Shown here: positions 1 through 64,000 of the stretch, one piece after another
Layout of the letters: each line of letters opens with the position of its first letter
Position numbering within the stretch: the first letter of the stretch is position 1
Assembly: GCA_032173965.1 (NCBI GenBank)
Contig: CM063283.1
Location: forward strand, 37,694,243-37,758,242
Origin: Sitta carolinensis
Lineage: Eukaryota > Chordata > Aves > Passeriformes > Sittidae
Direction of reading: 5' to 3'
Length of the DNA stretch: 64,000 bases
Notes under the pieces: generated by a model
What the model was told of the DNA's origin: nothing
The model's database searches: none
What the model saw: only the letters and a program-made list of their open reading frames with translations
Position numbers and translations under genes: made by a program

Positions 1-320
1 TGCTACTTTTCTTTTAAATCCAGGAATGTGGATGCAACCGCTTCCCTGTGCTACCTATATGAATGCTTGACAACTGTTTCAGTGAAGAAATTTTTCCTAA
101 TATCCAATCTAAACTTCCTCCAGCAGAAATGAAGGCCAGTTCCTCTTGTTGATCACTTCTTACTTGGGAAAAGAAACTGATCCCCACCTCACTACAACCT
201 CATTTCAGGCAGTTGTGAGGTCTCTCAGCCTCCTTTTCTCCAGGATATAAAACCTCAGATCCCTCTGCTGTTCCTCATCTGACTTTTTTCTAGAGCCTTC
301 ATCATCTGTGAATCCAGTCT
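1..320 (-). mobile_element. CR1 LINE 3'-region remnant
   Basis: Read on the plus strand, this has the order typical of the reverse complement of a CR1 3' end. A block on failure of isolates to be fully open ('cctaatatccaatctaaac') is followed by Leu/Pro-rich antisense text, a 'ctctcagcctccttttctcc' block and an 'agagccttcatcatctgtg'-like block. It is diverged and runs off the left edge of the window, so the 3' terminus itself is not visible. Inference from the remembered avian CR1 consensus; no alignment was run. Confidence 0.6.
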
Positions 321-3100
321 GACTAGCTCAGACTCAAAGGTCAAAGTAATCAAATACCCCTTGAAATTCTCTAGATATCTTTTCTGACTGCCAGGTGTCT
401 TTCATCATGTGAGTCTTATACAGCTGTTGGAAGGCAACTGGAAATGTAAAAACAGATACCTAAGGTCACATTACCACCAAAAGATTAGGAATCTAGAAAT
501 CAGTTGCTCCAAATAAATAACTAGTCTGGTTTGAGATAGTTGCCTCCCATTTCATAATTATATCTCTTGCTGAATAAAAGTGTGGTACAGATATACATTA
601 GAGCAGATTATACACCACATAGGTAATTTATTTAAGTATATGCATAAATACACATTAACATTTTTTAAATGTACATATAGCCAAAGGTTTTAGATAATAT
701 ATGTTTTTCAAACTCTATCTGTGAAGTGATCGCAATTAAAAAATTATAGTAATTACATATATTTCATTCTCATAATGGAGCTATGTTACATATTTGGTAC
801 CAGTAAGAGGGGTCTTGGTTACCTTGGTAAAATGGGCTCCAAGTTTTTCTATGACACACAGAAAAGAAAACTGTGCCAGTACCTGTAGCAGAGCAGGTCA
901 AAAATTCAGTCCTTCTGAAACCTGTAGTATTTCCTTGTGCTGATAATTTATGGGATCAAGTTTTCAGGAAAACATAAAACTTAAAATTTCTTCTTGTAGA
1001 CAAGGCTGAGTGTCTAGTCAGGGGTCTCTTATGTGTTTGGTTTGCTATGCTCTGGATCCATCAACCCCTTTTCTGAAGACAACTGGCAAAAAGGAAAGCT
1101 TTAAGTGTTTTTATACATCATTCAGACTTGAAGAAAATCATTCCTCTGTATCCCTCACCAATTTCTTGGTCTATTTCCAGCTCTAATTTTGTCTGTTACC
1201 TTTCCTTTTCAATTTTACCATTCTTCCTGTAACAGTTCATAGTTCCTTGCCTTCTGTAAATACTGTCTTAAATTAAAAACATTCTATACAAATGTGTTTT
1301 CTTAAAAATAGTGGAAGTTACTAAGCCTACTACAATCCCTTCTGTATGACTATCTTGTGGGTCACATATCCTGTACACAATATATTTCCATTAAAAAACA
1401 TAATAAAAATTACCGGTCCTGTCAGAGAATTTTATATTTAATACCTCACCTCAAGAAAATCTGAAATAGGGAAAATATTGTTAATTTAAGGAAACTATTT
1501 GATAATGTAAGCAAAATAAACACCTATACAGAAATTATGGATTTGTTGCATATTGGAGGTGTTACTAATGTTATTTTCATCTATTCAGTGGCTATTACAA
1601 TAGAAAAAAGTTTTTATATGGATAATTCATATATATAGGCTTATATGTAATGGTCTGTATTAAAAAAGTTGGATTTTTAAGTTTCCCTAGTTTGGGAGTT
1701 TTGAGAAAAAGTTGTATTTTAGAGTTTTTGAAGGAAGCTTGTTTGGGTTTTTTTTAAAATATTTAGCAGTAATTTCCTTTATGATGTTTTCAAGTGAAAC
1801 CTTGATAAATAATTTACCTTGGCAAAAGTGTGCTGTTTTAAAGAATGGCTTTAACAATTATTTCTAACAGATAACAATGCACACAATCTTCTCATGTTAC
1901 ATCCCTCCACTAACTGATAGACAAAAGTACATTGCTAGACTTTATCTAAACTACTTCTCTGATAATAAAAGAGTGAAAGTTGCTTTTGTGGAGTTATAAG
2001 ATGTTTAGCATAAGATAAACATACCAAATAGAAGAAGATTTTAAATGTATTTTAGGAATTCCATAGGCATTCCTTCTGATTTAATTGGAATATGTATATT
2101 TTGTATAAATTGCAATATGTATTGGAATATAATATGGAATACTTTTCAGATATCCATTGTTAGGAACTCTTTTGGATAGTGCTGTTAAAAAAAAAAAACC
2201 CTTTTTCTCTGATAGAAACTGTACCTAGTCAGAACTTTGTTTATATAAATTATACACATGCATAAACTAAGCATACAGATTTATGTTTTGTGTGACCCTT
2301 TTAACTCTCTGTACTTGCTGTTAAGTTGTATATTTTTCCACAGGAGCACCGTAACTCATAAGAAAATGACTAACGCTGAAAACTCAGTTAAGTCTCAAAA
2401 ATAGGCATTAGTTTTGAGGCCTGGCACTCCTTTTGGGAAATCAAAGTTTTTATTGCCAGATAAATTAGTGCTTCAAAAGTATGAATACAGATGCTGTTTG
2501 AAAATTTGTCACAATCTGTCTTCCAGCAGAAAGAATTTATACTGTATAAAGTAATGGAAAACAGAAAACTGCATATTTCACTAAATTGCAGCTGTGTAGG
2601 GAAGATTTATACGGTTGTTTTGTGTCAGAGAAACACATAGGTCTGTCAGTACTCACTTCAGTATTCCACACAGGACTCTGGAATTCTTATTTTAAAATTA
2701 TTTTATACTTTTTAATAGAATAGATAAAATATAGCACTTTTTTAAAGAAAGTCATACATAATAACTATGTTTATCAACGTTTTATTACAGAAGATGACTG
2801 TAGTAATTGTGTTATTCTCAGTACAGGCTTGACAGACCATATCTAAGAATTTCAGTCTGCAACCCATTTTCATAATTCCTAAGTGTCCACTCAGTGCAGT
2901 ATTAAATGTTTTAGAGGACTTGTACATCATCCTAGATGGGCAATCCTGGAAAAAATGCCTAGACTAAGTGACAAAGCCACAGTTTTATTTTTATTATAAT
3001 CAAGTTCATTCATTTAGAGATTGAATATTCTCAGATAACAGGAAGCTGAACCCAGACAGCAAGTTTCTTTTTGCTTGCATGCCTTTACATAATGGACTAC

Positions 3101-3142
3101 TTTTCCCTTCTTTTTTTCCTTTTTTTTTTTTTTTTTCTTCCC
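3101..3142. repeat. Pyrimidine/poly-T tract
   Basis: Nearly pure C/T run dominated by T, including a T stretch of more than 15 bases. Low-complexity sequence; it generates artificial Phe/Lys-rich open frames on both strands. Confidence 0.8.
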
Positions 3143-3699
3143 TACTGTCAATTCCCTTACAGCAACCAGCCTTCAAAACAAGAGCTAACACTTTTTTTGC
3201 AGTTGTGAAGTATTGGATCCAATTACTCCCAGCAACAAAAAACCAGTTCATTTTAATAGGATTTGTAGTAAAACAAGGCATATAAAAATCAGATGCATAG
3301 GCAAAGAATTTTTCATCTTTAATCATTAAGCTACCAGTACAAATTGAGCCCTGCAGTTATTTCATTCCCAAAGGAGAACAGAGATTTAAAGAATTCAGAG
3401 GATTAAATATTTGTGTTTGAGTGAACATGTTAAGTGTTTTTGTGGCTGCTATCATTAAAACTGTATTTCAACACTATTTCAAATGCACACAATGCACATT
3501 CTCTCTAAATGATAGCTTGAAACTCTTAGTAGAGAAGTAGCATTAAGGTCACCTGTGTTATATCACCATCCTTCCCACAGATGCCCCCATTTGTCTGGTT
3601 ACTAACATATTGTTACTCTTTTTCAATATAGACAATTTTAACAATAGCATATTTTCCTCAATAGCAAAGAGCTACATAATACAATATGTTATTTCTAAG

Positions 3700-3720
3700 A
3701 AAAAAAAAAAAAAAAAAAAA
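3700..3720. repeat. Poly-A (21 bp)
   Basis: Uninterrupted run of 21 A. I see no retrotransposon body immediately 5' of it that would make it a retroposed tail. Confidence 0.9.
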
Positions 3721-5099
3721 GTTATGTATTGCCAGACAAGTTAGTTCTTCCTTTGAACCCCTTAAAATCAAAATATGTTCTACCCAAATTCTTCTCAGCA
3801 TTTGTCAAATGCCACTGCCTTGTTTTCCCATGAGAGTATAAACATGGAACAGGTGAAATTTTTATTACAGTGCTATTGAAAAAGACTAAGAAATTAATAA
3901 CCAGATAACAAAACACATAGTCATTGTGAGAGAAATTAGTGACAACATGTCAAATACAAGGAAATAGGCCAGATCAACATCCTACACATAGAGTTTAGCA
4001 TGTCTTACAGAATAAATGCTTAATGACAATGAATGCCCAATATTTATTTTCATTTCTGCATATTTAGTATATTTCTGTATGCAGCAAAGACATACCAGGG
4101 TTTAAAATAAGTTCTGGCTCCCCAGATAGCTCCAACACCCAGTAGTCTGCTAATCTAATGTTTTAATTTATGTTAAAGCATGTTTTTTACATTCGAAAAA
4201 CTCCTTTTCCTTAATAGTCTTTAAGCTACTACTGTGATCCATGTTACACCTCTAGTTACATAGGAAGTGTGAAAAAAGTCGTAATTTTCATGATCTTGCT
4301 TCATCCCTTTTATTAAGACTATTGATTTAGGGAAGGAAGTTAGGAAATGCTTCCCATCATAATATCTATTCAAATATTTCTCTTATATACAAAATGTTTA
4401 TATGGTCTTCTCAAAAGTCTGGAGTGTAGAGTGGACTAAATGTAATTTCTGTATCTAAACAAATGTCCGTAACATTTCTAAGGGCAATTCATCCCATTAT
4501 AAAACAGCCATTTACAAGTAGAGAAATGAATAATGCCTTGACATTCCCAGTTCTGCCCAAAGATTATAAAGGCAGTCTGGATCTGCCAGGATGTATATCC
4601 CAGTGATATTACTAAACTAAATGTTGTGTATAGGCTGTATGTTTAGAATTGCCTTGCCCTGACCTCTAAGGTTGCTTATTCAGTTTTCCAGTGCCCACAG
4701 TAAGAAATCTACCCAACAATATTTGATGTTTTGAACATGAAAAACTAAGATCTGACTAAACAAAACCTGTTATTCTTTAAATTCCTGTTCATATATAGTC
4801 TTTAAAAACTGCTTTGGAAAATATTCCCCTAAATGTTCACACACTGTCATCTCAGCCATTGTCTAGGTATCATGGACATGAATCTCTAGCTAGCAGAATC
4901 TCCTGAAAAACTTTAGTAATGCACACCTGCAGCGGTGTCATCTTTGCATGAACAGAATGGAACTGATAGGGTTATCCCAATTCATGAGTATGAGTTTTGT
5001 ATAAAGATATCCAGATGGACTGGAATATGTACATGTGTAGGAGGGCAAGTGCAGGGTGTGCCTGAGAGATAGAGAGAAGCTGCAGATGGTGTTTGACTG

Positions 5100-5290
5100 T
5101 TGAACTGAGAATATGTATCTGTAATTTATCTGGAAGATGAGGTAAACAGCACATTAATTAAATTTGCAGATGATACCAAATTGGAATGCGTTGCAAACAC
5201 CATTGAGAAATGATACAAAGCAAAGTGACCTAGAAAAGGTTAGAAACATATGCAAAACTTCTAAAAGTGATATATAATATTGGGAATGAA
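5100..5290 (+). mobile_element. CR1 LINE reverse-transcriptase fragment
   Basis: On the plus strand the frame at 5163-5174 reads Phe-Ala-Asp-Asp, followed by Thr-Lys-Leu. This is the FADD-type catalytic box of non-LTR reverse transcriptases as found in CR1 ORF2. The upstream 'atctggaagatgaggtaaa' and downstream 'gacctagaaaaggtt' match the positions of the CR1 blocks for a D-L-D-D-G stretch and a D-L-D-R-L stretch. Stops interrupt the frame, so this is a dead fragment. The 5' and 3' limits are approximate. Confidence 0.6.
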
Positions 5291-8200
5291 AGTTAGTATA
5301 TCGAAAAACAGATCTTAAATAAACCAGAGATAACTGGAAAGCAATAATATTAATATTTTAATTACTTAAATTAAAAATATTAATTTTAATCATTATAATA
5401 GTCATTGTATGTCCAGTTTTAAATTTTCCTGTCTTGTATCATCTCATATCACTTCTGTCTCCTCTGTTCTCCTCTCATGTCTTCTTTCTCTCTTTTTAGT
5501 ATTTTTGTTTGTTGTTGGTTTTTATTTGTTTGGTTAGGTGGTTTGGTTTAGTTTGGCTTCCACCTGACTTAACTTGTCTCTGTCCCTGTCTCTGTGAAGG
5601 CTTTCTGTTTTCCCCCAGCCCTGCATCTGAAGAAGAGGTCGAGTCATCTGTTCTCATGTTCAGGAATTTGTTTATTCTTTGCTTATCTCATATTTGTTCC
5701 CTGGCCTGCCACAGCTTCTCTGCAGGCCAGTGCTCTCCTCTTTTTTTCTTGGTCTGTCCCCCTTCGTCTGTCCGCTCTTGAGAGGGCACTATCTTTTATA
5801 CTGAAAATTACGTATGCTTTATTTATAACAATTCTCCAATATCTATCCACTATGTTGTACGGTGTACTTTTGTTCCAAACCAATCCAAATGTGCCACACC
5901 ACCACAGAAGATGGAGAACAAGAGGATGAAGGAGAAGCTCAGGGACACACCCCATTTCCTCCATCTTTGCACCCTGATCTCTCATCTAAAATCCACAAAT
6001 TCTACTTTTTCACTGTGTGACATACTAATGATCGTTCTATCTAAATTCTTGTGAATTATAAATCTTCCCAAGACAGTCAGAAGGATTTCCTGGTTCCCAC
6101 AGTCAAGTGTGAAAATCAGTTTTACAAGAAGTGCTTAAAAACCAAATAGGAATAAAAATTAGAATAAAGACACACAGTGAAGGAGGGGATGAGTCTATAT
6201 TTTACAAGTAATGACCCTTTCTCTTTTTTTTCCAAATGCTTACCCAGAACTGCCTTTACCACTCCAGAATTGTTTTCAGTTCTTAAGCTTTCTCCTTTTC
6301 GAAATTAAATAAAATAATAGTTTTGGAAAGTGAGATCAACATCCCTAGATTGCCATGATACCTCCAATCTTTACTTTTTACCTTTATACCTTTAAGTTAT
6401 GGCTATCTGGTATATTTATCTGTGTGACAATATTTGATATACATTACACTCACGTTCCTGGTTGAATTAGAGCATCAGCTTAATAGCTGGATTACAGAGT
6501 ACTTCTAATTAATTGAATCTATTGCTCCTAACTTTTAAAGGATGTATCAAGTGTGTTCTTTTCAGGAGAGGAATAAGGAGAAGACAGAAATCTAACAGGT
6601 AAGCTGTTTTGCAAGAGGACCTATAGCATCAGATGTTGTATGCAGAGGGTATACTTGGTGCTCAAATAATAAAATTCCATGTCTAGTTGCAGACAGGAAT
6701 ATGTCTATGAATCCATTTTCCACAGAAGTACCTTCCTTAAACTTTCTTAATCAAAGTAAGAAACTGATTCAGAGGTACCTTTGTTCCACTGCTGAGTATC
6801 CTGTTGTCATATTCTTTTTACAATCCTCAGGAAATCCACAGCTCCCTGTAGCATTGAGAAGGCACCTGCCTCTTTTTTTAACTCCTTCCCAAAGAAAATA
6901 TATTTGCTTTTATTTTGTCTGGTGAAACTTACACATTAAACTCCTAAACCCTGTGAGATGCATGGATAGAGAAGTTTTGCAGGGTTTCAAGGTCCTCTTC
7001 AACAACTGGCTACAAGAATACTCTTAAAATCCCAACCAAATCAAAATTTATAACAGAAAGCATCAATACCAAATCCCAATATTTTTAAGAGGGGTTGGCA
7101 AACCTCTCTTGGTTAAAAGAGAAAAAAAACCCCTGAATTATTGGCAAATGCTAAGACCAATGCACTTAGGAAACCTTTCTGAAGTACATTGACTGGAACC
7201 TCTTGAGTAGTGGAAAAGCATGTATCCATAGTTCAAACTGTTTAGATTGTTTCTGAGCATGAAGAAAGACAAAGATTTAGAATCCATTTTTATTGATTTA
7301 TTTGCTGAATGCATATTGAGTTTTTCCTGTCACATGCGCAGAGCAACTCCACTTGCAAGAACAAGCAAGTGAAGTCACACCAAAAGACCATGTTTTCATG
7401 TTTCATTGTTGAAGACTAAAATAAAATGTTCTGCTTATGACTTTGAAGCTGTGTATTATCATTTACACAACTTAACAGAACCCTGAGACAACTATAAATT
7501 ATAAATATATATCTGCCTTGAAGCCAAATAAAATCATAAAAAGTCAACTATAGTGCAACTAATAAAATGTATAACCATATAATATTAAATAACCATTAGA
7601 GCTTATACAAAATATAAGCATTTTACAGCAGAATATAATTCATTTGATCTTGGTGTTGTAAGTATCTTAGCAAAAAATTCTGGCAGACAAAGGGAAAGAT
7701 AACAAGGAAGGACTAAAAACTGGCAGACTACCCTGCCAAACAAGCCAAAACCCAGTATAATCAGCAATGGGAGAAGAGAAGACTCTCCCATTCTTGAGGT
7801 GAGCAGGAGCATTTGAATAAAATACTATACACCAGTGAAGGCAACTGGAGAAGAAATAATATATGCTAATTTCAGCTGCAACTTGACTTAAAGGGTCTGA
7901 AGGCTAATCAACTTTAGCTCAGTGAAATGTCAAATACCACGGACTTTAGTGTTAAATAAATGCAAACTTTATCAGCTTTACAGTACTGTATACTGAGATC
8001 TAATTTAAATCTTAAAGAATAAAGGGTTTGTGTTCATAATGGTGATGGTTAATAAGGTATAAAAAGTAACCAGTAACAAAGGTGTTACTACTGATCAATT
8101 AATTTAGTAAAGTTTAAAGTCTCAAACTGTCCTACTTTATCAATCTTATGACATCATTATAAGGTCCTAATTTTCATACGTATATATGTACATTTATTTA

Positions 8201-8920
8201 ATGGAAATACTTCTCCCACAGTTGACTAACTGAATATTTTTCTTTGAAATACTGGGATTATTCAACTTGTATCCCTATACCACCATTGCGTTCCTTTACT
8301 CTGATTTAATTTTCCCTGAAATTGTATTTAACATTAAGCAATAAAGCTTTGGTAGGAGTATTCTCAGTATCCCTTTGGTTAGCCTTGAGCTTTCCGTTGC
8401 CATGCAGCATGACCTTCTATGTTTGTGTGCATATGAATGTTGTTTTGAACAGAGATAAAATCAAGGAAGAAAAAAAAAAGGAAAGATAATATTGCAGAGA
8501 TATATGACTGAATCCAAATCTTTCTTTACTAAATGATTATCTAGTTCAAAATAATTATGAGATAAGTGCTGAAAACCTAATCATTATCAGCAATTTATTA
8601 TCACACAATCACAGCTTCACTATTCAGTTCAGTGAAATGATTTTAAAATTATTTTCTTTTGTGCTATTAATGTCTCATGAGTTTTCCACAGTGTTTGATG
8701 GCAAAAGTTTGCAAGAGAAATATTTTTCCTACAATAGACAAATAGACAGTAGATTTTTTATGAGATGACAGATTATACAGTGCTGAAAACAATAACAACA
8801 AAAAAGATTCAATAATCAGATAGATCATAAACTTCTTTTTTTCTTTTAACATCACTGACTATAGTGGAGTCATCTGTTTTTAAAGATCTTTAAGTTTATG
8901 TGTGGCACAAAATGGTCCTA
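5291..8920. other. AT-rich noncoding stretch
   Basis: Nothing recognised on either strand. Frames near 5509-5985 overlap in several phases on both strands and follow a pyrimidine-rich patch; they show no domain, start context or splice structure that I can support. Confidence 0.55.
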
Positions 8921-9021
8921 GTTTTTTTTTGGTTTGGTTTCTTCTTTTGTCTTTTTCTGGTATTTGTTTTTGGGGTTTTTGAGGTTTTTTGGTTGGTTGT
9001 TGTTTTTTTGATTTTTTTTTA
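8921..9021. repeat. T/G-rich low-complexity tract
   Basis: About 100 bp made almost only of T and G in runs such as 'ggtttggtttcttcttttg' and 'ttttttggttggttgttg'. It is strand-asymmetric. An A/C-rich tract of opposite composition lies about 0.6 kb downstream (9595-9765). Confidence 0.85.
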
Positions 9022-9356
9022 AATCTGCATGCTCAGACCTTCTGCTGGTGACCTGAATGGAGTTGTGCCAATTTACATTAACAGTGTTGACACATATTTG
9101 GCTGTGGATTAAACTAATGCATTTTTCATCTCATACATCTGCCCCAGCCTGTTAGCAGAGGCTGCTGTCCCTATGGCAAGGGCAGATAAATGAAAACCTA
9201 TTTCTTAATCAAGGCTAACCTGTTAAAGAAACTTGAATTCAACATTAGCTTACCTTAATGTGACTGGCTGTAAGTTCGAGAAAATGCTGAAGATCAATTT
9301 AGCTCTTCCTGTTCCTATGGTGGCATCTTCCACAAGTGGAATAGGCAGCTAGGGGC

Positions 9357-9486
9357 TGGAGACAGATTCAAATGTCAAATCTCAACATGCTGCAATTTTT
9401 TCTTTTTGACACGAAGTCTGGTGGAGACAGATTCAAATGTCCAATCTCAACATGCCACAATTTTTTCTTTTTGACAGGAAGTCTGC
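9357..9486. repeat. 65-bp tandem duplication
   Basis: Two adjacent direct copies, 9357-9421 and 9422-9486, each starting 'tggagacagattcaaatgtc' and ending in the 'gacacgaagtctg' or 'gacaggaagtctg' block. They differ at only a few positions (for example 'catgctgc' against 'catgccac'), so this is a fairly recent local duplication in otherwise unique DNA. Confidence 0.9.
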
Positions 9487-9594
9487 TTTAGAAGAAAATC
9501 TGCTTGCAGCTGCTAGGGGTGGATGGCTACTGTTCCTCACAGGTCTGCACTGTTCATGTGTCTAACCCTTCTTTGGCTTAGAAAGCAAACTTAG

Positions 9595-9765
9595 AAATAA
9601 AAATCAAAAAAAACCCACAAAAACAAAAACCAACAAAAACAAAAAAGAACACTCCCACAAAAAAGAAAAAACCCCTGAAAGAACCCAAACAAAAAACCCA
9701 ACCAACCACTGAACCAACCAAAATAACCCCTAAAAACCCAGCCAAAGAGCCAAGCCAAAAAACAT
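9595..9765. repeat. A/C-rich low-complexity tract
   Basis: About 170 bp of A and C with very few G or T, in units such as 'aaaaac', 'caaaaac' and 'ccaaccaa'. Compositionally it is the complement of the T/G tract at 8921-9021. Confidence 0.85.
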
Positions 9766-11231
9766 GTCAAAATTGAGAAATTATTAACACTCTCTTAAGA
9801 AAGAAGGTGAAAATGGAAGAGCACATCCCACTACTATGACTTGAAGTATAAAAAGTTTTAATGTTTGATGAATCTTTAAAATCTTGTCCATTTACAAATT
9901 TTCATCCCTATTTGGTGCTATGTTAAACATTCATTCTCCTATATAAACTGCACAATGATATGCAAGCAGATCTTTAAGATGGTAAAAATTCTTTTTTTTT
10001 TTTTTTAAATTAAAATTTGTATTTTCAAAAATAAAAGTAAGTAAATAAGGCACAGGAAATTGTCCTGAACCCTTAAAAAACAGTCTGGGTTATTGTGTGT
10101 ATTTCTCTTAATATCAACTTCATTAAAAGCTGATTGGTTTAGTCCTTACAGTATCCTAAATAAAACATACTGAATTATATGAGAATGTGAGAGGACTCTT
10201 AATAATTCCCTAGGCAGTGAAAATACATTTTCAATATTAAATTCACAAATATAGTGCAATGGAATTTTACCAATCTTTCCAAAATACTGTGTTGAGGGGA
10301 AAGAAACAACATGAGAAATATCCTCCTGACAGGTAGTGAAATGAAAAGCATTTGAAAAATGCTGCTTTGAATGAAAATGCCATTCCAGCCCTAGTCATAA
10401 CGCCACATTTCCAACTCTACAGTCTCTTGCTTCCCCGTGAATATTCCCCTGCCTTTGAATGCAAGTGCTTTATTATTCATTCAGCAGCCTTCCCAGGATG
10501 TTTGCTAAAACACAAGGAGGCATAAGGATTTTAAACAATAAATAAGTCACCTCAATACCACTTGGCTGTAGATTAAACACAGAGGTCACTGAAAGTAAAA
10601 ACAAGATTTGACCTTCACTATTTCAGTACACATTGAGCAGGGCAATGCAGAGCAATGTGAGCAGGCAGTCTGAGCAAGCATCAGTACAACTTGCAAACAG
10701 CAGAAGAAGGTGCCTGTGCCATAGTTTTCCACAGCTCTAGCAGAGCAGCCTGCTTAATTTCAAACTGAACTCTACTATTGTGATTCGTTCCCTGTATGTT
10801 GGTGTAAGAGACTGTGAATTGGAATATATGAAGAATGGAAGTAAAGAAGGGTTTCTCTTTTGTGTGCGGTATTTTCTTGTCCTAAATGTCTTGGGGTAGT
10901 ATTTTTACTTGTTAGGGATTTTTTTCCTACTACTCCTGCTCAATGCCTGGTCACACAGAGTTAAGGACCCAAATGTTACAAATACTTTTTGACAAGCTGG
11001 AATTGTCATTGCTGTAGCTATATAATATCAATTTTAAGTCTACTACCCAGAATGTACTTTAAATAAATTCATACATGACGTATTTCTGTATGTATTGTAA
11101 GTATTTGATTTGAATATATTCCTGGATTACAATACAGTTTGTAGGATTTTTTTTCCTCTAATTTATCTTTCTGTGTTTCAGAACTCACAGTAAACGCTTG
11201 ATAATTGTACCCACATGTTCAGGAAAACATT
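9766..11231. other. AT-rich noncoding stretch
   Basis: Nothing recognised. It contains a poly-T run at about 9991-10006 and no open frame worth listing. Confidence 0.6.
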
Positions 11232-11291
11232 GACAACTTCTTTGAATGATTATTCAAGACAGACAACTTGTTTGAATGATTATTCAAGACA
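11232..11291. repeat. 30-bp tandem duplication
   Basis: Two direct copies, 11232-11261 and 11262-11291, each starting 'gacaactt' and ending 'tattcaagaca', with one visible difference (c/g). It lies just left of the LTR remnant that begins near 11340. Confidence 0.9.
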
Positions 11292-11339
11292 GAGAACTTT
11301 CCTTGTGACTTGAAAGTCTGTAGAGGGTAAAATTTCCAG

Positions 11340-11745
11340 GCTTCCAGATTTCCTGGGTTGCCAGAGAGCCAGAATGGAGTCCTCTATAGGCTGCAGTGGG
11401 GACACTTGGCCTGGTATGGTCTTCCATAAACTGCAGGGGAAACTGATCCAGTGCAATGAGCACCTTCTCCCCTCCTTCTTCTTTCACTTTGGTGCCTACA
11501 GGGCTGTTTTTCTCACATTTTCTTACCCCTCTCACTCACAGCTGCTGTGTATTTTTTCCTTCCATAAATCTGATATCATAGCGGAACCAGCAGCGTTGCT
11601 GAACAGCTCAGCTTTGTGCAGTGGTGGGATCATTTCAGAGCCAACTGAAATGGGCTCTGAGGCCAGTACAGCTTCTGATCTCTCAGGAGTCACCCTTGCA
11701 CCCCTCCTGCTACCAAAACTGTCCAGTAAACAATGTTTTTTACTG
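11340..11745 (-). mobile_element. Old endogenous-retrovirus LTR remnant
   Basis: Shares an ordered series of diverged blocks with the better-preserved LTR at 56890-57930: a 'ctgcaggggaaact' block, a 'cctccttcttctttcac' block, a 'tttttctcacattttc' block, a 'tgggctctg' block, and a terminal 'cctgctaccaaaact' block (near 11705 here, near 57897 there). The order and strand are the same. It is shorter and much more diverged. Both-strand open frames of 84-145 codons fall inside it and are by-products. Orientation is inferred from the partner copy. Confidence 0.55.
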
Positions 11746-13323
11746 CTGCTCATTTCTATTACTTCTTTTACCTTAATTAATATCAAATTGTATTCTTCTC
11801 CTCTAATTTAAAAAAAGAAGAATCTTCTTTATAAATTTCTGTAATTGACGACAACATTTACATATTTCTCTCCCTCAGCCATTCCTAATTTCCTTTTTTG
11901 TCAATGTCAAAACAACTTGTTCTCATACAACAAGGATTGGCCAATGTGTTATAAAGCAATTGTCATTGTGTAGCCTCACTCAGAAACAGAAAAACAAAAG
12001 GATAAAAATAAAATGGACAATTTTGAATTACAGAACTGTACAATTTTTTTTTAAAATTGCAGGAGATTTAATGGCATTGCATGTTCTTATTATTGATGAT
12101 GCAATTTTGGTCACTTGGGGACAGCTGGATGTCATGAAACTTTAGAAATATTTTTGTTTCTATGGATTAGGGTTTGCCAATGTATCTTATCTGTTCTGTA
12201 GCAGCTGTCATGATTGGGAACTACTGAATACACTTTTTAGATGTCAAACAATAAAGAAATAATTGGTAATGAAAAGGGGATAAGCACTTATAATGTAACT
12301 GTATATCTTAAACCTGTGAGGTGCATCAAGTCAACAACCAGTTGTTCGTAACTGTTCTCAAACAGGAAAAACAAACTGATAGCAAAACTAAATCCCAGAA
12401 GGATAATAACTACTGAATTTATATCCACCAGTAAACAAAATACCACATATGTCTTTCCTGTAGAAGGTATCAATGAAGAATTCTTAAATTTATGCAGGAT
12501 GAGAATTACATCAACAGCAGGAAGGGCACAGAAGAAGAAACCAACAAAGCAAGTTCAAATTTTGAGTGTTAGATATCAAAAGAAAGCCATATGCAGTAGC
12601 TGTGTTTCAGTGAATGAAAAGGATACTCTTCAGAGATATCTCATTTACTGTTTTAGTATATGTCTAATATTCATTGTGATGTAGTTTACCATCTAAGACA
12701 AGAAGACTGAAATAAAAAGAATAGAGAAATACAAAGCATCAACATTACTTTCACACAAATTAAATTATAAAATTAGTGGCTTCCTCCATCTTCAGTTATC
12801 AGTAAGGTAGATAATTAGCAGGTAGACGTCCTCTGTACTCCAAAGACGTATCAATCCCAAACAAAACAAAGAAAACTTAACTGTGTGGGATGAGTTGTCC
12901 CTGAGGAGGGCCACTTTGTCCTCCACAGGAATTGAATTTGGCTGCACAGTTAGGCATCTTGTGCCCTAAGAAAGTAAGAAATTTATGTAAGAAGTACAGA
13001 GAAGAAAAAGGACCTATGGGAAATGTGTGTTCCTCTGAAGCAGAAGTTGGATGTCAGACAGGATAACAGGTATCTGAAATGTTACTGAACATATGTTTCG
13101 TCAACTGGCACTTACTTTGATTTTTTTTCAGAGCAATTATTGGTGTTTCTTTCAGCTGCACACTCTGTAGAGGCATCTCATGCTGTCTTCAAACCATGCA
13201 GTTATCGAAGGTATGTGCACAGGACTGACAGGGCAAGCATACAGTGTTGTCTGAAATATCCTACATGATTTCACATGGCCTGGGACTGCTGACTATTGGT
13301 TCAGAACAGAGTGAATTTCCCTC

Positions 13324-13350
13324 TTTTTTTTTTCTTTTTTTTTTTTTTTT
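13324..13350. repeat. Poly-T with one C
   Basis: T10-C-T16 run followed by a 'ctccctccct' pyrimidine patch. Confidence 0.9.
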
Positions 13351-14919
13351 CTCCCTCCCTTTTTAAATACAGATATAGTTGAAATCCTAAAAAGTTTCAA
13401 ATAACACCAGACAGCAGTGTCAGTTGACTGTATGGAGCTCTTGGAACTTTTAGGCTCACAGTGGTCATGAGATTACTCTAGACATATGAATAAACTCTCC
13501 ATTAACTATAATGAGAGCTTAAAAATTACTTATAGGCTAACACCTACATTGAAACAACTGAATTTTAGGATCAGCTGTTTGAATGGATTTCCTCTTTATT
13601 TGGGTACCTAAATACAGGAATGGTTGGTGTAGGTTATTAAAGCTGTATTTTATTAAAGACAACCAAATCTATGTAACAGCCTTTCCATTTACATTAGATA
13701 GGTAGATTAGATAGGATCCCATAGGATGTATCAAAGAACAAAAAAATGTCTGTTCCAGCAATTAAATTCAGATCTGAATGCTGAGTAATATAGATGTCTT
13801 GACTTCCCTGTGGCCAGCATTTTGCACTAGCTTGTGAGAAGTTCTTGATAAATATTAATAAACTATAAAAGTACTTAAGAAACATATATGTAATAAGATT
13901 CCCTGTAATTATCTCGTTTAAAAATGTGATTGAATAGATACCCAAATCTTTATTAACATTCCATGCATTTCAACAGCTGGATTTGTTTTCAGTGTTGTAT
14001 TTGTATTATTAATAATGTAGAAGATAATTATTGTGTTTACCTTTGTTGTTGTTGTCACTACAGTCTTTGTTGTGTATAAATGTTTTGGGGTAATTCTGTC
14101 TTTTGAGCATCATAAACAGTAACAAATGTTTTTTGATTCACTTACAAATTATAAGAGAAGAGCCATGAAATTTTCCTAACCTTTTCTGCAGCTCAATAAA
14201 TCACAAACAGACAAGAAAGTTAAGCACTGCTTCAGTGGAAAATCAGCAGACAGATGTAGCACACATTCCCCTCAAAATAATTCAGAACCTGTTCCAATTT
14301 ATCAAATGCCTACTTTATCTGTCAAAACAATGTCCTTTCTCAAATAAAGGGCATTGTTTCTGCCGAAAGAAAAAGGTTCTGATGTATTGTTATCTGCAAA
14401 TGGATGGTGGAATAATGGAATAACAGGCAGCATTTCAAGCAAAGAGATCAAAGGGCAGAATACATTACAATTCTTGTTAAAATAAATTAGACTGAAATTG
14501 TAATTTTAATAAAGACATATATAACCTAAACAATATTTTTTCAAGTTCCCAGATCAGCAGAAACAATAAGAAAATCCCTTCAAATATGTAAGCTGATGCA
14601 TTTTTTCCCATTGTGAGAACTTCAGATTTCAGACCTTTAATGTATATTAGCTGGTATCTTGTGCTGACATGACACTATCTTACATTTTCAAAAGAAATAT
14701 AACTGCTTTATTCATTTTTTCCTGTATTTTCATATTACCATCATACTACAAAAGCATTTTTAGATTTATAGATTAAGAATTTCTGTAAGCAAAATTTGGT
14801 ACCTTGAAATCTGCCAGAATAATTTTGGTCTTTAAATGTTCAATTATGTATTATGATATTAATCACAATATAGAATCAAATTCCTCCTTATAAGTAGCCA
14901 TATTTCCAAATTCCACTAA

Positions 14920-15022
14920 TAAAAATAAAATTAAAATTAAATCAAGAATTAAATACTTTTAAATAAAGTTTTTTTATTTTTTTTTATTTTATTTTAAATA
15001 AATAAAACTAAATACTTTTAAA
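14920..15022. repeat. A/T-only low-complexity patch
   Basis: Almost only A and T, with 'taaatacttttaaa' present twice (about 14949 and 15009) around a poly-T/(TTTTA) core. Possibly a small duplication split by simple-repeat growth. Confidence 0.7.
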
Positions 15023-15992
15023 ACCCTATCCTCTCTAGAGGAAATTAGAAAACAACAAAAAAAGTAAACAGTTAATAATTGTCAATTAACCAAACACAGC
15101 CAAGAGTTCTAAGTATTTAGCAGATCTGTTTACTCAAACGTGGTTCTATTATCAAGCCATTGCAATGCTCAGATGTTTTCTTTAACCTCAACATGTCAGA
15201 TATTTATGAAGATTCCTGTAGCCAGCTTGATCCTGAGCTGAACTGTGACAACTTTGCACTGATGTATCTGTCTCCACCATGATTGCATGTGGCTCTTTCA
15301 GTCTTATATTCTTCCATTATTCAATTCTTCTTTATGTAACTGTGACCTCTGTCAGTTATTAGGTTTTTTTCTACTTATGATACATTTTTAATATCACAGA
15401 ATCTTCTAAAAATACGATTGAATCAACTCCTTTAGAAAATTATTCATTTATAATCAGCTAATTACAGCTTCAAAAGTTGGCAATATTTCTTTTTTTTTTT
15501 TTCTAATAAACACTTTACATATACCTCGATATTCATAATCTTTAAAACAGAGTCTCAAACATTCTATGAAAAGAAACCCAAGGATAAGAATCATAGCAAA
15601 GTAAAAATAAGAACATTTTGCTATATGTCCTCTGAGGTCGGATTTCTTTCCAGTCTAAGTTCTTGTTTTGGTGCCATTCCAAGGCAAGGTAAAAAGTGAG
15701 GCCATCATCTTTAAACCTGGACATCTGTTAAAGCTCAGTCGTGCCAGCTCTTGCTCAACTGCGTAAGTAGATGTCTGTGTTTATAAATAGTCCAGCTGAA
15801 ATCAATTAGTCCTTGTACAGTGCAATCCAGCTGATGGGGGATTCTAGAATTTTCCTAATTAACATTAAACTAACTCAGAAAGATTACTGATATCATAACA
15901 AGCTTTGACTGGTGTGAAACTGGGCAGAATTGTGGAGAAGTCATTACATCCCCCATTGCATATCAGCAGTCCCTGGCTCGAGGTAGTTCCTT

Positions 15993-16265
15993 ATGCTTTT
16001 GCTACCACCTCTGTGTGTGAGCATTCTTTGTTCTTTTGCAGGCTGGATTGAACAGTTTAATTCAGAAATTTGTACCAGTGCAACTGATTTTGCCCACATT
16101 ATGCTAGGGAACAGTCACATGAACAAAGCTACTGAAAAGCTGAAGGATGACTGCCAGCTAGTGGGTAGTGAGAAGAAACTGGATGATAGAAATGGTCACT
16201 TCAGCACAGCCCAGATGAGAAGGGGTTGTATATTTCAGTATCAAAGACATACAAGATTGGGATAG
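15993..16265 (+). other. Candidate small ORF or terminal exon, unidentified
   Basis: A 90-codon frame from ATG to TAG. Residues 1-16 are strongly hydrophobic (Met-Leu-Leu-Leu-Pro-Pro start, Cys-Ser-Phe-Ala end) and resemble a signal peptide. The rest is polar and mixed in composition (Trp-Ile-Glu-Gln-Phe, then Lys/Asp/Glu-rich, then Arg-rich). The DNA under the hydrophobic part is also a good pyrimidine tract ending 'ttcttttgcag' at 16041, a textbook splice acceptor, in the same phase. So the real object could be a last exon (16042-16265) with an intron to its left, and the 'signal peptide' a coincidence. I recognise no family. A random frame of this length is common in 64 kb, so this is only a candidate. 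Confidence 0.15.
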
Positions 16266-19200
16266 CATATGCAGACTACAATTCATTGAGAAATGAGACA
16301 TTCTTTTACTTCTCTTTGCTGCTGGAACCATTCAGAACAGCATTAGTTTGTCTTAACCAAGCAATAGACCATTTTTCAGGACAGTTTTGTTGTATTGATC
16401 AAAACAAATTTAAACCAACAGATGAATAGAGAATCTTGCTAGCAGAGTAAATAAACACATGTTACAACAGCTAGACACACATATTCAAGAATCACTTCAA
16501 GATCTTCCTCCTACCTAGGTTTTTAAGAAGTAGTTGACAATAGTTCTATCATTTTATAAACACATAGCTGAAAACTGAAAAATAACTCTGTTTAAGGAAT
16601 TATGAATAGATAAATTTTTACGACTGATATTTACACTCACAAGTTATGAAAATTAAAAACTAAGAGACAACTACAAATGTCATTTTAATTTAATAAAGAT
16701 ATTCTGTAGCTATTGACAAAAGAAAATGGTCATTAAATAAAGATTAATGAGGAAGTGAATTAAATTCAGAGAATGTGAAGATAAAATAAAAAATGTATCT
16801 GGAGAAAACAAACCTTTCTCTTCCAGATATTCTTAATCAAAATCGGAGACAAAACCTAAATTGAAATGGTTAATTAGGACCCAGGCCGAAATCTCTAGAC
16901 AACCAGAATGCCAGCTGAAATTACTGAGGTTTTCAGATGCACAGATGATTAGGAATAGGATGGTCCCAGATCAGTGCAGTTTATACATAGGACCACAATC
17001 TCTTTTGAAATCTGACTTTGGGTTGCTCTGGAAGCAAGCTGGAAGAATAGAAAACATCCAATTTGAATATCAACCATAAACTATCTGAAACCAAAATCAA
17101 CAGAGATACATCAGTGTAAATGGTTGGCAAAGAGTAAATAATTTGCCATAATTCTCTGCAGAGTTGCAGCAGGAACTTTTCCTCAGAGTCATTTATGATG
17201 TTGAGAAAGCAAATTAGGACCTTGTTAACACTGCTCTCTGCTGCCTTGCCCATTACATACTCACCCCCTCTCCATGAAACAAACATAAAAGTGAGACTAA
17301 AAATGAATAGATAATTCCGATGTGATAGCATATTTCCCAGGGGAAAATGACATAACAAAACACAGCAGACTGAGAACTAAACCTAAAATATTTAGGACAT
17401 GCAAAGTACCCCATGTCAAGTGAAAAAAAAAAAATATCAATGAACCCACTAATGATATCTGTGGAACACTTTGAGATTCATGTTTCTATATGACATTATA
17501 CAAAGGAAAATCACACAGGATTTTGGTTTGGCACAGTTTCCTCTCTTTTGACTACATACTTCTTTTGCTTAAGAGAGAATTTTCTCAGCAACAGTTCGAA
17601 AATACAGTGCATAGGAAACAGTGAAAAATTTGTTAATTAAAGTGATCAAGAATAAAAAGGGTACATTCTTTGTGAGAAAGAATGCTCACAGAAAAAAAAA
17701 AAGTTAAGAAAAAATTTGCCTTCTTAAGGAAGTTAAAGTGTTCAGGAAATGTTTTATTCACTGATAGTCAAAAAAACAGGATCTTGCCTTTTTGCAATAC
17801 GAAGTAATGAAGAATAAAATAAATTACATACAAGTGATTTGACAAAGCTCTTCCTAACTGTAATAAAATTTCACAACGTGGTCAAAAACCACATTGCTAT
17901 CTACACTTTCCACTAATATAATTCTGCTCAATTATCATTTTTGCTTTGAAAGCTAGATTCACTTTTTTGCAGATGTGAAAGTAAAATGAAGCCCTATGTG
18001 TAGCTCTGCTTTAAAAAATAAGATCAACAAAGCGGTTTGTGGTTCATATTTCCATCCTCTTCTAACAGAAATTTATAGGAAATCAAGTGTGAAACCAAAT
18101 AGATACATAATATCCTTATTTTCCACTTGATATTCACACGTTGATCTTGTAATTAGGAAAAGAAAATCATGACAGTTTAATTTTGTTTCTCTCAGGAAAA
18201 TTACTTGAGGAATACAAAGACCTGTATGCAGTTATTAATTTAGAAGGTAACTGTGGCTAATACTTAGATGAACATTCAGGCTTATGAAATCTTGATCTTG
18301 TCTGCTAAGTAGCTTTGCAAAAGGTAGTCTCAAATAGAGCTCTTTTTCCATATGTCATTTAGCTTGAAAATAAAAACCAACTTATTTCATTTACATTTCA
18401 ACAAATTATGTTGATTTTGGTAGTATATAGTATCAAATTAAATTGCTACACATCATATTTTTCTCCAAAGTTAAAATTAATTATCACATTGAGTAGATTG
18501 TTAAACATACAGTAAAAATGACAATTTAAACATGAAATATTTCAAGCTTAATTAAAAAAAGGTTATGAATAACTTCCCATTTGGACTGTTATACAGTTCT
18601 TTATCATTTGAGATACACATCAAAACATGAAAATAAAAACTATGGATCTTCCAGTCTAATACACAGCTTACAGTAAAGGGAACTTTGAATATCCCCTTAG
18701 AGATTTCGGCAATGATTTTCCACTCCATTACACCAATTTCATACTGGGGTAAGTCCATTGATGTCAATGGTGTTACATCAGCTTAAAAACAATATGACAG
18801 AATAGAAGATCAAGGTTATTCAAGCTCTTATTTATGGTTATGGAAAATTACACACGTCTGATGTACATAACAAGACTCTGTTGTTTCGTATTTCTTTGAT
18901 AATGAAAATGTCCTCATATACAAAAAGGCAGAAAACTGAAGTTGAAACATAACAGATATTTACCAGCTAAACATACATAGGTGTAGACAGCAAATACTGG
19001 TTGTAAAATAACCATGCAAGATGACAGCTGCTCAGCTATACTAAAATTAAATGTGAGGAAAGTTTGAATAGAAAGAATTTTCAGAATTTATGAATTCTTA
19101 GAGAACCATAAAGCAGGAAGCTAATGAGTTTGAAGTTTTAATTACTTCTGCAGTATTAGTAGTTTATATTTATTTATTTACCTTAGTAATATTTTTTGTT

Positions 19201-19894
19201 TATTTTATATTTCTAGAAATGTAACCAGACTGATTATTGAGAATTTGTGAAATAAGTTGCTCTTGAAATAATAGCCACACAAGTAAGATTGTTGTCATAG
19301 TCACAAAGTTAGCTACAAAAGACAGTCTCCTTTCTGGCTCATAAAATTGGTTTCACTGGCTGAATTTTCATCATAGCTATTTACCTGAAAGCAGTCTGGA
19401 TCTTTAGTTACTTCTAATACACAGTGCTGCCCAAAGTCACCACCAAGATGTTTGCACAACCTGTCTGGCATGTTGCAGAGCATATCTGAGCTTTCTGTGA
19501 AAAACACTTTGATGTCTGTGGTGGGGAATCAACTTCTCTTTTCTTCTAGGTGCTATTTTCTTCCACAAGAGCAGAGGAGATAGAGGCGCAGGATTCTCCC
19601 TCTCCTTGTTCATGCTACGAGTAATGCTGGGAGGACTGTAAACCCTTAGGGACCTGCAGATTTTCCCACAAAGCTTTGTAAGAAACATACACAGAGAGTC
19701 AACATGGATGAGTAGCTGTTTTATTCTTAAGCAGAACTGGGTATCTTGTATTCATGGAAACCTGGGTTGCCTCATTTAATTCTTCCAGATTTTTTTCCTA
19801 CTAATGTAATACCTAGCAATACCTTCACTAATCTTGTATTTGTGCAGTAATCTTTTGCCTAAGAACACTTTGCATTTTTACTTACTGAATTATA

Positions 19895-19932
<38 letters not shown>

Positions 19933-21487
19933 CATTCTAATGCCAAAACCTCCTTATATCCTCTTCCTCTGCATCTTGGTGTCATTTATACAGTACGACC
20001 CATTGATTGAGAGCAAGTGCTCTTAAATAATCAAAATCACTAACAAAAAATGGAGACAGGCTTAGGTCATTCTCTTCTCATTTTTCTCTTTCCTTCATTT
20101 TTCCAATATTATTGTGATGCTCTCTTTAACACTTTGTGAGTAGTTTTCCAACTAAGGCATTTTTTGCTGCAGGAAAACATGGCATGGGATTATGTTAACA
20201 GCTCAAAATTTGCCCCAGTCACTACCTTTTAATTTTCACAAAGCCTGCTCTCTTGGAAAAGGAGAAATGATATATTGTTTGAAGATAAATATGTGAAATT
20301 TTTTCTTGTCGCCTTAATATTATAATTTTTTTTTTTTATGTGGCTGGATTTTGCACCAGGGGTTTTATTTACTTTACGGCTGTAAACTGATACGAGCTTG
20401 GAATTCTATTATTACAAAGAATTGTGAGTAAAGCTACCATATAAATGCAGCAGTATCCACTAGCTGCTGTATTTTCTTCTGAAATACTTTGGAAAACAGA
20501 CAATGGGTATATTTTATCTGGGTATAAAATACTTTTACTTTATAAATCTTCACATTTCAGCTTTTAAATTTAGTGGTTTACAGGGTAGGTATCTACTTAT
20601 TGGGAGGAACCCAAATTTATTTGCCTAAACGTACATATATAATACCATCCAAAATAGAAGACCTAGGTTATCACACTCAACTTTTAGCTTCAGAAAGTAT
20701 TTATTTCCAGTACATTCTTTGTCATATCTTCCCTGAGTAAAATGAAGCTTGGACATGTAGATCACATGTAGACTGATACACTGTAAGTACTAAATTAAGG
20801 TTTTTTGAATCTATGCTTGAACTCAAAATAAATAGCAGATTAATTTAACTGAGGTATCAAAAAACCCCCAAACAAGCAAAAACCAATCCTTAAACCTTAA
20901 ATACTGTTGAAAGAAACAAAAAACTAAACAGTAGTAAAAAACTTAATAACTGAATGTATAAAAAGTTGAAAAATATTAATGTCAACAAATGACACAAGTC
21001 TATAAAAATATACCACAGAGAACTTGGATATGAATATATATATATTGATTTTAAAAATACTTTGATTTAGTATAAAAGAATGGATAGTTTCTTGTTTCTC
21101 CTGAGTAAAAGGGAGGCTAAATCAGACAGGACCGTCTGTCAGATCTTTTATCCTGTTACAGACTTATTTCAGGTTGAACTGAGCCACCTTCTGGAAAGGT
21201 CTGTCTTTCTTCTATTTAGAATTAAAATAGCCAAGTCTCCTACACCACCAGCTAACATTCAGATGGTCACAGTTCACTAAGATTAAGTCTATCTTGTCTA
21301 TTCTCCTACTCCGATTGTTTCATAGAGTTTTAATCTTGAGCTTCAAAAATTACATCAGTGGGGTAAAAGTAGATTGCCAAAACATTACTTCATTACTTCC
21401 TGGATTAGCTCATTGATCAGTGTTTTTATCAATGAAAGATTAACAGTTATCAAGGTCTCCAAAATTTTTTTTCTTATTTACCCCTTT
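16266..21487. other. AT-rich noncoding stretch
   Basis: Nothing recognised. The minus-strand frame at 16981-17358 (125 codons) is the longest here and shows no motif or coding-like codon use. A (TTTTG)n microsatellite lies at about 19899-19932. Confidence 0.55.
19899..19932. repeat. (TTTTG)n microsatellite
   Basis: T7 followed by about five TTTTG units. Confidence 0.9.
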
Positions 21488-21838
21488 GCAATCATTGACA
21501 GTCTGAGAATTGGGGCTGTTCAGCCTGAAGAAGGGAAGGCTCCAGGAAGACCTTATAGAAGCTAAGAACAGGCTGGAAAGGAACTCTTTCAAGGGCATGT
21601 AGTAATAGAACAAGGGGAATGGCTTAAGACTGAAAGAGAATAGATTTAGATTAGTTGTGGGGAAGAAATTCTTTCTGTGAGCCACTGGAACAGGTTGCCC
21701 AAAAATTGTGGACATCTTGTTCCTGGAAGTGTTTAAGGCCAGGCTGGATGGGGCTTTGAGTAACTCCTGTTTAGAGGAAGGTGACCCCGCCCTTGGCAGG
21801 GGGATTGGGGTACTTTCCAATCCAAGCTATTCTATAAA
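21488..21838 (+). mobile_element. CR1 LINE 3' end (truncated)
   Basis: Plus-strand order matches the end of a CR1 element: 'ctgttcagcctgaagaaggg', a block near 21536 for the 'gacct...atagaag' region, 'actggaacaggttgccca' near 21685, 'aggccaggctggatggggct' near 21737, and a final 'ccaatccaagctattctat' at 21819-21837. It lacks the 8-bp terminal repeats seen in young copies. The 126-codon minus-strand frame over it is an antisense artefact. This is a 5'-truncated, old copy. Confidence 0.85.
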
Positions 21839-24800
21839 TCTCCAGAAGAGTTTGAGGGTTAGTTTTGCTTTGATATTAGTATAAAATAAACTATTTCTAT
21901 GGTTGGTCAGCTTCAGGTATCGGAAAAATAAAGTTTTGAACATCATTTTTGATGAAGATAAGTTTGTAAACTGTGGTGTTTTTCCTTGGCTGTCTGTCAG
22001 AAGCTTATTCATCTGCTCTCTCACATCCTGAACAGCATGGTGAGAAAAAGAGATACATGAGTGGAAGCAAAGAGAAGGAGAGAAGAGAGAGAAGTAAAAG
22101 GAGTTTAGGCTACTGATAAGTTATAGAGTTCTTACAAAGTGAGAAATTGAGGCTCTTGGCCCATGGGATTTTAAGCCAATATTTCCAACAGCACAGGAGA
22201 GTGTCCTTCCTACAACACACAGTGCAGGAGTTATGGACAAGGATATGTGAAGTATGGTGAGCACTTACTACACTTCTGTTGAAGCTCTATTGCTCTCTTG
22301 GGGAAAATTATTCTCATAGAAGTTAGGACATGATTCTTGTTTTAGTAGTTACGACACATGCCCTGGAACTGTATATAAGAATTTAATTCTTTTCTTCTGG
22401 ATGGTTTATATATTTTATAAACAAATAATTTTGGCTGCAAAACAAAAATACTCCTTCAAATTCAAAAGCATTCAAAGGAGACCAAAATGTTTGGTAAAGT
22501 CTCTTTTACAAGGTGTATAAGTAATCCTCTGCCAGATCCAAAATCATGGATAAGTAATGTACTTTTTGTGACACTTGAACTAAATTAAAGGACTCTCTAG
22601 ATCCTTTGCATTTACTACATGATAGCTATTCAGTATTAAATAGCATGGACTATTTTTCATGTTTACTGTGGAACCATGAGATCATGTGGATTGAAAGACT
22701 TTTCTGCAGAATTGTGTTCCCTAATTATTACTTATTTTTTATTAATTTTTTTTCTGTGTCTTTCTTCAGTTCTTGCAAGACCTTCAGATAAGCACAATAA
22801 CATTAAAAATGCTTAGGCAGTATGCAAAACCTGCAGAAGTTATGGGAATATTCTTACTGATTTCAGTGGCTTTGTTTGCACTTAAAAGACATGCAAGGTG
22901 AAGTCCATCATTCATTCGTATGTGTCAATATGGGATATTTCTTTGAATGAGTAGACATATTCAGATATTTTAATGCTAGTGTTCCCGATAAATTAACCTC
23001 ATCTCTTTTCTGTGCTACGAGACAATTTCATCAAGTCAAATCATATGTTCAGTCAGCACAAAGCATTCTTCATCTTCCTTATATAATATATTTAAGGCTA
23101 GACAATTGCTTTATGTCTTTTCAATTTTGTATTTCTCCTGTTAAAGCGCTGTTTGTCTTAATACATATTGAGTCCAAAACTGCAGAATTGTCTCTGAGTC
23201 ACTATAAACAAGAAATTATAAACTTGTCTCTTAAAAACACATTCTTTATTTTAGTAACACAGGAATAAGACATTCATAACATCCCCTTCTTATCTCCTTG
23301 AGCAGATTTATCTTATCTCCTTGAGCAGTGTAGGTTTGTTAAATTTTTAGAGAATGTAGTTCAAAATAGAGTAAAAAAGTGGTTAAAACCAACAGTGAAC
23401 ATCTTTCTCATATCTTTTGTGTAAACCAGTGCCATGCACTTGCATGTTCAGGAGAGCTTTTTCAAATGGGACAAACTGAGTACTTTCAACTCTTTTGTGA
23501 ACTGGTGCTTCAAAATTTCCCTATATGTTTTCTTCTCAATGTATACACTTTTTTTTCCTGGAAGATGAGTTAAATCAAGTTTTTAATCCATCAATAAATT
23601 GACTTTGTTCACACAGTTACATATTGTAAGCTTTTCATTTTAGTTATTTGGTTGTTATTCATTTTATTAATTCCACCAATGGGAATTCAGAAATGGGAAA
23701 ATATTCTTCCAGCTCAAATCAACAAGAAAACTTTTAAATATAATTTTTGCAACCAAACATCTTGCAGAATTTTTATTAATAAATATTTGCCTATTTCATC
23801 CTCAAGATTTTAACACTCTAAGGTTTATTATATTTCTTCTTAAAAGGCATTTGGAATTTAAAATAAAATTTTATGTTTAAAAAAAAAAAATGTACCTTAC
23901 AAATGTCTTATTTCAATAATTATAAAGTTTATTTGAGTTGTTTTTTCAGTTTTCAGAGGCTTACTTGATTCTCACACAATTTTGTACTGCTCACATGACT
24001 AAGGGAACAGGTAACAAGTATATCTTTGAGAATTTTCACAAATATAGCACAGTCATAAAAACGAATAAAGTTTACCCAATACTTCCAGCATTACTCTCTG
24101 GCTCTCTAATGCTGTATCTAATGCCAGCTTGAAACTAATTTTGAATATCAAGACATAGACATTGGCAATCTTAATTTTAATCTCATCTACTGATTCTGTT
24201 CTCAACTTTATTTCATATTCCTTCTGATTTTTTTCAGAAAATCTGAATTTTTTTTCTTAATTTACCTCTCAAAATTTCAGTATTCTTTGACCTTGAATAT
24301 ACTATACTATTTCAAAGTTTCCATGTTTCCTCTACTTTCTAATTAAACCATATTTTTGCTATATTTTTCCTCATAATGCACTTCTCCCCTCTTCCATTTT
24401 AGCAATACAGTTTTCATTACTTTCTTTTGTCTCAGTTAAGAAAAAATATCAAAATTCTCAACAGTTTCTGAAAAACTTTTTAAAACTAAATGTGTTTCTT
24501 ACCTCCTCCTTAGCTGGCACTCCTTTTGTTTTTGTATAAAGAATGAAGTGTTTTCTAAATGACTTAAAATTATTCTCTTTATGAGGTAACATCACCCATC
24601 TCAAGGTAATTTTCTTAGTTCACAAGTACTCCAGTTAAAGTGTGACAGCAATTACTCAAAACCAGGTAACAGGTCTGGCTGTGGGTCCTCCTAAGAACAA
24701 TTTATCTTCTCGAAAAACACGTTTTTCAAGAGGACTCCTCTTTTCAAGAGGATCCCTTTCCTCTTTTTTTTTTTTTTTTTTTTTTTGTTTTGTTTTTTTT

Positions 24801-27165
24801 GTTTTGTTTTGTTTTGTTTTGTTTTCAGCAGAGAAAAGACTTGATACAATTGCTCACACTTCAGCATGAATTGACATTTGAAATCACTGGTAAGGACCTT
24901 GTGTAGTCCTATGCTGTTCACATAGCTCTTCTCTAGTCTGTCATCCAATGCAAAAGTCTCAAACATTTTTTCACCAACATCTGACACATACTTTAGGCAG
25001 TTTTAAAAAGATCATGGTCCAAACACTGGCTCAAAATTGACATCTACCTTTCGTCAGGTTATTTGGCAATACTGACTGAAATCTGGACTCGAGTTTCTGG
25101 TATCATTTCTTGATTTTTTATTTTATGTTTCATTCCAAATTGCTGCCTTACAGTCGATATTTAGACAATATTCTTCCAATGCATTTACAAACAACAAGCT
25201 CTCACAAACTGGGAACAACATCCTGACACCATGAAATTAAAAAGGGATGAGATTTATAGTTCCTGAAATTCAGCACAGAAATCAGTTGCTTAAACAGAGA
25301 TATCTGGTGAAGTGTGAGATAACCGAGGGCATCTAACCTGACTTGCAGTTCCTCACCATAAGCACACACAAGTTTCTCACAGATCCTGTGTGTTATGTAC
25401 CGGCTGCGTGCACAACACCTCAGATGTCATGTGTCATTTCAGATGGTTCTCACCATGTATGCTTCAGAAACTTAATCACACCACGTCAGATGTGTAGGTA
25501 AAACCCACCTTCTGTGTATTTATTAAAACTTGTCCAAATCATGAACAATAAACATTAAAAATAATTCTAGGAAGTTCGTGTAAGATCCCCCTTAAAAGCA
25601 CATACCCATAGTTCAATTATTCTTTATGTGGTGATGGTACAAAGGTTAGTTTTATCTGTATTGAAATTAAGTGATTATGCTCTCACACTCTTCTTCCGAA
25701 GTCAGCTATTGGTTAGATCTGAACATTTTGGTTTAAATTAGTACTTTTCCTATGTACTTAATCAGAAAGTGACTTGAAACAAGGGAGTGAAATTATGATT
25801 ACCTTTTTTTTTCAAATTTAATTAGAAATCCCATGGAGTCAGCATGCCCATAACCTTGAGGGAGGGACTCATTCATATCAGTTAGCAACAAGCCATCTGG
25901 TCCCTTTAGAAGAAACATTGATAGTTTCAAGCTTCCTGGGCTAGAGGAAGGGACTGTGGTCTTATTTATTTATTGAGAGAGATGCAAATATCACTTTATA
26001 ACTAGAATCATACTGTTTGTGCAGCTTTTCTTAAAACTTCACTTTGGAGAAAGATTTATGAGCATTATGTATCCAAAGGTTATTCCAAGTCCAGGTATGG
26101 CCTGACAAGTTCATAAAAAAGGAAATTTACAGGAGGTAGGCCACCTCCCTTACAAGCACTGCCTCTGAGATTGTCACACCCATGAGGTCGTCACTGCCCC
26201 TTCACCATTCCCAAGAGGTTTGTGAGCTCTGGCATCAAGACCAGGAACCTGATTGGTTTGTGTCAAGGCAGAACTGGTGATACAGAGATATGTCAGCTCA
26301 CTGGTGCTAGCAGCCTTTGATGCAAAGGAAGAAAATAATTCCTTGTGATTTGATTGCTTCTATTTTTGTCTCATGTAGAGATAATATTTGAATTTTATTC
26401 TCCCTAATGCATCTGTATTTATCAGGGTTTATGTGTATTATAGCATCACTGCACCCATAGGAAAAAGCAATGACAAACAATTTCTAAATATTTTTTTTCC
26501 AAAGCAAGCAAACAAATGAGCAAGAAAGATCTCTCCAGAATCTTCTTATATTTTATGTAGCTGGAGAAGAAAGAAGTTCTTACAGAAACTCTGGTGATTA
26601 ATCAAAGTCAGAACATTTATTTACTTTATGTCTGTTAAGATGTAAATATATGAATTCTTAATATAACTCAGTAAAGTATTTGGTTGATGCAAAACTGGGT
26701 GCCAGATTCAACAGTCACCAAAGTCCAGGATCTGTCCAATTTTACTGCTTAATATCTATCCCTATTTTCATTATTAAAAGCTTCTTTTTTTGTGTTTCAA
26801 TAGATAATCTTATGTATCACAGTACAAAATAACTATTACACTTTGATTTTTTAAGTATTTCAGACTTAATTCTAGCTAAGAGAAAGTTGTCAAATTTCTG
26901 CTGCAAAACCTTTATTCCTGATGACAATGATTATACAAGAAATAATTAATCTTCTACACCCTAAGATGAGAACATATATTTCTTTCCCAATAAAGTAAAT
27001 ATGGTAGAGGAATCACAGTAATGTGTGTGGCACACCGGGACAGTTTGGCCCTACAATACAGTGTCCCAAAGCATTTGGGCTGCAGAGAGCCACTGCAAAG
27101 CTCTGGGGGTGTGCAGAAAGGATTGCTAACTCACATGGACACTTTAAAATAAATAACATCCCCCA
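21839..27165. other. AT-rich noncoding stretch
   Basis: No gene or identified transposon. There is a small direct duplication at 23289-23328 ('cttatctccttgagcag' twice, 23 bp apart) and a poly-T/(TTTTG) tract at 24764-24825. A moderately GC-rich patch at 25320-25500 and another at 26080-26300 look like diverged repeats that I cannot name. Confidence 0.5.
24764..24825. repeat. Poly-T plus (TTTTG)n
   Basis: T23 followed by G-interrupted T runs that settle into a TTTTG period. The minus-strand 98-codon frame here is a Lys-rich artefact of this tract. Confidence 0.9.
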
Positions 27166-27215
27166 AAAAAACTACCTCCCCCAGAAAAAAACAACCAAAA
27201 ACCAACAAACAAAAG

Positions 27216-27258
<43 letters not shown>
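27166..27258. repeat. A/C-rich tract with 37-bp poly-A
   Basis: An A/C-rich lead-in is followed by an uninterrupted run of 37 A at 27222-27258, the longest A run in the window. Confidence 0.9.
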
Positions 27259-27260
<2 letters not shown>

Positions 27261-27369
27261 AACAAAATAAAATCCGAAAAAGCCAACAGAAAAACCCCAT
27301 CTCCCCATCTGTATATATTTGAGGCCCCTCAGGCCAAACACAAATTTACAGGAAGGTGCATGCAGCCTC

Positions 27370-27790
27370 TGTGGGTAGGCTTCATCTCCCTAACTAGATA
27401 GGAAACCCTTGAACAAACCAGACACACACAATTCCATGGCCCTGGATGGGTTACACCACGAGCCCCAAGGGAACAGGCTAATGTCATTGTTAGGTTCCTC
27501 TTGATTATCTTGGAATGGTTATGATAAACAGGAGAGATTCTTGAAGACTGGAAGAGAGAAAATGTTTCTCTTGACTTCAGTGGAAAAAGAAAGCTCAGGA
27601 TTACAGGCTGGTTTGCCTCACTACTGTCCCTGGGAAAATCATTGGGAATATCTTTCTGGAAAGCATACAAATACATGAAGGAAAAGCAGGATTTTTCTTC
27701 AAAGTCAGTGTGGATTTAGAAAAAGGTAATCATGTTCAATCAACCTGATAGGCTTCTACAATGAAGTGATAGATTGGTGGGCACAGAGAA
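27370..27790 (+). mobile_element. CR1 LINE ORF2 fragment
   Basis: On the plus strand, blocks typical of the CR1 reverse-transcriptase region appear in order: a 'gactggaagagagaa' block, 'aggattacaggctggtttgc', a 'ctgggaaaatcattggga' block, 'gtcagtgtggatttag' near 27703, and 'gataggcttctacaatgaag' near 27747. Multiple stops and frameshifts; non-functional. Ends are approximate. Confidence 0.65.
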
Positions 27791-28344
27791 AACAAAGATC
27801 TACTGAGTTAAACTTTCACAGCAGATGTGGTATTCTACCTTTTCTACATAGTGAGAGAACCATAAGGGTCACTATTTATCTAAAGTGTTGTTATTCACTA
27901 TGTAAATCTAACTCAAAATTTTGTGACTATAGATTAAGAGTTAGATATTCAGAACTAAATAGTGTGTCCATTGCTGAGACAAAGACAATTTAATATGTCT
28001 CGTATGAGCATTCCCATTTATAGCGGTACTCTGCCTTGAAATTTAAATCATTGTCAATACAACCATCAAGTGAGTGACAGAAATTCTAGGTCAGAGCAGT
28101 CCAGAGAAAACAAAAGTTTCTCGTACACAAGAAAAATGAGATATCAAGAAAAATACAGAAGCTTTTCTTTACTTGGGTAGCCTGGAAATCAAAGCATTTC
28201 TCTCTGTAACAGAAAAAAATGTAGAAAAGATTAGAAGAAAGAGTAACCACACTGTTAGAAATGCAAGTTGTAGACATAACTAACTTTCTTTTCAATTACC
28301 ACTACAAGATATTATGCTAAAATAATTATCATAAAAATTTTAGA
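27791..28344. other. AT-rich noncoding stretch
   Basis: Nothing recognised between two CR1 fragments of opposite orientation. Confidence 0.6.
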
Positions 28345-28725
28345 ATTGCTTGGGTTGGATGGACCTTAAAGATCATTTAGGTCCAACCCTCACCATGGGC
28401 AGTGATAGCTTCGAGTAGACCAAGTTACCCATCCAACATGACACTTAACACCTCCAGGAATGAGGCATCCACAACTTCTCTGGGCAACCTGTTTCAGCAT
28501 CTCTCAACACTCACTGTAAAAACATTCTTCCTAATATCTAATCTAAACCTACGGTTTTCCCGTTTAAAGCCATTCTTCCTTGTTCTGTCACTACATGCCC
28601 TCATTGAAAGTCCCTCTCTGGCTGTCTTGTAGGCTCCTTTAGATATGGGAAGGTGTTCTAAGCTGTCCCCAGATCCTTCTCCTCTCCAGGCTGAACACTA
28701 TTTAAATATTTCTGCCCTGTATATG
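28345..28725 (-). mobile_element. CR1 LINE 3' end (truncated)
   Basis: Reverse complement of a CR1 3' end: 'gggttggatggaccttaaag' at 28350-28369, then 'catttaggtccaaccctcac', 'aacctgtttcagcatctctc', 'attcttcctaatatctaatc' and 'cttctcctctccaggctgaa' near 28677. Better preserved than the copy at 1-320. The 76-codon plus-strand frame in it is an antisense artefact. Confidence 0.9.
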
Positions 28726-30429
28726 CGTTTCACTGCTAAATATCACAATTTTTTTTGCCTTCTCAATGTATTGCACTACAGAAATCTGAAGAAATAGAAA
28801 AGAATATGACTTTCTTAATAACCTTTAAATGACATAAATTGTCTGTATTCTGTCTTTGCTGCAGAAAGTCACAAGAAACTGTGATTAAGATCCTCTTTGC
28901 TCCATTACAAAAGATCTTCATTTGACAAGGATGAGTCCTCTCACCTGAGAGGATTTAAGTGGCTTTGGAAGATCATAAACACATTTGCTGTTGAATTAAG
29001 AAGCTTTGTATGCTGAATACCTCAGACTAGAATCTCTCTCACTGTTAGTGCATTCAACTTGCTGAGGGGCTTCATCATTTCCACTAATGAAAAGTAGATT
29101 CTTTACACATTTGTTCCGTCATAAATTTTGTGGTCTGATCCACATGCTAACTGGAGTACAAGGACATTTGGTTGGATACACTACTGAAACATTCTTTGTA
29201 ATGCATGTTACTTTTCATTAGGTAGGAGAGGATATTTCTGTTTCTTCTAACAGAGTGACAAAATAAAACACATTTGGGGGTTGAATTACATGGTCACAGT
29301 CATCACAAAAGTAATTGCCATCAAGTAGCTGTGCCACTGAGGGTCTACAGTGAAGAACAATGCACTTCGAGACTATACTTTTGTCTCTTAAGTTGGGCTT
29401 CTTCCATAAGCCAGCAGAAGATCTTTAAACAAGTTATCAAGGTCAGGGTTGTTTTGAATAATGTTCCAATGTTTCCCTGATAATTGCTTGGATTCTACCT
29501 ATCTTTTCTTTAACCTAGTGACATGGCTAATAGAAAGTTATTTGTGTTTTGAAGCAGAGTTGTTTCGGTAAGAGCTCCACTCATGCTTTTCTAACTCCCG
29601 GTTTATTCTAGGCATGAGGGAATTGTGCTTAAGGCAAGCACCTATAAAATAAATAAAACTTCTTTCTCAGCCCATCAGACCTTTTCAATAAAGGCCTTTA
29701 TGTTAGAGAATCTCTTGAATATAAAATGTTATTTAATAAGTAAGTTCCAGCTTTTATTAAAGCTAGCAATTTTTGTATGTTTTTTTTTTTCTTGTGAATA
29801 GGTACATTTTCTATGATAGGCAATATTTCATCTTGAAACTTGTTAGTAAAACTATGTATCAAAATAATGTCCCTTTTTCCCATTAAGTTCAATATGGAGA
29901 TGAAATATTTTACGAATTTTCTCTGCACCTGTCAAAATAAACAAGACATAATTTCCAGGATAATTTGTAATGAATTTTAAGCTTTGTTTTTTTTCTTGGC
30001 AAGTTACATTTTCATCTTTACAATATGGATATAAAGAAGATTCATGTATGTTTTTCTCTGGATATATAACATATCACTTTGACTTGAATAAATGAGTAAG
30101 CTTACAGTAAAGTATATAACATCTACTAAGTAATGCAGAAATTATTACATGTGCACATTTTTGAAATGAAATAACTTGTATATTAATTATACTCCCCCAC
30201 TTATTTAAATGCTATTTTCAATATATTTGGTTTTGTAAGAAAAAATCTATGTAAAGCCTATATTTTGATTTATATTCACAAAAACCAAAAAAGAATTATG
30301 TTTCCCTTCACCTCTGACAGAAACAACATTTTTATTCCTTATTTCAGTGCCAGAATTCTAGCTCCTTATTTGAAAAAACCCCAGAAGTTTTTATGTGGAA
30401 TGAAGAACATATTCTATATCTCTTGAAAT
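28726..30429. other. AT-rich noncoding stretch
   Basis: Nothing recognised on either strand. Confidence 0.6.
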
Positions 30430-30499
30430 TAACACTGCCATTGAACTAGATGATCTGGAAAGTCTCTTCCAATCTGGATGGTTCTGTGATTCTGTGATT
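30430..30499 (+). mobile_element. CR1 LINE 3' terminus
   Basis: Short plus-strand CR1 end: 'gaactagatgatctggaaag', 'ctcttccaatctggatgg', ending in 'ttctgtgattctgtgatt', which is the short direct repeat that closes CR1 elements. A severely 5'-truncated insertion of about 70 bp. An A/C-rich stretch follows (30500-30560). Confidence 0.85.
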
Positions 30500-31381
30500 A
30501 AAAAAACCCAAAACAACAAAGCACAACAAACAAGAAAAACCCACAAAGTACAAAAAGAGAACACTTATAATTGAAGTGAGTATCAGTACTGACTAAAATC
30601 CTTGTGAAAAACATGCAAAAGATCATTAAAAGTGCTTGTAAAGCATCTGAAAAAGTAGTTTTGGAATAATTGTTTAAACCATAGTAATGCTAGCCAGAAA
30701 TTGATGACAATTTAAATTCACCCTTTAAATATGAAACTGGGAGAGAATATCCCATTTGAAATACAGAGCCCAAATTAATCATATGTGTAATTTGAATGAA
30801 GTCAGTTGGAATTATCCAAGGAATGAATATAGCCCAATTTGTTAAAGATATGGTACTGTAAATACTGCACTGTGTCAGATGTACATCTGTTCAACAACTG
30901 CCTCAGCTAAATAAATAAGAGACTCTTTCCCTTAGCTAAAAGCAACCTAAACACTTAAGTCAGACTGTCATGGTCTGCTACCATGCAGGAGTGGCCTTCA
31001 AACAAAGCATCTCTATTTTTCACTTGGAATCAAGCAGGCATCTAAAAATGATATAAAGAAAGAAAAGAAACAAAAATAAAAGAGAAGAAATTACCAAAGA
31101 TCAGAAAGGAATAAAGGAAGGAGGGCAGCATGAAGGGTTATTCAGAATACAGCATTCAGTCTCTAGCAGTCTGATCTTCAAAGGATTTCAACCAAGTCAT
31201 TAAAATAGGAGGTTAGTTTTTAATGAGAAGGTATACAAGATGCCTAGTATAATTAGACAGTGGGCTCTGAGGATTTACAGAACCTACGAATTATTGAAAG
31301 AGAAGAAATAGCTGAACAAATTGAGTTTATCAAGTACTATCCCTAATATTTTGAAACCCGCACATCTGCAAATTGTTTTAA
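30500..31381. other. Noncoding stretch between CR1 end and LTR
   Basis: A/C-rich at the left, then a purine-rich patch at 31055-31125; otherwise nothing recognised. Confidence 0.6.
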
Positions 31382-31975
31382 TGTTTTTGTTGCTCAATCC
31401 CGGCAGGAAACCAAGCCCTGCACAGCCACTTGCTATCTTACCAATAGGATGGGGGAGAGAGCAGTAAGAATAAGACTCAGAAAACTCATGGGTTGAGATA
31501 AAGATGGTTTAAAAGGTAAAGCAAAAGATGTGTGCACACAAGCAAAGCAAGAGAAGGAATTCATTCACCACTTCTCACGCTTCTCATGGGCAGGCAGGTG
31601 TTCAGCCAGGAGAGCAGGGCTCCATCACATGTGATTGTGACTTTAGAAGACACCACCACTTTGAACAACCTCCTCCCTCTTCCTCCTCCTTCCCCCAGCT
31701 TTATATGCTGAGTATTACACCATAAAGTCTGGAATATCCCTTAGGTCAGCTGGGATCTGCTGTCCTGGCTATATCCCCTCCCAGGTTCTTGTGCGCTCCC
31801 AGTCTTCTGCTAGTCCTGTGGGGTGAGAGGCAGAAAAAAACTTGACTCTGTTTAAGCCCTGCTCAGCAATAGCTAAAAGATCCCTGAGTTAGCCACACTC
31901 TTTTCAGCACAAATTCAAAACATAGCCCTATACAACTTACTGAAAAATAACTGTACTCCAGTCAAAACCAGCGCA
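31382..31975 (-). mobile_element. Endogenous-retrovirus solo LTR, passerine type
   Basis: About 594 bp. Read on the minus strand it begins TG near 31975 with a 'gctggttttgac' block. A TATA box (TATAAA, plus-strand tttata at 31700-31705) follows, with a G-rich, A/G-rich stretch downstream of it (31660-31695). Then come 'gctctcctggctgaacacc' and a 'cacttt' box region, a 'tctttatctcaaccc' block and 'gggcttggtttcctgcc', ending in CA at 31382-31383. This block order matches a well-known songbird LTR that I remember but have not aligned. I see no internal retroviral genes on either side and no convincing target-site duplication, so it is an old solo LTR. The 65-codon plus-strand frame inside it is an artefact. 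Confidence 0.75.
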
Positions 31976-32352
31976 AATATGTATTCTTTGAACCTTGTGA
32001 AGCACTGTAAAACAAGTTCCTTCCTCACTAATTTCAATGGAAAATCCTACCATGGGTTGCACCGGATCCTCTAATCTTCTCTCCCCACCATTGTCACACA
32101 GTGAAAACTATTCCTTTTTTTCCCATATAATCCATCATGTGTACTTTACTTATGTACAAAAGAGTTTAGTAGGGTCAGTAAGTGAGAGCAAGGCCATGCT
32201 TTCATGAAGGACTATTTTTTTCCCTTTGTTTACTGCTATGCAGTTAAAAGGCTCAAGTTTTACAGAGATGCATCATTTACTTGAAATACTGATGAATTCT
32301 CCTTGTGATCAACTCTAAATTCTAGATAGTAACAAACATTTAAGGTAGAGTG

Positions 32353-32373
32353 AAAAAAAAAAAAAAAAAAAAA
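32353..32373. repeat. Poly-A (21 bp)
   Basis: Uninterrupted run of 21 A. Confidence 0.9.
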
Positions 32374-35300
32374 GGTAAGGGTTGTTATAGATAAAGAGAA
32401 ACTTTAAATTTTATTTTGCTTACACATATATGAAGTCTACAGAAGCATTGTTTAGAATTATGTTTCTCTCTAGCTTAATCTAGTAAGTCTAGTAGAGATG
32501 TTTGGGGGTTTTTCCATCCCATGGACCCTTTCCCTTTAGTTTGCTTTTCTTTTCCATGCCTGGATGTGGTGGCCTCCTTCTTGAGCTCCCTGACTCTTTT
32601 TTTCTATATGAGAAGGCTTTTTGCATGTAAGCATTTACCAACCTTTTTTTATTTTTAGGAAATAAAAGAGCTGAATGCACATTTTAATACATTTTTAATG
32701 GCTGTTGCTGACAGACAAGAGACTTTGTTGGTATTGTCTTACATTACTATTATGTTAAAAGACTTTTATTTTTATCAATATCTATTGTGCCGTCTGGTTA
32801 AAATGACAAAGACTCCCACGCTGAGCAAATTGAACAAGCTTTTCACTTCATTGAAGAAAAGGACCAGTTCTGGCTGCAATGGCTTTATTTTTGGAGAGGG
32901 GGAGTCATTGTTCACATTCTATTGCCTCTATAGTTCTTGTTAAATAATGTTCATGTATTATTAAGAGCATATTCATCTTTAGTATACAAATAACTTGCTT
33001 TAAAACACTGTTCCATCTTATTTCCTCATGAGACTTGGTCTTCTGCTGCCACCTATAGCCAATATAAGGTATTGTTGCAGGGAGTGTCTTACATAATGCA
33101 AATCACAGGGGCATGTTACACAGTTTCAGAGACATTCCTCCAGTTTTATGCGTCAGCATAATTTCGTTTATAAAATACCTTGGAGAAAATAATGAGATAC
33201 TGTAAGAGAAATCACAGAACTGGAAAAAAACATTCTTATTGACTTATAGTCAAAAACTTTTTTTGCTGTAGGATGAACATATGCTAGTCTATTTATTGTC
33301 TCTCCAAAAGTGAAAATAGTTCCATCTTTTAACTACTTACATCAGTCCTGTACTGTGTTACATCATTGTTTGTTGGGCCTCTTGTGTTCAAGACAGCACT
33401 TTGTGATAAGGTTTCCTTGCATCTCACTCTAAGTTGGTGAAATACCCTTCTGTACATCTTTCATACTCATCATTCAGACTGGTGGTTCTCTTCTCTTGTT
33501 TGTAACACACAGTACATATTAAATTCTACCAGGCTCCAGGCCTCCTGGAGCTGTAAATCTCACAACAGACACTGCACAGATATGTGTCAGAAGGAATACC
33601 AACATTTGCCTCATTCTGATGAACCTCTGTGGGCACTGTGAAAGAAACCTCTGCTAAGAAATTGTACAGCACAATGAAGTGTTTTGAAAGGTGCAAAAAT
33701 GAGAAGACCTTAGTATATTGCCTTTTACTTAAACATGGTGAGCTACCATCTACAGAGACTTGAGATCAAAATTACTCTTCTTCACCTGTTCCCTCTCTGG
33801 GGTCTTGTCTCAGCAGCAGAAACAAGTTCCTGATACATATACAGACCATAGTATATTGTAGCAATACAGCTGCAATGCAACCTGGAGCCAACTCTTTCCT
33901 ATGCAGAAGGAAAACAGCAGCTTAGAATGTGAACACTGCAAGGCAAAAGGTATCTTTGTGTGTGTGTTTTGAGGAAAGGGGAGGATAACTATCAGAATCT
34001 GAATTGTTAAAGCCTACTAAATGCTAGTTAAGACTGGTAAAGGCTAGCTGTAATTTTCTTATTTGGTCTATGCAAAAGTGTTGCTTCCTCAATCTTCCAG
34101 GTATTAAAGAGGCGTAAGACAGAACCACTAGCTGAGACAGTAAGAAGACATTATGTTTCTGCATTTAAACTACTTAGGTTAGGAAAACTAAAGATGGAAG
34201 TTCGGGAAAAGTAAAGGAGGAAAAAAAAAAAAAAAAGCAAATAAGTGGCTTCGGGAAACAGGAAGCTGGGAAAAAATAAGGTGAAAACCAATGCTGGAGG
34301 AAAGGTCTGAGAAGCAAGTGAAGATCCCAGATACATGGAGGAAGTGACATGAGAATGGTCAGAGGCCTTGTCTAATGTCCCCCAAGGGGCTAACTGTCAG
34401 CAGCAGCATGGTGAGAAGAGGCACAACTTGCACAACTTCATGTCTGATTTTGCCAGACCAGCAGGAACCCCAGTGTGGCATAGGGAAGCTGAACCTAGAG
34501 ATCGTAATACAGGGGAAAGTGAGCAGGTGTGTGTCATAAATGGGCGGAGAGTAAACTCTAATTTTGGTTCACTACTTTTGATGGTTCTTAAATAAACTCA
34601 GTAGATCACAGCTTTAGCTTGTTCTGCTCTCTTTTTTTTCTTTGAAACAAAATTTATTCACAAACCAATAAATAAATCCCTTAAGTATAAGCGTAATGCT
34701 AAAATTGAGCACTGCAAATTAAATTGGTCTAGTCACTGTGATGTTGGCTCAGGGAGCTTCTGAGGAATTTAGACCCGAAAAATCTTAGGCTTAGATGTCT
34801 GTGCTTGATGGGTACAGAGAAAATAAAAGCCATTCCGAAATTACAAATATTTTTAAAAAATAGAGGAGCTTTTTCCCTGATGAAAAAATAATTTGTGGTG
34901 ACATTTTTTCCTATTAGACTGACATTGTTTTATTCATCAAATAGACATAAATTTTAAAAATAATAAAAAATAAAAACCAAACCCCTTATTCTCATCATAA
35001 TTTTCTTCCTTGCTCACCTCCTCACTTTTAAAAATTCCAAGGCCTGAAAGACCCATGAAATTTCTGATTGACCTTCTGCTTAGCACAGTTTTTAACCCTG
35101 TTCAGTGCCTGCTCACAATAACACATTTGCATAACTATGTTTATCAGCTACAATGACCTTCCTCTTGCCTTCTACCAGTCATTGTAATTTAACACAAGAG
35201 GTATTTCATATACTACAGATTTTAATATGCCTTTTGCTGAAGAAGGTCTCATTTGTAAACACAGCTGGAATGTAAGTTTCATGGTTAAATTTACTCATAG

Positions 35301-36525
35301 ATGGGCATCTATCACAACTTCAATATAACCATTTGGTGATTTTTATTTCAAATAATATTTTTACCTTCAAAGAAACAAGTTTTATTTCTTTTGGCTTTAT
35401 TTTGGTAGTAAACTATAAGAAAAAATAGTTCAAAAGCACCATCAGTAGCTTTGACATAGAAGACCCTTACAGGTATAGTACTGTTTTTTTTCTGCTTTAT
35501 CTTACACTCAAACCAGGAGATAGTATGCCAACTCAGACTAGAAACAAATTACATCAAAGAGTTAATAGGACAAGTATTTTCCAGATTATTTCTACATATT
35601 AAAATGTAAACTGTGAAATAAAACATTGCCACATTTTTCATAAATCTATCCTTCTGGTTCTTTTTTTCACCCCCAAAAATTGCACCAGTTGTTATTTATT
35701 CTCTCTAATATTTATTAAGTGCTGTTAGAAATTACTAGGGCTAATTGCTGTATACTTTCATAAACACATACTCTACATATTTTGATGTTGTCATTTTGAA
35801 GTAAATTGAACTGCTAAATGAGAGTGAGTAATGTTTATGAGACTGAACTTTTCATTTTGATTGAAAAAGCAAACCCAAAGTTCTTTCCACAGAAATAATT
35901 ATTTTACAAATATGCAATAATTAATGTCCAGAGTCTGGTTCTCTTTTCAGATTATTAATATGAATTTTTACAGACTCTTCAAAAAGTACTGTGAAGTTTA
36001 AGTCCAATGTAATAAATATTATTTGTTCCTGTGTGAATAGTGCTAATATATATTAAAGATTTTATTCCTTATCAGCCAAAATGCTCATTCCTTACTCACC
36101 CCCAATTGTCTTCTTTGTCTAAGAACTTGTATCTTTATTCATCTAAATGAAGGAGTTAACAGTATTTCATTGGCATAGATTGCTACCATGAAAAAGTCTG
36201 AGATATCAATCCTGGACTAAGGGCTGAAGGATTTGGCCCAATCTCTGTAAAAAATGAGAATATAATTATTTTCCAAGAAAGAAGAACTATCATCATCTAT
36301 TGTCTGTTGATGAACTCTGTGATGACTGCATTACATGGCACTCCAGATAGCAGTAAATGACTATTGTACTCGAGAACTCAGATTTATTTTCACATGCAAG
36401 ACATTATTTTCATTCTTGGTCTTCAAGGACTCTGTTCAAAATCTAAAACGTTTGATCAAACAACGTAACATCTGTTAAAATCTTAATCACTTGCACCAAA
36501 ATTCATATGAAAAAATATACTGTAC

Positions 36526-36560
36526 TTTATTTATTTATTTATTTATTTTACTTATTTATT
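36526..36560. repeat. (TTTA)n microsatellite
   Basis: About eight TTTA units with one irregular step near the right end. Confidence 0.85.
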
Positions 36561-38549
36561 ATCCCCCTAAAATAAGTGTCTCAACAATTTGGAAGATATA
36601 TAGCTGGTTTATATGGTGGAAAAAAGTGTCCCACTATATTTCTGTTTTTAGTTAACATCAGAAGAGCAGCAGCGTTAATTTAGAAAAATAAATAGGCTTT
36701 AACTGTTTTTATGGACCATGAAAAGACAAAGTAATAAAGCAAGCATGTGGGCTTTATTTATCTATCATGAATAGTGTTATTAGCATGAAATATATTATAC
36801 AGACTTTAGTTGATTTGCAGTGTGATTTGTAAGAAATTAAACCACAGCTTGTTAGTGTGCAGGTGAAGAGGAATCTTAAATTCTACTAGACCTTGCTGTT
36901 GAATCTTAACTGTAGTAAAAGACGCAGGAAACCAAGAAGAGATTAAAAAAAAGAATCAAAGAATGTCAAAGATATCTACTGCTGCATGGCAATTGTCATT
37001 TTGGCATCCAGTAACCCTTGTCTTTTAAAAACCACAGTAAAGGCATGAAAATACAAATATTAGCTTAATAGTAACAGCCTATTCTCTTTTGAAGTTCTGA
37101 GTCTCCTTTTCATTGTCTTTTATGTCTTTGTTCACTGGATCACTCTGTGCATATATTTTTTTAACCCTGGGACATGCTAATAAATGGCAAGGTATAAAGG
37201 CAAAACCTGTACTTTTTTTTTTTACACTCTTTTCTGTTTTTCATATATTTTTTCTTCTCACTTTCTCTAAGGGTTGCAAAAGTGCTTTAAGTTTCTGTAT
37301 ATTTATGGAGAAACAGCATAGCTTCCATAGTGTAAAAACACACTAATTTTCAGACTGAATTCTCCCAGTACATCAGGAAATTCTTGAATCGTGAGAGAGA
37401 CATGAGGTGAAATTTAGTCTTACAGAAAATCTTGAGGGTTTGCACAGTCCCTTGACTTGACTAACAGAGCAATTTGTTTCTTTGAGAAACACCCAGTGCT
37501 ATCTAGGGTTGAAAACTTCTATTGCATAAACATTAGAGGGGACTTGTATGTACTTCAAAGTTAGTTCAAATTAAAGTAAAACGTTTAAAAATATTTAGTA
37601 GTCCAGTAAATCAGTATAGAAGTCATATTGTCTCTCTGGGATTTTTTTTTTTTTTCCTTAGAGGGAAAAGTAAATTATTTATTGAAATGACTTTATGAAA
37701 GAATGCTGTCATTTTACCTGTAGCTAATAAGTATTTTGCACCTCCCGAAGAAGAATCAAAAGCCTTGTTTAACAAAGATACTGAAGTCCATTGAAGCATT
37801 ATCAAAAAATGAGAGAAAAACAAGAAAGTGTGGGTTTGTCTCCTGAACCTCAGTGCTTTATGCATGCAAACACGTACACGAAATACAAAACACTGTTTAG
37901 GGCCTTTTGTCCTACTTGAGTATTACACAAGCATAATTAGGTCACTCAGTTTAGAGCAGATCTAATCATGGTACAATGAGGTTGTACATGACCCTATGAA
38001 GTCATAATCTTATTTTCTACTTATTCTATACTCGAATTTCAATTTTCAAAGTTGATGTAAATAATATTTAAAACACTTCAGAAAAGCTTGAGTACATCAA
38101 AATCTCAAAAATAAAACATGATACAATTAAGTGGTACATGTGTCATATTAAAACAATTGGAAATGCATCCCAAGAGGACAAAAAGAAAATCACAAAAGAT
38201 TAGGGACATATTTCAAAATACATCACCGAAGCAATCAACAATCATTAAAATGAACAACATATCACCATAGGGAGTCCTAAATTAAAAATCCTTCATACTT
38301 CAGAAGTCAGTATAGTTAGTGTTGGCAATGGTACCCTTGGGATTATTTTAATATACTATAGGATCTAGCTGTTTGGTTGATATGCATAGTTACCCCTTTG
38401 ATCAGTTATCATTTGTAATTTCCGTTTGATTTTTTTTATTATTATTTTGCAGATAATGGTTCCAATGAGTTATCATCAGCCCTCTGTTTTAATGGAAGAG
38501 TTATTATTAATTATAAATAGCTTTACCTCTCAGAAAGAGAGGGGATTAC

Positions 38550-38591
38550 TTTTTTTTTTTTTTTTTTTTTTTTTGGGGGGGGGTCGGGGGG
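38550..38591. repeat. T25-G9 homopolymer junction
   Basis: 25 T (38550-38574) run directly into nine G (38575-38583), then TC and six more G. Abrupt T/G homopolymer pairing is rare and is also a place where assemblies often err. Confidence 0.9.
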
Positions 38592-40104
38592 AGAAGAGAC
38601 ATTTTGCCATATTTCATGTTGTCCAACTTCTGTTTAATGGTGAGGACATTTACCTAAAGATACTTGCTGGTGGCTACATTTCAACTAGCCATACTGTAGA
38701 AGAAAACAAATTTGATCCAGAATTTTATTCTAGTACCTTTGAGTATCAATGTATAGAAATGTCAGTCATTCAGTCCTGGCTTTACATATTTTTAAAAAAA
38801 ATGGTTAGTGGATTGAGGATTTAATCTGTGTCTCTTTTGTAGACACAGTTTTTATGACTTCCTATTGTTTCATTTGAGCAGAATTGAGGCATAAAGGGGG
38901 AATCATATTCCAATTTAGTCACACCTGATATAACCTGCATGAAAAAAAGGCCGAAATTACGTAGCTATTCAGAAGAAAAAATACCTACAGAATGGATAAT
39001 AATGCATTAAAAAAATATATGCAGATACAGACTTTATTATAAAGAGACAGTAGCAGGAGAAAGAGACTTTTATAAAAATGTTGTAAGTGAAACGTGAGAA
39101 ATATTTTCAAATATTGTTTCATTGCAGTTATATATAGCGATGAAGGAGCTTTTTGAAAGGATTAAATTACATTAAAAATTATGTGATTTAAGAGAAAGAG
39201 TTGATATTTATTTTAACAGCTAAGGTTTAGACAATCCAACCTATAGTTATTCAAGTCATCAGTGATATGTTGGTGTTGGGCCAGAAGGTTCTAGCACTCT
39301 ATTTGCTGTTATAGTGCCATTAAATTTTACAGAAGAAATGCTGGAGCTGGAAGTAATTTCTGCTTGTGTTTCTGTTTTGATGTTATGAAGTGCATTCCAT
39401 GAAGAACAAGACTGATTGTACTAAAATAAACATAGTGCCAGCCTCTTCTGCAAAGAGCAACAATGATCTCTAGTGGCAGCAAGTTTTATTTCAATCTTAG
39501 TGAAAACAGAAAGACAGTATTCTGCATCCACATTTAATTTAGGTTGAGTGTGTTGGTTGAGAAAAAGCTTTCTTTTTAAAAAACCCAAAACATTCAAGCA
39601 GCAGATGTTGATGAAACTTGATTCCATTTATTCAGTATTTCTCTCCTCTCGGTATGTATACAAGTTTTCAAATCTAGCAGCCCCTTTGAATACAACCTAG
39701 TTTGACACATGCAACTGTCTGCTATACTTTTTTTCACAAACTCTGTCAGATATATTTCATAACATTTTCAGTCTAAGCCTAAAAATCTCTAAGTTACAGT
39801 TGTTTATAACAACAGAAAACAACAGGATGTTATATTCTCTCTCCCCTATACACGGACTAGCTTTATACAGTCTTTATATGCTTGCAATTCCTTCAAAAAT
39901 ATAAACATCATTCTGTTATCTAGGAACACAGTGTTAACAGTATGCTTAGGAATTCTTGTAAAATTTTTATATTAAAGGGGATTCAGTATTATAAGATATT
40001 AGGTTTTCCAATAGTTTTGAAGGAAGAAAAAGAAAGAAAGAAAAAAAAAACCATCAAAGATCATAACTCTACTCCGTTGCTGTTCCAATTTGGTTTTAAA
40101 AATA
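38592..40104. other. AT-rich noncoding stretch
   Basis: Nothing recognised. A purine run lies at 40022-40051, just before the CR1 fragment. Confidence 0.6.
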
Positions 40105-40590
40105 TTGCCAAGGGTCCACTTCTCCAGCTTGTTCAGATCCCTGAGGGTGGCATCTTGTTTTTCAGGTGTGTCATCCACAGTTTGTTGCCATCTGCAAATT
40201 TCTAAGCTTCTGTCTGATTGCAGCAAACCAATTCCTTATCCATTTAAGAGTCCACACATTGAATCCATCAATCTCCAATAAAAGAGAAGAATGGTGTGGG
40301 GGACCATGTCAAAGGCTTTATAGCAGTCCAGATTAATGACATCTCTAATCCTTCCCTCGTCCACTGATGTAGTCACTCCTTCATAGAAGGCCATTGGGTT
40401 GGTCAGGGCACACTTGCAGGACTGGCCCCTGGAGAAGCCACGCTGGCTGACCCAAATCACCTCCCTGTTCCCCATGTGCCTTAGCAGAGCTTCTAGAAGG
40501 ATCTGTCTCATAATCTTCTGACAGAAGAGGACTTGACAGGTCAGTAGTACCCAGGTTCCTCCCTTTCACCCTTTTCAAAGATGGGTCAAG
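40105..40590 (-). mobile_element. CR1 LINE ORF2 reverse-transcriptase fragment
   Basis: The minus-strand frame 40236-40511 stays open for 91 codons and reads in order: an Ile-Leu-Leu-Glu-Ala-Leu block, Trp-Val-Ser-Gln-Arg-Gly-Phe (the usual Q-x-G-F step), Cys-Ala-Leu-Thr-Asn-Pro, Phe-Tyr-Glu-Gly-Val-Thr, Val-Asp-Glu-Gly-Arg, and Tyr-Lys-Ala-Phe-Asp-Met-Val-Pro-His. The last is the conserved 'K-A-F-D-x-V-x-H' box that carries the first catalytic Asp of the reverse transcriptase. The usual Leu-Asp-Phe-Ser before it reads Leu-Asp-Cys-Tyr. The plus-strand block at 40105-40235 corresponds to the region just downstream in the element, out of frame. Truncated and non-functional. It ends about 100 bp left of the start of the large duplication. 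Confidence 0.85.
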
Positions 40591-40734
40591 AAAAGTAAGA
40601 TATTCTCTTTTCTACCAGTACACTTATGTATTGAAGGTATTTATGCTAGATGTATGATGGAAACCTTGACTTCTGTCAGGAACAGTGCATTCAGCTTTCT
40701 TATTCTACTTTAGTTTTCCTCTTTCCATGATTTT

Positions 40735-40845
40735 TTTACTTGGCTCCACTGTTTCCCTTGTTTGTTTTTTTGGTTCAATTTTGTGTTTGTTGTTTTGGCG
40801 GGGTTTTTTTGTTGGATTGGATTGGGTTGGGGGTTTTGCATGATA
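40735..40845. repeat. T/G-rich low-complexity tract (copy 1)
   Basis: T and G runs ending in 'ttggattggattgggttggg'; repeated in copy 2 at 48802-48912. It starts about 40 bp inside the left edge of block A. Confidence 0.85.
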
Positions 40846-41339
40846 CATAGATTATTACTATGTTTCAAAGAACTTATAGTGTCAAAATGATGTTGTCGAT
40901 TAATTGTTTTTCTGTCTTTAAGAGCAAGGAACTCAGGGATCTAAAAGACAGGTGTGGTGAAACATATTCATGAAATATGTTAAATGAAATCCCACATCCT
41001 AAAATAGGTGTTAGGAATATGTACAATGATGGACAGAGCACTAATTTTCAAAATGGGTCCCAAAGCAGCTGGTATTCTGAATAATGTGCCCTAATGACAC
41101 AGTCTGCTTGGAGACACTGAGAGTCAAAAAATCTTTAGATTTTTTAGATGAGACATTTTTCCTGTTACATGATGAAATGCTGCTCTGTAGAAACCTAGAA
41201 TCTTTCTCCAAAAGCAGTGTCATGTTTTGGCTCTAAGTGGCCAGTTTTTGACACTGAGACAAGATTTAACTAATAAAAAGAGTTGATAGGCCTTTGCAAA
41301 TACACATTTAAGGACAGGGAGGACTGGGAGTAGCTCTCT

Positions 41340-41960
41340 TGACTTCCAACTTTTGGGGAAGGCGGCGATGGGCCGGGTGTAGGCTGGCCCCTCTTGGCCC
41401 TCGTGGCCGAGCCTGGCCCAGTCCCTGATGGCCGAGCCGGGACATCCCGTTCCTGGAGGGGCGGTGAGCGGCTGCCGAGCCCTCACCGGGGGCCACAGGG
41501 CCCTGTCCCGGCCGGGCTGGGCCCCTTTGCCAGCAGAACCTGCCGAACTTTGGTTCCAGCAGAGCCACGGGGCCATGCTGTCTGGAGGCTGAATCGGCAC
41601 CAAGAGCAACTGTGCAACGAGGACCAGCACCTGCATCCAAACCAGCACCTGTATGGGCACCAAAGGAGCTGAGCATGGGGACAGCACCTGGATGGGCACC
41701 AAAGGAGCTGAGCATGGGGACAGCACCTGCATGGGCACCAAAGGAGCTGAGCATGGGGACAGCACCTGGATGGGCACCAAAGGAGCTGAGCATGGGCACC
41801 AGCACCAGTGGCCCCCATAGTCCGTGCTAAAGGTGACCCCGCAGCCAGGAGCAGCCCTGACCCTGCTCCACACTGAGAGCAGCCAGCACAGCTCATGTGG
41901 CGCTGGAGGAGAGCACGTGGCCAACAGAGAGAGGCAGAGCGAGCCATGTTCCTGATACAG
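41340..41960. other. GC- and CpG-rich island (copy 1)
   Basis: An abrupt jump to high GC inside AT-rich DNA, with many CG dinucleotides in the left half ('ggccgagccgggacatcccg', 'cccggccgggctgggc') and a minisatellite in the right half. Long frames on both strands cross it (minus 41220-42140, 306 codons; minus 41308-41805, 165 codons). The same DNA in copy 2 has one extra G that breaks and rejoins the long frames differently (277 and 242 codons), which argues that none is a maintained protein. It may be the U3 part of the LTR-like sequence that follows. Confidence 0.8.
41653..41808. repeat. 39-bp minisatellite, four units (copy 1)
   Basis: Units start at 41653, 41692, 41731 and 41770, each beginning 'atgggcaccaaaggagctga' and, in the first three, ending in 'gggacagcacctg' plus one or two bases. 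Units differ mainly at one base before the start (g/c). Because 39 is a multiple of three, all frames stay open through it, which explains the long repetitive open frames (Cys-Ser-Ala-Pro-Leu-Val-Pro type on the minus strand). Confidence 0.95.
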
Positions 41961-42804
41961 GACTTGGACTAAATTAACTGTCCAGCGTTGCAGGACTCCA
42001 TACTTAATGAACACTAATTCTCTCTTGAACCAAGAAGGAAAACAGGTGAACCTTTGTAGGAACAACAACATGAGACTGAGGTCAGTAAGAAAAGAATTAA
42101 ATTTTCTATCAAAGAGATTGGAAAGTGATGTCCTAAGCATGGGTTATGAAATTATTTTGTGAAGCTATGGTAAAGATACACTTGATATATTAAACTTTGT
42201 TTTTTTCTTCTGTAAATTCATGAAATGTTTGGGGGATATAGTGTTCTAACTATAATTATGAGCAGAGGCACCAGTATTAGAAGTTTAGTAAGAAAACCTT
42301 GCCCTGAGGATAAAAGAGAAAGATTTCTGTTCTCAGAGATGAATGAAAGGAACTTTTATTTTATGCTAGAATTGCTCATCCTTAAAATACTACCCCAATG
42401 AGTTGACATGAACATAAAACACAGTTGTGAGAAGAACTGTGAAAGGTGAGAAAAACTTCACAAATGCAAATCTCGGGCAGATGTTACTTGTGAAAATTGA
42501 AGTCACAAGAACTTCTTTCCTTGTAAAGAGTTCTCCATAGCATTAGCAAAGAATATTTTTCTCTCTAAATGAACTAAAGAAATAATATTTTAGAGGTGAA
42601 GAACTGACTGAGATTTCTCAGTATTGTTTTCTGTACTTTGTTGGTTGGAAAGAAAGAAAGAAAGTGTAGTGAGGGAAGAAAAAGATATTCTAATTTCCTG
42701 TTACTTTTTTTGTTCTGTTAATAAAGTTTTTCTTTGTATCCTTTCAAGTTTAGGCCTGCTTTGATATTTTCTCCAAATACTATCTCACTAATAGACCCAC
42801 AACA
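41961..42804 (+). mobile_element. LTR-like 3' end, possible old retroviral LTR (copy 1)
   Basis: The right part has the order of an R-U5 end: AATAAA at 42720-42725, then 'cctttcaagtttaggcctgc', ending in 'acccacaaca' (CA at 42803-42804). Six bases later 'tggtgagccagccaggaa' at 42810-42827 resembles a primer-binding-site position. Similar text closes songbird LTRs that I remember. The left limit is uncertain; the GC island may be its U3. No gag, pol or env follows, so if this is an LTR it is solo or the internal part is lost. Repeated in copy 2. Confidence 0.35.
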
Positions 42805-43130
42805 TTTTTTGGTGAGCCAGCCAGGAAGAGTTAAAAATTGGCAAACCTAGATCACTATACATAATTGGTATTTCTGCCTAGTTTCTAGCTGAAACTATGA
42901 CAAGCAGAAAACTCTGTTTAGTTTATACACCCTCGCTATATAATAAATAGTCTTCTTGCCAAAACCATGAAATAAAGATTTTTCAGTAACCTGTCTAAGA
43001 AGTATTAATAACCTATTTCCTTTTTCCTTGTAAGATTTCCAAAGTTCAAGCTGTGTTAGAGAACATTTTATCTCTTAGAGAGCATTTTATCTCTTACCTT
43101 TTAAAAATCCTAGTAGTTTCTTATCTTCTG

Positions 43131-43331
<201 letters not shown>

Positions 43332-43944
43332 GATTGTATGATAAATTTGCAGTATGAAAGTTCTGCTGGCTGACTGATGTTTTTATTTAGGTTTGCATTT
43401 ATGTGAATTTGACACAAATCTAGTGACTACTCAGTATATAAACTTGTACACAGACATTGATATTTTCCAGGCTTTCACAATGCATGTCCATGCAACTTTT
43501 GCTACTTTGAAAAAATATGAGGAAGATACAGCCAGTAAAGAAGCTGTTTTCTTTCTTAGAAGATGTAGTCAAAACTGGCTCATTACTGCAGGGCTTCCAA
43601 GATATCACTATCTCCACATATGTTTGTGGGTACAATTCAAGGTGTTAATATTTAATTGTTCCTCAGTATACTGAATACTTAGGGTTTAGCTCCTTGGAAG
43701 CCTCCTTCTTTTCCTTTGTATTAATACAACAATAGGGATCACTTGATGTAGTATAATTCTAGGTCCCTGTGTACGCACATTCTGGATGTAAACTAGACTG
43801 TTTCCAACAAAGATTGTTTGACTGCACATATATTTTACTGATGATCCTTCCAACCAGCCATTTTCATCAGTGTTTAGCCTGAAGCAGACTCTGGTCTTTA
43901 TCTAATGTTGTAACATTTTATACTATGGGAGCAATTTGTAATAC

Positions 43945-43971
<27 letters not shown>
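43945..43971. repeat. Poly-T, 27 bp (copy 1)
   Basis: Uninterrupted T27; 28 T in copy 2 (52035-52062). Confidence 0.95.
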
Positions 43972-43975
<4 letters not shown>

Positions 43976-45245
43976 GTGTGTGCACACACAGGTTGCACAA
44001 AAGGACAACCAGAGCTGGGCAAAAGAACAGAAAAGGTGTAAAGTACTTCCATGCATGCACATTGCCTGAAGGTTCTTTTCTTTTCCTTGTTGTAATTCTT
44101 CCCTTTCACTCTAATCACCTTCTGTCACTGAAGTGGCAGGCAAATTCTTCTCTCATAGTAAAGCCTTTCTCCTTTTCCTTCCTAGTGTTTCTCTCCACTC
44201 TAGCATCATCATTTCAGACCCAGTAAATTCCTTTCAGTTAGTATTGTCACCTATATCACTGCAGAACCTTGGAGCTGACTCTGCCAACAGCCTTTTGACT
44301 ACAATAATTTTACATAAACTTTGTCATTCTTTCTAGAATAATTGCTGATCATAGCTGGTTGTGCAGGCATTATGCACATGTGTGCATATATTTAATTATA
44401 CATATCAGTCTAGTATTGCTTAGATCCCCAAAGAAAAATACTTGAACACAGACAGCATACTACCATCTGGGAGAACAAGATAGAACATATGACAGCCGTT
44501 TCCCACTGGAAGACAGTCTAAAAGCCTAAAGGGTTGATAATACTTCAATTAAAATATTTTCCTAATATAAACAAAAAGACAGTCACCCAAAGTCAAAATT
44601 TAACAGATATTTATCCCTTTACCCTGCAGAATTCTAGACCTACAAATCTCAGTTTGCTACATCCACGAAAAGGCCTTCAGGTGTTGTGGAGAAGGCTCAG
44701 AGGAGGAATGGTGCGTCTCAGAGTGCTTTCTAAGTTATTTATTTGCATGAACTATAAGATTGGGAATTTGGTGTGCCTGATTTCATACAGACAGATAAAA
44801 GCTACTTGCAATAGTCCAGCTAGAGCTCAAATTTGGGACTATATCACAGCATTAGTCATCCTCAAGAAATTTCTTGACTCATTCAGTAACTACACATGGT
44901 CAAATGATTTAGCTTCCAAGTTAGTTTGTGCAATGTTGAACACTCTTATTTAAATAAATAATAATCAATTGTCTGTGCTATGTGGACATGAATTCTCTTA
45001 CTTCATTTTCAGGTCAAGTAACTAGCTGCTCATGGAAGAAAATTTGGGTGAAGATTTAATAATAATTCACTGTAAAGGTTGCTTTCTAAGGATTGTATGA
45101 AAAATATTGCTTCATATTGATTATCTTCACCATAAGTTTTTCTACATTATCTAAAATGATTTGTTTCTTTAGATCCTCTCTGTCATTACAAGATGTGTAA
45201 AATATATAGTTTGAAATATCTTGGTGGTAGGATATGATACTAGCT

Positions 45246-45301
45246 TCACAGCTTCTTCAGATACTCCAGGTGTTTCTTCAGAGTCTCACAGACATTTTCA
45301 T
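45246..45301 (-). other. Candidate terminal coding exon, unidentified (copy 1)
   Basis: On the minus strand a pyrimidine tract ending 'gattttttttcag' is followed by 18 codons and TGA. The peptide is Glu-Asn-Val-Cys-Glu-Thr-Leu-Lys-Lys-His-Leu-Glu-Tyr-Leu-Lys-Lys-Leu, an amphipathic helix pattern. All four Leu codons are CTG, and three of the four Lys codons in the LKKH/LKKL pairs are AAG, unlike the AT-rich surroundings. This is what a short last exon would look like. I could not find a matching upstream exon in a compatible phase, nor name a family, so it may be chance. Identical in copy 2 at 53338-53393. Confidence 0.2.
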
Positions 45302-47113
45302 CTGAAAAAAATCAAGATACAGTGAAAATAATGAATATGTTTTAGGTCTACAAATAAGCCACAAGATGCCTCCCTGTTCAAGTGATCTGAAATTCCAGAG
45401 CCTCACTCTGACATTCTCCATCATGTTCATGGATAAACACTGCTACCAAAAGTATTTTCTAATACAAACTGAGGAAGATTGTGGCCTCTGTACTTTTCTG
45501 AGAACCACAGAATCTTGGGTTTTTCCTATACAATGTAAGGGTGCAACTAAGAAACTGAAACATCACCAGTAATTTTGTCTATTTAGGGATTAAGATTGCA
45601 GTCTGAAAAGTCCCATTTCTTTCTGTTGAGTGTGTAAAGACACAACTGGAATCTGAAGACTCAGCTAAGATTTCCATCTTTGTTCACATTTCACAGTAAG
45701 AGTTAGCCACTAGGAATAGGATTCAGACAAATCAGCAGGCTGAGCAAGGTATTGCGTAAGAGTAGGGTAAAAACTAATATTTAATGTCAGCCATGAGCTC
45801 TCAATGGAAAAGGCACTTAACTGTGTCAATCATTTCTCACAAAATATACCTACAAGATCCAAATTAAAATCTTTTTACTTTTGGGAAAGGGATTTAAAGA
45901 CACATCTCCTAAACTGTTCTATTATTTTAAGATATTGTCCTCATAATCTTATCAAACTCACAGCCATTCCCCTCTATAAATCATAGTAATTGGGTCAAAG
46001 ATACAGGAGAATGGTTCAACATGGGTTTGTGCTTCAATGCATACTTATTTATTTTACAAAATAACTGAGACCTGAATAGGACCAAATGTACAGAACACAC
46101 CTAGGATGTCTTTGCATCACTGGCATGTTCTGATAATTGTCGATCCCTATAGATAAACACATGGAGGCAAAGGAAATATATATTTTAATAGCAAAAATAT
46201 AAAACCCAAACATTAAATATAAATTTGATAATTCACCTGTAGTCAGCAGAAATATAGGCAACTAGTGATTAAGGCATACACAGAATTAAGCAATATTGAG
46301 AGAAGGAGTTGTGAGTTCTGTCTGGTGCCTTGTATTAAACTCGTAAGAAATGTACTACTGGGGAACAAATGCTAGAATTACTCGGGACCTAACATGTGCA
46401 AGAACTGTATCTCACCATAACGTTATGAAATGTAATAAACTTTGCAGTATACAAGCAATATTAGAAGAAAACTCATATATTAGATGCAATAAAATCTGTT
46501 CACTGCACATTAACAACTGTCCTAAAATTATGTTTTTTTAGTTGCTTTCATTATTTCAGTTTATTTTAATTTTTATGTGATGAAACAACCACTCTTCATG
46601 TTCTGAAATATTCTGAGATGTTATGGCAATGTGATCTTGCGGAAGTCTTTTTCAACCATTTAAAAAAAAAATAATTTTGCAAAAGAAATATTGTAGAAAG
46701 CAACTATTTAAAATTACAGTTATTTCATATACCTGTTTGACTAGGAAATAAAGAATAGTATTGTTGATTTTGGCATTTTACTAAAATGGATAACCAGCAT
46801 ATCCTAACGTATGGATTTGTGCATATATGTGCATATATGGATATTTTAAATAGGTTTTAGTAAATGAAACTTAATACAACTTTAAAAATTCCTAGCAAAA
46901 CACATGTTTTGCAAAACATGCCCTAGCTGGATTTCTAATCTATGAAAGCTGCTTAAAGTTAGGCATATGTATTGGACATATAGACTGACTCTGCTATCAA
47001 AACCAAATTTCGTAAGTGGCAACAGAAGTGATGTTCTTTAAATTATAAAATTTTCTCTCATTTTCTTATAGGTGTTTAATTTTTTCATGCTTCAGGAATG
47101 TAATTCTAATATA

Positions 47114-47118
<5 letters not shown>

Positions 47119-47159
<41 letters not shown>

Positions 47160-47164
47160 TGTGT
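47119..47164. repeat. (GT)n microsatellite (copy 1)
   Basis: About 23 TG units with one GG interruption near 47152. Copy 2 (55211-55256) has the same length and the same interruption. Confidence 0.95.
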
Positions 47165-48139
47165 ATAAAATCTGCTAAAACTTATAACAGCTTATATTAT
47201 CCAATTTTTCTAAGTACTGAGTATAAATTTTCATTGAAGGATTTGTTTGTATTGTCTGTCCTGCCTTATATCTGTCTTCTGAAAGATGAAATTAGGTTGA
47301 TTATTAATGCCAAGCTGATATCTATACTGGAAAACATCAATTCAGCATTTACAGCATAGAGATTGAAAGGTTGGTCCATATAATATCTAAAAGTAATAGT
47401 GAGCAAGTGAGCTGATCATTTATTCACCATGGAATTTGGGTTCTGGATTTAACTACTGAAAAGTCATACAGTGCTAATAACTAGTAGCAATCAGTTTAGT
47501 TGCAATTCAGTCTGGGTTTATGTCTACTCAGAATTGCACAGAGATGCCTGTACCTGAAATACCCACCAAGAAAGAAAGGCAAAAACTAATTGCTAGATCC
47601 TCGAAAGGGCTAGAAAGATGAGAATTAGTGTAGACAAAAGGAAACAGATTCCTATTAATGTCTGTGACCTATTTCATGACCGTTTTTTATCCTGACTCTT
47701 GCTAATGATATCTTTGTAAGGAAAGTAGTATTATGTTAAACTTTGTAGTTACAATGTAGTGCAAATCACTGTCCCTGTGGAAAGATAGTTTAGAATGTTT
47801 ATGTGAGTGGGTTTTGACTACTCAGAAACTTCTATCTTACATCAGCTCAGAAAGCATAAATTTTCTGTTGAGAAGATAACAAAATTTGTTAGGAATTTTG
47901 TAGAAAGTCACAAGCAGTAAGATCTATAGAAGTATAGAAACCAGCATGCTGTCAGGTAAGGTTATGGCTGGGATGACATCATAAGAACTTTTGGAAGATA
48001 TGGAAGAGCACTATTGTGGAATTTCCACTATTTGGACTGTGAATACTACCGTAACACTTGAAAACTAATGAGTACAGGTGGAAGAGTAGCTCCCATAATT
48101 AAGTCAATGGAAAATATTTCAATTATCTTCATCATCAAA

Positions 48140-48253
48140 TTTTAAAATAGTTTGGCTTGGAAGGACTTAAAAGATCACCTAGTTCAAACTCTCCTGCCCT
48201 GAGCAAGCACACATTCAAATATACCAGTTTGCTTAAACCCCATGCAAACATGA
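48140..48253 (-). mobile_element. CR1 LINE 3' end fragment (copy 1)
   Basis: Reverse complement of a CR1 terminus: 'tagtttggcttggaaggac', 'aaaagatcacctagttcaaa', 'ccctgagcaagcacacat', then 'accagtttgcttaaacccca'. A short truncated copy near the right end of block A; repeated at 56234-56347. Confidence 0.8.
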
Positions 48254-48357
48254 ATATAATAAACTAAACCCGGTCCTCTAAATGCTTTTGTTGTGGTGTG
48301 CAGCGCAGGAATATGGATACTGGTATTGGAATATGGAATACTGGAATATGGTAATTC

Positions 48358-48761
48358 AGCAATCTAAATGACTGGATTCCAGATCCAGAGAACATGGCCC
48401 AACATTGTTTAATTTACTCATATAGATCCATGTGTGCTAAAATGAACTCTAATGGATTTTACTATGTACGTGAATGCTTCGTTGAGCTGAACTAGGTATT
48501 TTATCTTTAAGGTTGGCAAATTCATGGTATGAAAATGTCAAAACAAGTACCAGTTAAATTCTGTCCTTCTGCATCTAAAGGCTCTAAAAACACTGCTTAT
48601 CAACAGAGATAAATAGCAGATCACCAGCAAACAGTTAGGTAGATGACTTCTGGAAACATGATCACAGACATCCCCTAGTACAATATCAACGACGTGTTGT
48701 TCAGTGGAAACAAAGGGAAACAGTTTGTCACTTGTCAGATTTTTTCATAGTAGTGCAACAG
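48358..48761. repeat. Block B, first copy
   Basis: About 400 bp from 'agcaatctaaatgactgg' to 'tagtgcaacag', identical by eye to 58400-58803 (offset 10042). Here it directly follows block A and runs straight into copy 2 of A. In the second location it is separated from A' by 1.95 kb. No gene or transposon seen in it. Confidence 0.95.
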
Positions 48762-48801
48762 CTTTCTTATTCTACTTTAGTTTTCCTCTTTCCATGATTT
48801 T

Positions 48802-48912
48802 TTTACTTGGCTCCACTGTTTCCCTTGTTTGTTTTTTTGGTTCAATTTTGTGTTTGTTGTTTTGGCGGGGTTTTTTTGTTGGATTGGATTGGGTTGGGGG
48901 TTTTGCATGATA
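48802..48912. repeat. T/G-rich low-complexity tract (copy 2)
   Basis: Counterpart of 40735-40845. Confidence 0.85.
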
Positions 48913-49406
48913 CATAGATTATTACTATGTTTCAAAGAACTTATAGTGTCAAAATGATGTTGTCGATTAATTGTTTTTCTGTCTTTAAGAGCAAGGAACT
49001 CAGGGATCTAAAAGACAGGTGTGGTGAAACATATTCATGAAATATGTTAAATGAAATCCCACATCCTAAAATAGGTGTTAGGAATATGTACAATGATGGA
49101 CAGAGCACTAATTTTCAAAATGGGTCCCAAAGCAGCTGGTATTCTGAATAATGTGCCCTAATGACACAGTCTGCTTGGAGACACTGAGAGTCAAAAAATC
49201 TTTAGATTTTTTAGATGAGACATTTTTCCTGTTACATGATGAAATGCTGCTCTGTAGAAACCTAGAATCTTTCTCCAAAAGCAGTGTCATGTTTTGGCTC
49301 TAAGTGGCCAGTTTTTGACACTGAGACAAGATTTAACTAATAAAAAGAGTTGATAGGCCTTTGCAAATACACATTTAAGGACAGGGAGGACTGGGAGTAG
49401 CTCTCT

Positions 49407-50027
49407 TGACTTCCAACTTTTGGGGAAGGCGGCGATGGGCCGGGTGTAGGCTGGCCCCTCTTGGCCCTCGTGGCCGAGCCTGGCCCAGTCCCTGATGGCC
49501 GAGCCGGGACATCCCGTTCCTGGAGGGGCGGTGAGCGGCTGCCGAGCCCTCACCGGGGGGCCACAGGGCCCTGTCCCGGCCGGGCTGGGCCCCTTTGCCA
49601 GCAGAACCTGCCGAACTTTGGTTCCAGCAGAGCCACGGGGCCATGCTGTCTGGAGGCTGAATCGGCACCAAGAGCAACTGTGCAACGAGGACCAGCACCT
49701 GCATCCAAACCAGCACCTGTATGGGCACCAAAGGAGCTGAGCATGGGGACAGCACCTGGATGGGCACCAAAGGAGCTGAGCATGGGGACAGCACCTGCAT
49801 GGGCACCAAAGGAGCTGAGCATGGGGACAGCACCTGGATGGGCACCAAAGGAGCTGAGCATGGGCACCAGCACCAGTGGCCCCCATAGTCCGTGCTAAAG
49901 GTGACCCCGCAGCCAGGAGCAGCCCTGACCCTGCTCCACACTGAGAGCAGCCAGCACAGCTCATGTGGCGCTGGAGGAGAGCACGTGGCCAACAGAGAGA
50001 GGCAGAGCGAGCCATGTTCCTGATACA
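49407..50027. other. GC- and CpG-rich island (copy 2)
   Basis: Counterpart of 41340-41960 with one extra G (G6 against G5) at about 49555-49560. The extra base shifts the frame between the left part and the minisatellite. Confidence 0.8.
49721..49876. repeat. 39-bp minisatellite, four units (copy 2)
   Basis: Units start at 49721, 49760, 49799 and 49838. The number of units and the order of unit variants are the same as in copy 1. Minisatellites normally change length quickly, so this supports a very short time since duplication. Confidence 0.95.
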
Positions 50028-50872
50028 GGACTTGGACTAAATTAACTGTCCAGCGTTGCAGGACTCCATACTTAATGAACACTAATTCTCTCTTGAACCA
50101 AGAAGGAAAACAGGTGAACCTTTGTAGGAACAACAACATGAGACTGAGGTCAGTAAGAAAAGAATTAAATTTTCTATCAAAGAGATTGGAAAGTGATGTC
50201 CTAAGCATGGGTTATGAAATTATTTTGTGAAGCTATGGTAAAGATACACTTGATATATTAAACTTTGTTTTTTTCTTCTGTAAATTCATGAAATGTTTGG
50301 GGGATATAGTGTTCTAACTATAATTATGAGCAGAGGCACCAGTATTAGAAGTTTAGTAAGAAAACCTTGCCCTGAGGATAAAAGAGAAAGATTTCTGTTC
50401 TCAGAGATGAATGAAAGGAACTTTTATTTTATGCTAGAATTGCTCATCCTTAAAATACTACCCCAATGAGTTGACATGAACATAAAACACAGTTGTGAGA
50501 AGAACTGTGAAAGGTGAGAAAAACTTCACAAATGCAAATCTCGGGCAGATGTTACTTGTGAAAATTGAAGTCACAAGAACTTCTTTCCTTGTAAAGAGTT
50601 CTCCATAGCATTAGCAAAGAATATTTTTCTCTCTAAATGAACTAAAGAAATAATATTTTAGAGGTGAAGAACTGACTGAGATTTCTCAGTATTGTTTTCT
50701 GTACTTTGTTGGTTGGAAAGAAAGAAAGAAAGTGTAGTGAGGGAAGAAAAAGATATTCTAATTTCCTGTTACTTTTTTTGTTCTGTTAATAAAGTTTTTC
50801 TTTGTATCCTTTCAAGTTTAGGCCTGCTTTGATATTTTCTCCAAATACTATCTCACTAATAGACCCACAACA
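50028..50872 (+). mobile_element. LTR-like 3' end (copy 2)
   Basis: Counterpart of 41961-42804; AATAAA at 50788-50793, primer-site-like 'tggtgagccagccaggaa' at 50878-50895. Same uncertainty. Confidence 0.35.
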
Positions 50873-51198
50873 TTTTTTGGTGAGCCAGCCAGGAAGAGTT
50901 AAAAATTGGCAAACCTAGATCACTATACATAATTGGTATTTCTGCCTAGTTTCTAGCTGAAACTATGACAAGCAGAAAACTCTGTTTAGTTTATACACCC
51001 TCGCTATATAATAAATAGTCTTCTTGCCAAAACCATGAAATAAAGATTTTTCAGTAACCTGTCTAAGAAGTATTAATAACCTATTTCCTTTTTCCTTGTA
51101 AGATTTCCAAAGTTCAAGCTGTGTTAGAGAACATTTTATCTCTTAGAGAGCATTTTATCTCTTACCTTTTAAAAATCCTAGTAGTTTCTTATCTTCTG

Positions 51199-51420
<222 letters not shown>

Positions 51421-52031
51421 AGATTGTATGATAAATTTGCAGTATGAAAGTTCTGCTGGCTGACTGATGTTTTTATTTAGGTTTGCATTTATGTGAATTT
51501 GACACAAATCTAGTGACTACTCAGTATATAAACTTGTACACAGACATTGATATTTTCCAGGCTTTCACAATGCATGTCCATGCAACTTTTGCTACTTTGA
51601 AAAAATATGAGGAAGATACAGCCAGTAAAGAAGCTGTTTTCTTTCTTAGAAGATGTAGTCAAAACTGGCTCATTACTGCAGGGCTTCCAAGATATCACTA
51701 TCTCCACATATGTTTGTGGGTACAATTCAAGGTGTTAATATTTAATTGTTCCTCAGTATACTGAATACTTAGGGTTTAGCTCCTTGGAAGCCTCCTTCTT
51801 TTCCTTTGTATTAATACAACAATAGGGATCACTTGATGTAGTATAATTCTAGGTCCCTGTGTACGCACATTCTGGATGTAAACTAGACTGTTTCCAACAA
51901 AGATTGTTTGACTGCACATATATTTTACTGATGATCCTTCCAACCAGCCATTTTCATCAGTGTTTAGCCTGAAGCAGACTCTGGTCTTTATCTAATGTTG
52001 TAACATTTTATACTATGGGAGCAATTTGTAA

Positions 52032-52034
<3 letters not shown>

Positions 52035-52062
<28 letters not shown>
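52035..52062. repeat. Poly-T, 28 bp (copy 2)
   Basis: One T longer than copy 1. Confidence 0.95.
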
Positions 52063-52066
<4 letters not shown>

Positions 52067-53337
52067 GTGTGTGCACACACAGGTTGCACAAAAGGACAAC
52101 CAGAGCTGGGCAAAAGAACAGAAAAGGTGTAAAGTACTTCCATGCATGCACATTGCCTGAAGGTTCTTTTCTTTTCCTTGTTGTAATTCTTCCCTTTCAC
52201 TCTAATCACCTTCTGTCACTGAAGTGGCAGGCAAATTCTTCTCTCATAGTAAAGCCTTTCTCCTTTTCCTTCCTAGTGTTTCTCTCCACTCTAGCATCAT
52301 CATTTCAGACCCAGTAAATTCCTTTCAGTTAGTATTGTCACCTATATCACTGCAGAACCTTGGAGCTGACTCTGCCAACAGCCTTTTGACTACAATAATT
52401 TTACATAAACTTTGTCATTCTTTCTAGAATAATTGCTGATCATAGCTGGTTGTGCAGGCATTATGCACATGTGTGCATATATTTAATTATACATATCAGT
52501 CTAGTATTGCTTAGATCCCCAAAGAAAAATACTTGAACACAGACAGCATACTACCATCTGGGAGAACAAGATAGAACATATGACAGCCGTTTCCCACTGG
52601 AAGACAGTCTAAAAGCCTAAAGGGTTGATAATACTTCAATTAAAATATTTTCCTAATATAAACAAAAAGACAGTCACCCAAAGTCAAAATTTAACAGATA
52701 TTTATCCCTTTACCCTGCAGAATTCTAGACCTACAAATCTCAGTTTGCTACATCCACGAAAAGGCCTTCAGGTGTTGTGGAGAAGGCTCAGAGGAGGAAT
52801 GGTGCGTCTCAGAGTGCTTTCTAAGTTATTTATTTGCATGAACTATAAGATTGGGAATTTGGTGTGCCTGATTTCATACAGACAGATAAAAGCTACTTGC
52901 AATAGTCCAGCTAGAGCTCAAATTTGGGACTATATCACAGCATTAGTCATCCTCAAGAAATTTCTTGACTCATTCAGTAACTACACATGGTCAAATGATT
53001 TAGCTTCCAAGTTAGTTTGTGCAATGTTGAACACTCTTATTTAAATAAATAATAATCAATTGTCTGTGCTATGTGGACATGAATTCTCTTACTTCATTTT
53101 CAGGTCAAGTAACTAGCTGCTCATGGAAGAAAATTTGGGTGAAGATTTAATAATAATTCACTGTAAAGGTTGCTTTCTAAGGATTGTATGAAAAATATTG
53201 CTTCATATTTGATTATCTTCACCATAAGTTTTTCTACATTATCTAAAATGATTTGTTTCTTTAGATCCTCTCTGTCATTACAAGATGTGTAAAATATATA
53301 GTTTGAAATATCTTGGTGGTAGGATATGATACTAGCT

Positions 53338-53393
53338 TCACAGCTTCTTCAGATACTCCAGGTGTTTCTTCAGAGTCTCACAGACATTTTCAT
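53338..53393 (-). other. Candidate terminal coding exon, unidentified (copy 2)
   Basis: Identical to 45246-45301, including the acceptor-like tract. If it is a real last exon, its gene would run on the minus strand from higher coordinates, and the duplication would have copied its 3' end. Confidence 0.2.
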
Positions 53394-55205
53394 CTGAAAA
53401 AAATCAAGATACAGTGAAAATAATGAATATGTTTTAGGTCTACAAATAAGCCACAAGATGCCTCCCTGTTCAAGTGATCTGAAATTCCAGAGCCTCACTC
53501 TGACATTCTCCATCATGTTCATGGATAAACACTGCTACCAAAAGTATTTTCTAATACAAACTGAGGAAGATTGTGGCCTCTGTACTTTTCTGAGAACCAC
53601 AGAATCTTGGGTTTTTCCTATACAATGTAAGGGTGCAACTAAGAAACTGAAACATCACCAGTAATTTTGTCTATTTAGGGATTAAGATTGCAGTCTGAAA
53701 AGTCCCATTTCTTTCTGTTGAGTGTGTAAAGACACAACTGGAATCTGAAGACTCAGCTAAGATTTCCATCTTTGTTCACATTTCACAGTAAGAGTTAGCC
53801 ACTAGGAATAGGATTCAGACAAATCAGCAGGCTGAGCAAGGTATTGCGTAAGAGTAGGGTAAAAACTAATATTTAATGTCAGCCATGAGCTCTCAATGGA
53901 AAAGGCACTTAACTGTGTCAATCATTTCTCACAAAATATACCTACAAGATCCAAATTAAAATCTTTTTACTTTTGGGAAAGGGATTTAAAGACACATCTC
54001 CTAAACTGTTCTATTATTTTAAGATATTGTCCTCATAATCTTATCAAACTCACAGCCATTCCCCTCTATAAATCATAGTAATTGGGTCAAAGATACAGGA
54101 GAATGGTTCAACATGGGTTTGTGCTTCAATGCATACTTATTTATTTTACAAAATAACTGAGACCTGAATAGGACCAAATGTACAGAACACACCTAGGATG
54201 TCTTTGCATCACTGGCATGTTCTGATAATTGTCGATCCCTATAGATAAACACATGGAGGCAAAGGAAATATATATTTTAATAGCAAAAATATAAAACCCA
54301 AACATTAAATATAAATTTGATAATTCACCTGTAGTCAGCAGAAATATAGGCAACTAGTGATTAAGGCATACACAGAATTAAGCAATATTGAGAGAAGGAG
54401 TTGTGAGTTCTGTCTGGTGCCTTGTATTAAACTCGTAAGAAATGTACTACTGGGGAACAAATGCTAGAATTACTCGGGACCTAACATGTGCAAGAACTGT
54501 ATCTCACCATAACGTTATGAAATGTAATAAACTTTGCAGTATACAAGCAATATTAGAAGAAAACTCATATATTAGATGCAATAAAATCTGTTCACTGCAC
54601 ATTAACAACTGTCCTAAAATTATGTTTTTTTAGTTGCTTTCATTATTTCAGTTTATTTTAATTTTTATGTGATGAAACAACCACTCTTCATGTTCTGAAA
54701 TATTCTGAGATGTTATGGCAATGTGATCTTGCGGAAGTCTTTTTCAACCATTTAAAAAAAAAATAATTTTGCAAAAGAAATATTGTAGAAAGCAACTATT
54801 TAAAATTACAGTTATTTCATATACCTGTTTGACTAGGAAATAAAGAATAGTATTGTTGATTTTGGCATTTTACTAAAATGGATAACCAGCATATCCTAAC
54901 GTATGGATTTGTGCATATATGTGCATATATGGATATTTTAAATAGGTTTTAGTAAATGAAACTTAATACAACTTTAAAAATTCCTAGCAAAACACATGTT
55001 TTGCAAAACATGCCCTAGCTGGATTTCTAATCTATGAAAGCTGCTTAAAGTTAGGCATATGTATTGGACATATAGACTGACTCTGCTATCAAAACCAAAT
55101 TTCGTAAGTGGCAACAGAAGTGATGTTCTTTAAATTATAAAATTTTCTCTCATTTTCTTATAGGTGTTTAATTTTTTCATGCTTCAGGAATGTAATTCTA
55201 ATATA

Positions 55206-55210
<5 letters not shown>

Positions 55211-55251
<41 letters not shown>

Positions 55252-55256
55252 TGTGT
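55211..55256. repeat. (GT)n microsatellite (copy 2)
   Basis: Same length and same GG interruption as copy 1. Confidence 0.95.
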
Positions 55257-56233
55257 ATAAAATCTGCTAAAACTTATAACAGCTTATATTATCCAATTTT
55301 TCTAAGTACTGAGTATATAAATTTTCATTGAAGGATTTGTTTGTATTGTCTGTCCTGCCTTATATCTGTCTTCTGAAAGATGAAATTAGGTTGATTATTA
55401 ATGCCAAGCTGATATCTATACTGGAAAACATCAATTCAGCATTTACAGCATAGAGATTGAAAGGTTGGTCCATATAATATCTAAAAGTAATAGTGAGCAA
55501 GTGAGCTGATCATTTATTCACCATGGAATTTGGGTTCTGGATTTAACTACTGAAAAGTCATACAGTGCTAATAACTAGTAGCAATCAGTTTAGTTGCAAT
55601 TCAGTCTGGGTTTATGTCTACTCAGAATTGCACAGAGATGCCTGTACCTGAAATACCCACCAAGAAAGAAAGGCAAAAACTAATTGCTAGATCCTCGAAA
55701 GGGCTAGAAAGATGAGAATTAGTGTAGACAAAAGGAAACAGATTCCTATTAATGTCTGTGACCTATTTCATGACCGTTTTTTATCCTGACTCTTGCTAAT
55801 GATATCTTTGTAAGGAAAGTAGTATTATGTTAAACTTTGTAGTTACAATGTAGTGCAAATCACTGTCCCTGTGGAAAGATAGTTTAGAATGTTTATGTGA
55901 GTGGGTTTTGACTACTCAGAAACTTCTATCTTACATCAGCTCAGAAAGCATAAATTTTCTGTTGAGAAGATAACAAAATTTGTTAGGAATTTTGTAGAAA
56001 GTCACAAGCAGTAAGATCTATAGAAGTATAGAAACCAGCATGCTGTCAGGTAAGGTTATGGCTGGGATGACATCATAAGAACTTTTGGAAGATATGGAAG
56101 AGCACTATTGTGGAATTTCCACTATTTGGACTGTGAATACTACCGTAACACTTGAAAACTAATGAGTACAGGTGGAAGAGTAGCTCCCATAATTAAGTCA
56201 ATGGAAAATATTTCAATTATCTTCATCATCAAA

Positions 56234-56347
56234 TTTTAAAATAGTTTGGCTTGGAAGGACTTAAAAGATCACCTAGTTCAAACTCTCCTGCCCTGAGCAA
56301 GCACACATTCAAATATACCAGTTTGCTTAAACCCCATGCAAACATGA
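56234..56347 (-). mobile_element. CR1 LINE 3' end fragment (copy 2)
   Basis: Counterpart of 48140-48253. Confidence 0.8.
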
Positions 56348-56451
56348 ATATAATAAACTAAACCCGGTCCTCTAAATGCTTTTGTTGTGGTGTGCAGCGC
56401 AGGAATATGGATACTGGTATTGGAATATGGAATACTGGAATATGGTAATTC

Positions 56452-58399
56452 CAACAAAACTGTTGTGAAATTGGACATAAACACCTGTAAAACTGGATTG
56501 AAAATGAAACATTTTTCTATATTAGTGCTATTTTGTCACAGTTTGATTATTAAGAATGTAATCCACATGAAAACAGAAATAATTCATGTTGTTTAAAAAA
56601 AGCTGAAATAGTAAGCATTCCATTACCACAATCAATATTATGAAATAAACAGATTAAAAATCACAAAGCCAGCCTACCATCAAAACCACAGGAAATCAAA
56701 TAAAATCAATTACCTTAAAATCTTGATTTATGCTTTCTTGCTGACTCTTTGTTAGATCTTTTGCCTGAATATACATGAATACAAGAAACTAACTGCTGGT
56801 AAAACCAGTGATATTCATGGATGCAAAAAAATTTTTAGTCGACATGATTAGCCTGCTATATATTTAAGTCCCTGAAAACCAAAACTGACTGTAGTGGGTT
56901 GACTCTGGCTGAGTGCTAGGCTCCACTTGCCCTCCTCAATTGGACAAGAAAAATATGATGAAAGGCTCGTGGACAGGGAGTGATTGTTCATCAATTACTA
57001 TCATGGGCAAAACAGACTCACCTTGAGGAAATTAATTTATTAGCCATCAGATCAGAACAAGTTAATGAGAAATAAGCCCAAATATTGAAACCATCTTCCC
57101 TATACTCATCCCTTCTTCCTGGGCTTAAATTCCTTACTGTTTTCACTATCTCATCCAAAATGGAGCAGGGGGATGGGGTTGTACTCAGTTCATCATATTT
57201 TTTCTCTGCCACTCCTTCCTCCTCATTCTGTTCCACCCATCCAGCATGGGATCTCACCCACACAAGACTTCTCTACAAACTTCTTCAATGTGAGTTCTTC
57301 ATGAGCTGTTCCATTGTAGGTACTATCCAAAGACTGGAGACCTTCAGTAAAAAAATGCTTCAGTGTGGGTCCCCCACACAGGATCACAAGTCCTGCCCAC
57401 AATGTGTTCTTGTGTAGGCTACTGTCTCCATGGGGTCACAGGTCTGACAGTTGTTTTCCTAGTGTAGCCTTCCCAAAGCATAACAGCCTTCTTTTTCTGG
57501 TGTCCACCTTCCCCATCACGGGGTTCCAAATTGACTGAGAGAAAATCTCTGCTCTCTCCTCCATGGGCTGCAGAGGTACAGCTGTCTCACCATGGTCTGC
57601 ACCAAGGGCTTCAGGGGAATCTCAGCTCTGACACTTGGAGCACCTCTGCCCCACCTCCTTCACTGACCTTGGAGTCTATAGAATAGTTTTCTCACGTTTT
57701 CACTTCTCTCTTTGGCTGACGTTCTGTAGGAGGTTTTCCCCCCTTCTCACATCTGTTTTCTCAGAGACACTACCACCATCATGGATGGCCTTGACCTTGG
57801 CCAGTAGTGGATGTCTCTTGGAGCTGGATAGCAATAACTCTGTTGGACATGGGGGAAACTTCTGGCATCTTCCCACAAAAATCACCACAGTAACACCCCT
57901 GCTACCAAAACTTTGCCACACAACCTAAATATATTATAACACTCTACTACTACACATAATACAACAAAGTAAAATTAAGGGTGACTTCACCCTACAAAAT
58001 ACCTATTTTAGAACTACTCACAGTTACTGCCTGACTTTCAGCTCATCAGGCATTACCTGTTACTGTGAAAGATGACCACTCCAATGGTTAAGGTTTTAGC
58101 ACTTTATTTTGCTATTTTATTTTACCATTTAATTTGCTCAATTACATTCAGTAATTCTGTTGCCTTGCCTTCCATGTTCCCACCATCGGACTATACTTGA
58201 GTACAGTACCCAAAGTTTCATCGTTGTAGCCTAGGCAAAATGGACATTGCACATCAGGGGAACTAGACAAAAAAGTTGCCTAATTCACAAGGAACAAGGA
58301 AATTCTTTGTAGAATAAGAGTTCCGTGCTACATTCAGAGATAAACCATATGGGACAAAAGCACTAGGTGAAGACATTCCAAACACTGTTTCAACAATTC
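56452..58399. other. Segment X, present only beside copy 2
   Basis: 1948 bp between A' and B' with no equivalent between A and B. It is bounded by the 5-bp direct repeat 'aattc' (56447-56451 and 58395-58399), and copy 1 has a single 'aattc' at the join (48353-48357). About 440 bp of AT-rich DNA, a minus-strand LTR (56890-57930), then about 460 bp of AT-rich DNA. The ends of X are not TG...CA and do not form inverted repeats, so X as a whole does not look like one mobile element. A microhomology deletion from the first copy fits better than an insertion. Confidence 0.85.
56890..57930 (-). mobile_element. Endogenous-retrovirus LTR, about 1 kb, passerine type
   Basis: On the plus strand it begins 'tgtagtgggttgactctggc' at 56890, which on the minus strand is the CA end. 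It runs through 'aaaggctcgtgg', the block 'gggcaaaacagactcacctt' and 'gaaattaatttattagcc'; the last gives a minus-strand AATAAA at 57036-57041. Next is a run of diverged units around 57240-57620 built on 'ggatctcac', 'gggtcccccac' and 'ggggtcacag', each near a 'ctgc' or 'tcca' step. Then come 'cacctccttcactgacctt', 'acatgggggaaacttctgg' and 'cccctgctaccaaaac'. This order matches a long LTR very common in songbirds (remembered, not aligned). No internal retroviral genes and no clear target-site duplication; the far (5') end on the minus strand is uncertain and could lie beyond 57930. Related to the older remnant at 11340-11745. Confidence 0.75.
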
Positions 58400-58803
58400 A
58401 GCAATCTAAATGACTGGATTCCAGATCCAGAGAACATGGCCCAACATTGTTTAATTTACTCATATAGATCCATGTGTGCTAAAATGAACTCTAATGGATT
58501 TTACTATGTACGTGAATGCTTCGTTGAGCTGAACTAGGTATTTTATCTTTAAGGTTGGCAAATTCATGGTATGAAAATGTCAAAACAAGTACCAGTTAAA
58601 TTCTGTCCTTCTGCATCTAAAGGCTCTAAAAACACTGCTTATCAACAGAGATAAATAGCAGATCACCAGCAAACAGTTAGGTAGATGACTTCTGGAAACA
58701 TGATCACAGACATCCCCTAGTACAATATCAACGACGTGTTGTTCAGTGGAAACAAAGGGAAACAGTTTGTCACTTGTCAGATTTTTTCATAGTAGTGCAA
58801 CAG
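58395..58803. repeat. Block B, second copy
   Basis: Identical by eye to 48353-48761. On the right it continues into unique sequence ('gcagagcatgtcacc'), so 58803 is the right edge of the duplicated unit. Confidence 0.95.
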
Positions 58804-60626
58804 GCAGAGCATGTCACCTTTCAGGATGTTTGTACAATTTTAGGCTCATAAATTATAAATATTTGGCATAAATTATTACAGATTAAGTCCACTTCTTTAC
58901 AGCTATGCAAACAGAGGCATGTATCTGCTATATTATTTGTTTTCTGTTACATTCTTTCCAATGTCTTTGTGAAGCCAAGATTAATAGGCTAAAATAATCA
59001 GGGTCTCATCTTAGTACCAAAGTTGCTTTGCTTCAAGGCAGTGATTCCGTAGCTCACAGTGTGAATGTCTGTTACTTACTCCAAAAAAATATTTAAAGCT
59101 ATTGAATACATTTTTCTCAGGGATCAGTAATGTCTGAACACAATGCTACTGTTTCTGAGTCTGGGCAGCTCATAAAAGAGAGTGCAGATACATGTGTTTG
59201 AGTCTAAATGAAGAAGGCAAGGAATGACCAGGAGAATTGGGCCTTAGATTATCCACATTCCTTGGCTGTCTTACTAACTGCATGATACCACTTACTCCAG
59301 CTCCTTCTGAAATAATGCTCACTCACAATCCACAACTGAAACTCCCACAGGACAACATAGCCTATGTAAGGTCACCAAGATTCGTTTTTTGATTGCTAGG
59401 AAATGCAAAAGTATGTTTTTTATCACAACTGTCATGCAGTAATGCACATGCCTTTTTGAGTGGAATAAACATTGATCTGAGACTAAGAGATGTGTTCCCA
59501 CATACAAAATAATGACTTGCTTCAATAGTAGTTTCACTCTAGCATCTCTTCCGGAGTGAGAAACTTCTTCCCAGTGCAGCTCCAGAGACAACCTTTGACT
59601 GTATCTGTTGGATTTCCTTTATTTTATAGTCTTCTGATACTCTTACAGCAGTTTAATACCCTCAAATGGATCCATGTGACCTCATGCAACATTCACCTTC
59701 AGAGTCTCATCATAAAAATGCCATTTTATGCCTTCAGTCCAAATGGGACTGACACTCGTGTAGACAGCTGTATTAAGTACACAGGCCAGCAGTTACAGGC
59801 ATTTTTATTTAAAGTTACAACTGAGAATGATAGCCTTTTTTTACATGAGATGTGAAAGGTTTGACAAATATTTCTGGAACACTTTCCCAGAAAGTTAAAA
59901 ATCTGAATTCAATCCATTGCTCTTCAAAAGGCTTTCCAAACCAACATCTTTCATCCCCATCTTCTGAAATTGTATCATTAGGGAAATGTGGCAAAAATAT
60001 AGGATCCATCAAGTCTGTGAGAGTACAAGAAATCCGGAATATGATTTTGTAATGTAGTAATCAGGAAAATTCACAGTGAAAAATATTACTCAAGCTTCTG
60101 GACAACTTCCAGAGCTCTACAAACATATTTCAAGATATGTATTTAACATGAAGTGGATGAATGCATGAGAAACCACACAAACAGGGATTAAAACACTAGA
60201 TCCTTCAGTTACACAAGCCCATTGTCAGCAAGGCTAAGGATGTAGGGACCTTTTTTATTGCTTTGTCCTAATCTTACAGTTCTTACTGTAACTAACAAAG
60301 TGGCACATCTCCAACAAGAAAGACAACAGGAAAAATTCCAGACCAGTTCTTTAAACAATACCAGTATGGTGAATGAAGACTTGCTGTTCCTGTGAAAAAA
60401 TAGTAAGTTTTTGTTTAATTGGGTTTTGTTGGTTTGTTTTCCTGGTGGCTTTTGTTTGTTTGATTGCATAGTTAGGGGTTTTGTTTGGTTTGTTGGGTTT
60501 GAATCTGACAGTATTACCTAGGTTTGCACATTTGACTCCCCCAGCCACCTTGGCCTCTAGCTGTGAATTTGGGCACCATTAAATAATGCGGAAGAGAGCT
60601 GCATAGGAAATAACTGAAGAAAGATG
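58804..60626. other. AT-rich noncoding stretch with weak exon-like patches
   Basis: Nothing identified. Two plus-strand patches start at a good acceptor and stay open to a stop: 59649-59855 (acceptor 'gatactcttacag', 68 codons) and 60280-60395 (acceptor 'gtcctaatcttacag', 37 codons, Gln/Glu-rich then Ser/Asn-rich). A minus-strand frame at 59815-60012 also follows an acceptor-like 'tgtactctcacag'. They overlap or conflict in strand and phase, so I do not call any of them. A T/G-rich stretch lies at 60405-60500. Confidence 0.45.
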
Positions 60627-60632
60627 GTCACT
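60627..60632. repeat. Target-site duplication, left (gtcact)
   Basis: 6-bp GTCACT directly left of the LTR; the identical hexamer sits directly right of it at 61260-61265. Confidence 0.9.
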
Positions 60633-61259
60633 TGTGGTAGTGTCTGCTAGATCCCTGCCTCTGCCAGCCCTGGCACCACAGCAGCAGCAGGGGTACGGCT
60701 CGGTAGCAGGACGATCCTTGCCGATCCCGTGGGTCTTGGCTAGTCTGCAGGCAGTAGACGATGGCAGGAACAGAGAGAGGGAAGCTCTGCTTGGGGTTAA
60801 AGCACTGACCTTATTTGTCCCACTGTGGGAACAAACTCAGTCACAACCAGCAGCTCTGGCAAAAGCCACAGGCAAAGCCCCAGAGCCAGCGTGCAGCTCC
60901 TTATCAAGGGGGGAGGAATCAGGGGTGTGGTTTGACTCGGGACCAATTAGGGATAAGCAGGGATAAATTAAAATTAGGGATAATTAGGGATAAACTAAAT
61001 GACAGGTAGGGAAACAAACCGGGATACAGCAGGGGGAGGATACAGAGACTCTCTATCCAATTACTCTGTGAACCTCTTAGAACTTTCCAGGCTGAAGGCG
61101 AGGTCTCAGAGTGACAGACAGGGTCTGGGTGTTACATAACTTAAGACTGACAAACAACAGTAACAGGGATGAACCAAACAGGGAAAGAACATAGGGGATA
61201 CATGAAATGAACCATTTAACAGTATAAAAGTTATAAAAACTCAAAAACACACTGCCACA
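60633..61259 (-). mobile_element. Complete solo LTR with 6-bp target-site duplication
   Basis: 627 bp with TG...CA ends and imperfect terminal inverted repeats (TGTGGTAGTGT at the left; ACACTGCCACA at the right, whose complement is TGTGGCAGTGT). It is flanked by perfect GTCACT repeats. Six-bp target duplications are the rule for class II (ERVK-like, alpha/beta) retroviruses, so I infer that class. Minus orientation is preferred: that strand has a TATA-like 'gataagg' step (plus 60901-60910) and a polyadenylation-like 'aaataagg' (plus 60810-60818) in the correct order. Near 60948-60995 is a short run of 'tagggataa' units. No internal retroviral genes: a recombined solo LTR, and probably young because both hexamers and both ends are intact. 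The 110- and 64-codon plus-strand frames within it are artefacts. Confidence 0.88.
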
Positions 61260-61265
61260 GTCACT
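61260..61265. repeat. Target-site duplication, right (gtcact)
   Basis: Partner of 60627-60632. Confidence 0.9.
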
Positions 61266-63019
61266 GACAAAGACACTGTGCTAATCAAGGTGTGAGATTA
61301 TAAGCATTATAGAAACACTTGATTTGGCAGCTGCTTATTCTTAAATTTTTCCTATTGATAAATAAAAGGAAAAAATAGCGAATAGCTGATTATGGAATTT
61401 TGCTGAACCTCTGAAATTGAAGGTCTTATAAAGGAGACAGTCTTAAAGCATAAAAATTGCTGTACTGGATGTAACTTGAAGGTTACTTTTCACAGATTCC
61501 TGCTATGTATTCCTGCTCCTCCTCCATGACTAGGAGACTTACATTTGCTTCAGAGGAGAGAAAGAAATATTCATTAAAACAGTTCTCAGAAAAAAATGCA
61601 TCTTCAAAGTAGTGTTTACTGCCCGGTTAAGTCACTGTAAATTCTGAGGATCTATTTTAGAAAACTTAGTTAAGAAGAAAAAAACCCAAGACATTATGGA
61701 AGCTGGTTTTGCTGTGGGAACTCAACTACACAAAATACAGAATTTTTGTGCACTTTTGCTTTATTCCTTCACGCAACAGACAATTCTTCATCTACCCACA
61801 AGATGGAGCCAAAAGATTGAATAAAAATTAGTCCTGTGCATGGTCTCGCACTCCTTGACTTTATCTGTATCTTTGCCTCAAAAGTGGCCAATATGCTATG
61901 TATGGCACAGACGCAGAAATTTACACGTGCCAAACACTTTTAAATTACATATAGTTTTAATAAAGACTAAATGCAGTACTTAGATCAATTCAAATAGGCA
62001 TTTTTTCACATGTTAGATAAATAGTTAAAAATATATACTTTGGAAAAAAAACCCTTGGTCATGGTTTAAAAAATAAAGATTAATTCTCAGGTAAGAATAT
62101 TTCTTCAGTAACATGATTTGAGTTTGCTACTTGATTTTTTTTTTTTTTTAAAAGATGGAGTAGCACACATTTTATTAAACAGCCTTAAGTTTCATAATAT
62201 TAAAATATTTTTCAAATTTAATAGACATTGACATAATTTTTAATGGGCTTCTGTCTAAAGGGGGAAATTTTTTAGTGAGGCAAAATCTGGGTAACATAGA
62301 GCTGATGAAATTTTGCTTATTTTCTACATTTTTTATTCATTAAATCTTTAGAGAAGTTTTAGTTGTTGTAGTAATACTAAGTCTATAATGAATGCTCAAA
62401 TTACCCTCCTCTGAGAACCTTCCATATAAATATATGTTATTTATAAATTGAAATAAGAAGTTATTTATTCATTAGTTTCCATAACAAAAAAAGTTTACTA
62501 AAGGATTCTTTGAATTTTTTCAAGATGGTTGAACCATAATACTTGTACAAAAATTGAGCTTTTACAGAAGGAAAGTCCTTCACCTTTGTAAAAACAAGAT
62601 ATATAATTAAATTACAATAATAATCTGACTTACTTCAGAAGTCATGTGTGTTTCCTTTCTTCTTACCAAACATATAGTTTATGTATATAATGAAAATATG
62701 CACGAGGAGTATTCCAAAAAGTAACACCCTAAGAAGAAGAGAAAACCAGCCAAGGAAATTTTAAACCTTATGTCACAGGACACTGTAAATGCTAATAATG
62801 TGTGGATTATTTGCCACAGCTACAAAAAGTTAAGAGAAGTATATCATAAATCAGAAATATGTTCTAGTAAGGTCTATATGCTGACTGGGTAATTTGTCCT
62901 TCACTTCCCAAAACTCACAGGGAAACATAAAAATAAGCAAGTCCTGAATTCTCCTAAGAAACAGTCAGCTTCTGTGCAAAGAGCAAATGTAAATTTTTAT
63001 ATGACAACCAAAGGCAACA
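61266..63019. other. AT-rich noncoding stretch
   Basis: No gene or transposon recognised. It contains T-rich runs (near 62135-62149) and one 12-of-14 match to the CTCF core consensus at 61796-61809, which is unproven. Confidence 0.55.
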
Positions 63020-63800
63020 GACCAGCATGGCTGAGTTGAGATCTGCTGGTCACACTTAAAGGCAAGAAGCAAATGAACAAGCAGTGGACACAGGGACAAG
63101 AACAGAGATGTTCAATTTTGGAGGGATGGGATCAGGAAAGCCAAGATTCAGCTGAAGGTGAATTTGGCAAGGGATGCAAAGAACAATAGGAAGGGCATCT
63201 ACAGGAATTTCAGCCTAAAAAGGAAGATCAGAGAAAGAGTATACTCCTGATAAACATGACTGGCAAACTGTAACAACGGAGGAGGAGAAGGCTGAGGTGC
63301 TCAACAACTTTTCTTTACCTCAGTCTCTACTGTCAAACTCTCTTCCCCCACCTCCCAGGCAGATGGGCAACAGGACTAAGGGAGCAAAGTCCTTCCCACT
63401 GTGACAGGTTTGTGACTAGTCAGGGAACCTACATGATTCTATGAGACCTCTTGAGATTCATCCCAGAATCCTGAGGGGATTGGCTGGTGTAGTTGCCAAG
63501 TCACTCTCCACAATATTTGAAGTCACTAAGGTGAAGTCTCTGGCGATTAGAGAAACATCCCTCCCCATCTTTAAAAAGGGTAGAATGGAGGCCTGAGAAC
63601 TACTGACGCAGTCCCACAACATCCTCTTCTCTAAATCAGAGAGATACAGATTTAATGGTTTGTCTGTTCAGTGAATGGGGGATTAGTTGGCTGGTCCACA
63701 CCAGAGAGTAGTGGTTCAATAACTGAATGTCCTAAAGGCCATCAGTGACAAGTGGTGCCCCTCAGTTGTCTGTATTGGAACCAGTACTGCACCATCTTCA
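63020..63800 (+). mobile_element. CR1 LINE internal (ORF2) fragment
   Basis: Plus-strand blocks in CR1 order: 'gccaagattcagctgaaggt' near 63142 (in place of the usual 'gccaaagcccaactag'), an 'aataggaagggcatctac' block, 'gaggagaaggctgaggtgct' near 63281, 'tctttacctcagtctctac', 'gggattggctggtgtagttg', 'catctttaaaaagggtagaa', then 'cacaccagagagtagtggtt' and 'agtgacaagtggtgcccctc' near 63746. Many stops and small deletions. Possibly two pieces, since the 63600-63700 spacing is shorter than expected between the central reverse-transcriptase region and the downstream block. Confidence 0.75.
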
Positions 63801-64000
63801 CTGACGAAATTTTCATTTCTCAAACCTGAAATGGTTACACCACTGGAGCTCTCTGAGCTTGAGAAATTCACAAAATGTCCTTTTGTTTAAAAAACAGGTA
63901 CCAGATGTCACTGCAAGTAAACTATACCTCAGCTGCCTGTGGTTTAGTAAATTCCGTGTGTTCAACATTGCTTAGATTAATTGGCAGGATATTTGCTTTT

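Follow-up and report, generated by a model that had tools for sequence, protein, structure and literature searches.

Structure of the duplicated locus

The window, which is the whole stretch of 64,000 nucleotides of Sitta carolinensis DNA that was analysed, contains two direct repeats of unequal length. Self-alignment delimited copy 1, consisting of blocks A and B, at 8,067 bp and copy 2, consisting of blocks A', X, and B', at 10,042 bp. An earlier sequence-only reading had described a duplication of about 10 kb in which A and B each occur twice in direct orientation. Self-alignment confirmed the arrangement and refined the size to the two unit lengths given above. The reported offsets between the copies of A (8067, 8068, 8090, 8091, 8092, and 8094) were exact, and the offset of B is 10042. 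No N bases were found in the window. The elements of the locus are listed below.

40692..48357, forward strand: block A of copy 1, 7,666 bp, from self-alignment and string comparison
43131..43331, forward strand: GAAA array in A, 201 bp
48353..48357, forward strand: AATTC at the X-less junction of copy 1, 5 bp microhomology
48353..48761, forward strand: block B of copy 1, 409 bp, between two novel junctions
48759..48761, forward strand: CAG at the B/A' junction, 3 bp perfect microhomology
48759..56451, forward strand: block A' of copy 2, 7,693 bp
51199..51421, forward strand: GAAA array in A', 223 bp, in which odd-length A runs are commoner
56452..58394, forward strand: X, in copy 2 only, 1,943 bp, with an old repeat in its middle
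58395..58803, forward strand: block B' of copy 2, 409 bp

Chance cannot be the source of such a duplication. The copies represent a single locus in two structural forms, one carrying and one lacking a 1.94 kb segment that is flanked by AATTC, and the ancestral order of the locus is presumed to be L-A-X-B-R. The presence of X would shape either explanation of the duplication. In the case of an artefact, the two arms of a deletion bubble would have been placed in series, and a real duplication would call for one complex event or for two events.

Sequence identity between the copies

The two copies were compared as plain strings with no aligner. All seven segments between the indels were letter-for-letter equal, covering 7,869 bp outside the GAAA array. 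The alignment and substitution count that had been proposed as a check on the duplication thus returned zero substitutions over that length. There are no haplotype-specific SNPs between the copies in these 7,869 bp, and the differences are confined to X and to the lengths of runs and arrays. Four indels lie outside the array: G5/6 (41488/49555), T27/28 (43945/52035), T2/3 (45117/53208), and TA2/3 (47222/55314). Copy 2 is the longer side in all five length differences (sign test, 0.06) and carries X in addition. The 39 bp minisatellite and the interrupted GT tract had been reported as unchanged, and both were indeed of equal length in the two copies and located within letter-identical segments.

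The earlier statement that the copies show no point differences holds outside the GAAA array. Inside the array, several one-base steps also differ, substitutions and indels are not separable, and the aligners disagree. MAFFT placed several mismatches there, while a mismatch-averse aligner placed none. In the whole A alignment, with the array and a ragged left edge included, BLAST gave 1 mismatch and 17 gap openings.

According to the passages on variant calls and mutation rates in a pedigree study of the zebra finch, the calls comprised 101 million SNPs and 17 million indels, and the mutation rate is 5.0e-9 per site per generation, or 2.0e-9 per year (PMC12047795). At a SNP:indel ratio of 101:17, the probability of three short-run indels without a SNP is about 0.003, and that of four is 0.0004. 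Because these probabilities are low, the run-length indels look like consensus noise rather than age, and the use of run-length differences as a clock was rejected. With zebra finch rates, the absence of substitutions in 7,854 columns places the age below about 38,000 generations (95,000 years) as a 95% bound, provided that gene conversion is absent and that finch rates are applicable.

Reported heterozygosity is 0.34% in a hummingbird and 0.95% in the zebra finch. Over the length compared, 74.6 haplotype SNPs are expected at 0.95%, 26.7 at 0.34%, 3.9 at 0.05%, and 1.6 at 0.02%. The sequence-only reading had argued that heterozygous bird haplotypes would usually show some substitutions, which is right at an ordinary level of 0.34%. 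It had also considered the haplotype explanation weakened by this, and so it is, with room left for haplotypes of low diversity such as 0.02%.

The segment present in copy 2 only

AATTC is found on both sides of X in copy 2 and is single in copy 1. The whole of X has one occurrence in the assembly, and its ends match nowhere else among the candidates scored (40 of 1,440). X consists of host DNA, and its middle part (about 56921-57946, or approximately X positions 470-1495 of 1,943) is taken up by an old interspersed repeat. This repeat is 64-80% identical to its other copies, and 59 matches, including X itself, were found with 40 of 1,440 candidates scored. It may resemble an avian LTR.

Since the ends of X are unique and the repeat lies only in the middle, a deletion of X from copy 1 is favoured over its insertion into copy 2. 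Judged from its sequence, X seems to be ancestral DNA of the host that copy 1 has lost. The perfect 5 bp direct repeat on either side of X could be the target-site duplication of a mobile element inserted into copy 2, but the recurrent part covers only positions from about 470 to 1495, and the element boundaries do not coincide with the ends of X. In addition, the inverted match between the ends of X is unremarkable, with a score equalled by 30 of 300 control pairs. An insertion is therefore considered very improbable.

Degenerate GGAATATGG-type repeats are present at 56402-56451, immediately preceding the AATTC on the left side of X. These 50 bp contain 7 GG, a number reached by 1.2% of windows. 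This G-rich pattern was spotted post hoc as a candidate stall site and was not used as evidence.

Copy number in the assembly

The assembly searched contains 1,031,649,674 bases in 252 contigs, and the window lies on a contig or chromosome of 116 Mb. The parts of A outside repeats (40692 to about 41217, and most of 43332-48357) were found in these two copies only, among the first-look candidates scored (40 of 1,652 and 40 of 143). B has only two occurrences in the assembly, and the first 1.6 kb of the right flank has one. Neither a separate haplotig nor a third copy was found in searches with A outside repeats, B, X, and the first 1.6 kb of the right flank. Redundant contigs had been suggested as one form of artefact; if this means an additional copy at another place, none was found for the non-repeat parts of the unit that were searched.

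In the surrounding 264 kb, this duplication is the only direct repeat of at least 300 bp above 99% identity, and the next longest direct repeat is 639 bp at 96.4%. No second such duplication was seen in the 264 kb, so the assembly shows no general tendency to such duplications around this locus, a point against an artefact. Three runs of N occur in the same region, all of them outside the window, and these may be either gaps of the assembly or sequence that was withheld.

The two novel junctions

The X-less junction and the B/A' junction are 0.4 kb apart. Among random position pairs, at least 5 bp is shared by 0.8%, to be compared with AATTC at the X-less junction, and at least 3 bp is shared by about 7%, to be compared with CAG at the B/A' junction. 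The motif AGTGCA stands at 48752, just before CAG, and also, in the left flank, at 40684. An imperfect match of the form AGTGCA(TT or A)CAG has a P of 0.009 in 20,000 random pairs, by a measure chosen after the sequence had been seen. The B/A' junction contains no N and no filler, and nothing is inserted. The 30-mer across it had 0 exact matches in viral_contigs, where a bird locus is not expected.

Under two independent events, a spacing of 0.4 kb has a P of about 0.05 if one end of the unit is considered and 0.10 if either end is. Because the junctions are so close together, a single cause, whether a bubble or a double switch, is favoured over two independent events.

Segmental duplication by non-allelic homologous recombination (NAHR) is a known class, which PMC4056370 names. 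Its direct tandem product is shared with this locus, but the homologous direct repeats that it has at the breakpoints are absent here, and NAHR was rejected. In local alignments of the duplication breakpoints, the direct scores of 22 and 20 were reached by 232 of 300 control pairs (601 bp) and 95 of 300 (201 bp), respectively. The inverted scores were reached by 54 of 300 and 6 of 300. Around X, the direct score was reached by 254 of 300 control pairs, and the inverted one by the 30 of 300 given above. Six comparisons were made in total and, therefore, the value of 6 of 300 was not relied on.

A possible false assembly duplication

The sequence-only reading had left two alternatives, an extremely recent event or an assembly artefact. 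This alternative stands and both sides of it are kept, with the structural versions created by X as an addition. We give a probability of about 0.5 to a false assembly duplication in which X-less and X-bearing alleles were laid in series, and the choice between this artefact and a real young duplication is nearly even. These weights are a judgement and not a computation.

If the duplication is false, the true locus would be L-A-X-B-R, once per haplotype, and one haplotype would have lost X in a deletion at AATTC. On the left flank, the arm without X would have been kept, ending 0.4 kb past the deletion, and the X-bearing arm, starting 7.7 kb before X, would have been kept on the right flank. 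Software would then have placed both arms end to end. We infer both the existence of the two alleles and the software-made join. For zero SNPs and a gapless join to arise as an artefact, the locus would have to be low in diversity and the deletion young, and the software would have to have abutted two contigs.

The passages on false duplications in Rhie et al. (2021, PMC8081667) describe cases with the 5' flank on one haplotype and the 3' flank on the other, called 'flanking contigs'. The same passages give contig-boundary duplications as about one read long and list differing consensus quality as a sign of homotype duplication. The layout L-[A B][A X B]-R corresponds to the 'flanking contigs' heterotype class as it is described there (PMC8081667). 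The unit lengths of 8.07 and 10.04 kb are compatible with the published statement of about one read. The unit also contains a structural difference, as a bubble requires. The length-only differences, three of them in short runs without a SNP (P about 0.003), look like consensus noise, and all five fall on one side (sign test, 0.06).

In the passages of Ko et al. (2022, PMC9516828) that deal with its extent, false duplication in the VGP assemblies amounts to 2.3% for the zebra finch and 0.5% for the hummingbird. False copies are described there as mostly separated by gaps and sometimes by sequence unsupported by reads, and a true allele-specific tandem duplication without those signs is named as well. 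Unlike most false copies, the copies here have no N or filler at the B/A' junction. CAG and AGTGCA..CAG are also better than usual random joining (7% and 0.9%, the second measure being post hoc). Zero substitutions would need a local diversity of about 0.05% or less, which is below 0.34% and 0.95%, and the noisier GAAA array sits in copy 2, not copy 1. As far as the two papers' accounts of vertebrate false duplications go (PMC8081667; PMC9516828), these share with our locus the joining of the flanks to serial versions, the location on the same scaffold, a size that may be read-like, and the length-type consensus differences. They differ from it in the gap between the copies and in haplotype SNPs, whereas here the only sizeable difference is X.

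If it is false, this is a gapless false duplication that filters based on gaps would pass, and the copy number of the locus is inflated.

A possible real, young duplication

A real, young tandem duplication has a chance just short of even. Points in its favour are that the junction is gapless and has microhomology and that substitutions are lacking. Within this reading, the best explanation is one replication-based event of the FoSTeS/MMBIR type with two template switches, which we propose tentatively. In such an event, synthesis would proceed through A, switch forward over X at AATTC, and copy 0.4 kb of B. It would then jump about 10 kb backwards, at CAG, to where A begins, after which A-X-B would be copied normally. 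The resulting duplication may be heterozygous in this bird.

Several features argue for a single event. The junction is gapless, and the two signs of template switching that were looked at were both found: the novel junctions are close together, only 0.4 kb apart (P about 0.05-0.10 for two independent events), and both have microhomology, its 5 bp at the first being reached by 0.8% of random pairs and its 3 bp at the second by about 7%. Zero substitutions are also as expected of a young event, of at most about 38,000 generations (95% bound). Short microhomology at both junctions, switches 0.4 kb apart, and otherwise identical copies are shared with template-switching complex copy-number variants (CNVs), for which PMC4056370 is an example. 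According to that paper, complex CNVs amount to 5% in humans and to 12% in flies (3 of 26 regions), and at 41% of fly CNV breakpoints the microhomology is at least 2 bp. A complex event belongs to a minority class. Moreover, the rearranged molecule is predicted from the assembly only, the difference in X is at least as well explained by a heterozygous bubble, and each microhomology is short and, on its own, compatible with end joining or chance.

A real duplication might also have formed in two steps, which we regard as unlikely. A-X-B would first be duplicated in tandem by end joining at CAG, and X would then be deleted from copy 1 at AATTC. In another form, included in the same low estimate, the duplication would arise between X-less and X-bearing homologues. 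Each step would be an ordinary mutation with short microhomology, and X, being unique DNA of the host that contains an old repeat, would have been lost from copy 1 by deletion. However, two events would have to fall within the time of zero substitutions over 7,869 bp, and the deletion would have to lie within 0.4 kb of the unit end by chance (P 0.05-0.10).

Returning to the single replication-based event, the locus would tentatively be a complex tandem duplication no older than about 38,000 generations, in which 1.94 kb was skipped and a back-jump of 10 kb followed. A real duplication would be a very young complex copy-number variant with both junctions recording its formation. If the one-event reading is true, the template-switch scars are unblurred by substitutions and provide a clean germline record of the mechanism. 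Whether false or real, the duplication is a known kind of thing, and nothing pointing to a new kind of system was found in the literature on false duplications and CNV mechanisms.

Genes and repeats

The set of open reading frames (ORFs) consisted of 203 stop-to-stop frames of at least 58 aa, with low-complexity ORFs and those starting in A' removed first. The 150 longest (at least 64 aa) were scanned against Pfam, a scan that short exons would escape. Nineteen families passed an E of 0.05 in these 150 ORFs. The best match, RVT_1 at 0.00076, was below the curated cut-off, and the remaining matches, at 0.0023 or worse, were taken as chance for 150 queries. Rfam gave 0 matches at the gathering score. 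A gene was rejected as the reason for the duplication, and no gene consequence is claimed, since no gene was recognised in the unit among the scanned ORFs. The duplicated stretch is apparently non-coding. The RVT_1 match lies outside it:

40239-40565, reverse strand: weak RVT_1 match, ending about 130 bp left of the left breakpoint

Three homologues were found, one of which is a hypothetical or reverse transcriptase protein of the crane Grus japonensis with 69% identity over 66% of the query, a result consistent with avian DNA. The match is presumably to a CR1-like element.

An interspersed repeat, which includes the 39 bp minisatellite, occupies part of A (about 41218-42905) and has its second copy in A'. 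Six other copies align at 69-87% identity (pieces of at least 100 bp, outside the minisatellite). The repeat carries a GC-rich stretch, and its minisatellite has 4.2 copies of the 39 bp unit, which is also present in other genomic copies of the repeat in varying number. Near the right end of A, another interspersed repeat of about 100-120 bp extends from 48228-48247 onward (query 4800-4916) and shows 73-81% identity to 38 further genomic places that were scored. Elsewhere in the window, at 9357-9485, a 65 bp unit is present in two tandem copies that are 93% alike.
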